Source of the DNA: Ruminococcus bromii
Lineage (GTDB): Bacteria; Bacillota; Clostridia; Oscillospirales; Acutalibacteraceae
Assembly (NCBI RefSeq): GCF_002834225.1
Contig: NZ_NNSR01000072.1
Coordinates: 62,001 to 126,000, forward strand
Direction: 5' to 3'
DNA length: 64,000 nt
Every line of letters begins with the position of its first letter. The stretch's first letter is position 1. The notes beneath the pieces are model-generated. The model was not told the DNA's origin and did no database searches. It saw only the letters and a program-made list of their open reading frames with translations. The translations under genes were made by a program, and so were the position numbers. Below are positions 1-64,000 of this stretch, piece after piece.

Positions 1-368
1 AAATTTCAAAATACAGAGCAGACGGTTTGCTCTTTGCAACTCCGACAGGCTCAACCGCTTATTCATTGTCAGCAGGCGGACCTATCCTCGCGCCGAAAAT
101 GGAATGTATTCTTATGACTCCTGTTTGTCCGCACTCGTTATTTTCCCGTTCCGTACTTTTCAGCGGAGAATCGGAGCTTTCGGTTCATGTTAAAATCCCC
201 GAAGAATGCTGTTGCGTGCTGACAATTGACGGTGAAAAGAATGTTCCGATACTTGCAACCGACAGGGTTGTAATCCGCAAATCCGATTTAAAGCTTAAAC
301 TTGCGTTACTCCACAACCGCAATTTTTATAAGCTGCTCAATGAAAAACTGAAAGAGAGGGATTTCTGA
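1..368 (+). CDS. nadK: NAD kinase, C-terminal part (5' end outside window)
   Basis: NAD kinase phosphorylates NAD to NADP in the cytosol using ATP or polyphosphate. Only the C-terminal ~120 residues are present. The frame is open from base 3, ahead of any start codon, so the gene begins outside the window. The family signature TPTGSTAYSLSAGGP is seen directly after an RADGLLFA stretch, followed by the usual LTPxCPHSLFSR block and a C-terminal beta domain. The stop TGA overlaps the argR ATG (ATGA), which implies translational coupling. The order nadK-argR-recN is common in Clostridia. Identification is secure; full length cannot be judged. Confidence 0.93.
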   Translation, partial: ISKYRADGLLFATPTGSTAYSLSAGGPILAPKMECILMTPVCPHSLFSRSVLFSGESELSVHVKIPEECCCVLTIDGEKNVPILATDRVVIRKSDLKLKLALLHNRNFYKLLNEKLKERDF

Positions 369-814
369 TGAAAACAGGGCGACACGCACGAATTCTTGAT
401 ATTATAGCCGAACATCCGATTGAAACACAGGATGAACTGCTCACTCGACTTCGTGAGGAAGGTTTCAAGGCAACGCAGGCTACAATTTCAAGAGATATCA
501 AGGATTTACGCCTTGTTAAAACTCTCGGAAGTGACGGAAAATACCGCTATGTTTCTGCATCTCGCAGTTCAACCGATATCCGTACCAATTTTTCAAATCT
601 TTTCAGCACTTCGGTAGATTCAATTGATGTTGCGCAAAATCTTGTTGTAATAAAAACCCTCAGCGGTATGGCTCAGGCAGTTTGTGCCGCACTCGATTCT
701 GCCGACTATCCGTCTGTTGTCGGAACAATTGCAGGTGACGATACAATCTTCATTGCCTGCCGAACAGCCGACCTTGCTGTGTCGCTTACCGAAGAACTCA
801 AAAAGCTAATTTGA
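368..814 (+). CDS. argR: Arginine repressor ArgR
   Basis: Hexameric transcription regulator that binds ARG-box operators when arginine is bound and controls arginine synthesis and catabolism. The 148 residues match the family length. Residues ~1-70 form the winged helix-turn-helix (ATQATISRDIKDLRLVK contains the recognition helix). Residues ~80-148 form the arginine-binding and oligomerisation domain, with the conserved GTIAGDDT motif. The ATG overlaps the nadK stop by four bases. The gene lies between nadK and recN, a frequent Firmicutes order that does not imply a shared function. No ARG box was identified here. Confidence 0.95.
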   Translation: MKTGRHARILDIIAEHPIETQDELLTRLREEGFKATQATISRDIKDLRLVKTLGSDGKYRYVSASRSSTDIRTNFSNLFSTSVDSIDVAQNLVVIKTLSGMAQAVCAALDSADYPSVVGTIAGDDTIFIACRTADLAVSLTEELKKLI

Positions 815-828
815 CAGGACTGATTGAA

Positions 829-2496
829 ATGCTCAGAACTTTATATATAGAAAACATTGCCGTGATTGAAAAAACTTCAATAGATTTTGAAAACGGTCTT
901 AATGTCCTCACAGGTGAAACAGGTGCAGGTAAAAGTATAATAATTGACGCAATCAACGCAATTATGGGACAGCGTACATCAAAGGAAATTATTCGCACCG
1001 AGGCTGATTCAGCCTTTGTAAGCGCCCAATTTGACGATATTAACCAAAGCATTGTTGAAAAGCTTGATGAACTCGGCTTTTCCGATGACGAGGGAATGCT
1101 CATTTTGCAGAGAACTCTCAACAGAAACGGCAAGAGCAGTTGTAAAATCAACGGAAAGCCTGCAACGGTTTCAATGCTCAAGGAACTCTCAAAGCATCTT
1201 ATAAACATTCACGGTCAGCACGAAAGCTACGAACTTTTCTCTTCCGAAACTCATATTGATTATATTGACCGTTTCGGCGGTTGTGAAAAGCTTTTGACTG
1301 ATTATAAAAAATGTTATGATGAATATAAAATTCTCAAAAAGAAATTAAATTCAGCCGATTCGGACGAAAGTGAAAGATTGAAAGAAATTGATTTACTTTC
1401 ATATCAGGTAAATGAACTCACAGAATCCGATGTTAAGCAGGGCGAAGAACAGGAGCTTGAGAGCGAAAGAACAGCGCTTATGAGCTTTGAGAAAATCTTT
1501 TCTCTGCTCAATGATGCTAAAATGGCTCTTGACGGTGACGAAAACTACGGCGGCGGTCTTGAATCGGTCGATTCTGCATCAACTGCCCTTCAAAAAGCGT
1601 CATCATATAATGCTGAATATGAAGAAATTGCAAATACGCTTACAGATGCATATTACAATTTAAAGGATTGTTGCGACAGCATTTCCGACGCTATTGATTC
1701 GCTTGAATCAGATCCACAAAGGCTTGAAGAAGTTGAAGAAAGGCTTGACCTTATCAACCGTCTTACAAGAAAATATAATTGCCCGTCAGACGAGCTTTCG
1801 GAACTTGCCGAAAAATATCAGGCAAGACTTGACGAACTTGTGAACTATGACCGCAACCGTGACGAGCTTGCGGAAAAATGCAGAGAAAGCGAAGAAAAAA
1901 TGCTTGCGGCTGCCGAAAAACTCGGTACTCTCCGCAGAAAAACCGCAAAAACCTTTGCAACAAAAGTAAAATCCGAAATGGCATTTTTGAATATGCCGAA
2001 TGTTGAGCTTGTTCCGTACTTTGAAAAGTGCGAACCAAATTCAAAGGGTACGGATAAAATGGAACTGCTCATCTCCGCAAACCCGGGTGAAACACCTCGC
2101 CCTGTTGCAAAAATCGCATCGGGCGGTGAGCTTTCAAGAATGATGCTTGCAATTAAAACTGTTCTTGCAAGCACGGATACGGTTGATACCCTCATTTTTG
2201 ATGAGGTTGACACAGGTATTTCGGGTTCAGCGGCAGAAAAGGTCGGCTTAAAACTGCGTGAAGTCAGCAAAAGCAGTCAGGTTCTCTGCGTAACACATCA
2301 GGCACAAATCGCCGCCCTTGCCGATTCTCACTATCTTATCCGCAAACAGGTTGAAAAAGGAAGAACATTTACAAATGTAACCCTCCTTGACCATAACGGC
2401 AGAGCAGGCGAGCTTGCACGAATAATCGGCGGTGTTGATATAACCGATGCCGCACTTAAACATGCAGAATCAATGCTTGAAAAGTACAATAACTGA
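829..2496 (+). CDS. recN: DNA repair protein RecN
   Basis: SMC-like ATPase recruited to double-strand breaks. The 555 residues fit the family. Walker A GETGAGKS is at residues 29-36. A long coiled coil fills the centre, and the C-terminal half carries the ABC signature (SGGELSRMMLAIK) and Walker B (LIFDEVDTGISG). I chose ATG 829 because AGGAC at 816-820 is a well-spaced ribosome site and RecN proteins begin this way; an in-frame TTG at 811 would overlap argR by four bases. It is followed within 20 bases by an unrelated-looking small-gene cassette. Confidence 0.95.
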   Translation: MLRTLYIENIAVIEKTSIDFENGLNVLTGETGAGKSIIIDAINAIMGQRTSKEIIRTEADSAFVSAQFDDINQSIVEKLDELGFSDDEGMLILQRTLNRNGKSSCKINGKPATVSMLKELSKHLINIHGQHESYELFSSETHIDYIDRFGGCEKLLTDYKKCYDEYKILKKKLNSADSDESERLKEIDLLSYQVNELTESDVKQGEEQELESERTALMSFEKIFSLLNDAKMALDGDENYGGGLESVDSASTALQKASSYNAEYEEIANTLTDAYYNLKDCCDSISDAIDSLESDPQRLEEVEERLDLINRLTRKYNCPSDELSELAEKYQARLDELVNYDRNRDELAEKCRESEEKMLAAAEKLGTLRRKTAKTFATKVKSEMAFLNMPNVELVPYFEKCEPNSKGTDKMELLISANPGETPRPVAKIASGGELSRMMLAIKTVLASTDTVDTLIFDEVDTGISGSAAEKVGLKLREVSKSSQVLCVTHQAQIAALADSHYLIRKQVEKGRTFTNVTLLDHNGRAGELARIIGGVDITDAALKHAESMLEKYNN

Positions 2497-2516
2497 TTTT
2501 GAAAGGAGTAACGAAT

Positions 2517-2786
2517 ATGACGAATGAAGCAATATTAAGCAGTAACGGAAATTATACACTATTCAGCTTTAACGGCTATGTTATCAGATTCAGAACTTCA
2601 TCAAAACTCGAAAGATATACAAAAATACTTGAATGGGAAAACGGTTATATTGCAGTGACAGCAAAATATAAAGGGCTTCCCGAAGAAGAAGAATATATAG
2701 ATTTAGTGCCGATTCTTGAAAATCTGTATATTGATCCTGATGAATTTTTAAAACAGATAGAGAAAGTGAGAATCAGTTATGATTGA
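2517..2786 (+). CDS. Small hypothetical protein, first of a three-gene cassette
   Basis: I do not recognise this 89-residue protein with certainty. It has no signal peptide, membrane segment or cysteine pair and looks like a small soluble alpha/beta protein. The C-terminal half (YIDLVPILENLYIDPDEF and following) loosely resembles the DUF2442 pattern in which a beta strand leads into a D-L-x-P-L-L helix; this is inference only. Start ATG 2517 is chosen because GAAAGGAG (2501-2508) lies 8 bases upstream; an in-frame TTG at 2499 would lie before that ribosome site. The stop overlaps the next gene by 8 bases, so the two are probably translationally coupled. Confidence 0.75.
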   Translation: MTNEAILSSNGNYTLFSFNGYVIRFRTSSKLERYTKILEWENGYIAVTAKYKGLPEEEEYIDLVPILENLYIDPDEFLKQIEKVRISYD

Positions 2787-3000
2787 TTTTAAGACAATTG
2801 CTGACAATGCTGATTTGATTATAAACGGTTATGCGTTTACAAAATCAGGAGATTACATCAGGGTTTTAAATTTGAATCGCCTTAATAAAGCACTCGTATT
2901 TGATTATAATCAGGAAGTAATTGAAACAAGTATGGATGATATAGAAATTCAGATTGTATTTGATTATTATAATAAAAACAAAAAATATATGGAGGTGTAG
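2779..3000 (+). CDS. Small hypothetical protein, second of a three-gene cassette
   Basis: A 73-residue soluble protein that I do not recognise. It contains a short beta-rich core (INGYAFTKSGDYIRVLNLN) and ends in an IQIVFDYYNKNKKYME-type helix. No signal peptide, membrane segment or metal motif is visible. It overlaps the preceding gene by 8 bases and its stop TAG (2998-3000) sits just ahead of the third gene, so the three are almost certainly co-transcribed. Base composition is AT-rich relative to recN and recJ by eye, compatible with an accessory insertion, but I did not compute it. Confidence 0.72.
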   Translation: MIDFKTIADNADLIINGYAFTKSGDYIRVLNLNRLNKALVFDYNQEVIETSMDDIEIQIVFDYYNKNKKYMEV

Positions 3001-3002
3001 CC

Positions 3003-3281
3003 GTGCCTAAATATTATGAATTTAAAGTATGCGGTTACTATCTCTATTATACCGCACATTGTATTATTGAGGCTATGCATGTCCATGCAAGTGATAAGAA
3101 ACTTACTGAATCTGGTTCAGCTAAGTTTTTTGTTAAAAGTAACGGTGACACAACTGTTGAAAGACAGGGAATCATCTCTGAAAGAGAAGTAAGAATTATT
3201 CGTGAATTTATTAAGGATAACTACAAAGATATGTATCTTAAATGGAACGAATTAAGCAATAACGGATTCTTTGGTGAATAA
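3003..3281 (+). CDS. DUF4160-like small protein, third of cassette
   Basis: A 92-residue protein. The layout MPKYYEFKVCGYYLYY, then an HVHASD segment, then a C-terminal helix REVRIIREFIKDNYKDMYLKW resembles DUF4160 proteins, which carry an H-F-H-A-like motif and a similar closing helix. In established examples DUF4160 genes often sit next to DUF2442 genes and are suspected of being toxin-antitoxin-like, but no biochemical role is settled. The GTG start is supported by GGAGGTG at 2991-2997. It is the last gene of a tight three-gene group between recN and recJ. Family assignment is from pattern memory and needs a profile search. Confidence 0.7.
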   Translation: MPKYYEFKVCGYYLYYTAHCIIEAMHVHASDKKLTESGSAKFFVKSNGDTTVERQGIISEREVRIIREFIKDNYKDMYLKWNELSNNGFFGE

Positions 3282-3316
3282 TTTATTAAACTATACAAAC
3301 GAAAGGGAGCGGCATT

Positions 3317-5359
3317 TTGAAGCTGTGGTCGGTTGCAAAACTTGATAAAACTAAGGCGGGGGAGATTCAGTCCCGCTATGAGCTGCCTGCAATTGTTGCA
3401 ATGCTGCTCCAGATACGGAATATTACAACGAATGATGAAATTGAAAGCTTTCTTTACAATGATTCTTTCGTTGCCGATCCGTTTGAAATAAAAGATATGG
3501 ATAAGGCTGTTGAACGCATTAACAAGGCTCTTGATTGCGGTGAACCGATTTGTGTTTACGGTGATTATGATGCCGATGGTGTCACATCAACAGCACTTTT
3601 GTATTCTTACCTTGAAACAATTGATGCAAACGCAATGTACTATATTCCGTCCCGTGAAACAGAGGGCTACGGAATGAATAAAAACGCTGTTGACAAGCTC
3701 AACGAGCGTGGAATAAAGCTCATAATTACCGTTGATAACGGAATTGCGGCAGCACAGGAGGTTGAATACGCAAGCTCACTCGGAATTGACACGGTTATAA
3801 CAGACCACCATATGCCGTCAGGCGAGTTGCCGAAGGCTTGTGCCGTAGTTGACTTGCACAGAAGGGACTGCAAAAGCAGGTTTAAAAATCTTTCGGGTGT
3901 CGGTGTTGCCTTTAAGCTGATTATGGCTCTTGAGGGAGAGTACTGTGACACAACAACCCTGCTTGAGAACTATTCGGATCTTTTGAGCATCGGCACAATC
4001 GGTGATGTTGTTGAGTTGAAGGATGAAAACCGAGTGTTTGTCAAGCACGGACTTGAAAGCATTACAAATACCGACCGTCCGGGATTGCAGGCACTTATCA
4101 AAGACTCCGGACTTACAGGCAAAGTAATATCTTCAACTAATGTGTCGTTTACAATCGTTCCGAGAATCAATGCGGCAGGCCGACTCGGCTTGTCCGAAAA
4201 ATCAGTATCGCTCCTTCTTACGGAAGATTATGAGGAAGCCGATGAAATCTCATCTCAGCTTTGCTGTGACAACTCCGAAAGGCAGGAGATTGAGCGTGAC
4301 ATTCTTGAAAAAATTGACGAAATTATCCGCAGAAAGCCGTCGCTTGTCAATGATAAAATTATTGTTATTGACGGTGAAAACTGGCATCAGGGTGTAATCG
4401 GACTCATTGCCGCCAAAGTCAAAGAGGCTTACGGCAAGCCTGCAATTGTCATTTCAAAGCTTGGCGGTACTGCAAAGGGTTCAGGCAGAAGCGTTGAGGG
4501 ATTTCCCCTTTGTGACGCTGTTTTTGCTTGCTCAGACCTGCTTACACACAGAGGCGGTCATCCAATGGCGGTCGGACTTTCTCTTGATCCCGAAAATATA
4601 CCTGCTTTCCGCAAAAAAATAAACGAATTTGCCGATAATTTCGGTAAGATGCCCTACGATAAAATCAACATTGATTGCAAACTTAACCCTGCGTACATAA
4701 ATCTTGATTTATTAGATTCTCTCTCGCTTATGCAGCCATACGGTGCCGGCAATCCGACACCTGTTTTCGGTTTGTATAATATGACTCTGAGAAATATTAC
4801 TCCGCTTTCGGGCAATAAGCACCTAAGACTTACGCTGTCACGCGGCAACACACAGATTACAGCTATGAAGTTTTTCACTTCAACCGAAGAATTTCCGTAT
4901 AAAATCGGTGAAACGCTCGACCTTGCGGTAAATCTTGACCGCAATGAGTTTAACGGAAATGTGTCTGTTTCCGTGATTGTCAGAAATATTAAATCATCGG
5001 ACTGCGATACCGAAAAGCTCCTTGACAGCCGTACAAACTACGAGGATTTTTGCAGAGGAAAACAGCTTGACAGCTCACAGCTTTCCGATTTAATGCCTGA
5101 CAGAAATGATTTTGCCTTGCTTTACAGATATTTAAAAAATAGCAGTGGGTATGCCTTTGATACCGCAATTTTGCCTCATATGCTTGACAACAGGCTGTCT
5201 TTTGGTAAAATTAAAGTAATCCTTGAGGCTATGAGAGAACTCGGTCTTATAGAATTTTCAGACGGAATGAAAACCTCCGGAATATCCGTTCTGCCTGTAA
5301 ACGGCAAGGTTTCTCTTGAGTCTGCTCCGATTATCAGGAAATTAAGAGAGGTATTTTGA
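3317..5359 (+). CDS. recJ: Single-stranded-DNA exonuclease RecJ
   Basis: 5'-3' single-strand DNA exonuclease of the DHH phosphoesterase superfamily, acting in recombination and mismatch repair. The 680-residue protein shows the metal-binding GDYDADG motif (residues 82-88), VDNG (139-142) and the DHH motif (163-165), then DHHA1 (SGRSVEG and GGHPMAVG) and an OB-fold C-terminal region. The start is TTG at 3317, supported by GAAAGGGAG at 3301-3309; there is no better in-frame ATG. The stop TGA overlaps the relA ATG by one base. In Bacillus an apt gene commonly lies between recJ and relA; here it is absent. Confidence 0.95.
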   Translation: MKLWSVAKLDKTKAGEIQSRYELPAIVAMLLQIRNITTNDEIESFLYNDSFVADPFEIKDMDKAVERINKALDCGEPICVYGDYDADGVTSTALLYSYLETIDANAMYYIPSRETEGYGMNKNAVDKLNERGIKLIITVDNGIAAAQEVEYASSLGIDTVITDHHMPSGELPKACAVVDLHRRDCKSRFKNLSGVGVAFKLIMALEGEYCDTTTLLENYSDLLSIGTIGDVVELKDENRVFVKHGLESITNTDRPGLQALIKDSGLTGKVISSTNVSFTIVPRINAAGRLGLSEKSVSLLLTEDYEEADEISSQLCCDNSERQEIERDILEKIDEIIRRKPSLVNDKIIVIDGENWHQGVIGLIAAKVKEAYGKPAIVISKLGGTAKGSGRSVEGFPLCDAVFACSDLLTHRGGHPMAVGLSLDPENIPAFRKKINEFADNFGKMPYDKINIDCKLNPAYINLDLLDSLSLMQPYGAGNPTPVFGLYNMTLRNITPLSGNKHLRLTLSRGNTQITAMKFFTSTEEFPYKIGETLDLAVNLDRNEFNGNVSVSVIVRNIKSSDCDTEKLLDSRTNYEDFCRGKQLDSSQLSDLMPDRNDFALLYRYLKNSSGYAFDTAILPHMLDNRLSFGKIKVILEAMRELGLIEFSDGMKTSGISVLPVNGKVSLESAPIIRKLREVF

Positions 5360-7557
5360 TGGGAAAATTTTCAAATGTTGCACATTATCAGGATTTTACG
5401 GAACTGAAAAAGATTCTTTCCGCATCTGCTGCCAACACTTACGATATGGATAAAATCGAAAAGGCATATAAATTTGCCGAAAAAGCTCACGGTGACCAGC
5501 GCAGAGTATCGGGAATTCCGTACATTCTTCATCCCGTTTCAGTAGCCTGTATTGTTGCAGAGCTCGGTATGGATACCGATTCCGTCTGCGGTGCGTTGCT
5601 GCATGATACTGTTGAGGACACAGGAGTAACACTTGAAGAGGTTACAAAACTTTTCGGTCACGATGTTGCTAAGCTGATTGACGGCGTTACAAAAATTTCA
5701 AAAATTCCGTACTCAACCCGTGAACAGCAACAAGCCGAAAATATAAGAAAAATGCTTATCGCAATGGCTGATGATATCCGTGTAATTATCATTAAGCTTG
5801 CCGACAGGCTTCACAATATGCGTACAATGAACTGTATGCCCGAACAAAAGAGGAGAGATAAATCACTTGAAAATATGCAGGTGTTTGCTCCGATTGCTCA
5901 TCGGCTCGGTATCAAAACAATAAAAGATGAGCTTGAGGATCGTTCTCTCCAGTACCTTGATCCAATCGGTTATAAGGAAATCGAAGACGACCTTCTTATG
6001 ACGGAGGAGGACCGTGACAAATTTATTGAATCCATCAAGACTCAGATTCTTGCAAAAACCGAGGGTATAATTCCCGGTGTTTATATCAGCGGCAGAGTTA
6101 AAAGTATTAACAGTATTTACCGCAAAACATATATGCAGGGCAAAACAATGGATCAGATTTTTGACATTTTTGCCGTGCGTGTAATCGTTGACACAGTATC
6201 CGACTGCTACAATGTTCTCGGTGTAGTTCATGATATATTCAAGCCTATTCCTAACCGCTTTAAGGACTATATATCAATGCCTAAGCCGAATATGTACCAG
6301 TCGCTCCATACAACCGTACTCGACAAAAACGCAATTCCTTTTGAAATTCAGATAAGAACATGGGAAATGCATTACACCGCCGAATACGGAATCGCTGCCC
6401 ATTGGAAGTATAAGCTTGGAATGGGCGCAGGCGGCAAAAATAATGACAAAATGGAGGAAAACATCAAAAAGGTCAAGGATATGATTCTTGATCAGCTTGA
6501 GGCTGAAGATGTTACCGACATCGCAAAGAATATCAGAAACGATTTTACGGAAAACGATGTTTATGTGTTCAGCCCGAGAGGCGATGTGTTCAATCTTCCG
6601 CAGGGTTCAACTCCGATTGATATGGCTTATCTTATTCACACACAGGTAGGTCACAGAATGGTCGGCGCTAAAATTAACGGAAAAATCGTTCCTATTGACT
6701 ATAAGCTTAAAACAGGCGATATCTGTGAAATTATCACCCAGAAAGAGGAGCACCCAAACAGGGCATGGGTTGATATCTGTAAAACCGCATCGGCAAAATC
6801 AAAAATCCGTTCATGGTACAAACATGAAAAGCGTGATGAGAATATTGTTGAAGGCAGGCAGATGCTTGACAAGGAATTTAAGCGTCACGGAATCAATCTT
6901 TCCGAGGAAGAATATCCCGAGTTTCTTCAAAAGCTGATGATTAAAAAGCAGTATAATTCCATGGATGATTTCTATGCCGCAGTAGGCTACGGCGGTATTC
7001 AGCTTTGGAAGATAATGCCAAGGCTCAAAGAGGAATATCAGAAAGCATATGCGTCAGATATTGAAGAAATTGATGTTCCGCAAGCACCCGTAAAGCGACC
7101 GAAGGCATCCGCAGGCGTTGTAATTGAGGGTGCTGACGATGTTCTTGTAAAATTCTCAAAGTGCTGCAATCCTCTGCCGGGTGACGATATCATCGGCTAT
7201 ATTACAAGGGGCTACGGCGTTTCAATTCACAAAAGACATTGCACAAATGTGCCGAAAGATATCAGCAAGAGTGAAGAACCTGAAAGATGGGTAAGCTGTT
7301 ACTGGGAGGACGAGGTCGGAGAGGCATTTAGAAGTACGCTCCAGATTACCGCAACCGACAGAACAGGACTTCTTGCAGATGTTACAATCAAGCTTTCGGA
7401 TATGCACATTTTTATACACTCTCTAAATTCAAGAGAAGCGGGCAACGGACTTGCCGTAGTTACGGCAACAATTGATGTTATGGGCAGAAATCACCTTCGC
7501 GGTGTAATTTCAAAGCTTTCCGACATCAACGGAACAATTGAAGTAAAAAGACTGTAA
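5359..7557 (+). CDS. relA: Bifunctional (p)ppGpp synthetase/hydrolase Rel
   Basis: Long RelA/SpoT homologue controlling the stringent-response alarmone ppGpp. The 732 residues contain an N-terminal HD hydrolase domain (HD at 82-83, followed by TVEDT; ADRLHNMRTM later), a synthetase domain with RFKDYISMPKPNMYQSLHTT, a TGS domain (VYVFSPRGDVFNLPQGSTP) and a C-terminal ACT domain. Hydrolase and synthetase motifs both look intact, so it should be bifunctional. ATG 5359 overlaps the recJ stop (TGATG), preferred over TTG at 5356. dtd follows 15 bases later, the usual rel-dtd pairing. Confidence 0.96.
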   Translation: MGKFSNVAHYQDFTELKKILSASAANTYDMDKIEKAYKFAEKAHGDQRRVSGIPYILHPVSVACIVAELGMDTDSVCGALLHDTVEDTGVTLEEVTKLFGHDVAKLIDGVTKISKIPYSTREQQQAENIRKMLIAMADDIRVIIIKLADRLHNMRTMNCMPEQKRRDKSLENMQVFAPIAHRLGIKTIKDELEDRSLQYLDPIGYKEIEDDLLMTEEDRDKFIESIKTQILAKTEGIIPGVYISGRVKSINSIYRKTYMQGKTMDQIFDIFAVRVIVDTVSDCYNVLGVVHDIFKPIPNRFKDYISMPKPNMYQSLHTTVLDKNAIPFEIQIRTWEMHYTAEYGIAAHWKYKLGMGAGGKNNDKMEENIKKVKDMILDQLEAEDVTDIAKNIRNDFTENDVYVFSPRGDVFNLPQGSTPIDMAYLIHTQVGHRMVGAKINGKIVPIDYKLKTGDICEIITQKEEHPNRAWVDICKTASAKSKIRSWYKHEKRDENIVEGRQMLDKEFKRHGINLSEEEYPEFLQKLMIKKQYNSMDDFYAAVGYGGIQLWKIMPRLKEEYQKAYASDIEEIDVPQAPVKRPKASAGVVIEGADDVLVKFSKCCNPLPGDDIIGYITRGYGVSIHKRHCTNVPKDISKSEEPERWVSCYWEDEVGEAFRSTLQITATDRTGLLADVTIKLSDMHIFIHSLNSREAGNGLAVVTATIDVMGRNHLRGVISKLSDINGTIEVKRL

Positions 7558-7572
7558 TTGGGGTTATAATTT

Positions 7573-8028
7573 ATGAAAGCAATTTTACAGAGAGTTACCG
7601 AGGCCAAGGTTGAGGTCGATTCAAAAACCGTGGGCGAAATCGGTATTGGTTTTCTTATTCTTCTCGGAGTTGAAAACGGCGACACCGAAAAAGAGGCGGA
7701 CGCACTTGCCGCAAAAATTGCAGGGCTGAGAATTTTTACAGATGAAAATGATAAAATGAATCTTGCTCTTGCCGATGTAAACGGTTCGGTGCTTGTAATT
7801 TCAAATTTTACCCTTTGTGCAGACTGTTCTCACGGCAGACGGCCAAACTTTATGGCAGCCGCAAGACCCGACACAGCCAATCCTCTCTATGAATATTTCT
7901 GCAAAAAAATGCACTATAACGGAATTGAGCGTGTTGAAAAGGGAATTTTCGGTGCCGATATGAAGGTTTCGCTTGTTAATGACGGTCCCGTTACTATTGA
8001 AATCAACACAAAGGATTTGAAAATATGA
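7573..8028 (+). CDS. dtd: D-aminoacyl-tRNA deacylase
   Basis: Removes D-amino acids, and glycine from mischarged tRNA-Ala, acting on the ester bond of aminoacyl-tRNA. The 151-residue protein matches the DTD fold along its length. The Gly-cisPro motif is seen as NDGPVTIEI near the C terminus. The other signature, normally SQFTL, reads SNFTL here (in SNFTLCADCSHGRRPNF), keeping the Thr but changing Gln to Asn. The start ATG has a weak GGGGT upstream. The stop overlaps the ATG of the next gene (ATGA). Confidence 0.94.
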   Translation: MKAILQRVTEAKVEVDSKTVGEIGIGFLILLGVENGDTEKEADALAAKIAGLRIFTDENDKMNLALADVNGSVLVISNFTLCADCSHGRRPNFMAAARPDTANPLYEYFCKKMHYNGIERVEKGIFGADMKVSLVNDGPVTIEINTKDLKI

Positions 8029-8651
8029 TAGATGTAAAAATTTTTAATGTTACGGTTCTTATGACAAACTGTTGTCTGCTTACAGACAGAAAAACAGGCA
8101 AAATGGCTGTAACCGATCCGGGCGCACCGAATGAAGAACTCAATTCCGAAATTGAGAAAAACGGCGGAAAGCTTGAATATGTAATTCTTACACACGGTCA
8201 CTACGACCACATAAGCTATGCAAAACAGCTTGCCGAAAAGTTTGACGCTAAGATTGTTACGGGAGAGAAGAATAACGAATTTCTCAGCAATCCTGCACTC
8301 AATCTTACCGAAAAGCACAGACTTTCACTCAAACCGTTTTCAGCCGATATTCTGCTTAAAGACGGTGACAAATTTATGCTCGGCAACACTGAAATCAAAT
8401 ATATCACCACACCTGGACATACAAGCGGTTGCGGTTCATATATTTTTGATGACACAATCATTTCGGGAGATACTCTTTTCTGCGAGTCATACGGCAGAAC
8501 AGACCTTCCCACAGGTGACGACGCCGAAATGGCAAAGTCAATCAAAAAGCTTAAAAATCTTGAGGGTGATTATCGTGTAATTCCCGGTCACGGCCCGACA
8601 ACAACCCTTGACCACGAGAGAAAATACAATCCGCTGATGAGGATTCTTTAA
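8025..8651 (+). CDS. Metallo-beta-lactamase-fold hydrolase (glyoxalase II-like)
   Basis: A 208-residue MBL-fold hydrolase. Metal ligands are visible as HGHYDH (the HxHxDH motif), the TPGHTSG histidine, the SGDTLF aspartate and the C-terminal PGHGP histidine. Length and architecture match the small single-domain YqgX/glyoxalase-II-like group, which hydrolyses thioesters such as S-lactoylglutathione analogues; the true substrate is not visible from sequence. It overlaps dtd by 4 bases and precedes hemZ by 1 base. The dtd-MBL-hemZ order is frequent in Clostridia, so co-transcription is likely without implying one pathway. Confidence 0.9.
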   Translation: MIDVKIFNVTVLMTNCCLLTDRKTGKMAVTDPGAPNEELNSEIEKNGGKLEYVILTHGHYDHISYAKQLAEKFDAKIVTGEKNNEFLSNPALNLTEKHRLSLKPFSADILLKDGDKFMLGNTEIKYITTPGHTSGCGSYIFDDTIISGDTLFCESYGRTDLPTGDDAEMAKSIKKLKNLEGDYRVIPGHGPTTTLDHERKYNPLMRIL

Positions 8652-8652
8652 T

Positions 8653-10092
8653 ATGAATTTATATGTAAAAAATCACAATTTTCATTTTGAACTTGAAAAT
8701 CTTACAAGGCTTTTCTTTCCAAATGAAAAAATAACGGTAATAAGAGATTTTTCTGAACCACAGCCTCCGTATATCTATACGGAGGTTTCGGATAAAATTA
8801 CAATTTCGGTGAATATCGGTTCTTTTAATAAGTCCGAAACAGCTGTGAAAAAGCTTACGGATGATGACAACGAGCTTGTTTCGGCACAGCTTTTGTACAA
8901 ACTTCTTTGTGATTTTACGGGACTTACACAGCCGTGGGGAATACTTACGGGAGTTCGCCCAGTAAAGCTTTTAAGAAAACTTGCCGAAGAATCAAATGAA
9001 GAACAGGCTGTGAAAAAGTTTTTAAACGACTTTTTTGTCAGCAACGAAAAAACAGCATTGTCAAGGGAAACCGAGCATAACGAAAGAAAAATTCTTGAAC
9101 TTTCAAGACCCGAATCTTTCAGCCTTTATGTCGGAATCCCTTTTTGTCCGTCAAGATGCAGTTATTGCTCATTTGTAATGGCGTCAATCGAAAGGGCTGA
9201 AAAGCTGATTGAACCGTACACAAAGCTATTATGCGAAGAAATTAAACGGACAGCCGAAATTGCAAACAAGCTTGGTTTAAGGCTTGAAACCGTATATTTC
9301 GGCGGCGGCACTCCCACTACTCTGAGTGCCGAACAGCTTGACACGGTGCTTAGAACAGTAAACAAATGCTTTGATATGTCAACCTGCCGTGAATTTACAG
9401 TTGAGGCAGGTCGACCCGACACAATAGACAGCGCAAAACTTTTTGCCTTAAAAGAAAATAAAGTTGACCGAATCAGCATAAATCCGCAGACAACAAACGA
9501 TGAGGTGCTGAAAACTATCGGCAGAAAGCATACTGCTCAGCAGTTTTTTGACGCTTTTGAGCTTGCAAGAAAATGCGGCTTTGATAATATCAACACAGAC
9601 CTGATTGCAGGCTTGCCGACAGATACCCCCGAAAGCTTCAAAAATTCACTCGATTCAATCGTCAGGCTGAATGCGGAATGTATCACGGTTCACACTCTTT
9701 GTATGAAAAGAGCGTCCCGCCTTACAACCGAGGGAGTAACGCTTGATTTGCAACAGGCGAGAGATGCAAGAGAAATGCTTGCCTACACGCAGAATATTCT
9801 CGGACAAAACGAGTACATTCCGTACTATATGTACCGTCAGAGCAGGATGGTCGGCAATCTTGAAAATGTCGGCTGGTCAAAAAGAGGCTTTGAAAGCCTG
9901 TACAATGTTTATGTTATGGACGAAACCCACACAATCCTTGCCTGCGGTTCGGGCGGTGTTACAAAACTGAAACGAAATAATCCCGATTATCTCGAAAGAA
10001 TATTCAATTTTAAATATCCGTACGAATACATTGACCGTTTTGATGAACTTATTCAAAGAAAGTCAGGAATAATGCAGTTTTATGGTCAATAA
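8653..10092 (+). CDS. hemZ: Oxygen-independent coproporphyrinogen dehydrogenase-like radical SAM protein HemZ
   Basis: A 479-residue radical SAM enzyme of the HemN/HemZ family. The 4Fe-4S motif CPSRCSYC (CxxxCxxC) follows the family leader GIPF; the GGGTPTTLS glycine motif and the TVEAGRPDT block are present, and the N-terminal region carries WGILTGVRPVKL, typical of HemZ. Known members are assigned to anaerobic oxidation of coproporphyrinogen, although many anaerobes carrying HemZ lack full heme synthesis, so the substrate in this organism is uncertain. It starts one base after the MBL gene and ends the nadK-to-hemZ run; a strong promoter follows for the next unit. Confidence 0.9.
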   Translation: MNLYVKNHNFHFELENLTRLFFPNEKITVIRDFSEPQPPYIYTEVSDKITISVNIGSFNKSETAVKKLTDDDNELVSAQLLYKLLCDFTGLTQPWGILTGVRPVKLLRKLAEESNEEQAVKKFLNDFFVSNEKTALSRETEHNERKILELSRPESFSLYVGIPFCPSRCSYCSFVMASIERAEKLIEPYTKLLCEEIKRTAEIANKLGLRLETVYFGGGTPTTLSAEQLDTVLRTVNKCFDMSTCREFTVEAGRPDTIDSAKLFALKENKVDRISINPQTTNDEVLKTIGRKHTAQQFFDAFELARKCGFDNINTDLIAGLPTDTPESFKNSLDSIVRLNAECITVHTLCMKRASRLTTEGVTLDLQQARDAREMLAYTQNILGQNEYIPYYMYRQSRMVGNLENVGWSKRGFESLYNVYVMDETHTILACGSGGVTKLKRNNPDYLERIFNFKYPYEYIDRFDELIQRKSGIMQFYGQ

Positions 10093-10097
10093 CACAG

Positions 10098-10126
10098 TTG
10101 ATAATTGCTCCCGACAGTGCTATAAT
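10098..10126 (+). promoter_or_regulatory. Sigma-A promoter, extended -10
   Basis: TTGATA at 10098-10103 and TATAAT at 10121-10126 are separated by 17 bases, with TGC directly before the -10 (extended -10). It lies just after the hemZ stop and directs transcription of the zinc-ribbon gene at 10235 and probably the flippase gene behind it, leaving a leader of about 100 bases. Confidence 0.82.
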
Positions 10127-10165
10127 ACGACATATGCGATTGAAAAAAATAAAATTGTCATATGT

Positions 10166-10189
10166 TGAACATAATGAAAATAATGTTCA
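10166..10189. other. Inverted repeat in leader of zinc-ribbon gene
   Basis: TGAACAT (10166-10172) and ATGTTCA (10183-10189) form a perfect 7-bp inverted repeat with a 10-base spacer, ~40 bases downstream of the promoter at 10098 and ~45 bases before the start codon at 10235. It has no U-tract, so it is not a terminator. It could be an operator for a dimeric regulator or a small RNA hairpin; the sequence cannot separate these. Confidence 0.45.
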
Positions 10190-10234
10190 TAATTAGATTC
10201 TCTCACGAGTAAATTTTAGAAAGGTTGGATCAGT

Positions 10235-10639
10235 ATGGGAAAATTCGATGAGATTTTTGACGATGTTGTAGTAAACGCAAAGGCTTGTGCGTCTGCTGTT
10301 TCGCAGAAAGCGTCATCGGTATATGATGTGTCTAAGCATAAAATAACAGCCGCTGAAATCAGAGGCGATATTAACAAAAAGCTTCGTGAGCTCGGTGCGC
10401 TTACATATAAATCCGAGGTTCACGGCACAGACTATTCACAGCAGATTAAGATTATTGTGTCTGAAATCAGCGATTTAAAGGACAGTCTTAATGCAGTAAA
10501 TGAACATATTGCCGTTGCAACGGATAAAAGAAGATGTCCCGGTTGCAATGCTGTAATTCCCAATAATTCTGTTTTTTGCAATATCTGCGGTATTAAAATT
10601 GACGATATCGGCGATGCGAAAGAAGACTTTGAACTTTGA
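10235..10639 (+). CDS. Zinc-ribbon domain protein, coiled-coil N-terminus
   Basis: A 134-residue protein of unknown function. Residues ~1-95 are predicted mainly helical, with heptad-like spacing and no membrane segment. Residues ~103-125 form a zinc ribbon, CPGC...CNICG, of the type widely found in Firmicutes zinc-ribbon proteins. An acidic tail (DAKEDFEL) closes it. ATG 10235 has AGAAAGGTTGG upstream. It has its own strong promoter and inverted repeat and lies 23 bases before the SpoVB-like flippase gene, so the two may form one unit. Its partner is not known. Confidence 0.8.
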   Translation: MGKFDEIFDDVVVNAKACASAVSQKASSVYDVSKHKITAAEIRGDINKKLRELGALTYKSEVHGTDYSQQIKIIVSEISDLKDSLNAVNEHIAVATDKRRCPGCNAVIPNNSVFCNICGIKIDDIGDAKEDFEL

Positions 10640-10662
10640 TTTTTATTAATGGGTGATTATTT

Positions 10663-12519
10663 TTGTCTAAATTAAAAACTAAAAAATACAATGCCGTTGC
10701 AAATGCCGAGAAAGACGCTTCTCAAACCTTTGTCAAAGGTGCGGCAATTCTTACTTTAAGTATGGTAATTGTCAAGGTTTTCGGACTTCTTGACAAGGTT
10801 ATTCTTACAGGTATTTTCTCCGGTGTTTCTTTTGAACAAGCCGTTGCCGGCGGAACAGAAACCGTCAATTTTGCATCTTTCGGTCTTGGTCTTTACAGTA
10901 ATGCCTATGAAATTTTTGTAGTTATATTTACTGTTGCAACAGGCGGTCTGCCGATAGCAATTTCAAGGCTTGTATCTGAAAGTACAGCTCAAAAACGGTT
11001 CAATGATGTAAGGCAGATTCATAAGGTTTCAATACCATTCTTCGTTATTGTCGGCATTCTTTCATTTGCAATTCTTGTCGGTGCAAGCTTTATCTATGTT
11101 CAGATTATAGAGTCTCCGTATTCGTTGCTCGGTATGCTCTGCCTTTCTCCGACGGTGTTCTTTGGCTGTCTTGTTTCAATTTACCGAGGATACTATGAAG
11201 GTCAGCGCAATATGATGCCGACTGCCGTTTCGGAAATTATCGAGGCAACGATTAAGCTCTTTATCGGTGCATTCCTCGCTTACATCATTGCACACCTCGG
11301 TATGAATTCTTATGCTGAGTCAGGCACGGTTTTCGGACTTTACATTGCAAATCAAACCGAGGCTTACCAGACAATCGTTTCATTCTCGGTTGCAGGTGCA
11401 ATTATGGGTATCACCCTCGGAAGTGCCGCGTCATTTGTGTTCTACATTCTCAAGTTTAAAATTCAGGGCGACGGAATCCCCGAAGAGTATTATCGCAATT
11501 CTGTTGAGGCTCGTTCAAGAAGAGAAACTTTTAACAAGATTCTCAAAACAGCCATTCCTGTTGCAATGGGTTCACTTATTATGAGCGTAGGCTCTCTTAT
11601 TGACCAGGTAATCGTTCAGCGTGTGCTGCTCAATATGATTGAAACCAATCCGCAGGCTCTGCAGGCACAGTACAGTCAGTATTTCACAGCCGATATGTTC
11701 TATGCCGACACAAAGACAATCCACACCAGCCTTTGGGGTTGCTACTCAGCCGCCCTCACTTTTCTTCAGCTTGTAACAGCCGTAACACAGGTATTCGGTT
11801 CAAGTGCTATGCCGAATGTAACAAGTGCGTGGACAAAGGGCAACAAGGATGAGCTTAAAAAGTCAATTGAAACCGTTATCCGTCTGACAATGCTCTTTAC
11901 ATTCCCGATGGCTCTCGGTATGATGGCACTTTCTTTTCCTGTTATGAGCCTTGTGTACAACGATCCTCTCATTACCGATGTCGGTGGAAGAATACTTCTG
12001 ATTATGGGCGTCACAACAATCTTTGGTGCGGCGTCAACTCCTGTGTGCAGTATGCTTCAGGGTATCGGCAGGGTTGATCTTCCAATGAAGCTGTACACAG
12101 TTTGTATGGCTGTTAAAATCGGCATTACTTGGATGTTTGTAAGCGTTCCGGAAATCAATGTTCAGGGTGCAACAGTCGGTTCAATGATTACCTATGCAAT
12201 TATGACAATTGTTGGAATGTATCTTCTTATAAGATATTCAAAAATCAAGCCTGATTTGTTCGGTACAACGGTAAAACCGCTTATCGGTGCGATTGCAAGT
12301 GCCGCTTCTGCGTTTGGTGTGTATCACCTTATGGACAGCATTATCGGTTCTGCAAGAATGTCAATTGCAATTTCTCTTGCAACTGCAATCATTGTTGCGG
12401 TTATCGTTTATATTGCTGTATTGTTGATATTGCGTGCTTTTACGGCAACAGAATTGAAATTTTTGCCGAAAGGTGAGAAAATCGCAAAAACACTTGAAAA
12501 ATTCGGACTGATTAGGTAA
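10663..12519 (+). CDS. Polysaccharide/lipid flippase of the SpoVB/MurJ (MOP) family
   Basis: A 618-residue integral membrane protein with about 14 predicted hydrophobic segments, beginning KGAAILTLSMVIVKVFGLLDKV, typical of SpoVB/YabM/MurJ-type exporters that flip lipid-linked oligosaccharides. A polar loop near residues 280-300 and a glycine-rich MGVTTIFGAASTPVCSMLQGIG segment are family features. The start is TTG 10663 with GGGTGA at 10651-10656. Its position ahead of mazG, rqcP, yabP, yabQ, divIC and yabR equals that of yabM in Bacillus subtilis. Whether it serves vegetative peptidoglycan, spore cortex or another glycan cannot be told from sequence. (Quoted motifs are family-typical, not diagnostic.). 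Confidence 0.87.
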   Translation: MSKLKTKKYNAVANAEKDASQTFVKGAAILTLSMVIVKVFGLLDKVILTGIFSGVSFEQAVAGGTETVNFASFGLGLYSNAYEIFVVIFTVATGGLPIAISRLVSESTAQKRFNDVRQIHKVSIPFFVIVGILSFAILVGASFIYVQIIESPYSLLGMLCLSPTVFFGCLVSIYRGYYEGQRNMMPTAVSEIIEATIKLFIGAFLAYIIAHLGMNSYAESGTVFGLYIANQTEAYQTIVSFSVAGAIMGITLGSAASFVFYILKFKIQGDGIPEEYYRNSVEARSRRETFNKILKTAIPVAMGSLIMSVGSLIDQVIVQRVLLNMIETNPQALQAQYSQYFTADMFYADTKTIHTSLWGCYSAALTFLQLVTAVTQVFGSSAMPNVTSAWTKGNKDELKKSIETVIRLTMLFTFPMALGMMALSFPVMSLVYNDPLITDVGGRILLIMGVTTIFGAASTPVCSMLQGIGRVDLPMKLYTVCMAVKIGITWMFVSVPEINVQGATVGSMITYAIMTIVGMYLLIRYSKIKPDLFGTTVKPLIGAIASAASAFGVYHLMDSIIGSARMSIAISLATAIIVAVIVYIAVLLILRAFTATELKFLPKGEKIAKTLEKFGLIR

Positions 12520-12597
12520 AATATATATCTGTTGCGGTTGTTTCCGCTTTTCAGATAAAATTTGCATGGTCTAATAAGATTATCGGAGATGTCACGA

Positions 12598-13395
12598 ATG
12601 AACTTTACAGAAAAAGAAAATTATAATTTTAATGACCTTGTTGAGATAGTAAAAGTCCTTCGTGCACCCGACGGTTGTCCGTGGGACAGAGAACAGACTC
12701 ACAAGTCAATCCGCTCAAATTTTATTGAGGAAACTTATGAGGCTGTTGAGGCTATTGATACCGATGACCTTGATTTGCTAAAAGAGGAACTCGGCGATGT
12801 TCTTCTTCAGGTTGCACTTCATGCTGAAATTGAAAGCGAACAGGGAACCTTTGATATTAACGATGTTTGTGACGGAATCTGCAAAAAGCTTATAATCCGT
12901 CATCCTCATGTTTTCGCAGATGTCAAAGCTGACACAACCGAAAAGGTTCTCAAAAACTGGGATGCAATCAAGATGAAAACAAAATCTCAGAAAACTCAGA
13001 CTCAGGCTATTCTCAGTGTGTCAAAGGCACTTCCTTCACTTATGAGAAGTACAAAAATTCAGCAGAAGGCTGCAAAGGTCGGTTTTGACTGGGAAAATGT
13101 TGACGGCGCCCTTGACAAGCTTTTTGAAGAATGTGAAGAACTTAAGACGGCTGTTGAAAATAAAGATAAGGAAAATCAGCGTGAAGAGCTCGGTGATGTT
13201 CTTTTTTCAGCGGTAAATGTCGCAAGATTTCTTGATATTGACAGTGAGCATGCACTTTACGACGCCTGCGATAAATTTACTGACCGCTTTTCATCAGTTG
13301 AAAGGCTTGCAAATGAGCGCGGAATTGATATGAAAACGGCATCATTATCAGTACTTAATTCCCTTTGGGATGAAGTTAAATTATCTAAGAATTAA
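12598..13395 (+). CDS. mazG: Nucleoside triphosphate pyrophosphohydrolase MazG
   Basis: Hydrolyses NTPs and dNTPs to monophosphates plus pyrophosphate, a house-cleaning activity. The 265 residues contain two MazG folds: the first with GCPWDREQTH and the EExxE...EELGD helices (residues ~40-70), the second with FEECEELKTAV...EELGDVLFS. It corresponds to the C-terminal part of Bacillus YabN but lacks the N-terminal tetrapyrrole-methylase-like domain, as is common in Clostridia. Start ATG 12598 is chosen because GGAG at 12585-12588 is 9 bases upstream; longer in-frame starts at 12562 and 12589 lack a spaced ribosome site. HU follows 17 bases downstream. Confidence 0.93.
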   Translation: MNFTEKENYNFNDLVEIVKVLRAPDGCPWDREQTHKSIRSNFIEETYEAVEAIDTDDLDLLKEELGDVLLQVALHAEIESEQGTFDINDVCDGICKKLIIRHPHVFADVKADTTEKVLKNWDAIKMKTKSQKTQTQAILSVSKALPSLMRSTKIQQKAAKVGFDWENVDGALDKLFEECEELKTAVENKDKENQREELGDVLFSAVNVARFLDIDSEHALYDACDKFTDRFSSVERLANERGIDMKTASLSVLNSLWDEVKLSKN

Positions 13396-13412
13396 ATTGG
13401 AGGTTTATTATT

Positions 13413-13688
13413 ATGAACAAGACAGAACTTATTGCTGCTGTAGCAGAAAAGAGCGGCATTTCAAAGAAGGATGCTGAAAAGGCTGTTTCATCAACAATTG
13501 AAACAATCATCAATACAGTAGCTGAAGGCGAAAAGATTCAGATTGCAGGTTTCGGCACATTTGAACAGCGTCAGAGAAATGCAAGAACAGGTTGTGACCC
13601 AAGAACAGGTAAATCAATTGAAATTCCTGCTTCAAAGGTTCCTGCATTCAAGGCAGGCAAGGGCTTCAAGGATGTTGTAAACAAGTAA
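13413..13688 (+). CDS. hup: HU-family DNA-binding protein
   Basis: Small basic nucleoid protein that bends DNA as a dimer. The 91 residues match HU along the full length: MNKTELIAAVAEKSGISKKDAE at the N terminus, GFGTFEQRQRNARTG in the beta-arm region, and the IPASKVPAFKAGKGFKDVV end. GGAGG at 13399-13403 is a strong ribosome site. It sits between mazG and rqcP inside the yab sporulation/division block and is followed by its own terminator, so it is probably the end of a transcript. Confidence 0.96.
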   Translation: MNKTELIAAVAEKSGISKKDAEKAVSSTIETIINTVAEGEKIQIAGFGTFEQRQRNARTGCDPRTGKSIEIPASKVPAFKAGKGFKDVVNK

Positions 13689-13702
13689 TTTGTTTTCTTT
13701 TC

Positions 13703-13740
13703 GGGTAATGATGCCGCTGTGCGTCATTACCCTATTTTTT
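13703..13740 (+). terminator. Intrinsic terminator after HU gene
   Basis: GGGTAATGA (13703-13711) pairs with TCATTACCC (13724-13732), extended inward by TGC/GCG with one wobble, followed by TATTTTTT. It closes the HU transcript 15 bases after the stop codon. Confidence 0.88.
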
Positions 13741-13759
13741 ATCGGAAGGAAGTGGATTT

Positions 13760-14002
13760 ATGCGACTTGATAAATATCTCAAGGTTTCAAGACTTATCAA
13801 ACGCAGAACTGTTGCAAATGAGGCTTGTGACGCAGGTAAAATTACCGTAAACAATAAGGTTGCCCGCGCGTCATACGATGTTAAGCTTGGCGATGTAATT
13901 GAAATCACACTCGGTTCAAAAAGCGTGAAAGTAAAGGTCACAGATGTAAAAGAGGTTGTTCGCAAGGAAGATGCCGCAACAATGTATGAGGCGGTTGTCT
14001 GA
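13760..14002 (+). CDS. rqcP: S4-domain RNA-binding protein RqcP (YabO)
   Basis: An 80-residue S4-domain protein (MRLDKYLKVSRLIKRRTVANE, then ITVNNKVARASYDVKLGD). Known homologues (RqcP/YabO, Hsp15) bind 50S-nascent-chain complexes and work with RqcH to add C-terminal alanine tails to stalled peptides. Gene order mazG-rqcP-yabP-yabQ-divIC matches the Bacillus yab cluster and supports orthology. GGAAGG upstream at 13743-13748 is the ribosome site. The gene is between two terminators, so it may depend on read-through or on an unrecognised promoter. Confidence 0.9.
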   Translation: MRLDKYLKVSRLIKRRTVANEACDAGKITVNNKVARASYDVKLGDVIEITLGSKSVKVKVTDVKEVVRKEDAATMYEAVV

Positions 14003-14023
14003 TTTTATTTTGTCAAATAAAAA

Positions 14024-14052
14024 GAATAATTTTATTTAATTCTCCGTATAAA
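14024..14052 (+). promoter_or_regulatory. Possible sigma-E-type promoter for yabP
   Basis: GAATAAT (14024-14030) and CGTATAAA (14045-14052) are separated by 14 bases, the spacing used by sporulation sigma-E; the -35 fits KMATATT at 6 of 7 positions, the -10 fits CATACAAT at 5 of 8. A start near 14059 would fall in the loop of the hairpin at 14042-14077. Weak on its own. Confidence 0.3.
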
Positions 14053-14085
14053 TTACTGATAACTAATTTGTACGGGGGTTTTTTT
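14042..14085 (+). terminator. Terminator hairpin that contains the yabP ribosome site
   Basis: Bases 14042-14055 pair with 14064-14077 over 14 bp (two G-U wobbles) around an 8-base loop, followed by seven T (14079-14085). The GGGGG ribosome site of yabP (14074-14078) lies in the 3' arm, and the T-tract runs directly into the yabP ATG at 14086. It should both end rqcP transcripts and hide the yabP ribosome site in any read-through RNA. Confidence 0.85.
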
Positions 14086-14358
14086 ATGCAGGAAACGCCA
14101 AAGGTTAAGAATCACACAGTAATGCTTGATAACAGGGGAAAGCTTGTCATGACAGGTGCGGAGGATGTGCCGGGCTTCAACGAAGAAACCGTTTCTGTCA
14201 AGACCTCATGCGGATGCCTTGTGATTAAGGGTGAAAATCTTCATATTGACAAGCTTAACCTTGAAACGGGTGATGTGTCCATTGACGGCAAAATTAACGC
14301 AATGCAGTATTTGGGCAGCGGTGCGTCAAAATCAAAGCTTTCAAAACTTTTTAAGTAG
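14086..14358 (+). CDS. yabP: Sporulation protein YabP
   Basis: A 90-residue YabP-family protein, in Bacillus needed for spore cortex and coat assembly and made in the mother cell. The family features HTVMLDNRGKLVMTGAEDV and TSCGCLVIKGENLHI are present. ATG 14086 is chosen over an in-frame TTG at 14068, which lies inside the terminator stem. The ribosome site GGGGG is part of that hairpin, so expression should depend on structure or on a promoter inside it. yabQ begins 9 bases after the stop. Confidence 0.9.
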   Translation: MQETPKVKNHTVMLDNRGKLVMTGAEDVPGFNEETVSVKTSCGCLVIKGENLHIDKLNLETGDVSIDGKINAMQYLGSGASKSKLSKLFK

Positions 14359-14366
14359 GTGTAATT

Positions 14367-14861
14367 TTGGAACTGACTTTCTCGCAGCAGACAACGGCTT
14401 TTTTGTATTCGCTGATATTCGGCACAGCGGCGGGTCTGTTTTATGATATATTTAAAATTATCAGAATGACATTTTGTAAAAGCAAAATTTCTGTTTTTGT
14501 TCTTGACCTTATCTATGTGCTCATTGTGTCGCTTAATTTGTTTATTTTCTCGGCGGCATATATGTTCGGATTTGTCAGAGTGTTTGTAATGTTCGGCTCA
14601 ATCATCGGTTTTTTGGTTTGCAGACTGACCGTAGGTCGGCTTTTGTCGCTTGTTTATTGTCCGTTGATTTATTTCGGTGAAAGAATTTGTGTGAAAATTT
14701 CCCGAAAAATTAAAAAAATTCTGAAAAAGCTATTGAAAAACAGCAACAAGATATTGTATAATGTGAATAAGAATAAAGGTATATTTAGAAACAATGATAA
14801 TAACTCAGTAGAGAAAGCAGATAGTTTTAAAAATGAAAAAAAGCACAAGGAAAGAAAATAA
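14367..14861 (+). CDS. yabQ: Spore cortex biosynthesis protein YabQ
   Basis: A 164-residue membrane protein with about four hydrophobic segments in residues ~8-110 (TAFLYSLIFGTAAGLFYDIFK is the YabQ signature) and a very basic Lys/Asn-rich cytoplasmic tail. In Bacillus YabQ is a mother-cell protein of the outer forespore membrane needed for cortex. The start is TTG 14367 with TAGGTG just after the yabP stop. The last 29 bases overlap divIC in another frame, so the sporulation and division genes are physically interlocked. Confidence 0.88.
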   Translation: MELTFSQQTTAFLYSLIFGTAAGLFYDIFKIIRMTFCKSKISVFVLDLIYVLIVSLNLFIFSAAYMFGFVRVFVMFGSIIGFLVCRLTVGRLLSLVYCPLIYFGERICVKISRKIKKILKKLLKNSNKILYNVNKNKGIFRNNDNNSVEKADSFKNEKKHKERK

Positions 14862-15207
14862 AAGCACTGCATTTTCTCAGCATCCCGAAGAAAATGAAAT
14901 CAAGGAGATTACTCCGAAAAAGCGTAAAAAGGGAAGATACATTTTGATATATCTTGCGATTGTAGGCTTTGTATTCTATGCCGTAATTACAATTATCAAT
15001 CAAAATGTTCAGATAGCCGAGAAAAAGTCTGAGCTTACTGATTTGCAGCAACAAATCAGTGTTGTTGAGATTCAGTCGCAGTACCTCAAAAAGGTACAGG
15101 ATTACAAGGGTGACGATCTCAAAAAATATATTGAAAAAATAGCTAAAGATGAATTAGGCTATGTCGGTGACGGTGAGAGAATTTTTATCAATGTTGCCGG
15201 AGAATAA
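14833..15207 (+). CDS. divIC: Septum formation initiator, DivIC/FtsL-like
   Basis: A 124-residue bitopic protein: basic cytoplasmic N terminus (residues 1-35), a transmembrane segment at ~36-56 and an extracytoplasmic leucine-zipper coiled coil (IAEKKSELTDLQQQISVVE). This is the layout of DivIC/FtsB, which with FtsL and FtsQ/DivIB regulates septal peptidoglycan synthesis. Position after yabQ and before yabR equals the Bacillus divIC location, supporting DivIC over FtsL. It overlaps yabQ by 29 bases. Confidence 0.87.
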   Translation: MKKSTRKENKSTAFSQHPEENEIKEITPKKRKKGRYILIYLAIVGFVFYAVITIINQNVQIAEKKSELTDLQQQISVVEIQSQYLKKVQDYKGDDLKKYIEKIAKDELGYVGDGERIFINVAGE

Positions 15208-15243
15208 AAGGGTAGAAATAATTTTAAGGGGTAATAAATTTAT

Positions 15244-15735
15244 ATGGCTATTGAAGTCGGAATGATTCTGGAAGGCAAAGTATCAGGTATTACAAAATTC
15301 GGAGCGTTTGTTGATTTGCCGGATTCAAAAACCGGTATGGTACACATCTCAGAGGTTGCACCTACCTTCATCAATGAAATCAGTGATTATGTAAAAATCG
15401 GACAAGAAGTAAAGGTAAAGGTGCTTGCACTTAATGACGGAAAAATCAGCCTGTCTATGAAACAGGCTCTTCCGAAGGAGCAACAGCATCAGAGAAAGCG
15501 TCCTGACAAACCTCAAAGGCAGAATCACAGAAGCAGAGAGCCATACAAGCCCGCTCCGCCCGTAACATCACCGGGTGATTATGAGTGGCAAAGTTCACGC
15601 AGAAATGCTCCCTCTTCGTTTGAGGATATGATGTCAAAGTTCAAGCAGACAAGCGAGGACAAGATGTCTGACCTTAAGCGTGGCGGAGAAAGCCGTGGCT
15701 ACAGCCGCAGAGGCAACGGCAACGGCAGAAAATAA
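15244..15735 (+). CDS. yabR: S1-domain RNA-binding protein (YabR-like)
   Basis: A 163-residue protein. Residues 1-~75 are a single S1 fold (MILEGKVSGITKFGAFVDLP, then GMVHISEVA and VKVKVLALNDGKISLSMKQA). The rest is an Arg/Pro/Gln/Ser-rich, probably disordered tail ending in GRRGNGNGRK-like basic residues, suited to RNA contact. Homologues YabR/general stress protein 13 associate with ribosomes. The ribosome site AAGGGG (15226-15231) is 12 bases upstream of the ATG. It follows divIC as in Bacillus; spoIIE, next in Bacillus, is absent here. Confidence 0.88.
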   Translation: MAIEVGMILEGKVSGITKFGAFVDLPDSKTGMVHISEVAPTFINEISDYVKIGQEVKVKVLALNDGKISLSMKQALPKEQQHQRKRPDKPQRQNHRSREPYKPAPPVTSPGDYEWQSSRRNAPSSFEDMMSKFKQTSEDKMSDLKRGGESRGYSRRGNGNGRK

Positions 15736-15762
15736 AAATATAATATAAGGGAGGCAGATTTT

Positions 15763-16299
15763 ATGAAAATCACCTACACAGCAAGAAAAGTCAACCTCAG
15801 AGATAATTTTAAGGAAAGATGCGAGAAAAAGCTTTCAAAGTTTAACCGTATTTTCTCAGAGGATGCTTCTGTCAATGTAGTTGTCACCCTCGAAAAAAAT
15901 CGTCAGACTGTAGAAATTACAATCCGTGACAGCGGTATGATTTATCGTGCAGAGAGCACAATGCCCGAAATGAATGATGCACTTGACAAGGTTTGTGATG
16001 TTCTTATGCGTCAGATTCGCAAGAACAAAACAAGACTTGAAAAGAAAATTAAATCCGCCGGTATTGAAGATTTAATCATGGAGGCTTCTCAGGCTGAAGA
16101 ACCGGAGGATGATGATTACAGCGTAGTTCGTAAAAAGCATATACTTGTCAAACCAATTACAGTTGACGAGGCTATTCTTGAGATGAATATGGTAAGCCAT
16201 AACTTCTTTATGTTTATCAATTCCGAAACCGATGAAATCAATGTTGTTTACAAGCGTGCGGACGGTAACTACGGTTTGCTCGAGCCAACAACCGACTGA
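15763..16299 (+). CDS. hpf: Ribosome hibernation promoting factor, long form
   Basis: A 178-residue long HPF. The N-terminal RaiA-like domain (residues 1-~100, MKITYTARKVNLRDNF start) binds the 30S decoding site; a linker rich in Glu/Asp leads to the C-terminal domain (YSVVRKKHILVKPITVDEA...) that dimerises to form 100S ribosomes. Long HPF is the standard Firmicutes form. AAGGGAGG at 15747-15754 is a strong ribosome site, and a terminator follows the stop. Confidence 0.96.
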   Translation: MKITYTARKVNLRDNFKERCEKKLSKFNRIFSEDASVNVVVTLEKNRQTVEITIRDSGMIYRAESTMPEMNDALDKVCDVLMRQIRKNKTRLEKKIKSAGIEDLIMEASQAEEPEDDDYSVVRKKHILVKPITVDEAILEMNMVSHNFFMFINSETDEINVVYKRADGNYGLLEPTTD

Positions 16300-16312
16300 T
16301 TCTTAAAAGCAA

Positions 16313-16346
16313 GGGGTATCGGTTAATTCCGATGCCCTGTTTTTTT
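16313..16346 (+). terminator. Intrinsic terminator after hpf
   Basis: GGGGTATCGG (16313-16322) pairs with CCGATGCCCT (16329-16338) with wobbles, loop TTAATT, then a run of seven T (16340-16346). It ends the yab/hpf unit. Confidence 0.87.
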
Positions 16347-16404
16347 GTGTCTGTATTCCTGTAAAACAGCCGGTTAAATATCGTTTTAAATGATGGAGAA
16401 AAAT

Positions 16405-17520
16405 ATGAATATGAAATTTTCCGCTCCCTGCATATTCGGTCTTGAAGGACTTTGTGCAAACGAGCTAAGATATCTCGGCGTTGAAAATGTTAATGCCGAA
16501 AACGGAAGAGTTACCTTTACGGGCGATTGGTCAACTCTTGCACTCGCTAACATAAACTCACGCTATGCGGAACGAATGCTCATTCTTCTTGCGGAATTTG
16601 AAGTTCACACCTTTGACGATTTGTTTGAGGGTGTAAAGGCAATCCCGTGGGAGAATTATATAGGAATTTCCGAGGCCTTTCCCGTAAAGGGAAGATGCTT
16701 GGATTCTGACCTGATGAGTGTTCCGAATTGTCAGAAAATCGTAAAAAAGGCTGTTGCAGACCGCCTTTCACAAAAATATATGCTCCCGTGGTTTGATGAA
16801 ACAGGCGCGCCGCACCAAATCCAGTTCCTCATTCTTCATAATAAGGTTAGCATAATGCTTGATACTTCGGGAGCAGGCTTACACAAAAGAGGCTATCGTG
16901 CCGATTCAAATGACGCACCCATAAAAGAAACGCTCGCGGCTGCAATGGTTGAGCTTTCAAGAGTAAGAGCCGATCATTTTGTAACAGATCCGATGTGCGG
17001 AAGTGGCACGATTCTTATTGAAGCGGCAATGAAAGCACTGAACATTGCTCCGGGACTTAACCGCTATTTTGCCTGTGAACATTGGAACTGTGTACCGAAA
17101 GATATTTTTGAAACAGCAAGAGAAAACGCAAGGCAGAAAATAAGACATGACGCAGCATTCAGGGCAACAGGTTACGATATAGATGATTCAGCCCTTGCAA
17201 TTGCAAAGAAAAATGCAGAAATTGCAGGTGTAGCCGACAGGATAACATTTGCAAACCGTGATATTAAAGATTTTCAGCTTGAGGACGGTTTTCAGACAAT
17301 CATCACAAATCCGCCATACGGCGAACGGCTGCTTGATGTAAAATCGGCTGAAAGGCTGTACGCAGTTATGGGCGAGCGTTTCAAAAGAATAAAGGGTAAA
17401 AGCTATACCGTTATAAGTCCCGATGATGATTTTGAAAAAATCTTCGGCAGAAAGGCCGACAAACGGCGCAAACTTTATAACGGCACGCTGAAATGTCAGC
17501 TTTATATGTATTTTAAATAA
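16405..17520 (+). CDS. THUMP-domain class I SAM-dependent RNA methyltransferase (RlmL/YpsC-like)
   Basis: A 371-residue enzyme that by homology methylates guanine N2 in 23S rRNA. The N-terminal region (residues ~1-160) is a THUMP-type RNA-binding part; the C-terminal Rossmann domain shows SAM-binding DPMCGSGTILIEAA and the catalytic NPPYGERL motif of N-methyltransferases. ATG 16405 is chosen because GGAG (16395-16398) is 6 bases upstream; in-frame ATGs at 16390/16393 lie before or within that site. Exact target base is not visible. It stands alone between a terminator and a promoter. Confidence 0.9.
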   Translation: MNMKFSAPCIFGLEGLCANELRYLGVENVNAENGRVTFTGDWSTLALANINSRYAERMLILLAEFEVHTFDDLFEGVKAIPWENYIGISEAFPVKGRCLDSDLMSVPNCQKIVKKAVADRLSQKYMLPWFDETGAPHQIQFLILHNKVSIMLDTSGAGLHKRGYRADSNDAPIKETLAAAMVELSRVRADHFVTDPMCGSGTILIEAAMKALNIAPGLNRYFACEHWNCVPKDIFETARENARQKIRHDAAFRATGYDIDDSALAIAKKNAEIAGVADRITFANRDIKDFQLEDGFQTIITNPPYGERLLDVKSAERLYAVMGERFKRIKGKSYTVISPDDDFEKIFGRKADKRRKLYNGTLKCQLYMYFK

Positions 17521-17551
17521 TTTTATTACATTGCGTCGGCGTAAAAAACAG

Positions 17552-17580
17552 TTGATTTTCTTTCGTATTTATAGTATGAT
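17552..17580 (+). promoter_or_regulatory. Sigma-A promoter for the lipocalin-like membrane protein
   Basis: TTGATT (17552-17557) and TATGAT (17575-17580) with a 17-base spacer. A transcript beginning near 17587 just includes AAGGAGG at 17601-17607, which fixes the start of the gene downstream as TTG 17616. Confidence 0.8.
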
Positions 17581-17615
17581 AGAAAGCGATGACAAAATTT
17601 AAGGAGGTATCACAG

Positions 17616-18560
17616 TTGGACGAGAATAAAGAATTTTTAGCACCTGAAAACGAATCAGAAAGCACCAACACAGATACAACATCAGAAACCACAGAAAATA
17701 CAGAAGAGTTTGCAGCTTTTGCAGAAAACAACGAAGACACACCTCAGAATATTGATGGGATGTCAGAAGAAGCCGTTGCCACAGAAACAACTCCTGCTCC
17801 AAAAAAGAAGAAGTTACTTCAGCTTCCTATCATCATCAGTGTCGTGATTGTGGCGGCTGTTGCTCTTACTCTTTTTGTAACCAAGGCATTTTTTGACACA
17901 AGCATTGTAGGAACATGGATTCAATCTGTTCCGATGTCAAGTGATACATCATCAAGTGATGAGGCTGCTAATTTTGATATTTATTACACATTTTATAATG
18001 ACGGCACACTTGATTTCACAGTGGGTACAATGACATGGAACGGTACATACACAGTTTCAACTGACAAATCGGGAAATCAAACCCTTGAAAGAGTTCTCAA
18101 CGGCAGTCAGATGAGCTGCAATTATGCTGTTTCGGGAAATATGTTCACAGGCAAAACTCTTGAACTTTATACTTCAACATCAGACGAAAAGGCTGAGCTC
18201 AAATCCGGTAATGTTGTTAAGCCTGAACTTAAGGTTGACAAAGATTTTAAGGCAGACGATAAGGTTACAGGCACTTGGACATATGACAACGGTTATACAA
18301 AGATGACCTATAAGTTCAATGATGACGGTACTGTTGAGATTAACCAGTCTGACTCCGTCAAGGCTGAGGGTACATATTTAATCAAAAATAAAACAATTAT
18401 CATAAAGTATTATTATACAGATGAAGTTGAAATGGATGTTGCTTATTCGGTTGAAAAGGACGGACTTAAGCTCAACGATATTCTCTACACAAAGGATGAC
18501 GGTTCTGCAAAGGCTACTACAGCGGCAGCAACCGAGGCAGCCACAACTTCGGCAAAATAA
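17616..18560 (+). CDS. Membrane-anchored protein with two lipocalin-like repeats
   Basis: A 314-residue protein of unknown function. Residues 1-~62 are highly acidic and Thr/Ser-rich and probably cytoplasmic; KKKK then leads into a transmembrane segment at ~69-89. The exported part holds two similar beta-rich repeats, each opening with a G-T-W (residues 99-101 and ~219-221) and containing an F-N/Y-D-G-T-x motif; this resembles lipocalin-like DUF domains common in gut Clostridia surface proteins. The tail is Ala/Thr-rich. Start TTG 17616 follows AAGGAGG; an in-frame ATG at 17589 lies at the predicted transcription start and is rejected. Single-gene unit with its own promoter and terminator. 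Confidence 0.82.
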   Translation: MDENKEFLAPENESESTNTDTTSETTENTEEFAAFAENNEDTPQNIDGMSEEAVATETTPAPKKKKLLQLPIIISVVIVAAVALTLFVTKAFFDTSIVGTWIQSVPMSSDTSSSDEAANFDIYYTFYNDGTLDFTVGTMTWNGTYTVSTDKSGNQTLERVLNGSQMSCNYAVSGNMFTGKTLELYTSTSDEKAELKSGNVVKPELKVDKDFKADDKVTGTWTYDNGYTKMTYKFNDDGTVEINQSDSVKAEGTYLIKNKTIIIKYYYTDEVEMDVAYSVEKDGLKLNDILYTKDDGSAKATTAAATEAATTSAK

Positions 18561-18581
18561 TCTTTTGAACTTTTAACGCAG

Positions 18582-18613
18582 GGCAACGGCAGATTATCTG
18601 CTGTTGCCTTTTT
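18582..18613 (+). terminator. Intrinsic terminator after lipocalin-like gene
   Basis: GGCAACGGCAGA (18582-18593) pairs with TCTGCTGTTGCC (18597-18608), 12 bp with one wobble and a 3-base loop, followed by TTTTT. Confidence 0.9.
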
Positions 18614-18642
18614 AAAAATACAGTAATATGAGGAGGAATAAT

Positions 18643-19221
18643 ATGACGCCGCAGGAAGAATTTATTGAAATCTACAACAAATATATCACAAGACAGGGTG
18701 CTGACGAGCTTCTGGAATGGCTCAAAAGAACCGATTTTTTTACCGCCCCTGCAAGTTCAAAATATCATTGCGCCTGTGAAAACGGTCTTGTAATGCACTC
18801 CGTCAGCGTATTCAATACAATGATGGAAAAGCACTATGACGAAGAAACCGACAATATTGAAAGTTTTGCAATCTGCGGACTTCTTCACGATTTGTGCAAG
18901 GCTCAGTTCTACAAGGTTTCAAGCAGAAATGTCAAGAATGAAAAAACAGGTCAGTGGGAAAAAGTTCCCTACTATGCAATTGAAGATCAGTTCCCATACG
19001 GTCACGGCGAAAAGTCAGTTTTTCTTATTGAACGCAAAATGCACCTTAAAATTGACGAGGCTATGGCAATTCGTTGGCATATGGGCGAATTTGGTGACAA
19101 GAACAGCAATACAATCAGTCAGGCTTATGACAAATATCCTCTTGCCGTAAAGCTTCACCTTGCAGACCTTGAATCAACCTTCCTCCGTGAAAAAGGAACT
19201 TCACAGGTTAATAACAGGTAA
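18643..19221 (+). CDS. HD-domain phosphohydrolase
   Basis: A 192-residue protein with the HD-superfamily metal site: the histidine of GLVMHS, the HD pair in GLLHDLCKAQFYK, and later GHGEKS and RWHMG histidines. These proteins usually hydrolyse phosphoester bonds in nucleotides; this group has no proven substrate. ATG 18643 is chosen because AGGAGG at 18631-18636 lies 6 bases upstream; an in-frame ATG at 18628 is before it. It follows a terminator and lies 62 bases before ligA, so co-transcription with ligA is likely. Confidence 0.85.
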   Translation: MTPQEEFIEIYNKYITRQGADELLEWLKRTDFFTAPASSKYHCACENGLVMHSVSVFNTMMEKHYDEETDNIESFAICGLLHDLCKAQFYKVSSRNVKNEKTGQWEKVPYYAIEDQFPYGHGEKSVFLIERKMHLKIDEAMAIRWHMGEFGDKNSNTISQAYDKYPLAVKLHLADLESTFLREKGTSQVNNR

Positions 19222-19268
19222 TATTTTAAACACAGGTGCAGATACTTATTTTACCGATAAATTTATGA

Positions 19269-21269
<2,001 letters not shown>

Positions 21270-21282
21270 TTACAATAAATAC

Positions 21283-21311
21283 TTGATACTGTATATATGC
21301 TGTTGTATAAT
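21283..21311 (+). promoter_or_regulatory. Sigma-A promoter for the lipoprotein gene
   Basis: TTGATA (21283-21288), 17-base spacer, TATAAT (21306-21311). Initiation near 21318 gives a leader of only ~16 bases containing AAAGGGG. The surrounding ~60 bases match the promoter region of the antitoxin gene at 21913 over most positions. Confidence 0.85.
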
Positions 21312-21333
21312 TATGGCGAAAGGGGTACTTGAA

Positions 21334-21822
21334 TTGAAAAAATATTTAATTTTAGCTGCTGTAACTTTACTTGCTGTTTTGTTATCTGCTTGCAGCGGAA
21401 ATGTGAAAAGTAACGATACTTCTGCTGAAAATACAACTACTCAGGTTTCAACCTCGGTTTATGAAACAGTGCAGACATCAAATGCTGAATTGCCGAAAAT
21501 TTATAATCCGACCAATGTAGAAATCCGTGATAATGAAGATGAAAACAAAGTTATTATTGAGTCATCTCAAATCGAGTATGTGTGTTTGCTTGATGATATT
21601 AACGGTATGGTGTTAAATATGAAGCTTACAGCTGACGGAACTGATAAGTTTGCAGACTACACTAAAAATAATATCGGTTCTGCTGTTCGGTTTGTTATTA
21701 ACGGAAAGACTGTTTCAAAACCGCAGATAAATGCTGAAATTACTGACGGCAATATTAATTTTACAGGTGATTACACTAACGAAGAATATGCTGCTATCTT
21801 TAGTGAAATAAAAAGCAAATAA
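21334..21822 (+). CDS. Small lipoprotein of unknown function
   Basis: A 162-residue predicted lipoprotein: MKKYLILAAV start, hydrophobic core, lipobox LSAC with Cys20, then a Ser/Thr/Asn-rich linker and a C-terminal domain (~residues 60-162). I do not recognise the domain; its VCLLDDINGMVLNMKLTADG segment and GKTVSKPQINAEI end recall SecDF-like first-strand folds but this is not firm. Start TTG 21334 is chosen because AAAGGGG is 8 bases upstream and the in-frame ATG at 21313 falls between the -10 box and the transcription start. Single-gene unit with its own promoter and terminator. Confidence 0.78.
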   Translation: MKKYLILAAVTLLAVLLSACSGNVKSNDTSAENTTTQVSTSVYETVQTSNAELPKIYNPTNVEIRDNEDENKVIIESSQIEYVCLLDDINGMVLNMKLTADGTDKFADYTKNNIGSAVRFVINGKTVSKPQINAEITDGNINFTGDYTNEEYAAIFSEIKSK

Positions 21823-21832
21823 AACAATTTTC

Positions 21833-21861
21833 AATCCTCCGATTTATGTCGGGGGATTTTT
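21833..21861 (+). terminator. Intrinsic terminator, copy 1 of an exact 29-bp repeat
   Basis: AATCCTCCGA (21833-21842) pairs with TCGGGGGATT (21849-21858) around TTTATG, then T residues. The same 29 bases occur again at 22429-22457, flanking the toxin-antitoxin remnant. Confidence 0.88.
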
Positions 21862-21912
21862 ATGTTCATTTATAATTTACAATACTTACTAATGAATATG
21901 TATAGCAAATGC

Positions 21913-21941
21913 TTGACATTGTATATTTAACGATATATAAT
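21913..21941 (+). promoter_or_regulatory. Consensus sigma-A promoter of the antitoxin gene
   Basis: TTGACA (21913-21918), 17-base spacer, TATAAT (21936-21941): a full consensus match. TATAT (21922-21926) and ATATA (21933-21937) form a short inverted repeat across the spacer and -10, a plausible operator for the RelB-type antitoxin, which usually represses its own promoter. Confidence 0.87.
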
Positions 21942-21963
21942 AATGATGAAAGGAGTGCTTTTT

Positions 21964-22224
21964 ATGACACAGATAAACTTTAGAATTGAAGAAGATATTA
22001 AAGAAAATGCAGAAAAAGCATTAAAAGATATGGGACTCACTATGTCTTCGGCAATAACAATGTTTCTTGTTAAGGTTGGTCGTGAAAAAAGAATACCGTT
22101 TGAAATAACAGCAGATCCTTTTTATTCAGAAAGCAATATTCGCTATCTTGAAAAAATTGCTGCTGATATTAAAAATGGAAAAGCAACATTTTCTGAACAC
22201 GCACTTATTGACGGTGAAGACTGA
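21964..22224 (+). CDS. RelB/DinJ-family antitoxin
   Basis: An 86-residue antitoxin: an N-terminal ribbon-helix-helix (MTQINFRIEEDIKENAEKAL, then GLTMSSAITMFLVKV) that binds DNA as a dimer, and a C-terminal toxin-binding tail (PFYSESNIRYLEKI). Start ATG 21964 follows AAGGAG at 21950-21955; ATGs at 21943/21946 precede that site. Its stop overlaps the ATG of the toxin remnant (ATGA), the classic antitoxin-toxin coupling. The toxin is inactivated, so this is a functional-looking antitoxin without its partner. Confidence 0.92.
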   Translation: MTQINFRIEEDIKENAEKALKDMGLTMSSAITMFLVKVGREKRIPFEITADPFYSESNIRYLEKIAADIKNGKATFSEHALIDGED

Positions 22225-22399
22225 TGAAAATTCTTTGGGAATCCCATGCGTGGGAAGATTATGTATATTGGCAATTTTAAGATAAGAAAACGCTAAAGAA
22301 GATTAACAGAATCATTACCGATATTTGCCGTAATCCTTTTGAAGGAATAGGAAAACCTGAACCTCTTGTATAATCGCCTGCAAAGGACACTACGAGTAA
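22224..22399 (+). pseudogene. YoeB/Txe-type toxin remnant (stop plus internal deletion)
   Basis: The ATG overlaps the antitoxin stop. Translation gives MKILWESHAWEDYVYWQF then TAA where the family has a Gln codon, then [18 protein letters not shown] and [11 protein letters not shown] in the same frame. Directly after PEPL the frame changes, and IIACKGHYE plus TAA (ending 22399) gives the intact family C terminus. About 28 central residues, including the catalytic Arg region, are missing. A nonsense mutation and an out-of-frame deletion therefore both destroy a YoeB-like mRNA interferase. Confidence 0.9.
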
Positions 22400-22428
22400 C
22401 AGCTTATATTTCAAAATAAAATACTTCA

Positions 22429-22459
22429 AATCCTCCGATTTATGTCGGGGGATTTTTTT
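22429..22459 (+). terminator. Intrinsic terminator, copy 2 of the 29-bp repeat
   Basis: Same hairpin as at 21833-21861 (AATCCTCCGA / TCGGGGGATT, loop TTTATG), here with seven T. It closes the toxin-antitoxin remnant unit and insulates the spoIIIA promoter just downstream. Confidence 0.88.
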
Positions 22460-22470
22460 ATGCCCTTTTG

Positions 22471-22499
22471 ACATATGACTGTGCTTGTCTGCATAGTAT
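22471..22499 (+). promoter_or_regulatory. Putative sigma-E promoter of the spoIIIA operon
   Basis: ACATATG (22471-22477) and CATAGTAT (22492-22499) with a 14-base spacer match the sigma-E consensus KMATATT-N14/15-CATACAAT at most positions. The spoIIIA operon is sigma-E controlled in Bacillus and Clostridium, and no sigma-A promoter is visible here. Initiation near 22506 gives a ~30-base leader. Confidence 0.6.
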
Positions 22500-22534
22500 T
22501 TATTGTACAAACTCTTTTGGGAGGAATCTAAAAT

Positions 22535-23485
22535 ATGCTTGCTGAACAAAACGAAAAGAGATTTACGGCGGCACTCAACTGCCTTTGTAAGAATATTTCA
22601 CGCAGACTTTTACCGCTTGCGCCTAAATTAGTCGATTCGGTTCAGGAAATCAGACTGCGGCTTTCACGACCGCTTGCACTTGTCTGTCCCGATAATACAT
22701 ACTACTTAACGCAAAACGGCGGACTTAGCAACACAATCCTTGACGGTGCAATGCTTGTTGTTTCAAAAGCCGATATTGTCGATACCTTCAACAACATTTG
22801 TAACTACTCCGTGTATAACAGACAGAACGAAATTGTAAACGGCTTTGTCACAATGTACGGCGGTCACAGGGCAGGAATCTGCGGAACAGCGGTTGTAAAC
22901 AACGGAAAAATTGTGAATATCCGTGATATAACCTCAATCAATGTCCGCATTGCAAGGGAGCATAAGGGTTGTGCGGATTCTCTTTATAATAAGATAATTG
23001 CCGTTTCGGGAGGTGTTCTCATATGCGGAGCACCTTGCAGCGGAAAAACAACCGTACTTCGTGACCTTGCAAGACTTCTGTCAACCAAGGGCAAGAAGAA
23101 TGTTGCTCTGATTGATGAAAGAGGAGAGCTTGCAGGCACGGCATCGGGTAAATTTCAGAATGATATCGGAATGTGTGATGTCTATGATTCATACAACAAG
23201 AGTGAGGCAATGCTTCACGCAATCCGCAGTATGGCACCAGAAATTGTCATCTGCGATGAAATCGGCTCAAAAGAAGATATCTACGCCGTTGAAAAATCGG
23301 TCAACTGCGGAGTTCGGATAATTTCATCAACGCATTGTGCAAATGAATACGAACTGAAACAGAAAGCAAACATGGTTTCTCTTATGAAAACAGGAGCATT
23401 TCAAACGCTTGTGTTTCTGTCAAATCGAACCCACGCAGGTGAAATTGTGAAAATATCGCAGGTAGGTGACAACTTTGCCGTTTAA
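22535..23485 (+). CDS. spoIIIAA: Stage III sporulation protein AA, ATPase
   Basis: Mother-cell ATPase of the SpoIIIA-SpoIIQ channel, related to type II/IV secretion ATPases. The 316 residues carry Walker A GAPCSGKT (165-172), LIDERGELAG, the Walker B-like VICDEIG and a conserved STHC. Ribosome site GGGAGGA lies 13-19 bases upstream of the ATG. First gene of a complete eight-gene operon; its 3' end touches or overlaps spoIIIAB. Needed for forespore engulfment-stage feeding and sigma-G activity. Confidence 0.96.
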   Translation: MLAEQNEKRFTAALNCLCKNISRRLLPLAPKLVDSVQEIRLRLSRPLALVCPDNTYYLTQNGGLSNTILDGAMLVVSKADIVDTFNNICNYSVYNRQNEIVNGFVTMYGGHRAGICGTAVVNNGKIVNIRDITSINVRIAREHKGCADSLYNKIIAVSGGVLICGAPCSGKTTVLRDLARLLSTKGKKNVALIDERGELAGTASGKFQNDIGMCDVYDSYNKSEAMLHAIRSMAPEIVICDEIGSKEDIYAVEKSVNCGVRIISSTHCANEYELKQKANMVSLMKTGAFQTLVFLSNRTHAGEIVKISQVGDNFAV

Positions 23486-23969
23486 ACTCATAGGATGTTT
23501 GCTTGTTGTCTGCACGGGTACAATGATAGGTTTTGTTTTGTCGGGTAGGTTATATAAACGCAGAGATTTTCTGAAATCATTCACGGAATTTATATCATTG
23601 CTTGCAACAAATCTTCGCTACAGCGGTGATGATATCTTCACTCTGGTTAATTCCTGTGCAGAAAATTCAAGCCTTGATTTATTGCTTTTTGCAGAATGTG
23701 ACAGACCTTTTGACGAATTGTGGCTTGAAAGGGTAAAACAATTATCTTCTGAAATACCGCTTTCAAAATCCGATATTTCAATGCTGAACGATTTCGGAGG
23801 TCAGCTCGGAAAAACCGATACGGAGGGACAGTTAAAACATCTTGAACTCTACGAGGTGTCATTTTCAAAACAGCTTTCATCAGCCCTTGATGCCATAACA
23901 AAAAAATCAAAGCTATATAAAACAATGGGATTTTTTGCAGGAAGTGCAATCGCCCTTATGATGATTTAG
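23475..23969 (+). CDS. spoIIIAB: Stage III sporulation protein AB
   Basis: A 164-residue protein with an N-terminal membrane segment (KLIGCLLVVCTGTMIGFVLSG), a soluble helical middle resembling GspF-type secretion platform domains and a C-terminal hydrophobic end (GFFAGSAIALMMI). I prefer TTG 23475, since AGGTG at 23464-23468 is 6 bases upstream and homologues begin with this hydrophobic helix; GTG 23466 is an in-frame alternative adding three residues. It overlaps spoIIIAA by 11 bases. Acts in the outer forespore membrane as part of the SpoIIIA complex. Confidence 0.9.
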   Translation: MPFKLIGCLLVVCTGTMIGFVLSGRLYKRRDFLKSFTEFISLLATNLRYSGDDIFTLVNSCAENSSLDLLLFAECDRPFDELWLERVKQLSSEIPLSKSDISMLNDFGGQLGKTDTEGQLKHLELYEVSFSKQLSSALDAITKKSKLYKTMGFFAGSAIALMMI

Positions 23970-23977
23970 AGGTAGTA

Positions 23978-24172
23978 ATGGATGTTGAGCTTATTTTCAA
24001 AATTGCCGCTGTCGGCATAATTGTTGCGGTTCTTACCCAACTTCTCATACGAAGCGGTAGAGAGGAGCAGGCAATGCTGACCTCGCTTGCCGGACTTATA
24101 GTTGTGTTGACGCTGATAATAACGCAAATCAGCACTCTGTTCAACACAATAAAACAGCTTTTCGGTTTTTAA
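23978..24172 (+). CDS. spoIIIAC: Stage III sporulation protein AC
   Basis: A 64-residue protein made almost entirely of two transmembrane helices (residues ~6-25 and ~36-56) separated by a short RSGREEQA loop, as in all SpoIIIAC proteins. GAGGTAG precedes the ATG by a few bases. It shares a family with spoIIIAD, which begins 2 bases after its stop. Confidence 0.93.
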   Translation: MDVELIFKIAAVGIIVAVLTQLLIRSGREEQAMLTSLAGLIVVLTLIITQISTLFNTIKQLFGF

Positions 24173-24173
24173 T

Positions 24174-24563
24174 ATGAATATTCTGTCAATTTCCGTGCTT
24201 GCAGTTGTGACCGTAATAATCTGCGTAATGCTCAAACCAAAAAATGCGGAAATCTCCGTTATGCTCGGTATAAGCTGTTCCGTTATTATTTTAATCGGCG
24301 TGCTTACTCAGGTTTCGGCTATCGTTACAACAATCAATCAAATCATAGCCTCATCGGGAATAAGCGTTGATTACATAGTAATTCTGCTGAAATCAATCGG
24401 AATATGCCTTGTCACCGAGTTCGCTGTGAATACCTGCAAGGATTCGGGCAGTCAGTCGCTTGCATCAAATGTTTCGCTTGCAGGAAAAATTATGGTTACG
24501 GTAACGGCACTTCCGCTTTATTCAGATATTTTAAAAACCGTGTTGTCACTTGCAGGCAATTGA
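24174..24563 (+). CDS. spoIIIAD: Stage III sporulation protein AD
   Basis: A 129-residue membrane protein of the SpoIIIAC/AD family with about four hydrophobic helices (for example ILSISVLAVVTVIICVML near the N terminus). It keeps the family motif FAVNTCKDSGSQSLAS between helices. Located between AC and AE as in all spoIIIA operons; a component of the channel in the outer forespore membrane. Confidence 0.93.
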   Translation: MNILSISVLAVVTVIICVMLKPKNAEISVMLGISCSVIILIGVLTQVSAIVTTINQIIASSGISVDYIVILLKSIGICLVTEFAVNTCKDSGSQSLASNVSLAGKIMVTVTALPLYSDILKTVLSLAGN

Positions 24564-24572
24564 GGTGAAGAA

Positions 24573-25694
24573 GTGAAAAAAAGTGTTGTAATAATTACTG
24601 TTGTGTTTGTGCTTATCTGTATTTCGTGCATAGGTGCAAACGCTGAGGAAGGTGAAATGATTTATGATATGTCAAATGTTTTTGATTCGCTGTCCGACGA
24701 TATAAAGCAAAGCCTTCAGAATATGGGCGTTGATTTGGGGGATTTTTCAAAGCTTGCCAACCTGTCTTTTGAAAATGTAATGGGCGAAATCCTCTCGCTT
24801 GCACTCGGCAACATTTCTTCACCGCTCAAAGGTCTTGTCAATATAACCGCTCTGCTTTTGCTCTGTTCCGTAATCAGCGCCTACAACGGTTCGCTGTCCT
24901 GTGATATTTCAAACTCGCTGAATATAACCGCAACGCTCTGTATAACCTGTGCCGCAGTAGTCCCTGCTGTCGGAGTCATCGCATCAACGGGTTCGGTAAT
25001 CTGCACCGCATCAAATATAATGCTTGCCTATGTTCCTGTTATGGCTGTAATTATGGCAAGCTCGGGTTCTGTGGCAGGCTCGGCATCATACTATGCTGTG
25101 ATGATAGGGGCAGGGGAGGGTGTGTCACAGCTTTCATCAAAAATAATCGTTCCTCTGCTCAATATGTTCCTCGGCCTGTCAATAACATCATCCGTATCGC
25201 CGTCCGTAAATCTCAGCGGTTTTATGTCAATGATTTCAAAGAGCGTAAAGTGGCTTTTGGGTTTTGCTATGACAATCTTCACAGCCGTGCTGACATTCAG
25301 ACAGCTTATAAGCGTTTCGGTTGACAATGTTTCAACCCGTGCTGTAAGGTTTACTCTCAATTCATTTATCCCGATAGTCGGTTCGGCTCTTTCGGATGCC
25401 TACAAGGTAGTTCAGGGCAGTATCGGACTTTTAAAATCGGGAATAGGAATAATAGTGATTCTGTCCGTTACAATTGTGTTTATGCCTGTGATTTTGCAGG
25501 GGGTAATGTGGATGTTCACCCTTTGGATCGGCAAATCAACGGCAGAGGTTCTCAATCTAAACGGTCCGGCAAAACTGCTTGAAAACATATCGTCTGTGTT
25601 TTCAACTCTCATAGCCGTTTTGCTGTGCATTATGTCAATTTACATTCTTTCAACGGCGGCGGTAATTATGCTTGGCGGCGGAGGTTCATCATGA
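24573..25694 (+). CDS. spoIIIAE: Stage III sporulation protein AE
   Basis: A 373-residue polytopic membrane protein with an N-terminal signal-like helix (KKSVVIITVVFVLICISC), a short amphipathic region, then about seven membrane segments. The conserved FRQLISVSVDNVSTRAVRF block and PIVGSALSDAYKVV are SpoIIIAE hallmarks. Start GTG 24573 follows GAGGTGAAGAA. The stop overlaps the spoIIIAF ATG (ATGA). Confidence 0.94.
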   Translation: MKKSVVIITVVFVLICISCIGANAEEGEMIYDMSNVFDSLSDDIKQSLQNMGVDLGDFSKLANLSFENVMGEILSLALGNISSPLKGLVNITALLLLCSVISAYNGSLSCDISNSLNITATLCITCAAVVPAVGVIASTGSVICTASNIMLAYVPVMAVIMASSGSVAGSASYYAVMIGAGEGVSQLSSKIIVPLLNMFLGLSITSSVSPSVNLSGFMSMISKSVKWLLGFAMTIFTAVLTFRQLISVSVDNVSTRAVRFTLNSFIPIVGSALSDAYKVVQGSIGLLKSGIGIIVILSVTIVFMPVILQGVMWMFTLWIGKSTAEVLNLNGPAKLLENISSVFSTLIAVLLCIMSIYILSTAAVIMLGGGGSS

Positions 25695-26164
25695 GCGGAC
25701 TTTTTACGGTTGTTGTTGTAATGTGTGCGTCTGCGTTAATATGCTCGCTTGTTCAGACCTTTGTTACAGACGGCAGTACAAAGAAAATCATCAGCCTTGT
25801 TTTAGGAGCGTTTATTATCTGCTGTATGGTTGTTCCCGTAAAAAATGCCGTATCGTCATTTAATACCGATATTGAGAAAAAGCAAAATTCTGTTAAAGAA
25901 ATATCGACAGATGATGAGGCATACAGCAATGCCGTTATAAAGCAGACGGAGATAAATCTTGAAGCTACATTAAAAAATCTTCTTTTACAGAATAATATAA
26001 CAATCAAATCGTGTGACATAATTTTGAGCAGAGTTGAAAACAACGGCATAATCATAGCGTCAATCAGCATATATATAGACAAAGAATTTGTTCGGTACAC
26101 AAATCTTGTATCATCAATTGTTTATGACAATTTCGGAATTACACCAAACATTATGACGGAGTGA
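25691..26164 (+). CDS. spoIIIAF: Stage III sporulation protein AF
   Basis: A 157-residue protein: two N-terminal membrane helices (residues ~1-20 and ~32-55) and a soluble C-terminal domain with a ring-building-motif-like fold in known homologues. ATG 25691 overlaps the spoIIIAE stop; a longer frame from 25625 would run inside spoIIIAE and is rejected. Part of the SpoIIIA channel. Confidence 0.9.
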   Translation: MSGLFTVVVVMCASALICSLVQTFVTDGSTKKIISLVLGAFIICCMVVPVKNAVSSFNTDIEKKQNSVKEISTDDEAYSNAVIKQTEINLEATLKNLLLQNNITIKSCDIILSRVENNGIIIASISIYIDKEFVRYTNLVSSIVYDNFGITPNIMTE

Positions 26165-26167
26165 ATT

Positions 26168-26617
26168 ATGGAAGACAAAACAGGTTCAAAGCAGAAATCA
26201 ATGCTCGACAGTAAAAAAATAAGAAATATTATAATCGTTGTCGGTCTTATCGGTATTGGTTTAATATTTCTTTCAAACTGGGTTGATTTCGGTTCTTTGA
26301 CATCAGGAAAAGGAGATGAAGCATTTTCCGTAAAAACATACAGCACAAAAATAGAAAATGATTTGCAGACGGTGATTTCAAAAATTGAGGGAGCAGGCAA
26401 GACGGAAGTTTTGCTTACAATGGAAAATTCCGTTGAATATGTTTATCTTGACAACAGTACCACAAAAACAAAGGAAATTGAACCCTTGATAAGAGGTGTG
26501 CTTGTAGTGTGTGAAGGCGGTGATGATCCTGTTGTGGTTGAGCGTGTCACCGATGCAGTCACAAAAGCGCTTGATATTTCAACAGCAAAAGTATGTATTA
26601 CAAAATTATCAGAATAA
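26168..26617 (+). CDS. spoIIIAG: Stage III sporulation protein AG
   Basis: A 149-residue protein with one membrane helix (residues ~19-38, IRNIIIVVGLIGIGLIFLS) and an extracytoplasmic ring-building-motif domain. The conserved KIEGAGKTEVLLTMENS and GVLVVCEGGDDPVV segments identify it. In Bacillus SpoIIIAG forms a 30-subunit ring across the intermembrane space. Begins 3 bases after spoIIIAF. Confidence 0.93.
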   Translation: MEDKTGSKQKSMLDSKKIRNIIIVVGLIGIGLIFLSNWVDFGSLTSGKGDEAFSVKTYSTKIENDLQTVISKIEGAGKTEVLLTMENSVEYVYLDNSTTKTKEIEPLIRGVLVVCEGGDDPVVVERVTDAVTKALDISTAKVCITKLSE

Positions 26618-26631
26618 AGGTCGGGAGTAAT

Positions 26632-27174
26632 ATGAAATCTAAGAAAAAATATATCGTTTTTGCATCACTTGTGCTTGCACTTTCGGCAGCAGTGTACATA
26701 AACTGGCAGCTTTCGGGAGCTAAAACTCCCAAAAGTGCCAAAGAACTCGGTGCGGCATCATATGTCAGTGCAACCGCTTCGGCGTCGGATGATGAGGTAC
26801 AGCAGACAGCTGCACTTTCAAACGAGAGCAAAAGCTATTTTTCAGCCGAAAGGACAAAGCGGCAGGCAACTCAGGATAAAATAATTGATGATGCAAAAGA
26901 AATTTTTAATCTTGAAAGCTCGTCTGATGCCGACAAAAGTGAGGCTGAAAAGAATGTTGAAGAGCTTCTCAAAACCTTTACAATTCAGGACAGCATTGAA
27001 AGTATTGTCAAAGCCAAAGGATTTTCAGAATGCCTTTGCTATATAAGCGACCAAGGTGTGTCGGTAATTGTTCCGAAATCTCAGCTTGACGATACATCTG
27101 TTCTGATTATTGACGATGCCGTGGTTACTCATTATGAGGTTGATTATGACGATATATCGGTAATAGGAGCATAA
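26632..27174 (+). CDS. spoIIIAH: Stage III sporulation protein AH
   Basis: A 180-residue protein: basic N terminus, one membrane helix (residues ~5-24), a low-complexity Ala/Ser linker, then the YscJ/FliF-like domain that binds SpoIIQ across the forespore membranes (YFSAERTKRQATQDKIID and the VEELLKTFTIQDSIESIV helix). ATG 26632 follows AAGGTCGGGAG; a longer frame from 26593 overlaps spoIIIAG. It ends the operon; a long hairpin follows. Confidence 0.93.
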   Translation: MKSKKKYIVFASLVLALSAAVYINWQLSGAKTPKSAKELGAASYVSATASASDDEVQQTAALSNESKSYFSAERTKRQATQDKIIDDAKEIFNLESSSDADKSEAEKNVEELLKTFTIQDSIESIVKAKGFSECLCYISDQGVSVIVPKSQLDDTSVLIIDDAVVTHYEVDYDDISVIGA

Positions 27175-27180
27175 ATTCTA

Positions 27181-27223
27181 TGGCTGTGAAGAACGAAGTC
27201 TTAGACTTCATTTTTCGCAGCCA
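27181..27223. repeat. Long imperfect hairpin after spoIIIAH
   Basis: TGGCTGTGAA (27181-27190) pairs with TTCGCAGCCA (27214-27223); inside it, three further pairs and GAAGTC/GACTTC around TTA make a nearly continuous 20-bp stem with one internal mismatch. No T-tract follows, so it is not a standard intrinsic terminator. It may be a dispersed palindromic repeat or an mRNA-stabilising 3' structure of the spoIIIA transcript. First element of the 352-base noncoding stretch 27175-27526. Confidence 0.7.
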
Positions 27224-27262
27224 CAACTGTATAACAGTAATTTTGCAACATCATATAAGAAT

Positions 27263-27286
27263 ATATAAATTGAGATATAAATTGAG
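27263..27286. repeat. Two exact tandem copies of a 12-base repeat
   Basis: ATATAAATTGAG occurs at 27263-27274 and again at 27275-27286 without a gap, in the noncoding stretch ahead of the infC promoter. Function unknown; slipped-strand duplication is the simplest explanation. Confidence 0.75.
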
Positions 27287-27299
27287 TTACACCTATTTA

Positions 27300-27320
27300 T
27301 GCAGAAAATTAACTTCTGCA
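27300..27320. other. Inverted repeat upstream of infC promoter
   Basis: TGCAGAA (27300-27306) and TTCTGCA (27314-27320) form a 7-bp inverted repeat around AATTAAC, ~30 bases ahead of the infC -35 box. The following stretch is T-rich (CATTATTTTATATTT), so a weak terminator for spoIIIA is possible, as is an operator. Confidence 0.45.
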
Positions 27321-27349
27321 CATTATTTTATATTTATCAAAATTTATGC

Positions 27350-27378
27350 TTGACAAACGAATATGTTTGTAATATAAT
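27350..27378 (+). promoter_or_regulatory. Sigma-A promoter of infC-rpmI-rplT
   Basis: TTGACA (27350-27355), 17-base spacer, TATAAT (27373-27378): full consensus at all twelve box positions. Initiation at about 27384-27386 gives a structured leader of ~142 bases. Confidence 0.9.
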
Positions 27379-27383
27379 GTTCA

Positions 27384-27526
27384 GGTAAACAAAGCAAAGC
27401 AGAAATGCTTTCACCTGTGGGGTGTCGTCTGCACGGGTCAATACCAAAGTTGTTTTAGTATTGTAATGCGGACGGAGTGTTTCTGTCCGCATTTATTGTT
27501 TTATCAGACTTTGGAGGTGTTTACCC
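27384..27526 (+). promoter_or_regulatory. Structured infC leader (L20/IF3-type autoregulatory leader)
   Basis: The leader holds several helices: AAAGCA-GAAA-TGCTTT (27396-27411), flanked by CAGGT/ACCTG; CAATAC/GTATTG (27439-27444 with 27458-27463); and a terminator-like stem 27465-27476/27482-27493 followed by TATTGTTTTAT. Two long-range 7-bp matches reach the ribosome site: CCAAAGT (27444-27450) with ACTTTGG (27508-27514), and GGTAAAC (27384-27390) with GTTTACC (27519-27525). In Bacillus this operon is repressed by L20 binding its leader; that role here is inference from position and structure. Confidence 0.75.
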
Positions 27527-28045
27527 ATCAGCAAGAAAGAAATTCAGATTAACGAAGAAATCCGTGACAAAGAGTTAAGAATTATTGGCTCTGATGGTCA
27601 GCAGCTTGGCATTATGTCAGCTAAAGAAGCTCTTGATTTGGCAGAACAGAAGAACCTTGACTTGGTTAAAATTGCTCCGCAGAGCAATCCTCCTGTATGC
27701 AAAATTATGGATTACGGAAAGTACCGTTTTGAGCAGGCTAAAAGGGAAAAGGAAGCAAGAAAAAATCAGAGAGTTGTTGATATTAAAGAAGTAAGACTTT
27801 CTCTTAACATTGATACACATGATTTTAACACAAAGCTTAATAACGCTCTTAAGTTTATCAAACACGGCGATAAGGTTAAGGTTTCAATTCGATTCAGAGG
27901 CCGCGAAATGGGTCATCCCGAAATCGGTCTTGAAACAATGAAACGATTTGCTGATGCTTGCAGTGAAACAGCTGTTGTCGAAAAGCCTGCAAAGCTTGAA
28001 GGCAGAAATATGCTTATGTTTCTTGCGCCAAAGACTAATAAGTAA
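27527..28045 (+). CDS. infC: Translation initiation factor IF-3, ATC start codon
   Basis: A 172-residue IF-3: [20 protein letters not shown] start, the N-terminal subunit-binding domain, a Lys-rich linker ([19 protein letters not shown]) and a C-terminal domain with [21 protein letters not shown]-3 checks the start codon on the 30S subunit. The first in-frame ATG (27614) is 29 codons too late. Conserved sequence runs back to ATC at 27527, 9 bases after GGAGG (27513-27517), and no ATG, GTG or TTG is in frame between. Non-canonical infC starts (AUU in Escherichia coli) permit autoregulation, so ATC is the likely start. Confidence 0.93.
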
Positions 28046-28068
28046 TTAAAGCTAAGGAGGATACTAAT

Positions 28069-28266
28069 ATGCCTAAAATTAAAACTCACAGCGGTGCCAA
28101 AAAGAGATTCAAACTTTCTAAGAATGGTAAGGTTATCCGTGCTCACGCTAACAAAAGTCACATCTTGAACAAGAAGACAACAAAGCGTAAAAGAGGTCTT
28201 CGTCAGACTGTTGCTGCAGATAAGACAAATACAGCTCAGATCAAGCGTCTTATTCCTTACAAATAA
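28069..28266 (+). CDS. rpmI: 50S ribosomal protein L35
   Basis: A 65-residue basic protein with the L35 hallmark [16 protein letters not shown] and KRKRGLRQT. It sits between infC and rplT in the universal operon order; AAGGAGG precedes the ATG by 7 bases. Component of the large subunit, encoded under the shared infC leader. Confidence 0.97.
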
Positions 28267-28308
28267 TCACTGAGGACTACTAACTAACATATACGGAGGT
28301 AATATATA

Positions 28309-28659
28309 ATGGCACGAGTAAAAGGTGCGATGATGACTCGCAAAAGAAGAAAAAAGACATTAAAGCTTGCTAAGGGCTACTGGGGTGCAAAATCAAGACA
28401 CTTTAAAATGGCTAAACAGGCTGTTATGAAGTCCGGCAACTATGCATATATCGGTCGTAAGCAGAGAAAAAGAGATTTCCGTCGTCTTTGGATCACTCGT
28501 ATTTCAGCCGCTTGCAAGGCGAACGGCACAAACTATTCAACTTTTATGAACGGCTTGAAGAAAGCTGGCATTGCTCTTAACCGTAAGATGCTCTCTGAAA
28601 TTGCAATTTCAGACCCTGCTGCTTTTACTTCACTTGTTGAACAGGCTAAAAACGCTTAA
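28309..28659 (+). CDS. rplT: 50S ribosomal protein L20
   Basis: A 116-residue L20 starting [20 protein letters not shown], with [18 protein letters not shown] in the globular part. L20 is an early assembly protein that binds 23S rRNA and, in Bacillus, its own operon leader. The ribosome site GGAGGT is upstream of the ATG. Last gene of the operon, followed by a strong terminator. Confidence 0.98.
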
Positions 28660-28674
28660 TTTAACTTACTTTGT

Positions 28675-28711
28675 AATTGCGTTTGGGTTATCCCAAACGC
28701 AATTGTTTTTT
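28675..28711 (+). terminator. Intrinsic terminator after rplT
   Basis: AATTGCGTTTGGG (28675-28687) pairs perfectly over 13 bp with CCCAAACGCAATT (28692-28704), loop TTAT, followed by GTTTTTT. It ends the infC operon. Confidence 0.95.
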
Positions 28712-28731
28712 ACAAGGATTTGGACGGTTTT

Positions 28732-29514
28732 ATGACTATACTTTCAAGCAAGGATAATTCTAACATAAAAAATGCCGTAAGGCTCAGAAAAAGTGCAAAA
28801 CACAGGCGTGAATCCGGACTTTTTATTGCAGAGGGTGTTCGCATTTGTATAGATGCAATGCTCAGCAAAGCAGATATAGATACCTTTTTTGCAAGCGAAA
28901 AGGCTGCGGCAAAATATGCCTATGAATTTGAACAATTGCGAAAATATTCGGCTAAAGCCTTTGTTGTGTCTGATAAAATATTCAATCAAATCTGCGATAC
29001 CGAGTCACCGCAAGGTTTTCTTTGTGTAATAAAAGCACTTGACAAAAGCGGCTCTTTTGATAAAATAAAAACTGGTGACAAATTTTTGGCACTTGATAAT
29101 TTGCAGGATCCAAGCAATTTGGGTACGATTTTAAGAACTGCCGAGGCTTTAAATGTTACGGGAGTTGTTCTTTCTGACGATTGTTGTGATATTTACAGCC
29201 CAAAGGTTGTACGGGGCAGTATGGGTGCTGTTTTCAGACTTCCTTTTGTTGTTTCAACCTCAATTGCGGAGTATTTGAATACCCATTCCGAGCTTGAATC
29301 GTATGCGGCAGTTGTGTCTTCATCTGCTGATAAGATTACAGAAACCTCTTTTGCTTCGCCTTGTATTGTTGCCGTAGGCAACGAGGGCAACGGACTTAAA
29401 GAGGATACAATAAGTGCCTGTAAGCATAAAATTACTATTCCTATGACAGGAAGAGCAGAGTCTCTCAATGCCGCCGTTGCGGCGTCAATAATAATGTGGG
29501 AAATGATGAAATGA
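28732..29514 (+). CDS. SpoU/TrmH-family RNA 2'-O-methyltransferase
   Basis: A 260-residue SPOUT enzyme. The N-terminal ~100 residues form the substrate-binding domain (RESGLFIAEGVRI); the C-terminal knot shows NLQDPSNLGTILRTAEAL, VVRGSMGAVFRLPF, VGNEGNGL and MTGRAESLNAAVAASI, the three SpoU motifs. Homologues methylate the ribose of a 23S rRNA or tRNA residue; target not visible. ATG 28732 is chosen over TTG 28720, which directly abuts AAGGA. The stop overlaps the dprA ATG (ATGA). Confidence 0.92.
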   Translation: MTILSSKDNSNIKNAVRLRKSAKHRRESGLFIAEGVRICIDAMLSKADIDTFFASEKAAAKYAYEFEQLRKYSAKAFVVSDKIFNQICDTESPQGFLCVIKALDKSGSFDKIKTGDKFLALDNLQDPSNLGTILRTAEALNVTGVVLSDDCCDIYSPKVVRGSMGAVFRLPFVVSTSIAEYLNTHSELESYAAVVSSSADKITETSFASPCIVAVGNEGNGLKEDTISACKHKITIPMTGRAESLNAAVAASIIMWEMMK

Positions 29515-30767
29515 TTTCGCGAAATGCCTGTTACTGGATTTGGATTACACTTTCGATAGGCTATAATAATCCAAAGGTAAAGAGAATATCCGAAATGTAT
29601 TCCGATGTGTCTGCCTTTTATTACGGCGGTATCTCGGAATGGCGTCTTTGCGGAATTTTCTCACAGAGAGAACTTGAAAAATTTTCTTCAACAAGGCTTG
29701 AAGACGCTCAGAAAATCATAGACAGGTGCATTGAATGTAATTACTCGATAATATGTATTGATGATAAGTTGTTTCCAACCTGCCTTTATAATATCGAATG
29801 TCCCCCTGCCCTAATATATGTAAACGGCACTATGCCTGATGTTGACAATACTTTTTCAATCGGTATTGTCGGTACGCGCAGAGCAACTAAGTATGGAATA
29901 GAAAATTCCTACCGCTTTGCATATGCACTTTCAAAATACGGGACAATTATAGTCAGCGGAGGCGCATTGGGTGTTGACGGCGCGTCACACCGAGGAGCTC
30001 TTGCAACAGACGGAATTACAATTTGTGTCAGAGGGTGCGGACTTAATTGTTCATATCTCAGGGAAAATTCAGATATCAGAAGCACAATTCCAAAACGGGG
30101 TGCAGTAATCTCGGAATATCCGCCTGATGAAACACCGAGGAATTACTATTTTCCTGCCCGCAACAGAATTATAGCCGCCCTGTCTGACGGCTTGCTTGTT
30201 ATGGAAGCAGGAAAGAAGAGCGGTTCGCTGATTACCGCTAATCTTGCCGCAGAACAAGGCAAAACGATTTTCGCTTTACTCGGCAATAACAGCCCTCAAA
30301 ACGAAGGCTCAAACACTCTTATAAAAGAAGGTCTTGCAATACCTGTTACGGATTTTATGGATATACTCTGTGAATTTGATAATCTGTATGCAACCGATGA
30401 TGAGCTTGATATTGATAATATTTCTCTTGCCGATACCGGCAATTTTCCTGTAAAGGGCATAAGAAAGCAAGCTCCTGCAAGAATTTATGTCAATAAACAA
30501 AACGATGAACAGACTGTTGTAACAGAAAAATCAACTGTTCCTAAAAATGCGGAAGCTGCCGCGTCAAAGCCTGTTCATAAAGAAAACTTAAATTTGCCCC
30601 AAACAGCTCAGGATGTGTATGAATACATCGGCAATGAGCCTGTGCATATAGATAAAATTTCAGCCGATTTGAACATTCCTGTGTTCAAGGTGCTGACAGC
30701 CCTTACCATGCTTGAAATGAAAGGTCTTGTTTCGGCATTGCAGGGAAGAAATTACATTTTAAAATGA
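29511..30767 (+). CDS. dprA: DNA-processing protein DprA
   Basis: A 418-residue DprA/Smf. A helical N-terminal region precedes the Rossmann domain with GIVGTRRATKYG, VSGGALGVDGASHRGAL and AEQGKTIFALLGN; the C-terminal ~60 residues form a winged helix (VYEYIGNEPVHIDKISADLNI). DprA loads RecA onto incoming single-stranded DNA in transformation. No other competence gene is in the window. ATG 29511 overlaps the preceding stop. A linker of ~60 residues rich in Thr, Ala and Lys separates the two folds. dprA-topA-trmFO is a standard Firmicutes order. Confidence 0.94.
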   Translation: MISRNACYWIWITLSIGYNNPKVKRISEMYSDVSAFYYGGISEWRLCGIFSQRELEKFSSTRLEDAQKIIDRCIECNYSIICIDDKLFPTCLYNIECPPALIYVNGTMPDVDNTFSIGIVGTRRATKYGIENSYRFAYALSKYGTIIVSGGALGVDGASHRGALATDGITICVRGCGLNCSYLRENSDIRSTIPKRGAVISEYPPDETPRNYYFPARNRIIAALSDGLLVMEAGKKSGSLITANLAAEQGKTIFALLGNNSPQNEGSNTLIKEGLAIPVTDFMDILCEFDNLYATDDELDIDNISLADTGNFPVKGIRKQAPARIYVNKQNDEQTVVTEKSTVPKNAEAAASKPVHKENLNLPQTAQDVYEYIGNEPVHIDKISADLNIPVFKVLTALTMLEMKGLVSALQGRNYILK

Positions 30768-30857
30768 TATTTATCGAATAGCTTTATTCGTTAATCTATA
30801 TTCTGTTGTCCTTGAAGAATGCAATGTGTAAAAAGGACAGAAAGGCAGTGAAAACAT

Positions 30858-32948
30858 ATGTCAGATTTAGTAATCGTTGAGTCGCCCGCTAAGGCGAAAA
30901 CAATTAAAAAATATCTTGGCAGCGGCTATGAAGTTGTTGCTTCAATGGGTCATGTCCGTGACCTCCCAAAGTCAAGATTAAGCGTTGATATAAAAAAGAA
31001 TTTTGCACCAAAGTATGAGATTATAAAAGGAAAAGAAAAACTTGTTGACGATTTAAAATCAGCCGCCGAAAAAAGCGAGCATATTTATCTTGCAACCGAC
31101 CCTGACCGTGAGGGAGAGGCAATTTCATGGCATCTTGCCTATATTCTCGGTTTGCCCACAGATGAAACTAACCGTGTTGAATTTAATGAAATCACAAAAT
31201 CAGGTGTTACAAACGGTATGAGTCATCCGAGATCAATCAATATTGACCTTGTAAATGCTCAGCAGGCAAGAAGGATTCTTGACAGACTTGTCGGTTATAA
31301 GCTCAGTCCGTTTATTTCGCAGAAAATAAGAAGAGGTCTTTCCGCAGGTCGGGTTCAGTCTGTTGCCGTTAGAATTATTGTTGACAGAGAAGAGGAAATC
31401 AGAAAATTTAAGCCTGAGGAATACTGGTCGATTGACGCTAAGTTTATTCCAAAGGGCAGCAGAAAGTCTTTTTCTGCATCTTTATATTCCGATGAAAACG
31501 GAAAAATAAAAATCACAAACGGTGAACAGGCTGATAAAATTGAGGCTGATTTACAGGATGCCGAGTATGTAATTACTAAGGTTAAGAACGGTACAAGAAA
31601 GAAATCTCCTGCACCTCCGTTTATAACTTCAACTCTCCAGCAGGAAGCGTCAAGAAAACTCGGTTTCCAGTCAAGAAGAACAATGAAGGTTGCTCAGGAG
31701 CTGTACGAAGGCGTTGATATTGAGGGTATGGGTGCAACCGGTCTTATCACATATATGAGAACCGACTCACTCAGAATCTCAAATGTTGCAATTGAAGAAG
31801 TAACCGAATATATAAAAAATGCCTATGGTGAAAAATTCCTTCCGCCAAAGCCAAGATTTTTTAAATCAAGAAGCAACGCACAGGACGGTCATGAAGCAAT
31901 CAGACCGTCAATGCCCTCTCTTACTCCCGACAGCGTAAAGGCAAGCCTTACATCCGATCAGTATAAGCTGTATAAGCTTATTTGGAACAGATTTACTGCG
32001 TCACAAATGGCTGACTGTATCCAGAAAACAACACAGGCTGATATTGTTGCCAACGGTTATACATTTAAGGCTTCGGGCTACAGAGTTGATTTTGAAGGCT
32101 TTACAACACTCTATGTGGAAAGCAAGGATGTTGAAGAAGAAAAGACTACACAGCTTCCGCCGCTTGAAAAGGATATGATTGTAAGATGTAAAGAGTTGAA
32201 GAAAAATCAGCACTTTACACAGCCGCCGGCAAGATATACCGAAGCGTCACTTATCAAAGCACTCGAGGAGTACGGCATCGGCAGACCGTCAACATATGCC
32301 GCAACAATTACAACAATTACAAGCCATGAATATGTTAAGCGTGAGGGCAAAAGCCTTGTTCCCACAGAACTCGGCGAGGTTACAACCAACCTTATGAAAG
32401 AGCGTTTTCCGAAGATTGTAAATGTAAAGTTTACAAATCAGATGGAGGAAGACCTTGATAAGGTTGAAAAGGGAACAGAAGAATGGCACGCTCTGCTTAA
32501 TGAATTTTACGGCGATTTTGATAAAACTCTTAAAAAAGCAAAAGCGGATATGGAAGGTGTAAAGCTTCACTTAAAAGAAGACGAAACCGATATTATATGT
32601 GACAAGTGCGGCCGTCAGATGGTTGTAAAAGTCGGCAGATACGGTAAATTTATCGCCTGCCCCGGATATCCTGAATGTAAAAATATTATTAAATATGTAG
32701 AAAAAACGGGGGTAAAATGTCCGAAGTGCGGCGGCGATGTTATTATCAAGCGTACAAAGACAAAGAGAATTTTTTACGGCTGTTCCAATTATCCCGAGTG
32801 TGATTTTGTAAGCTGGAACGAGCCGACAAACGAGAAGTGTCCGCAGTGCGGAGGAATCCTTTTCAAGAAAAAAGGCAAAAAGCCGACATTGTTCTGTGCA
32901 ACAGAGGGATGCGGTTATACTAAAACAGCAGATACGGATGATAAATAA
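30858..32948 (+). CDS. topA: DNA topoisomerase I
   Basis: Relaxes negative supercoils through a transient 5'-phosphotyrosine. The 696 residues show the Toprim domain (LVIVESPAKAKTIKKYLG, DPDREGEAISWHL), the active-site tyrosine in GLITYMRTDS (about residue 298) and three C-terminal zinc ribbons (CDKCG, CPKCG and CPQCG, each with a second Cys pair). AAAGGCAGTGA lies before the ATG. The stop TAA overlaps the trmFO ATG (TAATG). Confidence 0.97.
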   Translation: MSDLVIVESPAKAKTIKKYLGSGYEVVASMGHVRDLPKSRLSVDIKKNFAPKYEIIKGKEKLVDDLKSAAEKSEHIYLATDPDREGEAISWHLAYILGLPTDETNRVEFNEITKSGVTNGMSHPRSINIDLVNAQQARRILDRLVGYKLSPFISQKIRRGLSAGRVQSVAVRIIVDREEEIRKFKPEEYWSIDAKFIPKGSRKSFSASLYSDENGKIKITNGEQADKIEADLQDAEYVITKVKNGTRKKSPAPPFITSTLQQEASRKLGFQSRRTMKVAQELYEGVDIEGMGATGLITYMRTDSLRISNVAIEEVTEYIKNAYGEKFLPPKPRFFKSRSNAQDGHEAIRPSMPSLTPDSVKASLTSDQYKLYKLIWNRFTASQMADCIQKTTQADIVANGYTFKASGYRVDFEGFTTLYVESKDVEEEKTTQLPPLEKDMIVRCKELKKNQHFTQPPARYTEASLIKALEEYGIGRPSTYAATITTITSHEYVKREGKSLVPTELGEVTTNLMKERFPKIVNVKFTNQMEEDLDKVEKGTEEWHALLNEFYGDFDKTLKKAKADMEGVKLHLKEDETDIICDKCGRQMVVKVGRYGKFIACPGYPECKNIIKYVEKTGVKCPKCGGDVIIKRTKTKRIFYGCSNYPECDFVSWNEPTNEKCPQCGGILFKKKGKKPTLFCATEGCGYTKTADTDDK

Positions 32949-34255
32949 TGCATATTAATGTAATCGGTGCAGGACTTGCAGGTTGTGAGGCGGCAATGCA
33001 GATTGCCTCTCACGGAATAGAAGTGCATCTTTATGAAATGAAACCGAATAAAAAAACGCCTGCTCATCATACGGATAAGTACGCTGAACTGGTTTGTTCA
33101 AATTCTCTTAAAGCCATGCGTGTTGAAAGTGCCGCAGGACTTTTGAAAGAGGAAATGCGCAGACTTGATTCTTTCCTTATGAAGTGTGCGGATGCCTGCA
33201 AGGTTCCGGCAGGCGGAGCGCTTGCCGTTGACAGAGATATTTTTTCTTCTCTTGCAACGGAAGGTATAAAGAATAATAAGCTTATTAAGGTTTGTGAAGA
33301 AGAAGTTTGTGAAATTCCGAAAGATGAAATCACGGTTGTGGCAAGCGGACCGCTTACCTCTGAACCGCTTGCCGAATATATAAGAGGAATGTTCGGTTCT
33401 TCCCTTTCGTTTTTTGATGCCGCCGCTCCTATTGTAACTGCCGAAAGCATTGATATGGAGTACGCTTTTTGTGCGTCAAGATACGACAAGGGCGATGGTG
33501 ACGATTATATCAACTGTCCGATGAATAAAGAGGAATATGAAATCTTTTACAATGCACTCATATCGGCAGAAAGAGCGCCTTTGCATGACTGCGATGTCAG
33601 CAATCCGAAGGTGTATGAGGGCTGTATGCCTGTTGAGGTAATGGCTCAGAGGGGCGAGGGAACACTTCGCTTTGGACCTATGAAACCTGTCGGTCTTGTG
33701 AATCCAAAGACAGGTCACAGACCTTGGGCGGTTCTTCAGCTCAGAAAAGAAAACAAAGCCGGTAATATGTACAATCTTGTAGGATTTCAGACCAATCTAA
33801 AATTTCCCGAACAGAAAAGGGTGTTTTCACTGATTCCTGCACTTCATAACGCTGAATTTGTCCGCTACGGTGTTATGCACAGAAATACTTTTCTTGATTC
33901 GCCGAGAATACTTAACAGCGATTTTTCTGTTAAGGATAATCCTAACCTTTTCTTTGCAGGTCAGATTACAGGCGTTGAGGGGTATATGGAATCAGCCGCA
34001 TCGGGAATTATGGCAGGTATAAATGCTTGCCGAGCTGCCGAGAAAAAAAGCACAATTACATTGCCAAATGATACAATGATTGGCGCACTTTCGGCATACA
34101 TCTCTGATTCGTCGGTCAAAAAGTTTCAGCCAATGGGAGCAAATTTCGGAGTTTTGCCGGAGCTTGAAAACCGACCGAGAGATAAAAAAGAGCGTGGTGC
34201 GGCGTATTCCGCAAGAGCGTTGGATAGCTTGGATAACTATTTAAAGAATATTTAA
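32948..34255 (+). CDS. trmFO: tRNA (uracil-5-)-methyltransferase TrmFO, folate-dependent
   Basis: Methylates U54 of tRNA using methylene-tetrahydrofolate and FAD. The 435-residue length is typical. FAD-binding motif VIGAGLAGCEAAMQIA is at the N terminus; ELVCSNSLKAM and the catalytic-Cys region YINCPMNKEEYE are present, and GVEGYMESAASGIMAGINA closes the flavin site. It overlaps topA by one base (TAATG). Confidence 0.96.
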   Translation: MHINVIGAGLAGCEAAMQIASHGIEVHLYEMKPNKKTPAHHTDKYAELVCSNSLKAMRVESAAGLLKEEMRRLDSFLMKCADACKVPAGGALAVDRDIFSSLATEGIKNNKLIKVCEEEVCEIPKDEITVVASGPLTSEPLAEYIRGMFGSSLSFFDAAAPIVTAESIDMEYAFCASRYDKGDGDDYINCPMNKEEYEIFYNALISAERAPLHDCDVSNPKVYEGCMPVEVMAQRGEGTLRFGPMKPVGLVNPKTGHRPWAVLQLRKENKAGNMYNLVGFQTNLKFPEQKRVFSLIPALHNAEFVRYGVMHRNTFLDSPRILNSDFSVKDNPNLFFAGQITGVEGYMESAASGIMAGINACRAAEKKSTITLPNDTMIGALSAYISDSSVKKFQPMGANFGVLPELENRPRDKKERGAAYSARALDSLDNYLKNI

Positions 34256-34265
34256 GGTGAATGGA

Positions 34266-35246
34266 ATGAACATAATTGTTGACGCATTCGGCGGTGACAA
34301 CGCACCCTTGGAAATTATCAAAGGCTGCGTTGAGGCAGTTGCCGAATATAACATAAACATAACCCTGACAGGTGACGAAACCGAGATTAAAAATGTATTT
34401 TCGGAAAACTCACTGTCAATGAATAATATTGAAATCTGCCATTGCACACAGAAAATTACAATGGAAGATTCTGCGGAGTCTGTTCTCAAAGAAAAAAAGG
34501 ACAGCTCTATGGCTGTAGGTCTTCGCTTGCTTAACGAGGGCAAGGGCGACGCATTTGTCAGCGCAGGAAACAGCGGCGCATTGTGTGTTGGTGCAACTCT
34601 TGCAATAAAGAGAATTAAAGGAATAAAACGCCCTGCGTTCGCTCCTGTTATGCCGTCCGAAAACGGATTTTTTATGCTTATGGACGGCGGCGCAAATGTT
34701 GAGTGTCGTCCCGAGATGCTGTATCAGTTTGCTGTTATGGGTTCAATATATATGGAAAAGGTTATGGGTATCAAAAACCCCCGTGTCGGACTTGCCAATG
34801 TCGGTGCAGAAGAACACAAGGGAACAGAACTTTACAGAAATACGCATGAACTTCTTCAGAACAGCAAATTGAATTTCATCGGAAATGTAGAAGGCAGGGA
34901 TATTCCGAACGGAGTATGTGATGTTGTAGTTTGTGACGGATTTACAGGCAACTTGATTCTCAAAACATATGAGGGCGTTGCTCTTGTAATGATGAAACAA
35001 ATCAAAAATATGTTTATGGGCAGTGTCAAAGGCAAGCTTGCCGCAGGTCTTGTTATGAAGGACCTCAAAAATATGAAAACACATTTTGATTACAACAGAT
35101 ACGGCGGTGCGCCTATTCTCGGTGCATCAAAGCCTGTGTTCAAAGCACACGGAAGTGCCAAGGCTGTTACAGTTAAGAATGCTATCAGACTTTCTGTTGA
35201 ATATGTAAAAGCAAATGCTATTGAAGCGATTTCTTCATCACTTTAA
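34266..35246 (+). CDS. plsX: Phosphate acyltransferase PlsX
   Basis: Converts acyl-ACP and phosphate to acyl-phosphate, the donor for PlsY in phospholipid synthesis. The 326 residues begin MNIIVDAFGGDNAP, the family start, and contain GNSGALCVGA, DGGANVECRPEML and DGFTGNLILKT. ATG 34266 with AAGGTG upstream is preferred over GTG 34257. rnc follows 34 bases later; the acpP gene often found between plsX and rnc is missing. Confidence 0.95.
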   Translation: MNIIVDAFGGDNAPLEIIKGCVEAVAEYNINITLTGDETEIKNVFSENSLSMNNIEICHCTQKITMEDSAESVLKEKKDSSMAVGLRLLNEGKGDAFVSAGNSGALCVGATLAIKRIKGIKRPAFAPVMPSENGFFMLMDGGANVECRPEMLYQFAVMGSIYMEKVMGIKNPRVGLANVGAEEHKGTELYRNTHELLQNSKLNFIGNVEGRDIPNGVCDVVVCDGFTGNLILKTYEGVALVMMKQIKNMFMGSVKGKLAAGLVMKDLKNMKTHFDYNRYGGAPILGASKPVFKAHGSAKAVTVKNAIRLSVEYVKANAIEAISSSL

Positions 35247-35280
35247 TTTTTGCAAATAATGTCGCTTTAGGAGTTTTATA

Positions 35281-35958
35281 ATGGAAGATTTACAAAAGAG
35301 AATCGGCTATACATTTAAAAATACAGATTTGCTTACAGAGGCACTTACTCATTCTTCTTATGCAAATGAACATAAAGCCAAGCATATAAAATATAACGAA
35401 AGACTTGAATTTCTCGGTGATGCAGTACTTTCAATTGTCGTTTCCGATTACATTTTTAAGCATTGTCCGGAACTTCCCGAGGGTGAACTGACAAAGCTCA
35501 GAGCGTCACTTGTCTGCGAGAAAACTTTGTTTGAATTTGCAAAGCAGATTGAACTCGGAAAGTATCTTGTGTTAAGTAAAGGCGAAAGAAACAACGGCGG
35601 CGCAGAACGACCGTCAATTCTTTCCGATGCCTTTGAGGCTTTGATTGCAGCAATTTATATTGACGGCGGCATTGAGCCTGCGTCGAAACACATTCTTAAT
35701 TTTGTAATTCCTGCAATCAAGAACTCAAAGAAGAAGAAGCTTAACGATTATAAAACCGCTCTGCAGGAGATTATCCAGAAGAATCCTGGCGAACAGCTTG
35801 AATATGTTCTCGTTGGTGAAAGCGGTCCTGACCACAACAAGCACTTTGTTGTTGAAGTCCATCTCAACAGCAATGTAATAGGAAAAGGCGGCGGCAGAAG
35901 TAAAAAAGAGGCAGAACAGCAAGCCGCCAGAGAAGCTTTGGAGCTGATGGGTTATTAA
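35281..35958 (+). CDS. rnc: Ribonuclease III
   Basis: Double-strand-specific endoribonuclease for rRNA processing and mRNA decay. The 225 residues contain the catalytic signature NERLEFLGDAVLS (residues ~39-51), SDAFEALIAAIYIDGG and a C-terminal double-stranded-RNA-binding domain (DYKTALQEIIQKN to EQQAAREALELM). Its last codon and stop overlap the putative start of the radical SAM gene. The rnc-(radical SAM)-smc-ftsY order is common in Clostridia. Confidence 0.97.
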   Translation: MEDLQKRIGYTFKNTDLLTEALTHSSYANEHKAKHIKYNERLEFLGDAVLSIVVSDYIFKHCPELPEGELTKLRASLVCEKTLFEFAKQIELGKYLVLSKGERNNGGAERPSILSDAFEALIAAIYIDGGIEPASKHILNFVIPAIKNSKKKKLNDYKTALQEIIQKNPGEQLEYVLVGESGPDHNKHFVVEVHLNSNVIGKGGGRSKKEAEQQAAREALELMGY

Positions 35959-36946
35959 ACACAGTAATGTATCAATTTTTATTCCGCACAACGGTTGTCC
36001 GCATATGTGCAGTTTTTGCAATCAAAATAAGATAACAGGTCAGGCATATCAGCCGACTCCCTTTGAGGTTGAACGGATACTTGATAAAGCGGCTTCTGAT
36101 TTGGGCGAACGCACCAAAAATGCAGAAATTGCATTTTTTGGCGGAAGTTTTACAGCTATTGACAGAACCTATATGTTATCTCTCCTTGATGCAGCTAAAA
36201 AGTTCAGAGATAAATTTTGCGGAATAAGAATTTCTACCCGTCCCGATTATATTGACAAAGAAATTCTTGATATTTTGAAAAGCTATGGCGTGACATCAAT
36301 TGAACTTGGTGCGCAATCTATGTCAGACGATGTACTGCTTGCAAACGACAGAGGACATAGTGCAGAGGATGTTTTCAAATCCTCACAGCTTATTAAAAGT
36401 TACGGCATTTCGCTTGGCTTGCAGATGATGACGGGACTGTATAAATCAGATATTCAAAAGGATTTATACACAGCCGAAACATTTGTGAAAATAAATCCCG
36501 ATACCGTAAGAATCTATCCTACGGTCATTATGAAAGATACAAAGCTTGCCGAACTTTATCTTAACGGAGAATACATCCCGTACTGTCTTGAAAAGTCCGT
36601 CAACCTTTGTTCAAAGCTGATTGAACTTTTTGAAAAGAACAATATAAAAATTATAAGGCTCGGACTTCATTATTCCGACAGCCTTGTAAATAACAGCTAC
36701 GGTGACAACTATCACCCGGCTTTTAAGGAATTGTGTGAAAACAAGCTTTTTTATGATAAGTTTATCGAAAAAGCAAATGAGTTTTCTAACCCGAATGAAA
36801 TTAAAGAGGTTATCGTCAATTCTAAATCTCTGTCAAAATTTCTCGGACAAAGAAAAAGTAATGTAAAAAAATTAAATGAACTCGGATATAATTTTTCGGT
36901 TTGTTTTGACGATACTTTGCAGAAATATGAATTATATTTAAAATAG
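35954..36946 (+). CDS. Elp3-like radical SAM protein, apparent ATT start
   Basis: A radical SAM protein of unknown substrate. The CPHMCSFC motif (CxxxCxxC; Cys codons at 35996, 36008, 36017) is intact, followed by FFGGSFTAI, RISTRPDYI and IELGAQSMSDDVL, typical of Elp3-like members without the acetyltransferase. The first in-frame ATG (36005) is the Met inside the iron-sulfur motif, too late to be the start. The frame is open upstream only to 35948 and holds no ATG, GTG or TTG. ATT at 35954, overlapping the rnc stop as ATTAA and 10 bases after GGAG (35940-35943), gives MKHSNVSIFIPHNGC, which fits homologues; 330 residues result. Confidence 0.85.
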   Translation: MKHSNVSIFIPHNGCPHMCSFCNQNKITGQAYQPTPFEVERILDKAASDLGERTKNAEIAFFGGSFTAIDRTYMLSLLDAAKKFRDKFCGIRISTRPDYIDKEILDILKSYGVTSIELGAQSMSDDVLLANDRGHSAEDVFKSSQLIKSYGISLGLQMMTGLYKSDIQKDLYTAETFVKINPDTVRIYPTVIMKDTKLAELYLNGEYIPYCLEKSVNLCSKLIELFEKNNIKIIRLGLHYSDSLVNNSYGDNYHPAFKELCENKLFYDKFIEKANEFSNPNEIKEVIVNSKSLSKFLGQRKSNVKKLNELGYNFSVCFDDTLQKYELYLK

Positions 36947-36956
36947 GAGCTTGCTG

Positions 36957-39900
36957 ATGCGATTAAAGTCTTTGGAAATTCAAGGTTTCAAGACCTTTCC
37001 CGATAAAACTAAATTATCCTTTGAACAGGGAATCACCTCTGTTGTAGGTCCTAACGGTTCAGGCAAAAGTAACATCAGCGACGCTATCCGCTGGGTTCTC
37101 GGTGAACAGTCGCCGAAGAGCCTTCGTTGTGCCAAAATGGAGGATGTTGTCTTTAACGGCACAGACAAGCGTAAAAGACAGGGCTATGCCGAAGTTACTC
37201 TGAATATCGACAACAAAGACCGTGCTCTTGATTTTAACGGTGATGACATAGCTGTTACAAGAAGATACTATAGAAGCGGTGAAAGCGAATATCTTATCAA
37301 TAAAGCGGCTGTTCGTCTTAAAGACATCAACGAACTCTTTATGGACACAGGCCTCGGTCGTGACGGTTATTCAATGATCGGACAGGGTAAGATTGACAGC
37401 ATTGTTTCTTCAAAAGGTGAGGACAGACGAGAAATTTTTGAAGAAGCCGCGGGTATTTCCCGTTACAGATACAGAAAAATTGACGCTGAGAGAAAGCTGA
37501 AAAGTACGGAGGACAACCTTTTAAGACTTCGTGATATTGTAACCGAACTTGAGGAAAGAGTAGGTCCTCTTGAAAAGCAGTCTGAAAAAGCTCAAAAATT
37601 TCTTGAATATTCGGAAGAAAAAAGAGGTCTTGAAATTGCACTCTGGCTTTTAACTCTTGACCGTTCACAAAATGAATTAAAGGTTCAGGATGAGAAAATT
37701 TCAATTGCAAAATCTCAATATGATGACGCAGAAACCGCACTTGAACAAATTCAGACCGAAAGTGAAGAAATTTACATAAGAAACGGTGAGTATTCTTCTA
37801 AAATAGAAAATATCAGAACCGAAATCACGGATATTGAATCGCAGATTTCCGAAAAGCGTTCTCTTGTGTCTGTTGCAGAGAACGATATTCTGCATAACAA
37901 TGATAATATTGACAGAATAAAAAATGATATTGCACAGTTTGATGTAAATTCCGATGAACTTGAAAAGCGAATTGCGTATAAAGAAAAAGAGATTTCGGAG
38001 CTTGACGCGGATATAATCGCCAAAAAGAAAAAGTACAGCGAGCTTTCGGAGCAGCTTAACGAAATTAATACGACTTCAGGCAAAAGCAGTGATGTTTTGC
38101 AGGAAATTACTGCCGAGCTTTCTGTTCTTACTTCAAAGTTGGCTGATGCAAGAGTTACCGAGATGACTGCCGAAAGCACGGTTTCGGAGCTTAATTCAAG
38201 AATAGAATCTTTAATTTCATCTAATGACGAAAAGAAAACGCAGTCTGAAGAGCTTGCCGATATTTCAAAAGATTACGAAAATAAAATCGGTGCTGCAAAA
38301 GAAAAAATTGAATCACTGAAAAATACAATAGACGGTTTACAGCTTAAACTGTCTTCAAAAGAAAAGAAAAAAGACGAACTCCGTGAAGAAAGCAACAAAC
38401 TTATGCTTGACGTCAAGGAGCATATGAGAAAAATTTCATTCCTTGAAAATCTTGAGCGTAATCTTGAGGGCTTTTCAAAGAGCGTAAAAACAGTTGTCAA
38501 TGCTCAAAGTCACGGCAAGGTCCACGGAATATGTGGTCCTGTTTCGCGAGTGATTTCAGTTCCGAAAGAATACGGAGTTGCAATTGAAACAGCTCTCGGT
38601 GCGGCTATGCAAAATATCGTAACCGAAACCGATGAGGACGCAAAGCAGGCAATCAGATATCTTAAATCCGTTGACGGAGGTAGGGCAACATTTCTTCCGC
38701 TTAACACAATCAAGCCGAGAGAACTCCGTGAAAACGGTCTTGAAGATTGCTACGGATTTGTAGGGGTTGCCGCAAATCTTTGTTCATGCGACAGTAAATA
38801 CAACGGAATCCTGTATTCCTTACTCGGAAAAATTGTAATTGCAGAGGATTTGAACTGCGCAACAACAATTGCTAAGAAATATTCTTACAGATTTAAAATT
38901 GTAACCCTTGACGGTCAGGTTGTTAATGCCGGCGGTTCGCTCACAGGCGGTTCGCTTAACAGAAACACAGGACTTCTCAGCAGAGCAAGTGAGATTGAAA
39001 CACTCAAAAAGCAGACAACTGTTCTTGAACAGAAATCAAAGGATGCAGAAAACAGAAGTGTTGAAATTTCTCGTGAATATTCGGCATTTGAAGCTCAGCT
39101 TCTCGGTTCACAGGCAGACCTTTCAAATCTTCGACAAGACCTTGTAAGACTCGAGGCTGAAAAGAGAGCCTGCGACAATGAGCTTGCAAACGCGGGTGCT
39201 TCTGTTGAAAACGCAATGAATGAAATTACAAATTGCCGACGGAGAATTGAAATTCTTGAAAAAGATAAAAATTCTGCGAAACAGCTCCTTGTTGAACTCA
39301 ATAAGAAAATCCTTGCTGCCGAAGAAAAGGTAAATGAACTTACGGGCAGCAGAGCAGAGCTTACAAAAAAGCGTGAAGAAATTTCTTTGCAGTTACAGAA
39401 TCTGCGACTGGAAATCGTTTCTTCACAAAAGGATATTGACGCTCTTAATTCTGATATTGTTTTTGCAAAATCAACAGGCAATGAAAACCTTGAAAGAAAG
39501 GCAGAACTAAATCAAGAGATTGAGAGAATCAAAAGTGTTATTCTTGAAAAAACAGCACTTATCGAATCTGCAAATGCGGAAATTGAAAGGCTGATTGCAA
39601 ATCAGAACGAACGCTCAAAGGCTATTGAAAAAATCAATGCCGACAGAGAACAACTTGAAAAACGCAGTGCCGAAATCAGAACGGTTGAGCGTGATAAAAC
39701 ATCAGAGCGTGAAACCTCAGGCAGAGAGCTTGCAAGACTTGAAGAGAGAAAAATCAACATTCAGAAGCAGTATGATGATATTATCTCGAAGCTTTGGGAA
39801 GAATATGAGTTGACAAGACGAGAGGCAGAAAATTGTGCCGTTGAAATTGATGACTCAAAACAGGCGCAGAGGCGACTTAACGAGCTTAAACAAAAAATCA

Positions 39901-40532
39901 GGTCTTTGGGAAATGTAAATGTATCCGCTATTGAAGAGTACAAAGAGGTTTCCGAAAGATATGAATTTATGAGCGCACAGGTAAATGATGTTGAGAAGTC
40001 AAAGAAAGAGATTGAAAAGCTTATTACTGACCTCACAAAGCAGATGAAGGAAGTGTTTGTGGAGAGCTTTGATCAGATTAATAAGAACTTTACCTACACC
40101 TTCAAAGAACTTTTCGGCGGCGGTACAGCCTCGCTTTCGCTTGCAGATCCGGAAAATATTCTGACAAGCGGAATTGATATTCTTGTCCATCCGCCCGGTA
40201 AGATTGTTATAAATCTTGAGGCATTGTCAGGCGGCGAAAAAGCACTTGTTGCAATTGCACTCTATTTTGCTATAATGAAAGTAAGACCTGCTCCGTTCTG
40301 CGTAATGGATGAGATTGAGGCGGCTCTTGATGATGTAAATGTTTACCGTTTTGCCGCATATCTTCGCAGAATGACAGATAATACACAGTTTATTCTCATT
40401 ACGCATCGCCGTGGTACAATGGAAGAAGCCGATGTGCTTTACGGTGTTACAATGCAGGATGAGGGCATTTCAAAATTACTCGAGCTTCGTTCAACCGAAG
40501 TTGCTGAAAAACTCGGTATAGATTCAAAGTAA
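36957..40532 (+). CDS. smc: Chromosome segregation protein SMC
   Basis: Core ATPase of bacterial condensin. The 1191-residue protein has Walker A GPNGSGKS (31-38) in the N-terminal head, two very long coiled-coil arms, a hinge around residues ~500-660 (VHGICGPVSRVISVPKEYG at its start) and a C-terminal head with LSGGEKALVAIAL and Walker B CVMDEIEAALDD. ATG 36957 has AGGAG (36945-36949) upstream. ftsY follows 19 bases later. Partner genes scpA and scpB are not in the window. Confidence 0.97.
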   Translation: MRLKSLEIQGFKTFPDKTKLSFEQGITSVVGPNGSGKSNISDAIRWVLGEQSPKSLRCAKMEDVVFNGTDKRKRQGYAEVTLNIDNKDRALDFNGDDIAVTRRYYRSGESEYLINKAAVRLKDINELFMDTGLGRDGYSMIGQGKIDSIVSSKGEDRREIFEEAAGISRYRYRKIDAERKLKSTEDNLLRLRDIVTELEERVGPLEKQSEKAQKFLEYSEEKRGLEIALWLLTLDRSQNELKVQDEKISIAKSQYDDAETALEQIQTESEEIYIRNGEYSSKIENIRTEITDIESQISEKRSLVSVAENDILHNNDNIDRIKNDIAQFDVNSDELEKRIAYKEKEISELDADIIAKKKKYSELSEQLNEINTTSGKSSDVLQEITAELSVLTSKLADARVTEMTAESTVSELNSRIESLISSNDEKKTQSEELADISKDYENKIGAAKEKIESLKNTIDGLQLKLSSKEKKKDELREESNKLMLDVKEHMRKISFLENLERNLEGFSKSVKTVVNAQSHGKVHGICGPVSRVISVPKEYGVAIETALGAAMQNIVTETDEDAKQAIRYLKSVDGGRATFLPLNTIKPRELRENGLEDCYGFVGVAANLCSCDSKYNGILYSLLGKIVIAEDLNCATTIAKKYSYRFKIVTLDGQVVNAGGSLTGGSLNRNTGLLSRASEIETLKKQTTVLEQKSKDAENRSVEISREYSAFEAQLLGSQADLSNLRQDLVRLEAEKRACDNELANAGASVENAMNEITNCRRRIEILEKDKNSAKQLLVELNKKILAAEEKVNELTGSRAELTKKREEISLQLQNLRLEIVSSQKDIDALNSDIVFAKSTGNENLERKAELNQEIERIKSVILEKTALIESANAEIERLIANQNERSKAIEKINADREQLEKRSAEIRTVERDKTSERETSGRELARLEERKINIQKQYDDIISKLWEEYELTRREAENCAVEIDDSKQAQRRLNELKQKIRSLGNVNVSAIEEYKEVSERYEFMSAQVNDVEKSKKEIEKLITDLTKQMKEVFVESFDQINKNFTYTFKELFGGGTASLSLADPENILTSGIDILVHPPGKIVINLEALSGGEKALVAIALYFAIMKVRPAPFCVMDEIEAALDDVNVYRFAAYLRRMTDNTQFILITHRRGTMEEADVLYGVTMQDEGISKLLELRSTEVAEKLGIDSK

Positions 40533-40551
40533 TTATAAGGAAAGTGATAAT

Positions 40552-41466
40552 ATGGGATTTTTTAAAAAGATTAAAGAGGGACTGAAAAAAACTCGTGATG
40601 CGGTTGTTGGTCAGATTGACTCAATGCTCAAATCCTTTACAAAAATTGATGATGAGCTTTTTGAAGAGCTTGAAGAACTGCTCGTTATGGGTGATGTAGG
40701 TGTTCCGACAGCCGAAAAAATTTGTAAAGAACTCAGAGAAAGGGTAAAAAAGGAAGGTATAAAAGATCCGTCCGAAATTACTTCGCTTCTCAAAGAAATT
40801 ATTGCCGATATGCTCAGGGGCGGTGAAGAGCTTGACCTTGCAACATCTCCGTCAATTATTCTTGTAATCGGAGTAAACGGTGTAGGAAAGACAACTACAA
40901 TCGGCAAGCTTGCAAATGCACTTTCAAAAGAGGGCAAAAAGGTTATTCTTGCCGCAGCCGATACATTCAGAGCTGCCGCAATTGAACAGCTTGAAATTTG
41001 GGCAGACAGAAGCAAGTGTGAAATTATTAAGCAGAAAGAAGGCAGTGATCCTGCTGCTGTGATTTATGATGCAATTTCAGCCGCAAAGGCAAGACAGGCA
41101 GATGTAATAATCTGCGATACTGCGGGCAGACTTCACAACAAAAAGCACCTTATGGACGAGCTTTCAAAAATTAACCGTGTAATTGACCGTGAGCTTCCGG
41201 ATGCGTCAAAAGAAAAGCTTCTTGTTCTTGATGCGACAACAGGTCAGAATGCGGTTAATCAGGCTGAACAGTTCAGAGAGGCAACGGGAATTACGGGTAT
41301 TGTTCTTACAAAGCTTGACGGCACGGCAAAGGGCGGTGTGGTTCTTGCAATTAAGGACGGTCTTGGAATCCCTGTTAAATATATCGGCGTCGGTGAGCAG
41401 ATTGACGACTTACAGCCGTTCAATCCCGATGCTTTTGCAGATGCACTTTTCAGCGTTAAGGAATGA
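40552..41466 (+). CDS. ftsY: Signal recognition particle receptor FtsY
   Basis: GTPase that docks SRP-ribosome complexes at the membrane. The 304 residues comprise the N domain (four-helix bundle, residues ~1-95) and G domain with G1 GVNGVGKTTT (107-116), DTAGR and TKLDGTAKGG. There is no acidic A domain, as usual in Firmicutes. The stop lies just before the rdgB start. Confidence 0.97.
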   Translation: MGFFKKIKEGLKKTRDAVVGQIDSMLKSFTKIDDELFEELEELLVMGDVGVPTAEKICKELRERVKKEGIKDPSEITSLLKEIIADMLRGGEELDLATSPSIILVIGVNGVGKTTTIGKLANALSKEGKKVILAAADTFRAAAIEQLEIWADRSKCEIIKQKEGSDPAAVIYDAISAAKARQADVIICDTAGRLHNKKHLMDELSKINRVIDRELPDASKEKLLVLDATTGQNAVNQAEQFREATGITGIVLTKLDGTAKGGVVLAIKDGLGIPVKYIGVGEQIDDLQPFNPDAFADALFSVKE

Positions 41467-41471
41467 TGAAT

Positions 41472-42068
41472 ATGAAGTTTATAATTGCAAGTAATAACAA
41501 AAAGAAGCTTGCCGAACTTGAAAGAATACTTAATCCGCTCGGAATAAATGCTGTTACTCCGAAAGAAGAGGGAATATCTCTTGATGATGTAGAGGAGAAC
41601 GGGACAACCTTTGCCGAGAATGCTTTTCTTAAAGCTAATGCGGCTTATTTAAAAACGGGACTTCCTGCCATTGCCGATGATTCGGGTTTGTGTGTAGATG
41701 CTCTTAGCGGCAGACCCGGTGTTTATACGGCACGCTATGGCGGTGAAGGCTTGACAGATGAAGAAAGATACATTAAACTTCTTGATGAGATGAAAAATGT
41801 CGATGATGACAAGCGTTCCGCTCATTTTACTTCTTCAATCTGCTGTATTCTTCCAGACGGTTCAAAGATAACAGCCGAGGGTATTTGTAAAGGTAAAATT
41901 GGTTATGAGCCAATCGGCAAAGACGGATTTGGCTATGATCCGATTTTTATGTTTGGCGACAAGAGTTTTGCAGAGCTTTCAGCGGAAGAAAAGGATGCAG
42001 TAAGTCATCGCGGAAAAGCGTTAAGAGAGCTTAAAGCAAAACTGGAATACTATTTCAAAAACAACTGA
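41472..42068 (+). CDS. XTP/dITP diphosphatase (RdgB/HAM1)
   Basis: Hydrolyses non-canonical purine nucleotides such as dITP and XTP to protect DNA and RNA. The 198 residues begin MKFIIASNNKKKLAEL, the family start, with ADDSGLCVDAL, PGVYTARYGG, GFGYDPIF and SHRGKAL. ATG 41472 is preferred over 41463/41466 because AAGGA (41458-41462) is 9 bases upstream. Followed by yhbY, nadD, yqeK and rsfS in one run. Confidence 0.94.
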   Translation: MKFIIASNNKKKLAELERILNPLGINAVTPKEEGISLDDVEENGTTFAENAFLKANAAYLKTGLPAIADDSGLCVDALSGRPGVYTARYGGEGLTDEERYIKLLDEMKNVDDDKRSAHFTSSICCILPDGSKITAEGICKGKIGYEPIGKDGFGYDPIFMFGDKSFAELSAEEKDAVSHRGKALRELKAKLEYYFKNN

Positions 42069-42086
42069 TTTGAAAGGATTTAAAAT

Positions 42087-42389
42087 ATGTTAAACAGCAA
42101 ACAGAGAGCATTTCTCAGAGGACTTGCGAATCGTATTGACACAATTCTTATTGTCGGCAAGGGCGAAATTACGGATAATATCATCAAACAGGCAGACGAT
42201 GCTCTTACGGCAAGGGAAATTATAAAAGGTAAGGTTCTTGAAAACAGTGCATATTCCTCAAGAGAGGCCGCCGAAGCTATTGCAGAAAAATGTTCTGCGG
42301 ATGTTGTTCAGGTAATCGGCTCAAAATTTGTGCTTTACAGAAGAAACGATGACGAGCCTGTTATTGAGCTTCCGAAGGCAAAGAAGTAA
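42087..42389 (+). CDS. yhbY: RNA-binding protein YhbY (CRS1/YhbY domain)
   Basis: A 100-residue protein with the CRM fold: LNSKQRAFLRGLANRI start, then ILIVGKGEITDNI with a GxxG-type loop. Homologues bind pre-50S particles and aid large-subunit maturation. GAAAGGA precedes the ATG. Its place before nadD, yqeK and rsfS matches the Bacillus yqeI position. Confidence 0.94.
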   Translation: MLNSKQRAFLRGLANRIDTILIVGKGEITDNIIKQADDALTAREIIKGKVLENSAYSSREAAEAIAEKCSADVVQVIGSKFVLYRRNDDEPVIELPKAKK

Positions 42390-42391
42390 TT

Positions 42392-42994
42392 ATGAAAACA
42401 GGTGTTTTCGGCGGAACCTTTAATCCGGTTCACAAGGGTCACATAATGCTTGCGGAATATTGTATGGACAGCGTTGGACTTGACCGCATTATTATGATAC
42501 CTACGGCTGTTCCGCCGCACAAAATAAGCAATAATCTTGCAAGCGAAAATGACCGTCTTAATATGTGTAAGCTTGCGTGCAGGGGTAAAGAAAACTTTTT
42601 TGTGTCTGATATTGAAATTAAAAGGCAGGGAAAAAGCTATACTTATGAAACCCTTACACAATTGAAAGAAATTTATCCTGATGATCATTTATACACAATA
42701 ATGGGTGCGGATATGTTTCTTACACTCAACAGGTGGAAAAATCCTGAAATTATATTTGAAAAATCGTCAATAATAACAATTCCCCGTGATGAAGAAAACA
42801 AGCATGAACTTGAGAACTTTTACAATAAGGTTTTGAAAGCTATGGGAGCAAGTTCGGTTATTCTTCCAAATCCCGTAATGAGCGTGTCCTCAACATTTAT
42901 AAGGGAAAATCTTGACAATTTTAATTTGATAAGCAATATGCTTGATAAAGGCGTTTACGATTATATAATAAAAAACAATTTATATCGGAAGTGA
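42392..42994 (+). CDS. nadD: Nicotinate-nucleotide adenylyltransferase
   Basis: Makes deamido-NAD from nicotinate mononucleotide and ATP. The 200 residues show the nucleotidyltransferase motif GVFGGTFNPVHKGH at the N terminus and the C-terminal SSTFIRENL motif. Both are intact. It starts 2 bases after yhbY and overlaps the extended yqeK frame. Together with nadK at the window start it contributes to NAD(P) supply. Confidence 0.96.
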   Translation: MKTGVFGGTFNPVHKGHIMLAEYCMDSVGLDRIIMIPTAVPPHKISNNLASENDRLNMCKLACRGKENFFVSDIEIKRQGKSYTYETLTQLKEIYPDDHLYTIMGADMFLTLNRWKNPEIIFEKSSIITIPRDEENKHELENFYNKVLKAMGASSVILPNPVMSVSSTFIRENLDNFNLISNMLDKGVYDYIIKNNLYRK

Positions 42995-42999
42995 GAGCT

Positions 43000-43587
43000 T
43001 TGAATATATCTGATTATAAAAAAATAATTAGTGAAAGAATGGGTGATTACAGATTTAATCACAGCGTAAATGTTGCGAAAGAGGCCAAAAAGCTTGCAAG
43101 GCGTTACGGCGGCGACGAAGAAAAGGCTGAGATTGCCGGTATTCTTCACGATATAACAAAAGAAATGCCAAAAGAACAGCAGTTGCAAATTATTATTGAC
43201 AGTGGTATAATTTTAGACAATGTTCAACTTCATGCTCCAAAGCTATGGCACGGAATGAGCGGCAGCATTGTTGTCCGTGATGAACTTGGCATTGACGATG
43301 AGGATATACTCAACGCAATAAGGTACCACACAACAGGACGAGCAGGAATGAGTTTGTTGGAAAAAATAATTTTTACGGCAGATTTCACTTCCGAGGAGCG
43401 TACATACAGCGGTGTGGCAACAATGAGAAAGAAATCAAAAAAGAGCCTTGAAGAGGCTATGCTCTACGGCTATCAGTTTACATTCAAGGATCTTTCTAAA
43501 AGGCAGCTTGCAATTCATCCCGATGAGGTTGCCTGCTATAATGAAATTGTTCTGCAAATATCCCAAACGAAAGGAAAAAACAAATGA
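43000..43587 (+). CDS. yqeK: HD-domain Ap4A hydrolase YqeK
   Basis: A 195-residue HD protein; YqeK homologues cleave Ap4A symmetrically with an iron centre. Metal-site residues: the His of FNHSVNVAKEA, HD in GILHDITKE, RYHTTG and ADFTSEERTY. I prefer TTG 43000 (GGAAGTGA at 42987-42994, 5 bases upstream); GTG 42991 is an in-frame alternative with a too-close ribosome site. Sits between nadD and rsfS as in Bacillus; the stop overlaps the rsfS ATG. Confidence 0.92.
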   Translation: MNISDYKKIISERMGDYRFNHSVNVAKEAKKLARRYGGDEEKAEIAGILHDITKEMPKEQQLQIIIDSGIILDNVQLHAPKLWHGMSGSIVVRDELGIDDEDILNAIRYHTTGRAGMSLLEKIIFTADFTSEERTYSGVATMRKKSKKSLEEAMLYGYQFTFKDLSKRQLAIHPDEVACYNEIVLQISQTKGKNK

Positions 43588-43937
43588 GTTCTTACGATGA
43601 AGCAATACTTGCAGCAAAAGCCCTGAGTTCAAAAAAGGGACTTGATATTCAGATTATAAAAATTGCCGATGTTTCTGTTCTTGCCGACTATATGGTAATT
43701 GCAACAGGTACAAGCTCAACCCATGTAAAGGCGCTTGCCGATGAGGTTGAATACAAGCTTGATCAGGCAGGAATTTCGGTAAGTCATATAGAAGGTTACA
43801 GATCTAATTCATGGATTCTCCTTGACTACATTGATGTTATAGTCAATGTGTTTGATGATGAAGCCCGTGACTTTTATGATCTTGAAAGACTTTGGCAGGA
43901 CGGCGAAAGCGTTGACCTGGCAGGTATCGTTGACTAA
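43584..43937 (+). CDS. rsfS: Ribosomal silencing factor RsfS
   Basis: A 117-residue Rsf[44 protein letters not shown] and the final YDLERLW motif. It binds L14 on the 50S subunit and blocks joining, damping translation in starvation. The ATG overlaps the yqeK stop (ATGA). Confidence 0.96.
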
Positions 43938-43954
43938 TTGCAGGAGGGTTTACT

Positions 43955-46366
43955 TTGAAATACAATCATAAAGCCGTAGAAGAAAAATGGCAAAAAATTT
44001 GGGAAGATAAGGGTGTGTTCCACGCAAGTGAGGACACAGAAAAAGAAAAATTCTATGCTCTTATCGAGTTCCCGTACCCGTCGGGACAGGGTCTTCATGT
44101 AGGTCATCCCCGTCCGTACACAGCACTTGATACAGTTGCAAGAAAACGCAGACTTGAGGGCTACAATGTCCTTTATCCTATCGGATGGGACGCTTTCGGT
44201 CTTCCTACCGAGAACTATGCAATCAAAAATCACATTCACCCTGAAATCGTAACAAAGAAGAATATTGCCCGTTTTAAAAAGCAGATTCAGTCACTCGGTA
44301 TTTCTTTTGACTGGAGCAGAGAAATCAATACGACAGATCCCGAATACTACAAGTGGACGCAGTGGATTTTTATTCAGCTTTATAAGCACGGTCTTGCTTA
44401 TAAAAAAGAGATGAATGTAAACTGGTGTACTTCATGCAAGTGCGTTCTTGCAAACGAAGAGGTAGTAAACGGCGTTTGTGAGCGTTGCGGAAGTGAAGTT
44501 GTTCACAAGGTTAAGTCACAGTGGATGCTTAAAATCACAGAATATGCTGACAGACTTATCAATGACCTTGACCTTGTAAATTATCCTGACAGAGTAAAAG
44601 CACAGCAGAAGAACTGGATCGGCAGAAGTAAGGGTGCTGAGGTTGATTTTACAACTACAACAGGCGACACACTTACAATTTATACAACTCGTGCCGATAC
44701 ACTTTACGGTGCTACATATATGGTAATTTCTCCTGAACACCCAATGATTGAAAAGTGGGCTGACAAGATTTCAAATATGGACGAAATCAAGAAGTATCAG
44801 GAGGCTGCCGCGCGTAAGTCTGACTTTGAAAGAACAGAGGTAGCAAAGGAAAAGACGGGCGTAAGAATTGACGGCGTTAATGCTATAAACCCTGTAAACA
44901 ATAAGGAAATCCCGATTTTTATTTCTGACTATGTCCTTGTATCATACGGTACAGGTGCTATTATGGCTGTTCCTGCTCACGATACCCGTGACTGGGAATT
45001 TGCAAAAAAATTCGACCTTCCTATTATTGAAGTTGTTAAGGGCGGCAATGTTCAGGAAGAGGCTTACACAGATTGTGCCAAGGGCATTATGGTCAACTCG
45101 GGAATGCTTGACGGTCTTACTGTTGATGAAGCAAAGAAAAAAATTATTGATTGGCTCACAAGTGAGGGCAAAGGTCATTCAAAGGTAAATTACAAGCTCC
45201 GTGACTGGGTATTCTCCCGTCAGCGTTATTGGGGCGAGCCTATTCCGATGGTATATTGCGAGAAGTGCGGTTATGTTCCTCTTGATGAAAAAGACCTTCC
45301 GCTCAGACTGCCTATGGTTGAGTCATATGAACCGACTGATAACGGCGAATCTCCGCTTGCAAAGATGACAGACTGGATTAACACAACCTGTCCTTGCTGC
45401 GGCGGTAAGGCTAAGAGAGAAACCGATACAATGCCTCAGTGGGCAGGCTCATCGTGGTACTATCTCAGATATATGGACCCGCACAATAAAAATGCCATTG
45501 CATCAAAAGAGGCTCTTAACTACTGGTCACCTGTTGATTGGTACAACGGCGGTATGGAGCATACAACTCTCCACCTTCTTTACAGCCGTTTCTGGCATAA
45601 GTTCCTCTATGATATCGGTGTTGTTCCTACTCCGGAACCATACGCTAAGCGTACTTCACACGGTATGATTCTCGGTGAAAACGGCGAGAAGATGAGTAAA
45701 TCAAGAGGCAATGTCGTAAATCCTGATGAAATCGTTGACGAATACGGTGCAGATACAATGCGTTTATATGAAATGTTCATCGGTGACTTTGAAAAGGCTG
45801 CTCCGTGGAGTAAGGCAAGCATCAGAGGTTGCCGCAGATTCGTTGAGCGCTATTGGAACCTTCAGAATGTTCTCATTGACGGTGACAAAATCAGACCCGA
45901 GCTTGAGAGTGCGTTTAACAAGGCAATCAAAAAGGTTGGCGAGGATATTGAAAATATCAAGTTCAATACCGCCATCGCAACTCTTATGGCTTTAATCAAC
46001 GATATTTCAAATGTAAAGTCAATCAATAAGGAAGAACTCAGAATTTTCTCAATTCTCCTTAATCCGTTTGCTCCTCATGTTACGGAAGAAGTTTACGAGG
46101 CTTGTAAGCTTGGCAATGGTATTCTTGCCGAAGCTGAATGGCCTGAATATGACGAGTCAAAATGTGTTGATGAAAGCGTGGAAATCGTCGTTCAGGTAAA
46201 CGGCAAAATTAAGACTAAACTCAATATCCCTGTTGACGCTGACAAGGATACAGTTCTTGAGCTTGCCAAAAATGACGAGAATGTTAGGAAAGCAATTGAC
46301 GGAATGAATATTATTAAGGAGATTGTTGTTCCTAAAAAACTTGTAAATCTTGTTGTTAAGCCATAA
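43955..46366 (+). CDS. leuS: Leucine-tRNA ligase
   Basis: Class I synthetase charging tRNA-Leu. The 803-residue length is typical. HIGH motif HVGH (48-51), an editing domain insert ([14 protein letters not shown]), zinc-type Cys pairs, KMSKS (about residues 578-582) and anticodon domain are all present. Start TTG 43955 follows AGGAGGG (43942-43948). Tail of the long dprA-to-leuS run; no T-box leader is seen, and no clear terminator follows before the rpsU promoter. Confidence 0.97.
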
Positions 46367-46409
46367 TTCAACTCTTAAAATAAATTTAACCTAAATTTCT
46401 ACAATGCTA

Positions 46410-46438
46410 TTGACATTATTCGAGTGATAATGTATAAT
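46410..46438 (+). promoter_or_regulatory. Sigma-A promoter of rpsU
   Basis: TTGACA (46410-46415), 17-base spacer, TATAAT (46433-46438): full consensus. Drives rpsU as a short transcript ended at 46708. Confidence 0.9.
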
Positions 46439-46496
46439 AACATTTGCAATTATATGCAAATTACCCATGCCCGGTGGCAGATGGGAGGGAAGATAG

Positions 46497-46673
46497 ATGG
46501 CAGAGATTAGACTTAAAGAGAATGAATCCCTTGAAAGTGCTTTAAGAAGATTCAAGAAGCAGTGTGCCAGAGCTGGCGTTATTGCTGAGGTTCGCAAAAG
46601 AGAAGCTTATGAAAAGCCCTCTGTAAAGCGTAAGAAAAAATCCGAAGCAGCTCGCAAACGCAAATACAGGTAA
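46497..46673 (+). CDS. rpsU: 30S ribosomal protein S21
   Basis: A 58-residue very basic protein: [19 protein letters not shown], then [20 protein letters not shown] and a Lys/Arg tail. This is S21, a small-subunit protein near the anti-Shine-Dalgarno region of 16S rRNA. GGGAGGGA at 46483-46490 is the ribosome site. It has its own consensus promoter and terminator. Expected as a small single-gene unit in Firmicutes. Confidence 0.97.
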
Positions 46674-46681
46674 TCAAACAG

Positions 46682-46708
46682 GCGGACAGAGCATTCTGTC
46701 CGCTTTTT
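46682..46708 (+). terminator. Intrinsic terminator after rpsU
   Basis: GCGGACAGA (46682-46690) pairs with TCTGTCCGC (46695-46703), loop GCAT, followed by TTTTT, starting 8 bases after the stop codon. Confidence 0.93.
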
Positions 46709-46745
46709 GTTTTATCTTCATATTTCTTTGAAAAAAGGTGACACT

Positions 46746-47177
46746 ATGAAAAAGATTCTTATTATACTCGGACCTAACCTCAATATGGTAGGCGTCCGTG
46801 AAAAGGGAATATACGGTGAAGAAACTGCCTCTGATATTGAAAAGCAGATTATTTCATACGCTGAAAGCAACGGCTTTTCTGCCGAAGTTTTTCAGTCAAA
46901 TCACGAAGGAGATCTTATTGATAAAATTCATTCGGCAAAGGGCAGCTTTGACGGTGTTGTAATTAACGCAGGTGCGCTCACTCACTATAGCTATGCTTTA
47001 AGAGATGCCATTGCTTGCGTGAAGATTCCTTTCGTAGAGGTTCATATGTCTAATATTCACGCAAGAGAAGAGTTCAGACATACATCTGTAATTGCACCTG
47101 TTTGTGTCGGTCAGATTGCAGGCTTTGGCAAGAACAGCTACTTCCTTGCTATCAATGCATTAAAGGACTTGATGTGA
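46746..47177 (+). CDS. aroQ: Type II 3-dehydroquinate dehydratase
   Basis: Third step of the shikimate pathway. The 143-residue protein shows the catalytic-Tyr block REKGIYGEE, the substrate loop INAGALTHYSYALRDA and VHMSNIHAREEFRH. The second motif usually reads N-P-G-A; here Pro is Ala. ATG 46746 follows AAGGTGA; a longer frame from 46707 overlaps the terminator region. The stop overlaps the next ATG (TGATG). aroQ-M24 peptidase-efp also cluster in Bacillus (yqhS-yqhT-efp). Confidence 0.94.
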   Translation: MKKILIILGPNLNMVGVREKGIYGEETASDIEKQIISYAESNGFSAEVFQSNHEGDLIDKIHSAKGSFDGVVINAGALTHYSYALRDAIACVKIPFVEVHMSNIHAREEFRHTSVIAPVCVGQIAGFGKNSYFLAINALKDLM

Positions 47178-48268
47178 TGCAAAATGCTTTATTTGAGCAA
47201 AGGCTTGAAAATTTAAAGACGGTTATTGACAGTAACAATCAGGCTCTTCTGATTACTAATGAAAAAAATATCGGCTATTTTTGCGGATTTTTTCACAGCG
47301 AAGGCTATTTGCTTGTAACTGAAAATGAAACGGTTCTTTTCGTTGATTTTCGATACTATGAGGCTGCACTAAAAAAATCAAGCTGCTGTAAAGTGGTTTG
47401 CTTTACAAAGCTTTTTAAAGACCTTATAAGCGAGGTTAAGAACAATTCTGTTGTGAAGGTGCTTTTTGAGGCTTCAAATATTACGGTTGAAAAATACAGC
47501 CGTTTTAAAAAAGCTTTTTCCGAAAACGGCATTGATTGTATCTGCAACAGTATTCTTGATGATAAGATAGATAATATCAGGTGTATCAAAGACAAGTCCG
47601 AAATTACTAAGATTGCCAAAGCTCAGGAGATAACCGAAAAGTCATATCTTGAGGTGTTGAATTACCTAAAACCCGGTGTCAGCGAACGCAGGGTTGCACT
47701 TGAGCTTGAACACCTCATAAAGCTTAACGGCGGCGAGGGCGTTTCATTTGACCTTATTACGATTACAGGTAAAAAGACTTCATTGCCACACGGAGTTCCG
47801 TCAGATGATATTGTCAGTGAGGGAGATTTCTTTACTTTTGATATCGGCTCAATTTTTGAGGGTTATCACAGCGATACTACGCGTACGGTAGCAATCAAGT
47901 CGGCTGACGAAGAAATGAAAAAGGTTTATGACATCGTATTAAAAGCTCAGCTTGCTGTACTTGACAGCGTAAAACCAGGAGCAAAATGTTCTGATGTCGA
48001 TAAAATTGCAAGAGATATAATCTCGGAAAACGGTTACGGAAAATATTTCGGTCATGCAACCGGTCACGGTGTAGGACTTGATATCCACGAATCTCCCGTT
48101 GTATCTCCGAGAAGTGAAACAATGCTGAAAAAAGGTATGATAATAACCGATGAACCGGGAATATATCTGCCGGGTAAATTCGGTGTTCGCATTGAAGATA
48201 TGCTTTGCGTGACTGATACAGGTTACAAAAACTTTGTTTCACTCCCCAAAGAACTCATTATTGTGTAA
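47177..48268 (+). CDS. Aminopeptidase P family (M24) Xaa-Pro peptidase
   Basis: A 363-residue M24 metallopeptidase releasing N-terminal residues before proline. The N-terminal ~130 residues form the creatinase-type domain; the C-terminal pita-bread fold has metal ligands in FDIGSIFEGYHSDTTR (two Asp), GHATGHGVGLDIHE (His), TDEPGIY (Glu) and RIEDM (Glu). ATG 47177 overlaps the aroQ stop; the frame from 47102 lies inside aroQ. Equivalent to yqhT by neighbours. Confidence 0.93.
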   Translation: MQNALFEQRLENLKTVIDSNNQALLITNEKNIGYFCGFFHSEGYLLVTENETVLFVDFRYYEAALKKSSCCKVVCFTKLFKDLISEVKNNSVVKVLFEASNITVEKYSRFKKAFSENGIDCICNSILDDKIDNIRCIKDKSEITKIAKAQEITEKSYLEVLNYLKPGVSERRVALELEHLIKLNGGEGVSFDLITITGKKTSLPHGVPSDDIVSEGDFFTFDIGSIFEGYHSDTTRTVAIKSADEEMKKVYDIVLKAQLAVLDSVKPGAKCSDVDKIARDIISENGYGKYFGHATGHGVGLDIHESPVVSPRSETMLKKGMIITDEPGIYLPGKFGVRIEDMLCVTDTGYKNFVSLPKELIIV

Positions 48269-48276
48269 TAAAAGTC

Positions 48277-48305
48277 TTGCATTTTTTGTCATTGTTATGT
48301 ATAAT
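48277..48305 (+). promoter_or_regulatory. Sigma-A promoter of efp
   Basis: TTGCAT (48277-48282), 17-base spacer, TATAAT (48300-48305). Gives a ~60-base leader to the efp ATG; a small inverted repeat (TACGG/CCGTA) lies in it. Confidence 0.8.
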
Positions 48306-48372
48306 GTAAATTGTTATATTACGGCATACATTACCGTATTTCCGTATGAAAGATAATTAGGAGGTATTACTA

Positions 48373-48930
48373 ATGATATCAGCAGGTGATTTCAGAAACG
48401 GCGTTACATTTGAAATGGACGGTCAGGTTGTATCAATCATTGAATTCCAGCATGTAAAGCCAGGTAAGGGTGCTGCATTTGTAAGAACTAAAATCAGAAA
48501 TGTTATTACAGGCGCAGTAGTTGAAAAAACTTTCAACCCGAACGATAAGTATCCCACAGCTTTCATTGACAGAAAGGATATGGAATACAGCTATTCAGAC
48601 GGCGATCTTTACTACTTCATGGATACAGAAACATGGGAGCAGATCCCGATTAACAAGAGCGTTCTCGGCGACAGCTTTAAGTTTGTTAAGGAAAATATGG
48701 TGTGCAAGGTTCTTTCTTACAAGGGCAATGTATTCGGTATTGAGCCTCCGAACTTTGTTGAACTTAAGGTTACAAAGACAGATCCCGGCTTTAAGGGTGA
48801 CACAGCAACTAACGCTACAAAGCCTGCAACTCTTGAAACAGGTGCTGAAATTAAGGTTCCCCTCTTCATTGACGAGGGCGAGGTTATTCAGATTGACACA
48901 AGAACAGGCGAATATATGGGCAGAGCTTAA
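48373..48930 (+). CDS. efp: Elongation factor P
   Basis: Rescues ribosomes stalled on polyproline. The 185 residues are full length: KOW-like domain 1 with the loop lysine K32 in KPGKGAAF, then two OB domains ending [18 protein letters not shown]32 is the position modified in other species, by 5-aminopentanol in Bacillus; modification here is unknown. TAGGAGGT precedes the ATG. The acidic zinc-ribbon gene follows 20 bases later. Confidence 0.97.
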
Positions 48931-48950
48931 TCTCTGCAGGAGAATCTGTT

Positions 48951-49439
48951 ATGAATCTTACTGAAAAAATTTCTTACATTCGCGGTCTTTGCGACGGCCT
49001 TGAGCTTGATGAGTCAAAACCTGAAGTAAAGGTTATTAACGCAATCGTTGATCTTCTTGATGATATGGCTTTTGAAGTATCCGATATGGAGGAGCTTTAC
49101 GATGAGTTAAGCGCTCAGGTTGACGAAATTGATCAGGATCTTGCTGATGTTGAGTCTGATGTTTACGATGACGAGGACTATGACATTGAAGATTATGACG
49201 ATGAAGATGACGACTATGATTTTGATGATGAAGAGAATCCTTTTTATGAGGTAACTTGCGATTCATGCGGTCAGAAGCTTAATGTTTCCGAAGATGTCCT
49301 TCTTGAAGGCGAAATCGAATGTCCAAACTGCGGTGAAAACCTCGAGTTTGATTTTTCAAATCTCTTCAGTGATGAGGAAGATGACGACTGTGATGTCGAT
49401 TGTGCATCATGCGGCGGTTGTTCGGACACAGAAGAATAA
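48951..49439 (+). CDS. Acidic CD1247-type zinc-ribbon protein
   Basis: A 162-residue protein of unknown function. The N-terminal ~45 residues (ISYIRGLCDGLELDES and following) match the CD1247 N-terminal domain widespread in Clostridia. A long Asp/Glu tract covers residues ~60-98, then a zinc ribbon (CDSCGQ and CPNCGE pairs), and a last Cys cluster CASCGGC near the end. No membrane segment. It follows efp by 20 bases and is closed by a terminator that also carries the yunB ribosome site. Confidence 0.85.
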   Translation: MNLTEKISYIRGLCDGLELDESKPEVKVINAIVDLLDDMAFEVSDMEELYDELSAQVDEIDQDLADVESDVYDDEDYDIEDYDDEDDDYDFDDEENPFYEVTCDSCGQKLNVSEDVLLEGEIECPNCGENLEFDFSNLFSDEEDDDCDVDCASCGGCSDTEE

Positions 49440-49450
49440 TTAACAAAACA

Positions 49451-49486
49451 AACACCCTTCGTATAGTATATACGAGGGGTGTTTTT
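49451..49486 (+). terminator. Terminator hairpin that contains the yunB ribosome site
   Basis: AACACCCTTCGTATA (49451-49465) pairs over 15 bp (one wobble) with TATACGAGGGGTGTT (49469-49483), loop GTA, with T-tract 49482-49486. The yunB ribosome site GAGGGG (49474-49479) is in the 3' arm and the ATG (49487) follows the T-tract at once, the same layout as at yabP. Confidence 0.88.
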
Positions 49487-50140
49487 ATGTTGTACAGAAA
49501 AAGATGTAAAAGAAAATTTGTTCTTTTAAAGAAAATACTTCTTACTGTTGTTTTACTGATTATCGGTGTTACTGTTTTCTGCGAAGTGCATTTGTCAGAT
49601 TTCAGACCGGAGTACATAAGAATTCAGGCTGAAATATTGTCTGTAAATTCTGTCTGTGACGCAGTGAACAATACACTTGACAAGCTTAATTATTCTTACA
49701 GCGATATTGCAAAGATCAATTGTGATACAAACGGAAATGTGCAGTCCATTGAAACGGATTCATTCAAAATCAACAGAATTAAAGCCGACATCACGAAAGC
49801 TGTTCAGAAGGAAATAGCTAAGGTATATGACAATGAAATTGAAATACCTCTCGGTGCATTTACGAATATTACAATACTCTCAAATGTCGGACCTTGCATT
49901 CCCGTGAATTTTAACCTTACAGGAAGCTTTTCCTCGGAGGTTATAAGTACATTTGAACAAGCGGGAATAAATCAGACAATCCACCATATAAAGCTTTTGT
50001 TTACCTCAAAAATAATGACAACCTCGCTTGATTATTCAGGCAAAATAACATTTACTACCGATTTTGAAATTGCACAATCCGTAATAGTCGGTAATATACC
50101 GTCCGGATACGGTTCTCTGTTTCAGACTTATAAGAAGTAA
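49487..50140 (+). CDS. yunB: Sporulation protein YunB
   Basis: A 217-residue membrane-anchored protein: basic N terminus, a transmembrane segment at ~14-32, and the YunB domain with IEIPLGAFTNITILSNVGP, FEQAGINQTIHHIKL and QSVIVGNIPSGYG. In Bacillus yunB is sigma-E controlled and needed for full spore yield. ATG 49487 is used since MLYRKRCK begins the family match; longer in-frame starts lie inside the upstream gene. Its ribosome site is masked in the hairpin at 49451-49483. Confidence 0.9.
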   Translation: MLYRKRCKRKFVLLKKILLTVVLLIIGVTVFCEVHLSDFRPEYIRIQAEILSVNSVCDAVNNTLDKLNYSYSDIAKINCDTNGNVQSIETDSFKINRIKADITKAVQKEIAKVYDNEIEIPLGAFTNITILSNVGPCIPVNFNLTGSFSSEVISTFEQAGINQTIHHIKLLFTSKIMTTSLDYSGKITFTTDFEIAQSVIVGNIPSGYGSLFQTYKK

Positions 50141-50164
50141 ATTTTGAAAAACCTGTGAAAAACA

Positions 50165-50193
50165 TTGAAAAACCGTATATCTTGTGTTATAAT
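50165..50193 (+). promoter_or_regulatory. Sigma-A promoter of miaB, extended -10
   Basis: TTGAAA (50165-50170), 17-base spacer, TATAAT (50188-50193), with TGT directly before the -10. Likely drives the miaB-mutS-mutL-miaA run. Confidence 0.82.
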
Positions 50194-50228
50194 CTAACAG
50201 TTAATACAATGGGTTAGGAGGCATTTCT

Positions 50229-51632
50229 TTGCCTGACAGTCAGAAAATTTCCGAAAAACAATCGGAGTATATGAATTTAATAGCTGAAATTATGGATATC
50301 CGCAAAAGAGGAGAGAAGCCTGTTGCGTATATCAGAACATACGGCTGCCAGCAGAATGTGGCGGATAGTGAAAAAATCAAAGGTATGCTTGAACAGTCAG
50401 GATTTGAGTTTGCAGACGAACCCGACAATGCGGATTTCATACTTTTTAATACCTGTGCCGTAAGAGAACACGCCGAGGACAGAGTGTTCGGCAATGTCGG
50501 TGCGTTAAAAAATCTCAAGCGTAAGCATCCCCAGATCCTCATTGCTTTGTGCGGTTGTATGATGGAGCAGGAGCATATTGCAAACAGAATTTACAAGAGC
50601 TTTCCTTTTGTGGGACTTGTGTTCGGTACTCATTCATTGCACCATTTTCCTGAGCTTATGTATAACGCTCTTCTTGACGGAAAGAGAGTGTTTGAAAGAG
50701 GTAATGACGATAACCTGCTTTATGAGGGCTTTCCTGTTAAGCGTGACGGCACTTTTAAGGGTTGGTTACCGATTATGTACGGCTGCAACAACTTCTGTAC
50801 ATATTGCGTTGTGCCTTATGTAAGAGGCAGAGAACGCAGCCGTGAAAAGAATATTATTGTTTCTGAGGCTAAAAATATGATTGAGTCCGGTTACAAAGAT
50901 ATTACCCTTCTCGGTCAGAATGTAAATTCCTACGGAAAAGGTCTTTCCGAGAAAGTAAACTTTTCACAGCTTTTGCGTGAGGTCGATTCAATTGACGGCG
51001 ATTACTGGCTTCGCTTTATGACATCGCATCCAAAGGATTGTTCTAAGGAGCTTATTGATGCAATTGCGTCGGGTACTCATATAAGCAAGCATCTTCACCT
51101 TCCGTTTCAATGCGGTTCGGACAGAGTGCTTAAGGCAATGAACCGTCATTATGACCGCAGAAAGTATCTTGAAATAATCAATTATGCAAAAGAAAAAATT
51201 GACGGTCTTTCACTTACAAGTGATATTATTGTAGGCTTTCCCGGCGAAACATATGAAGATTTCAAAGAAACTTTATCCCTCATCCGTGAGGTTGAGTTCA
51301 CATCGCTCTTTACTTTTATTTTCTCGCCAAGAGTCGGTACTCCTGCGGCTAAAATGGACGATCCTATTCCGGCGGAAGAAAAATCAAAGTGGTTCCGTGA
51401 GCTTCTTGATGTTCAGGAAGAAATTGCGGCAAAGCGTTGTTCTTCAATGGTCGGCAAAACAGAAAAGGTGCTTATTGAAAGTGAAAACGATAAGAACGGT
51501 GAATTGTGCGGCCGTACAAGCGGCAACATAATTGTTGAGCTTGAAGGATCAAAGGACTGTATCGGAACATTCAAAAATGTAAAAATAACAAAGGCTCGCA
51601 ACTGGATATTAAAGGGCGAGCTTGTAAAATAA
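50229..51632 (+). CDS. miaB: tRNA methylthiotransferase MiaB
   Basis: Radical SAM enzyme that adds a methylthio group to i6A37 of tRNA. The 467 residues carry the N-terminal MTTase domain with three Cys (TYGCQQN, FNTCAVRE, LCGCM), the radical SAM motif CNNFCTYC followed by VVPYVRGRERSR, and a TRAM domain. Start TTG 50229 has AGGAGG (50216-50221) upstream. miaA, which makes its substrate, is encoded five kilobases downstream in the same run. Confidence 0.96.
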   Translation: MPDSQKISEKQSEYMNLIAEIMDIRKRGEKPVAYIRTYGCQQNVADSEKIKGMLEQSGFEFADEPDNADFILFNTCAVREHAEDRVFGNVGALKNLKRKHPQILIALCGCMMEQEHIANRIYKSFPFVGLVFGTHSLHHFPELMYNALLDGKRVFERGNDDNLLYEGFPVKRDGTFKGWLPIMYGCNNFCTYCVVPYVRGRERSREKNIIVSEAKNMIESGYKDITLLGQNVNSYGKGLSEKVNFSQLLREVDSIDGDYWLRFMTSHPKDCSKELIDAIASGTHISKHLHLPFQCGSDRVLKAMNRHYDRRKYLEIINYAKEKIDGLSLTSDIIVGFPGETYEDFKETLSLIREVEFTSLFTFIFSPRVGTPAAKMDDPIPAEEKSKWFRELLDVQEEIAAKRCSSMVGKTEKVLIESENDKNGELCGRTSGNIIVELEGSKDCIGTFKNVKITKARNWILKGELVK

Positions 51633-51647
51633 TCGGAGGTTAAAACT

Positions 51648-52055
51648 ATGGATATCATTGAGAAGGCAAGGGAACTCGGAAGACTCATTCAGGAAGAAGA
51701 ATCATATAAAAAATTACAGGACGCTCAGAAGAATGCAGATGCAGATATGGAGCTTCAGCGTCTTATCGGTGAATTTAATCTTAAGAGAATGTCAATCAAC
51801 AATGAGGCATCTAAAAAAGAAAGAGATCAGGAAAAGCTTTCTAAGCTTAATACTGAGATGAGAGAGGCATATTCTCAGATTATGTCAAACGAGAATATGA
51901 TTGCCTACAATGATGCAAAGGCAGCCTTTGATGTTGTTGCAAACAGAGTTCTCGCAATTGTTCAGCAGTCTGCCGAGGGTGCAGACCCTGAAACAGCCGA
52001 TTACAGCCAGTCATCTTGCTCGGGAAGCTGTGCTACCTGCGGCGGCTGCGGCTGA
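51648..52055 (+). CDS. YlbF/YmcA-family protein with Cys-rich tail
   Basis: A 135-residue helical protein of the YlbF/YmcA (RicF/RicA) family; in Bacillus these form a complex with YaaT that holds iron-sulfur clusters and affects RNase Y, biofilm and sporulation. Residues ~1-115 are helical (ELGRLIQEEESYKKLQDAQ). The tail has five cysteines in CSGSCATCGGCG, a plausible cluster ligand set. The location between miaB and mutS equals that of ymcA in Bacillus. SD CGGAGG is 10 bases upstream of the ATG. Confidence 0.88.
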   Translation: MDIIEKARELGRLIQEEESYKKLQDAQKNADADMELQRLIGEFNLKRMSINNEASKKERDQEKLSKLNTEMREAYSQIMSNENMIAYNDAKAAFDVVANRVLAIVQQSAEGADPETADYSQSSCSGSCATCGGCG

Positions 52056-52103
52056 TAAACGGTTCGATAAACGGTTCTAAATTTTGTTAAGGAAGTGAAA
52101 CAA

Positions 52104-54701
52104 ATGGCGGAGTTATCTCCAATGATGCAGCAGTATTTCAAAATAAAAGAAGAAAACAAAGACAGCATTTTATTCTTCCGACTTGGAGATTTCTACGAAA
52201 TGTTTTACGATGACGCAAAGCTTGCATCAAAGGAACTTGAACTTACTCTTACAGGAAGGGATTGCGGACAGGCCGAGCGTGCTCCCATGTGCGGAGTGCC
52301 GTTTCACAGCTGTGAGGGTTACATTGCAAGACTTGTTGCAAAGGGCTATAAGGTTGCAATTTGTGAGCAGACCGAAGACCCCGCAAAGGCAAAAGGTCTT
52401 GTAAAGCGTGATATTATTCGAGTAATTACTCCCGGTACCGTAATGGAATCGAGTATGCTTGATGAAAGCAAAAATAACTACATTTGCTGTATGTTTTCCA
52501 AAAATAAAGCTATAGGACTTTGCTTTTGTGATATTTCCACAGGAGAATTATACGCTACGGAAATCAAAGGTAATGACAGCTATAATGTTCTTACCAATCA
52601 GCTTACAAGCTATAATCCCCGTGAAATTCTCATCGGCGGTGATATTGTAAAGCTGAAAGAACTGCCAAAGTTCATTAAAGCGAAGCTTTCGGCAGGAGTT
52701 GAAATGCTCGAGGATGAAAAATTTGACGAATCGGTATGTACTGATGTTGTAAAATCACAGTTTGAGGATGAATACAAAACTGTATCGGACAAGCCTGTTG
52801 TTGTAAGCGTTTTGGGTGCGTTGCTTTCATATCTTCGTGATACCCAGAAAACGGGACTTGAAAGAATAAATCACATTGAGTTCTATAAAGAAAATCAGTA
52901 TATGAGCCTTGATTACAACACACAGCGTAATCTTGAACTCACGCAGACAATGCTGACAAAGGATAAGAAGGGTTCGCTTTTGTGGGTGCTTGACAAGACA
53001 AAAACCGCAATGGGCAAACGCCTTATGCGTTCATGGCTTGAACATCCTTTGCTTAACATAACTTCAATCAATAACCGCCAAAGTGCGGTTGAAGAGCTTG
53101 TAAACGATAATATGCTCCGTATGGATATTACGGACGCTCTTTCGGGCATATTTGATATTGAAAGACTTATGACAAGAATTGTTTACGGCTCTGCAAACGC
53201 AAGAGATTTGCGTTCACTCTGCGGTGCAATTCAGAATCTTCCGCAGATTTCGGATTTACTCGTTGATTGCAAATCGGTTTATTTGAAATATATTTACAAA
53301 AGCATTGATAAGCTTGAGGACATTCATTCTCTTATTGATTCTGCAATAGTTGAAGAACCTCCTTTTACAGTCCGTGAAGGCGGTATGATTAAGAGAGGCT
53401 ATAACGAAGAACTTGATTCCGTGACAGGCGATATGAATGACTCAAAGGGGATTCTTGCTCGTATTGAGGCTGAACAGCGAGAGGCTACGGGAATCCCTAA
53501 GCTTAAAGTCGGCTATAACAGAGTATTCGGATATTATATAGAGGTTTCAAACTCATATAAATCCATGGTACCCGAAACATACATAAGAAAGCAGACCCTC
53601 ACCAATTGCGAAAGATATATTACTCAGGATTTGAAAGATGTAGAGGGCAGAATCCTCGGTGCAAAAGACAGATCCGTTGCTCTTGAATATAATCTTTTTG
53701 ACGATGTGAGGAAGGCTGTTTCCGATAAGCTTGAAAGGATTCAAAATACAGCAAAAGCAATTGCAAATCTTGATGTCATTACATCACTTGCAAATGTGGC
53801 GGCTGACAACAGATACATAAGACCTGATGTAAACCTTTCAACTGCTATAAGAATTAAGGATTCAAGACATCCTGTTGTTGAGGCTCTATTAAAGGATGCA
53901 CCGTTTGTTCCGAATGATGTCAGCCTTGATTCTGCCAATGACAGAGTAGCAATTATTACCGGCCCCAATATGGCAGGTAAGTCAACATATATGCGCCAGA
54001 TTGCCATTATTGTTCTTATGGCGCAGATAGGCAGTTTTGTTCCGGCGTCTTCTGCCGAAATCGGAGTTGTTGACAGCATTTTTACCCGTGTAGGTGCTTC
54101 CGATGATCTTGCTTCGGGACAGTCAACCTTTATGGTTGAAATGAGCGAGGTTGCCAATATCATAAAAAATGCAACCTCAAAAAGCTTGCTTATTCTTGAC
54201 GAAATCGGCAGAGGTACTTCGACCTTTGACGGTATGAGCATTGCAAGAGCTGTACTTGAATTTTGTGCCGACAGGAAAAAACTCGGTGCAAAAACACTTT
54301 TTGCAACTCATTATCACGAACTCACGGTTATGGAACAACTTCTTGACGGTGTAAAGAACTATAACATAGCCGTTAAAAAGCGTGGCGATGATATTACCTT
54401 TCTGCGAAGAATTGTTCCCGGTGGAGCAGATGACAGCTACGGAATCGAGGTTGCAAAGCTTGCAGGTATTCCGCAGTCTGTAATTTCAAGAGCAAAAGAA
54501 ATTTTAAAAGACCTTGAACACGGTAAATATAAAAACGAGAACGCCAGTATTCAAAAGCAGGATAATTCAGACAATATGCAGCTTTCACTTATAGGTGCGG
54601 CTGAAAGCCCTGTGGTTGAAAGGCTGAAAAATACAGATATAAATACTCTTACTCCAATCGAAGCAATGAACTTGCTTTATGAACTTAAGGGTATGATTTA
54701 A
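52104..54701 (+). CDS. mutS: DNA mismatch repair protein MutS
   Basis: The 865 residues cover mismatch-binding domain I with FFRLGDFYEMF (Phe-x-Glu wedge), connector, lever and clamp, and the ATPase with Walker A GPNMAGKST (about residues 620-628) and DEIGRGTSTFDG. A C-terminal dimerisation tail ends in EAMNLLYELKGMI. ATG 52104 is supported by AAGGAAGTGA; GTG 52095 falls inside that site. mutL follows 18 bases later. Confidence 0.97.
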   Translation: MAELSPMMQQYFKIKEENKDSILFFRLGDFYEMFYDDAKLASKELELTLTGRDCGQAERAPMCGVPFHSCEGYIARLVAKGYKVAICEQTEDPAKAKGLVKRDIIRVITPGTVMESSMLDESKNNYICCMFSKNKAIGLCFCDISTGELYATEIKGNDSYNVLTNQLTSYNPREILIGGDIVKLKELPKFIKAKLSAGVEMLEDEKFDESVCTDVVKSQFEDEYKTVSDKPVVVSVLGALLSYLRDTQKTGLERINHIEFYKENQYMSLDYNTQRNLELTQTMLTKDKKGSLLWVLDKTKTAMGKRLMRSWLEHPLLNITSINNRQSAVEELVNDNMLRMDITDALSGIFDIERLMTRIVYGSANARDLRSLCGAIQNLPQISDLLVDCKSVYLKYIYKSIDKLEDIHSLIDSAIVEEPPFTVREGGMIKRGYNEELDSVTGDMNDSKGILARIEAEQREATGIPKLKVGYNRVFGYYIEVSNSYKSMVPETYIRKQTLTNCERYITQDLKDVEGRILGAKDRSVALEYNLFDDVRKAVSDKLERIQNTAKAIANLDVITSLANVAADNRYIRPDVNLSTAIRIKDSRHPVVEALLKDAPFVPNDVSLDSANDRVAIITGPNMAGKSTYMRQIAIIVLMAQIGSFVPASSAEIGVVDSIFTRVGASDDLASGQSTFMVEMSEVANIIKNATSKSLLILDEIGRGTSTFDGMSIARAVLEFCADRKKLGAKTLFATHYHELTVMEQLLDGVKNYNIAVKKRGDDITFLRRIVPGGADDSYGIEVAKLAGIPQSVISRAKEILKDLEHGKYKNENASIQKQDNSDNMQLSLIGAAESPVVERLKNTDINTLTPIEAMNLLYELKGMI

Positions 54702-54719
54702 TGTTAGGAGGTGACACAA

Positions 54720-56852
54720 ATGGGTGTAATCAATGTGCTTGACAAGCATGTCGCAGAGCTTATTGCGGCAGGCGAGGTTGTTGAAAGACCGGCATCAGTT
54801 ATCAAGGAACTTGTTGAAAACTCAATTGACGCAGGTGCAAAGCATATTACAGTTGAGATAAAAAACGGCGGTACAACATTCATGCGTGTTGCCGATGACG
54901 GCTGCGGTATTTTCCGTGACGACATCAAAGTTGCCTTTTTGCGACACGCAACCAGTAAAGTTAAGGTTGAATCCGATCTTGACAGTATTTCTACGCTCGG
55001 ATTCAGAGGAGAGGCTCTTGCATCAATTTGTGCGGTGTCACGATTACAGCTTATTACAAGGAATGTAAATGAAGAAATCGGAACTTCATACGAAATTGAC
55101 GGCGGCGAGGAACAGAGCTTTGATGACGCAGGTTGTCCTGTCGGCACAACCTTTGTTATCAGAGATTTGTTCTACAACATTCCTGCCCGTGCAAAATTTT
55201 TGAAAAAGGATGTTTCGGAGGGTAACGCAGTTTCAAATATAATCGACAAAACTGCTTTGTCACATCCCGAAATTGCATTTACATACATTAAAGACGGTAA
55301 GCAGGTTCTTCGCACATTCGGCGACGGAAAGCTTATTTCTACAATATATTCGGTTTTTGGCAAGGATTTTGCGAACGGTCTTATTCCTGTTGAATATCAG
55401 CTTGGCGCAATAAGAGTTTGCGGATACATTTCAAAGCCCGAACATTCAAGACCTAACCGTAATATGCAAAATTTCTTCATTAACGGAAGGTACATCAAAA
55501 CCAGAACGGCTATGGTTGCACTTGAGGAGGCTTTTAAGGGCTCAATTATGGTCGGAAAATTTCCGTCGTGTGTTCTTAATATCGAATTGCCGTGTGAAAT
55601 TATTGATGTAAATGTTCATCCTTCAAAGCTTGAGGTCAGATTTATAAATGAAAGACCTGTTTTCGATGCAATTTATCATGCTGTAAAATCTTCGCTTATG
55701 AAGTATGACAGCCGTAAAAAAGCATCGTTTAAAAAGGAAACAGCTTTCAATGAAGTGCAGAACAAGTTTAATCCGTTTAATAATGCACCTGCAATTTTAA
55801 ATAAACCCGTTTCAAATGCTTCCGAACAAAAACTTATTCAGGAACCAAAGCGGTTTGTCCCTCAGAAAACGGAAAGACAAAAAAACGAAGTTGCAGAACC
55901 TGACGCTTTACAAGCAAAATCCGATGATTTTAATCCTTTTTCCGATGTTGCATTTAATGATGTAAAAACAGGTGAAAATAAGCCGGCTGTATCTGTGCCT
56001 GAATCAATTGATGATATTAAGGTTGCCGATGTAACAAATCCCTTTAATATATTCAGCAGGCAGGCAATAAACAATTCTAAAGAAGAAAAATCTTTTAAAC
56101 CAACTGTTAAATCTGAAACTGTTCAAACATCTCCTCACGCTTTGGATAAATATGAGAAATCTGATAATACAGAAAAAATCTCTGAGAAAAATTCAATCAG
56201 TAAGCCTAAAGAGGTTGATGTAATTGTTTCTGAGGAATCTATCGAAAAATCTAAAGAGCCTGTACTTGTCAACAACAGCCGGACAAGTATAAGATATATC
56301 GGAGAGGCCTTTAGCACATACATTATTGCAGAAAAAAATAATAAAGAAATTATTTTAATAGACAAGCACGCGGCACATGAAAGGATAATTTACGAGAAGC
56401 TTAAATCAGAACGAACCGCCGATAACAGGCAGATTTTGCTCTCTCCTGTTGCTGTCAGCCTCGGTAAGACCGAATATGACGCGGCAATAAACAATCTTAA
56501 TATGTTTGCTGACTGCGGCTTTGAGGTTGAAGATTTCGGCAACAGTACAGTTATTGTCAGATGCTCGCCGCAGTATATTCCTGCCGCTGAAATCAGTGAT
56601 TGTATCACTGAGATGGCAGATTATATAGCTCAGGGAAAAAATGATATTTTTACTGAAAAAATGGAGTGGTTTTACTGCAATGTTGCGTGCCGTTCCGCTA
56701 TTAAAGCAGGAAACAAAAGCACTCCTGAGGAGCTTATCGGAATTGTAAAACATCTTGAGGAACATCCCGAAATAAAGTATTGCCCTCACGGAAGACCGAT
56801 TTGCATTGTGCTGACAAAGGGTGAAATTGAAAAACAGTTTGGCAGGGTGTGA
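54720..56852 (+). CDS. mutL: DNA mismatch repair protein MutL
   Basis: The 710 residues split into a GHKL ATPase (residues ~1-330; ELVENSIDAGA, DDGCGI, GFRGEALASI), a long, probably disordered Lys/Glu-rich linker (~335-520) and a C-terminal endonuclease/dimerisation domain. The metal motif usually DQHAxxE reads DKHAAHE (near residue 547); ACRSAIKAG and CPHGRP complete the site, so nicking activity is likely. ATG 54720 follows GGAGGTGA. miaA begins 4 bases after the stop. Confidence 0.96.
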   Translation: MGVINVLDKHVAELIAAGEVVERPASVIKELVENSIDAGAKHITVEIKNGGTTFMRVADDGCGIFRDDIKVAFLRHATSKVKVESDLDSISTLGFRGEALASICAVSRLQLITRNVNEEIGTSYEIDGGEEQSFDDAGCPVGTTFVIRDLFYNIPARAKFLKKDVSEGNAVSNIIDKTALSHPEIAFTYIKDGKQVLRTFGDGKLISTIYSVFGKDFANGLIPVEYQLGAIRVCGYISKPEHSRPNRNMQNFFINGRYIKTRTAMVALEEAFKGSIMVGKFPSCVLNIELPCEIIDVNVHPSKLEVRFINERPVFDAIYHAVKSSLMKYDSRKKASFKKETAFNEVQNKFNPFNNAPAILNKPVSNASEQKLIQEPKRFVPQKTERQKNEVAEPDALQAKSDDFNPFSDVAFNDVKTGENKPAVSVPESIDDIKVADVTNPFNIFSRQAINNSKEEKSFKPTVKSETVQTSPHALDKYEKSDNTEKISEKNSISKPKEVDVIVSEESIEKSKEPVLVNNSRTSIRYIGEAFSTYIIAEKNNKEIILIDKHAAHERIIYEKLKSERTADNRQILLSPVAVSLGKTEYDAAINNLNMFADCGFEVEDFGNSTVIVRCSPQYIPAAEISDCITEMADYIAQGKNDIFTEKMEWFYCNVACRSAIKAGNKSTPEELIGIVKHLEEHPEIKYCPHGRPICIVLTKGEIEKQFGRV

Positions 56853-56856
56853 TTTT

Positions 56857-57795
56857 TTGGAAAATTCAATTAAGGTTGTTTCAATTGTCGGACCTACCGC
56901 GTCAGGCAAGACAAAGCTTTCGGTTGAACTTGCAAAGCATTTTAACGGTGAAATAGTTTCTGCCGACTCAATGCAAATTTACAGCGGTATGCAGATTGCC
57001 ACAGCCAAACCGACAAAGGCTGAAATGGACGGAGTTCCTCATCATATGATGGGCTTTCTCCCGCCTGACAAAACATATTCTGTTGCTTCGTATGTAAATG
57101 ACGCGTCGAAGTGCATCGCCGATATTCACTCAAGAGGAATGCTTCCGTTTATTGTAGGAGGCACAGGACTTTATGTTGATTCTCTTTTGAACAATATTTC
57201 TTTTAGCGATGATAAGCGAGATGAAGAGTATTGCTCAAGGCTTCGTAAAATCGGAGAAGAAGACGGAACTGACAGGCTGCTTGATATGCTTTCTGAATTT
57301 GACCCTGAATCGGCGCAAAGACTTCGTGGGGGAAGAAATATAAAAAGAATAATCCGTGCTATTGAATTTTATAAAACGACAGGCAAAACAATTACGGAAC
57401 AAATTAAAGAATCGCATAATATTCCGTCACCGTATTCTGCGGTTAAGCTTGGACTTAACTGTCGTGACAGGCAGGTGCTTTATGACAGAATTAACAGGCG
57501 TGTCGATATTATGCTTGATGAAGGATTGCTTGAGGAGGCTCAAAGAGTTATCAACTCCGAATTGAGCTATACATCGGTAAAGGCGATAGGCTATAAGGAG
57601 CTTATTCCTTATTTTAAGGGCAGCAAAAGCTTAAATGATTGTGTTGAAAAATTGAAAATGGAAACCCGCAGATATGCCAAAAGGCAAATTACTTGGTTTA
57701 AGCGGGATACAGAGATTAACTGGATTTATATTGATGAATATAATTCATTTGAAGAAATATACAGCTATGCAAAGGCTGTAATTGAAAGAGGCTGA
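56857..57795 (+). CDS. miaA: tRNA dimethylallyltransferase MiaA
   Basis: Transfers dimethylallyl to A37 of tRNA. The 312 residues show P-loop GPTASGKT, the DSMQIY motif, the D-transfer region and FIVGGTGLYVDSLL, then IQR-type IKRIIRAIEFY. No ATG exists near the start; TTG 56857 is chosen since AGGGTG (56844-56849) is 7 bases upstream and homologues begin here. GTG 56821 is in frame but inside mutL. Confidence 0.95.
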   Translation: MENSIKVVSIVGPTASGKTKLSVELAKHFNGEIVSADSMQIYSGMQIATAKPTKAEMDGVPHHMMGFLPPDKTYSVASYVNDASKCIADIHSRGMLPFIVGGTGLYVDSLLNNISFSDDKRDEEYCSRLRKIGEEDGTDRLLDMLSEFDPESAQRLRGGRNIKRIIRAIEFYKTTGKTITEQIKESHNIPSPYSAVKLGLNCRDRQVLYDRINRRVDIMLDEGLLEEAQRVINSELSYTSVKAIGYKELIPYFKGSKSLNDCVEKLKMETRRYAKRQITWFKRDTEINWIYIDEYNSFEEIYSYAKAVIERG

Positions 57796-57799
57796 CTTT

Positions 57800-59083
57800 A
57801 TGGATAAATTGCTTTTCAGACGCATTTTAATGATTGCATTGTCGGTGCTTGCGGTAGTGTATGCCGCATATTTGCTGATAAGCACAAACTTTAAAATGTA
57901 TCCGACTGAAAATGCTGTTCAGACAACTGTGTCCGATAAAATATATTCAAACGGTTTTATAATTCGAGATGAGAATATAATTAGGAACAATACCCCGGGA
58001 GTGCTTTCCTACACTGTACACGACGGTGACGAAGTAAAAGCAGGCGGTGAGATTGCAAAGACATATGCAAGTGATGATGATGCGGCATCACAGTCAAAAA
58101 TCAGCGCCCTGCAAGAGCAGCTCACCGATTTGCAGACATTGCAGAAAACAAGCACCGCCGGAAATATCGGTATTGACACCATAAACAACAATATAAATAA
58201 TAACATCATTTTACATATAAAAAGTGTCAACGACGGTAATTTGTCTGATATTGACGATGTTACAAATGATTTGCTTTACTCAATAAATCAGCGACAAATT
58301 TATACCGGAAAGATAACTAATTTTAACGACAGAATATCAGAACTCCAGAGCGAAATAACAACTCTGGAAAGCAAGGCAGGAAAGTCAACAGGTGCAATAA
58401 CTACAGAGAAAGCAGGCTACTTTCTCTCACATTGTGACGGCTATGAAAATGCTCTTGATTACAATAATCTTGACCGTTTGACTGTTTCTGACCTCGAAAA
58501 TGTTAAACAGACTAAGGTATCCGATAATGTTGCGGGAAAGGTTGTCAGTGGGCTAAAATGGTATGTAGCCTGCAAGGTTACTGCCGATGAGGCAACAAGA
58601 CTTTCTCTTTGGGACGGTTCCGCAACTGTATTGTTTTCCGATGCGTCATCAGAAAGCATTCCTGCCGTTATCAAAAGAATATATCAGAAAACGAAGAACA
58701 GCGACGCACTTCTTATCCTTGAATGTGACTATATGAATTCTGACCTTGCGCAGGCAAGACAGGAACCCATTGAAATTGGTCTTGGAACTTACACCGGACT
58801 TAGAATCAGCAAAAAAGCTATTCATGATGACTATGTAACAAAGACAACTTATGACGAAAATGACAACAAACACACTGAACAGGTTAAGGTTCAGGGCGTT
58901 TATGTACTTCACGGAAGTGAAGTAAGATTCAGACAGATTTCAATTCTGTATGCTGATGATGATTATGTAATATGCGATCCCGATCCGGACAGTAAGGAAC
59001 TGGTTAACGGCACAACGGTTGAATTGTACGATCGGGTAATTCTTGAGGGAGATGATTTATATGACGGAAAAGTTATTAACTGA
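57800..59083 (+). CDS. HlyD-like membrane-fusion/adaptor protein
   Basis: A 427-residue protein with one N-terminal membrane helix (residues ~9-27), a biotinyl-lipoyl-like beta-hairpin domain (GVLSYTVHDGDEVKAGGEIA), a coiled coil (~95-200, SKISALQEQLTDLQTLQK) and a C-terminal beta domain. This is the layout of HlyD-family adaptors, but no ABC or RND exporter gene is next to it, so its partner is unknown. In related Clostridia a similar gene sits before yggS-sepF. It overlaps the yggS start by 23 bases. Confidence 0.83.
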   Translation: MDKLLFRRILMIALSVLAVVYAAYLLISTNFKMYPTENAVQTTVSDKIYSNGFIIRDENIIRNNTPGVLSYTVHDGDEVKAGGEIAKTYASDDDAASQSKISALQEQLTDLQTLQKTSTAGNIGIDTINNNINNNIILHIKSVNDGNLSDIDDVTNDLLYSINQRQIYTGKITNFNDRISELQSEITTLESKAGKSTGAITTEKAGYFLSHCDGYENALDYNNLDRLTVSDLENVKQTKVSDNVAGKVVSGLKWYVACKVTADEATRLSLWDGSATVLFSDASSESIPAVIKRIYQKTKNSDALLILECDYMNSDLAQARQEPIEIGLGTYTGLRISKKAIHDDYVTKTTYDENDNKHTEQVKVQGVYVLHGSEVRFRQISILYADDDYVICDPDPDSKELVNGTTVELYDRVILEGDDLYDGKVIN

Positions 59084-59774
59084 TGTTGAATATAATTACA
59101 AATACATTGATGAGAGGATTGCAGAGGCGGCTGAAAAATCCGGAAGAAAGCGTGAAGATATCACATTTCTTGCCGCAACAAAAATGGTTGAGCCTGAGGT
59201 TATTAACCACGCAATTTCACTTGGACTTGACCACATAGGTGAAAACAAGGTTCAGGAGCTTTTGTCAAAGTATGATAAGTATAACCTTGACAACTGTTCT
59301 CTTCAGTTTATCGGTCATTTGCAGACAAATAAGGTCAGACAGATTATTGATAAAGTCGATCTTATCCAGTCTGTTGATTCGATTAAGCTTGCCGGTGAAA
59401 TTTCCAAACAGGCGCTTAAAATCAACAGGAAATGCGATGTTCTTGTTGAAGTTAATATCGGCAGAGAAGAGAATAAGTCAGGGGTAATGCCCGAGCAGCT
59501 TGAAGAATTGCTTTGTCAAATTGCCGAGTTGGACGGTGTTTCGGTAAAGGGACTTATGGCAATCCCCCCAATTTGTGAATCTTCACAGAAAATTTCCGAA
59601 TTTTTTAATAAAATGCATAATATATTTATTGACATCTCGCAAAAAAAATTAGATAATATATGTATGAATATTCTTTCAATGGGTATGTCTGCCGATTATT
59701 ATGAGGCTATACTTGCAGGTGCAAATATGGTCAGGGTAGGATCGGCGTTATTCGGTGCAAGGAATTATACATAA
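59061..59774 (+). CDS. PLP homeostasis protein YggS/YlmE
   Basis: A 237-residue single-domain PLP-binding barrel. The PLP lysine lies in FLAATKMVEPEVI; HIGENKVQELLSKY, FIGHLQTNKVRQI, VEVNIGREENKSG and MGMSADYYEAIL match YggS. It keeps PLP in balance and has no proven reaction. ATG 59061 follows GAGGGAG and lies inside the 3' end of the HlyD-like gene. Start of the ylm-divIVA block; ylmG (yggT) is missing between sepF and ylmH. Confidence 0.94.
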   Translation: MTEKLLTDVEYNYKYIDERIAEAAEKSGRKREDITFLAATKMVEPEVINHAISLGLDHIGENKVQELLSKYDKYNLDNCSLQFIGHLQTNKVRQIIDKVDLIQSVDSIKLAGEISKQALKINRKCDVLVEVNIGREENKSGVMPEQLEELLCQIAELDGVSVKGLMAIPPICESSQKISEFFNKMHNIFIDISQKKLDNICMNILSMGMSADYYEAILAGANMVRVGSALFGARNYT

Positions 59775-59792
59775 TTTTAGGAGGACTATATA

Positions 59793-60260
59793 ATGGCTGG
59801 TTTTGTAGATAAGTTTAAACGCATGTGGGACGCTCCCGATGATGAGTATGAGTACGATGAGTACGGTTATGCAGATGAAGGTGCAGAAGAGGACTACAAA
59901 GAAGAACCTGTAAGAAACGCTAAAAAAGAAAGAGATCTCGGCGGCGGAAACAAGGTTGTTAATATCAATGCTACTACCAACCTTCAGGTAGGCTTGTTCA
60001 AACCCGAGCGTTTCGGTGAAGAAACCCGCACAATTGCCGATGAGCTTATGAAGGCTCACACAGTTGTACTTAATCTTGAAGATACAAATAAGGATATGGC
60101 AAGAAGAATCCTTGATTTTCTCAGCGGCGTTGCATATGCCAACCGCGGCAAAATCAAGCGTGTTGCTACCAATACATATATTATTATTCCGAGCAATGTT
60201 GACCTGACAGGCGACGATTTACTCGATGAGCTTGAGAACAACGGTGTTTACTTCGGATGA
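59793..60260 (+). CDS. sepF: Cell division protein SepF
   Basis: A 155-residue SepF: an N-terminal amphipathic membrane-binding helix (MAGFVDKFKRMW), an acidic Tyr-rich linker and the C-terminal core domain (KPERFGEETRTIADEL, DMARRILDFLSGVAYA). SepF aligns FtsZ bundles at the septum. TTTTAGGAGG precedes the ATG. The 3' end overlaps the ylmH start. Confidence 0.95.
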   Translation: MAGFVDKFKRMWDAPDDEYEYDEYGYADEGAEEDYKEEPVRNAKKERDLGGGNKVVNINATTNLQVGLFKPERFGEETRTIADELMKAHTVVLNLEDTNKDMARRILDFLSGVAYANRGKIKRVATNTYIIIPSNVDLTGDDLLDELENNGVYFG

Positions 60261-60993
60261 TGATAAACAGCTGGTTGCTCAGCTTAATGACGGTATTGAT
60301 CTTTGTCTGACAAGGCAGAAGCCCTATTTTATGCCTTTTATGAGTGAAAGAAAACAGGCTGTGCTTTTTTCTGAGCTTAAAAAAGCTTATTTTGATAACT
60401 ACCTTTTCTTTGGCGGTTACGGCAATTCGGAAAGGAAAATGCTCGGTTTGTTTTTTGATGAGCCGTGCGAAGACTGTTTTCCGATATCTGCTGTTGAATT
60501 TTCTTTCAGAAAATGCGATAAACTTACCCACCGTGATTTTCTCGGTGCTCTGATGTCGCTGGGCATTGAAAGGGAAACAGTGGGAGATATTCTTGTTGAG
60601 GACGGACGGGCTGTCGTGTTTGTTAAAACAGAATTGTCCGATTATATAATGTCGCAGATATCAAAAGTAGGCAGAGTCGGAGTTAAGGTTTCCTGTGCCG
60701 ATTTGTCAAAACTTCCGCAGGGAAGAGGCTTTGAAGAAAAAACATACATTGTTTCTTCTTTAAGACTTGACAATATCGTTGCTGCCGTATGCAGGCTGTC
60801 GCGGGAAAAGACAAGAACCGTTATTATGGCTGACAGCGTATGCGTTAATTTTGAAGAAACTAAAAATGTCAGTCTTAACCTTAAGGAAGATGATGTTTTT
60901 ACAATTCGAGGAAAGGGCAAATTTGTTTTAAAAAGCATTCTTGGTACTACAGGAAAAGGTCGAATAAGAATTTCAGTTATTCATTATAAATAA
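60244..60993 (+). CDS. ylmH: S4-domain RNA-binding protein YlmH
   Basis: A ~249-residue protein: an N-terminal and middle YlmH domain (KMLGLFFDEP, FPISAVEFSF, HRDFLGALMSLGIERETVGDI) and a C-terminal S4 fold (LSREKTRTVIMADSVCVN, then LKEDDVFTIRGKGKF). YlmH aids rescue of stalled 50S complexes and division-linked functions. I place the start at GTG 60244 by comparison with homologues (DDDKQLVAQL follows), overlapping sepF by 17 bases; ATG 60226 and TTG 60232 are in-frame alternatives. Confidence 0.88.
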   Translation: MFTSDDDKQLVAQLNDGIDLCLTRQKPYFMPFMSERKQAVLFSELKKAYFDNYLFFGGYGNSERKMLGLFFDEPCEDCFPISAVEFSFRKCDKLTHRDFLGALMSLGIERETVGDILVEDGRAVVFVKTELSDYIMSQISKVGRVGVKVSCADLSKLPQGRGFEEKTYIVSSLRLDNIVAAVCRLSREKTRTVIMADSVCVNFEETKNVSLNLKEDDVFTIRGKGKFVLKSILGTTGKGRIRISVIHYK

Positions 60994-61006
60994 GGAGTGT
61001 AGATAA

Positions 61007-61684
61007 ATGCTTACAATTGATGAAATTAAAAATATAAGCTTCAGAAAAGCCAACCTCAACAACGGCTACAGAGCTGAAGATGTTGACTCATTCATTGATG
61101 AAGTAATTGTTTCATTTGAACAGTTAAAAAAAGAAAAAACTAACCTTGTACATAAGATTGATGTTCTTGCTACAAGAGTTGAACAGTACAGAGCAGATGA
61201 GGAAACTGTAAGAAACGCCTTGCTTGCTTCACAGAAGGTTGCTGATGCCTGCATCAGAGAAGCAAAGGAAAAGGCTGCAAAGATTGTTCGTGACGCTGAA
61301 ACAAAGGCTCAGGCACTTCTTGTAGACGCAAACAATATGACAGCGGCTGAGAAAGAGCATTATTTGCAGCTTCAGTCAGATGCTGCCGACCTCAGAAATG
61401 AGCTTATTTCACTTTACAGTAAGCATATCAAATCAATTGATGATCTTCCGTCAAGCTCTGATGTTGAAGCGTCAAAAGCAGAGCTTGATAAGAAGTATCC
61501 TACCGAGGATATGACAGCTCCTGCTCAGCCTAAGGCTGAAGAGGATGTAAAAATTGCTGTTCCTTCAGAGATTAAAGCTGAGCCTGTTGAAGAACCTGAA
61601 AACGATATTACGGCTCATGCAAAAAGGCAGAGTAAATTCAGTCATCTTAAGTTTGGCGATAACTATGATGTAACTGCCGACTGA
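61007..61684 (+). CDS. divIVA: DivIVA-domain protein
   Basis: A 225-residue coiled-coil protein. The N-terminal lipid-binding domain (MLTIDEIKNISFRKANLNNGYRAEDVDSF is the DivIVA start) precedes a long coiled coil (~30-145) and a disordered Pro/Glu/Ala-rich tail. It marks negatively curved membrane at septa and poles. AAGGAG (60992-60997) is the ribosome site. Between ylmH and ileS, as in Bacillus. Confidence 0.95.
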   Translation: MLTIDEIKNISFRKANLNNGYRAEDVDSFIDEVIVSFEQLKKEKTNLVHKIDVLATRVEQYRADEETVRNALLASQKVADACIREAKEKAAKIVRDAETKAQALLVDANNMTAAEKEHYLQLQSDAADLRNELISLYSKHIKSIDDLPSSSDVEASKAELDKKYPTEDMTAPAQPKAEEDVKIAVPSEIKAEPVEEPENDITAHAKRQSKFSHLKFGDNYDVTAD

Positions 61685-61721
61685 TTTAAATTTAGATTTT
61701 AGATATTGGAGAGAATATAAA

Positions 61722-64000
61722 ATGTCCCAAGATTATAATTCAACACTTAATCTTCCAAAGACAGATTTCCCTATGAGAGCAGGTCTTCCGAAAAGCGAAC
61801 CTGTTACACTTCAGAACTGGGAAGACGAAAAGGTTTATGAAAACCTTATGAAAGCAAACGAGGGCAAGCCTCTGTTCATTCTGCACGACGGTCCTCCGTA
61901 TGCAAACGGTGATATTCACCTTGGTCACGCACTCAACAAGATTCTCAAAGATTTTATTGTGAGATACAAGAATATGGCAGGCTTTAAAGCTCCGTATGTT
62001 CCCGGTTGGGATACGCACGGTCTTCCGACAGAGCTTAAAGCCAGAAAGAAAGCCGGTATCGGTAATTCTGCCGAAATTTCAGTTGTTGAACTTCGTAAGA
62101 TGTGCGAAGAGTTCGTAAAAGGCTACATTAACGATCAGCGTACACAGTTTAAAAGACTCGGTGTAATCGGTGAGTGGGATAAGCCTTACATTACTCTTAA
62201 TCACGAGTTTGAAGCAGAGCAAATCAGAGTATTTGCTGAAATGGCTACAAAGGGTTATATCTACAAGGGATTGAAGCCTGTTTACTGGTGTCCTGAATGT
62301 AAGACTGCTCTTGCAGAAGCTGAAATTGAGTATGCAGAAGATCCTTGCCATTCAATCTATGTGAAGTTTAATGTAACCGATGATAAAGGCGTATTCTCAA
62401 ATATGGGAATTGACCCCTCAAAGGTTAAGTTTGTAATCTGGACAACTACTACTTGGACGCTTCCTGCAAATGTCGCAATTTGCGTAGGTCCGAGATTCGA
62501 ATATTCCGTAATCAAAACAGGCGATGAATACCTTGTAATGGCGTCTGAGCTTTATAAATCTGCTCTTGATGAAGCAGGCATTACCGATTTTGAAGTTGTT
62601 GCAACGGTAAAGGGCAGCGAACTTGAATATATTAAAACTGCCCATCCGTTCCTCGACAGGGAGTCACTTGTTATCGTTGGTGAGCATGTAACTCTTGAAA
62701 GCGGTACAGGTTGTGTACACACAGCTCCCGGACACGGTGTTGACGACTACAATGTATGTCAGAATTATCCTGAGATTCCGATTATTTGTCCCGTTGATTC
62801 TAACGGTGTTCTTACCGAAGAAGCAGGTCAGTTTGCCGGTCTTACAACTGATGAGGCTAACAAAAAAATTGCTGCTTATCTTGAAGAAAACGGTTCTCTC
62901 TTTGCGTTAAAGAAAATTGTCCATCAGTATCCTCATTGCTGGAGATGTAAAACTCCTATCCTTTTCAGAGCAACAGATCAGTGGTTCTGTTCGGTTGACG
63001 ATTTCAAGGATGAGGCTGTTGACGCTATCAACACTGTTAAGTGGATTCCTGCATGGGGCAAGGACAGAATTACATCAATGGTAAGAGAAAGAAAGGATTG
63101 GTGTATCTCTCGTCAGAGAAAATGGGGTGTCCCGATTCCGATTTTCTTCTGTAAGGATTGCGGAGAGGCTCTTATTGATAAGGATGCAATGCTTGCTGTT
63201 GCGGATTTGTTCGGCAAAGAAGGCTCAAACGCTTGGTACAATCACACAGCCGCAGAAATTCTTCCTGCCGGTACAAAGTGTAAGAAGTGCGGTTGTACTG
63301 AATTTGAAAAAGAAAAAGATATTATGGATGTTTGGTTCGACAGCGGCTCATCTCACGCAGCTGTTCTTGAACAGCGTGATAATCTTGAGTCACCTGCAGA
63401 CCTCTATCTTGAGGGCAACGACCAGTACAGAGGTTGGTTCCAGTCATCACTTCTGACTTCTGTTGCCACAAGAGGAAGAGCACCTTATAAGGCTGTTCTT
63501 ACTCATGGTATGATTCTTGATGATGAGTCAAGAAAGATGAGCAAGTCCCTTGGCAACGGCATCAGTCCACAGGAGGTTATTCAGCAGTACGGCGCAGATG
63601 TTCTTAGACTTTGGGTTGCATCAACCGACTACCAGACTGATGTTCATATTTCAAAGGATATTCTCAAGCAGATTTCTGAGTCATACAGAAAAATCAGAAA
63701 TACTGCAAGATATATTCTCGGCAACATTTCAGACTTCAACCCCGATACCGATATGGTTGACTTTGAAAAGGTGCTGCCAATTGATAAATGGGCGCTTGCA
63801 AAGCTTAATGACCTTATCACAAAGGTTAGAGCTTCATACGATAATTATGAGTTCCATATTGTATATCACAGCATTCATAACTTCTGTGTTGTTGATATGT
63901 CTAACTTCTATCTTGATGTTCTAAAGGACAGACTTTACACAGAAAAAGCAGACAGCATTTCAAGAAGAGCTGCTCAGACTGTAATTTATGTTATTCTTGA
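61722..64000 (+). CDS. ileS: Isoleucine-tRNA ligase, 5' part (continues past window)
   Basis: The first 759 codons of a class I synthetase. HIGH motif HLGH at 66-69 (within GDIHLGHALNK), editing domain (WTTTTWTLPANVAICVG), tRNA-binding RQRKWGVPIP and KMSKS at 605-609 are intact; the frame stays open to base 64000. ATG 61722 is 10 bases after GGAG (61708-61711). Only 37 bases separate it from divIVA, with no T-box leader, so it depends on upstream transcription. The C-terminal zinc region is outside the window. Confidence 0.96.
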   Translation, partial: MSQDYNSTLNLPKTDFPMRAGLPKSEPVTLQNWEDEKVYENLMKANEGKPLFILHDGPPYANGDIHLGHALNKILKDFIVRYKNMAGFKAPYVPGWDTHGLPTELKARKKAGIGNSAEISVVELRKMCEEFVKGYINDQRTQFKRLGVIGEWDKPYITLNHEFEAEQIRVFAEMATKGYIYKGLKPVYWCPECKTALAEAEIEYAEDPCHSIYVKFNVTDDKGVFSNMGIDPSKVKFVIWTTTTWTLPANVAICVGPRFEYSVIKTGDEYLVMASELYKSALDEAGITDFEVVATVKGSELEYIKTAHPFLDRESLVIVGEHVTLESGTGCVHTAPGHGVDDYNVCQNYPEIPIICPVDSNGVLTEEAGQFAGLTTDEANKKIAAYLEENGSLFALKKIVHQYPHCWRCKTPILFRATDQWFCSVDDFKDEAVDAINTVKWIPAWGKDRITSMVRERKDWCISRQRKWGVPIPIFFCKDCGEALIDKDAMLAVADLFGKEGSNAWYNHTAAEILPAGTKCKKCGCTEFEKEKDIMDVWFDSGSSHAAVLEQRDNLESPADLYLEGNDQYRGWFQSSLLTSVATRGRAPYKAVLTHGMILDDESRKMSKSLGNGISPQEVIQQYGADVLRLWVASTDYQTDVHISKDILKQISESYRKIRNTARYILGNISDFNPDTDMVDFEKVLPIDKWALAKLNDLITKVRASYDNYEFHIVYHSIHNFCVVDMSNFYLDVLKDRLYTEKADSISRRAAQTVIYVIL

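Follow-up and report, generated by a model that had tools for sequence, protein, structure and literature searches.

In phage T4, a hairpin at the late genes e, soc, 49 and I-TevI sequesters the Shine-Dalgarno (SD) sequence in long early RNAs, and the DNA encoding its 5' strand also contains the late promoter, so that late RNAs begin downstream of that strand and are translated (PMC3014915). In Bacillus subtilis, a large hairpin at sigG (spoIIIG) was proposed to block translation of the spoIIGA-sigE read-through RNA, and it cannot form in the RNA made from PsigG, as summarized in passages of PMC5942855 that cite older work. The masking principle is thus already known, having been shown in phage T4 and proposed for one Bacillus gene. 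For Clostridioides difficile, sigma-E and sigma-K promoters have a common -10 element and differ in the -35 element, which is ATA for sigma-E and AC for sigma-K (PMC3789822). For Ruminococcus bromii, 73 genes of sporulation and germination are reported, and the full set of sporulation sigma factors is among them (PMC5814915).

The yunB gene of R. bromii was analyzed within a window of 64,000 nucleotides, the whole stretch of DNA under study, and the features discussed are collected in Table 1. The DNA is that of R. bromii or of a nearly identical strain, since the nearest public YunB, with 99% identity, belongs to R. bromii strain 5AMG. As in the T4 late genes, the SD of yunB is sequestered in the long RNA (here by prediction, at 19.4 kcal/mol, and with covariation), and the putative promoter lies in the 5' strand. 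However, the T4 genes use a phage late sigma factor, whereas in R. bromii sporulation sigma factors would act on chromosomal genes, at several genes and in several species, and a terminator T-tract directly before the start codon, as present at yunB, is not described for T4. With sigG, yunB shares a sporulation function and read-through from a close upstream operon, and its SD, too, would be masked in the long transcript alone. The sigG case concerns one gene and a hairpin of 20 or more bp upstream of the start site; in contrast, the clade of R. bromii has a compact hairpin with the putative -10 inside the anti-SD arm, often with a terminator too, at many sporulation genes. The GC-rich stem and T-tract resemble ordinary intergenic intrinsic terminators, but at yunB the 3' arm holds a conserved SD, the 5' arm a conserved sporulation-type -10, and the T-tract continues into the start codon. 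A search of the open-access literature turned up no account of such a layout for yunB, yabP or spoIIR; the novelty seems to lie in the compact three-in-one element and in its repetition at sporulation genes among relatives of R. bromii.

Table 1. Coordinates of the features discussed; positions are those of the window unless a locus label precedes them.
Feature	Position	Strand	Remarks
efp	48373-48930		just upstream of the CD1247-domain gene
Gene for protein with CD1247 N-terminal domain and zinc ribbon	48951-49439	+	NF045650; co-directional with and upstream of yunB
Putative yunB -35, AACA (AC at 49443-49444), sigma-K-type	49442-49445	+	17 nt before the -10
yunB hairpin, 16 bp, 3-nt loop; with T-tract (49482-49486) an intrinsic-terminator structure	49450-49484	+	
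yunB hairpin 5' arm (AAACACCCTTCGTATA): anti-SD and first part of the putative -10	49450-49465	+	
Putative yunB sporulation -10, TATAGTATA (consensus YRTANNATR), spanning 5' arm, loop and 3' arm	49462-49470	+	
yunB SD region, GAGGGGTG, in hairpin 3' arm	49474-49481	+	opening energy 19.4 kcal/mol in long RNA
yunB, sporulation protein YunB, 217 aa	49487-50140	+	TIGR02832, above cut-off
Putative yabP promoter, sigma-E-type: -35 GAATAATT (14024-14031), N13, -10 CGTATA (14045-14050)	14024-14050	+	
yabP hairpin masking SD CGGGGG, then T-tract up to ATG at 14086	about 14041-14078	+	
yabP, sporulation protein YabP	14086-14358	+	TIGR02892
spoIIR	L142:17496-18095	-	
288-aa protein, unmatched in Pfam and NCBIfam	L144:8267-9130	-	conserved in 55/60 congeners
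murA	L148:5135-6385	+	
oadG-like gene	L243:19140-19218	+	
spoVAD	L250:9289-10296	-	
hcp (hydroxylamine reductase)	L261:1045-2715	-	
dacF-like D-Ala-D-Ala carboxypeptidase gene	L332:~1501-2701	+	

The gap between the stop codon of the CD1247-domain gene and yunB is 47 nt, and most of it is occupied by the hairpin AAACACCCTTCGTATA-GTA-TATACGAGGGGTGTTT, which forms 16 pairs, one of them G-U. Directly 3' of it stand TT and the ATG of yunB, so that the T-tract abuts the start codon; a GC-containing stem of 16 pairs followed by 5 T is the structure of an intrinsic terminator. The folding energy of the region was -26.4 kcal/mol, in comparison with -10.0 ± 2.6 kcal/mol for shuffled sequences (z = -6.2; 0 of 200 shuffles). 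The initial annotation had described a 15-bp hairpin with GAGGGG in its 3' arm, a T-tract touching the ATG and a CGTATA core in the 5' arm, repeating the layout of yabP. The hairpin exists but has 16 pairs rather than 15; GAGGGG(TG), the T-tract and CGTATA were all found where described, and yabP had the same layout. The annotation had also found no clear -35 at the spacing of yabP; this was right, and yunB carries the motif of the other mother-cell type, with AC at 16-17 nt.

Conservation was investigated in 70 upstream regions of yunB orthologs from one broad genus, with protein identity down to about 25%. The layout was kept across about 70 congeneric species, with compensatory changes; CACCTCTCGTATAnnnTATACGAGGGGTGTTTTTTTG was common to most orthologs, the T-tract was near-invariant, and the start codon was often a TTG within it. 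In the 43 orthologs aligned as compact rows, 88.9% of the cells were paired, against 37-66% when the arms were slid by 1-3 columns, and 37 cells were changed on both sides of the stem, against 9.5 in shuffles; these figures, like the other ortholog figures given here, are descriptive, as related species were counted as independent. G-U pairs were frequent in the yunB stems, with, for example, C-G 21 times and U-G 20 times at one pair.

The promoter motifs were conserved at fixed positions. YRTANNATR was present in 68 of the 70 orthologs (in an alignment anchored on the element), and AC stood 16-17 nt upstream of it in 59 of 68, against 12 or fewer at any other spacing. The form TANNNT[AG] was found in 68/68 orthologs, with and without the hairpin. 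The CGTATA core was retained in L050, L051 and L054 despite decayed pairing, and the subclade that lacks the compact hairpin kept CATANNNTR, with an unchanged distance to its SD, GAGGTGAT. In one subclade, GGACAA, which resembles a SpoIIID box, was also seen upstream of yunB (ATCAAGGACAACACC), adjoining the inverted repeat.

At yabP, which is preceded by hup and an S4-domain gene, ATA-N16-CGTATA occurred with constant spacing in 24/30 orthologs, and in the five orthologs L106, L108, L109, L111 and L112 the promoter match and the masking were lost together. Since yunB has AC and yabP has ATA, and these match the two C. difficile -35 types, the yunB promoter looks sigma-K-type and the yabP promoter sigma-E-type. 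Judged by its motifs (the -10 and the AC or ATA -35, at fixed spacing within or beside the 5' arm), the putative stage-specific promoter is so placed that its RNA would lack the 5' strand of the hairpin. From the spacing, the yunB start site is predicted at about 49474-49478, at the SD, which would give the native RNA a leader of about 10-13 nt without the anti-SD arm. The hairpin would be unable to form in RNA from these predicted starts, and opening the SD would cost 3-6 kcal/mol, in comparison with 17.5 kcal/mol in the long form.

Taken with its conservation, this arrangement suggests that the yunB hairpin has two jobs. It would be the intrinsic terminator of the growth-expressed upstream unit (efp and the CD1247-domain gene), and, in read-through transcripts, the 5' arm of the hairpin would pair with the SD and block translation. 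The putative mother-cell promoter lies across the hairpin with its -10 inside the stem-loop, so the RNA made by the sporulation polymerase would begin at or near the SD without the anti-SD arm and would be translated from a very short leader. We consider it probable that the element is such a terminator with a second role as mask of the SD in read-through transcripts, and that the mask is lifted because sporulation RNA starts inside the hairpin. The same fusion appears to recur at yabP (sigma-E-type), spoIIR (sigma-F-type) and the gene of a 288-aa protein, and to a varying degree at murA, spoIIM, ylmC/ymxH, spoIIP and the dacF-like gene. A few masked genes without a known sporulation role, and the extreme shortness of the predicted yunB leader, speak against the two-job reading.

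The hairpin might instead be only the terminator of the upstream operon, its G-rich 3' arm doubling as an SD for the economy of a compact genome, with masking unselected. The GC-rich stem and T-tract at yunB agree with this, and so does the dependence on the upstream gene. The gap to a CD1247-like gene could be measured for 62 yunB orthologs. It was 45-95 nt in 52 of them, so that a close co-directional upstream unit was usual, and none of these 52 fell below 9.6 kcal/mol (median 17.5); the other 10, with a gap above 150 nt, ranged from 1.1 to 14.1 kcal/mol, mostly with a weak hairpin. This gap dependence agrees with masking of read-through RNA, and a terminator role alone would predict it too. 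However, at yabP and at the gene of the 288-aa protein, SD/anti-SD pairing was kept even in species that lack a proper U-tract there, the arm was fused to a sporulation-type -10 in several unrelated genes, and L054 and L055 retained the yunB hairpin despite a separate terminator immediately upstream of it. In addition, the most masked genes were dominated by sporulation genes, although all operons need terminators. A terminator and nothing else is therefore unlikely, and because masking occurs without a proper U-tract and is fused with the -10, these patterns favour masking as a selected function.

Three other explanations are less probable still. TTAACA-N16-TATAGT (49440-49467) matches 10/12 positions of the sigma-70 consensus and could be a housekeeping promoter driving yunB, the hairpin being unrelated to sporulation; yet the final T of TATAAT varies between orthologs, while TANNNT[AG] and the AC at 16-17 nt are kept as described above, which makes this very improbable. 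Masked SDs are the usual targets of control in trans, and a small RNA, protein, temperature or metabolite might open the hairpin in RNA that holds both arms. Stems of 9-16 pairs with 3-nt loops offer little to act on, the promoter is located inside the arm, no alternative structure or conserved ligand-like element was seen, and Rfam gave only sub-threshold, chance-like matches at yunB, with no family at gathering score, and no matches at all at yabP; such a switch is hardly to be expected. The inverted repeat across the promoter, with the SpoIIID-like box beside it in one subclade, could also be a DNA operator for a sporulation regulator. However, the maintained G-U pairs and compensatory changes fit pairing in RNA better than a symmetric site in DNA, and the arm sequences differ between genes, so that an operator is extremely improbable. 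A sigma-A promoter, a DNA operator and a riboswitch were rejected for the yunB element on this evidence.

To place the terminator-and-mask reading in the genome, SD masking was scored as the predicted cost of opening the SD within RNA from -80 to +25, in 864 kb (about 40% of the genome; 40 stretches of 20 kb and the 64-kb window) holding 749 genes, whose calls were crude, being ORF-based with starts picked by SD energy and not by structure. yunB ranked 1/749 at 19.4 kcal/mol and yabP 9/749 at 13.0 kcal/mol, against a sample median of 3.45 and a 95th percentile of 8.1. By NCBIfam, 8 of the 30 most SD-masked genes were sporulation genes (yunB, spoVAD, spoIIR, yabP, GerXA-like, spoIIGA, ylmC/ymxH and spoIIP), against 0/20 random genes. 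The hypergeometric probability was 2e-6 to 1.5e-3 if 26-60 of the 749 are sporulation genes, which is an estimate, and 1e-4 to 0.017 without yunB and yabP. Median opening costs among orthologs were 16.7 kcal/mol for yunB (n = 70), 15.1 for spoIIR (n = 30), 14.0 for the 288-aa protein (n = 30), 13.0 for yabP (n = 30), 10.2 for murA and 8.3 for spoIIM, whereas control genes taken from these loci (miaB, CD1247, efp, rqcP, hup and yabQ) had medians of 2.8-4.3; for a transcript beginning just before the SD, the cost was about 2-3 kcal/mol.

The initial annotation had suggested that a common device prevents the expression of sporulation proteins during growth, and had named an equal frequency of the pattern at vegetative genes as evidence against it. 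The scan supported the proposal: the pattern favoured sporulation genes, and the neighbouring vegetative genes were unmasked. Its outline needs refining. The conserved core is the anti-SD arm fused to a sporulation-type -10, and not the U-tract, which was constant at yunB, variable at yabP and absent or weak at other masked genes. Besides mother-cell genes, the forespore genes spoIIR and spoVAD were masked, and so were a few apparently vegetative genes, such as hcp and the oadG-like gene. High scorers without a known sporulation role were hcp, an oadG-like gene and an 85-aa ORF. GCAGATAATA was seen in the SD-masking hairpin of both hcp and spoVAD, which possibly belong to one promoter class. 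At the oadG-like gene the anti-SD lay upstream of a sigma-A-like promoter, and the masking logic may thus also serve a growth gene.

The fusion of anti-SD and -10 was also found at spoIIR, the 288-aa protein, ylmC/ymxH and the dacF-like gene, and in weaker form at murA, spoIIM and spoIIP. The spoIIR gene lies directly downstream of ispE, and in several relatives its putative -35 (GAATA) overlaps the end of ispE, with the -10 within the anti-SD arm. The pairing CCTGTCCATA.../GGACAGGTTTTTT was present across the genus with compensatory changes; 25 cells were changed on both sides against 7.8 in shuffles, and 91.9% were paired against 30-51% after sliding. Masking was found in 21/30 genomes across the family, nearly all of them of other genera. 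Such family-wide masking makes biological sense because SpoIIR made early would be expected to activate sigma-E prematurely.

The gene of the 288-aa protein had CCTCCATAAAATG.../TATGGAGG genus-wide, an arrangement in which a mother-cell-like promoter and an SD-masking hairpin are fused. The predicted structure of the protein was mostly beta with modest confidence (pLDDT 66), and a Foldseek search with this model against the PDB gave no match with E below 0.001; from its upstream region, the protein is a candidate new sporulation or spore-coat protein. murA, in the cluster ftsW-murG-murA-ftsQ-ftsZ, was preceded by the conserved sporulation-type promoter CATAGAATA, its hairpin being more variable. 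As many relatives have a second murA, the cluster copy may serve cortex synthesis.

Whether relatives of R. bromii possess a general translational firewall is evenly balanced in our judgement. It would consist of forespore and mother-cell promoters (sigma-F, sigma-E, sigma-K and perhaps sigma-G) inside start-codon anti-SD arms, which would block the synthesis of key developmental proteins, the commitment signal SpoIIR included, from read-through RNA in growth, even though only tens of bases separate their genes from the growth genes upstream. If this is true, compact genomes of spore formers place dangerous developmental genes right behind growth genes free of leakage, one short element serves as terminator, SD mask and developmental promoter, and the mechanism shown in T4 and proposed for sigG would extend to many genes. 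The element also flags candidate sporulation genes from sequence, such as that of the 288-aa protein, and yields start-site predictions for R. bromii, for which we found no start-site maps.

A covariance model of the yunB element was searched against the whole R. bromii genome. yunB was the sole strong gene-linked match, and most other matches were plain terminators; a single homologous RNA family was rejected, and the device is therefore a design that recurs with different sequences. One weak match (L332) was the dacF-like gene, which follows ispD/ispF and has SD, terminator T-tract and ATG fused in the same layout as at yunB. spoIIM was downgraded from a strong member, as its median rested at the low value given above and masking was seen in about half of its orthologs. 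Its leader (upstream regions L152-L181) contained a conserved GGACAA(C/G), which resembles a SpoIIID box.
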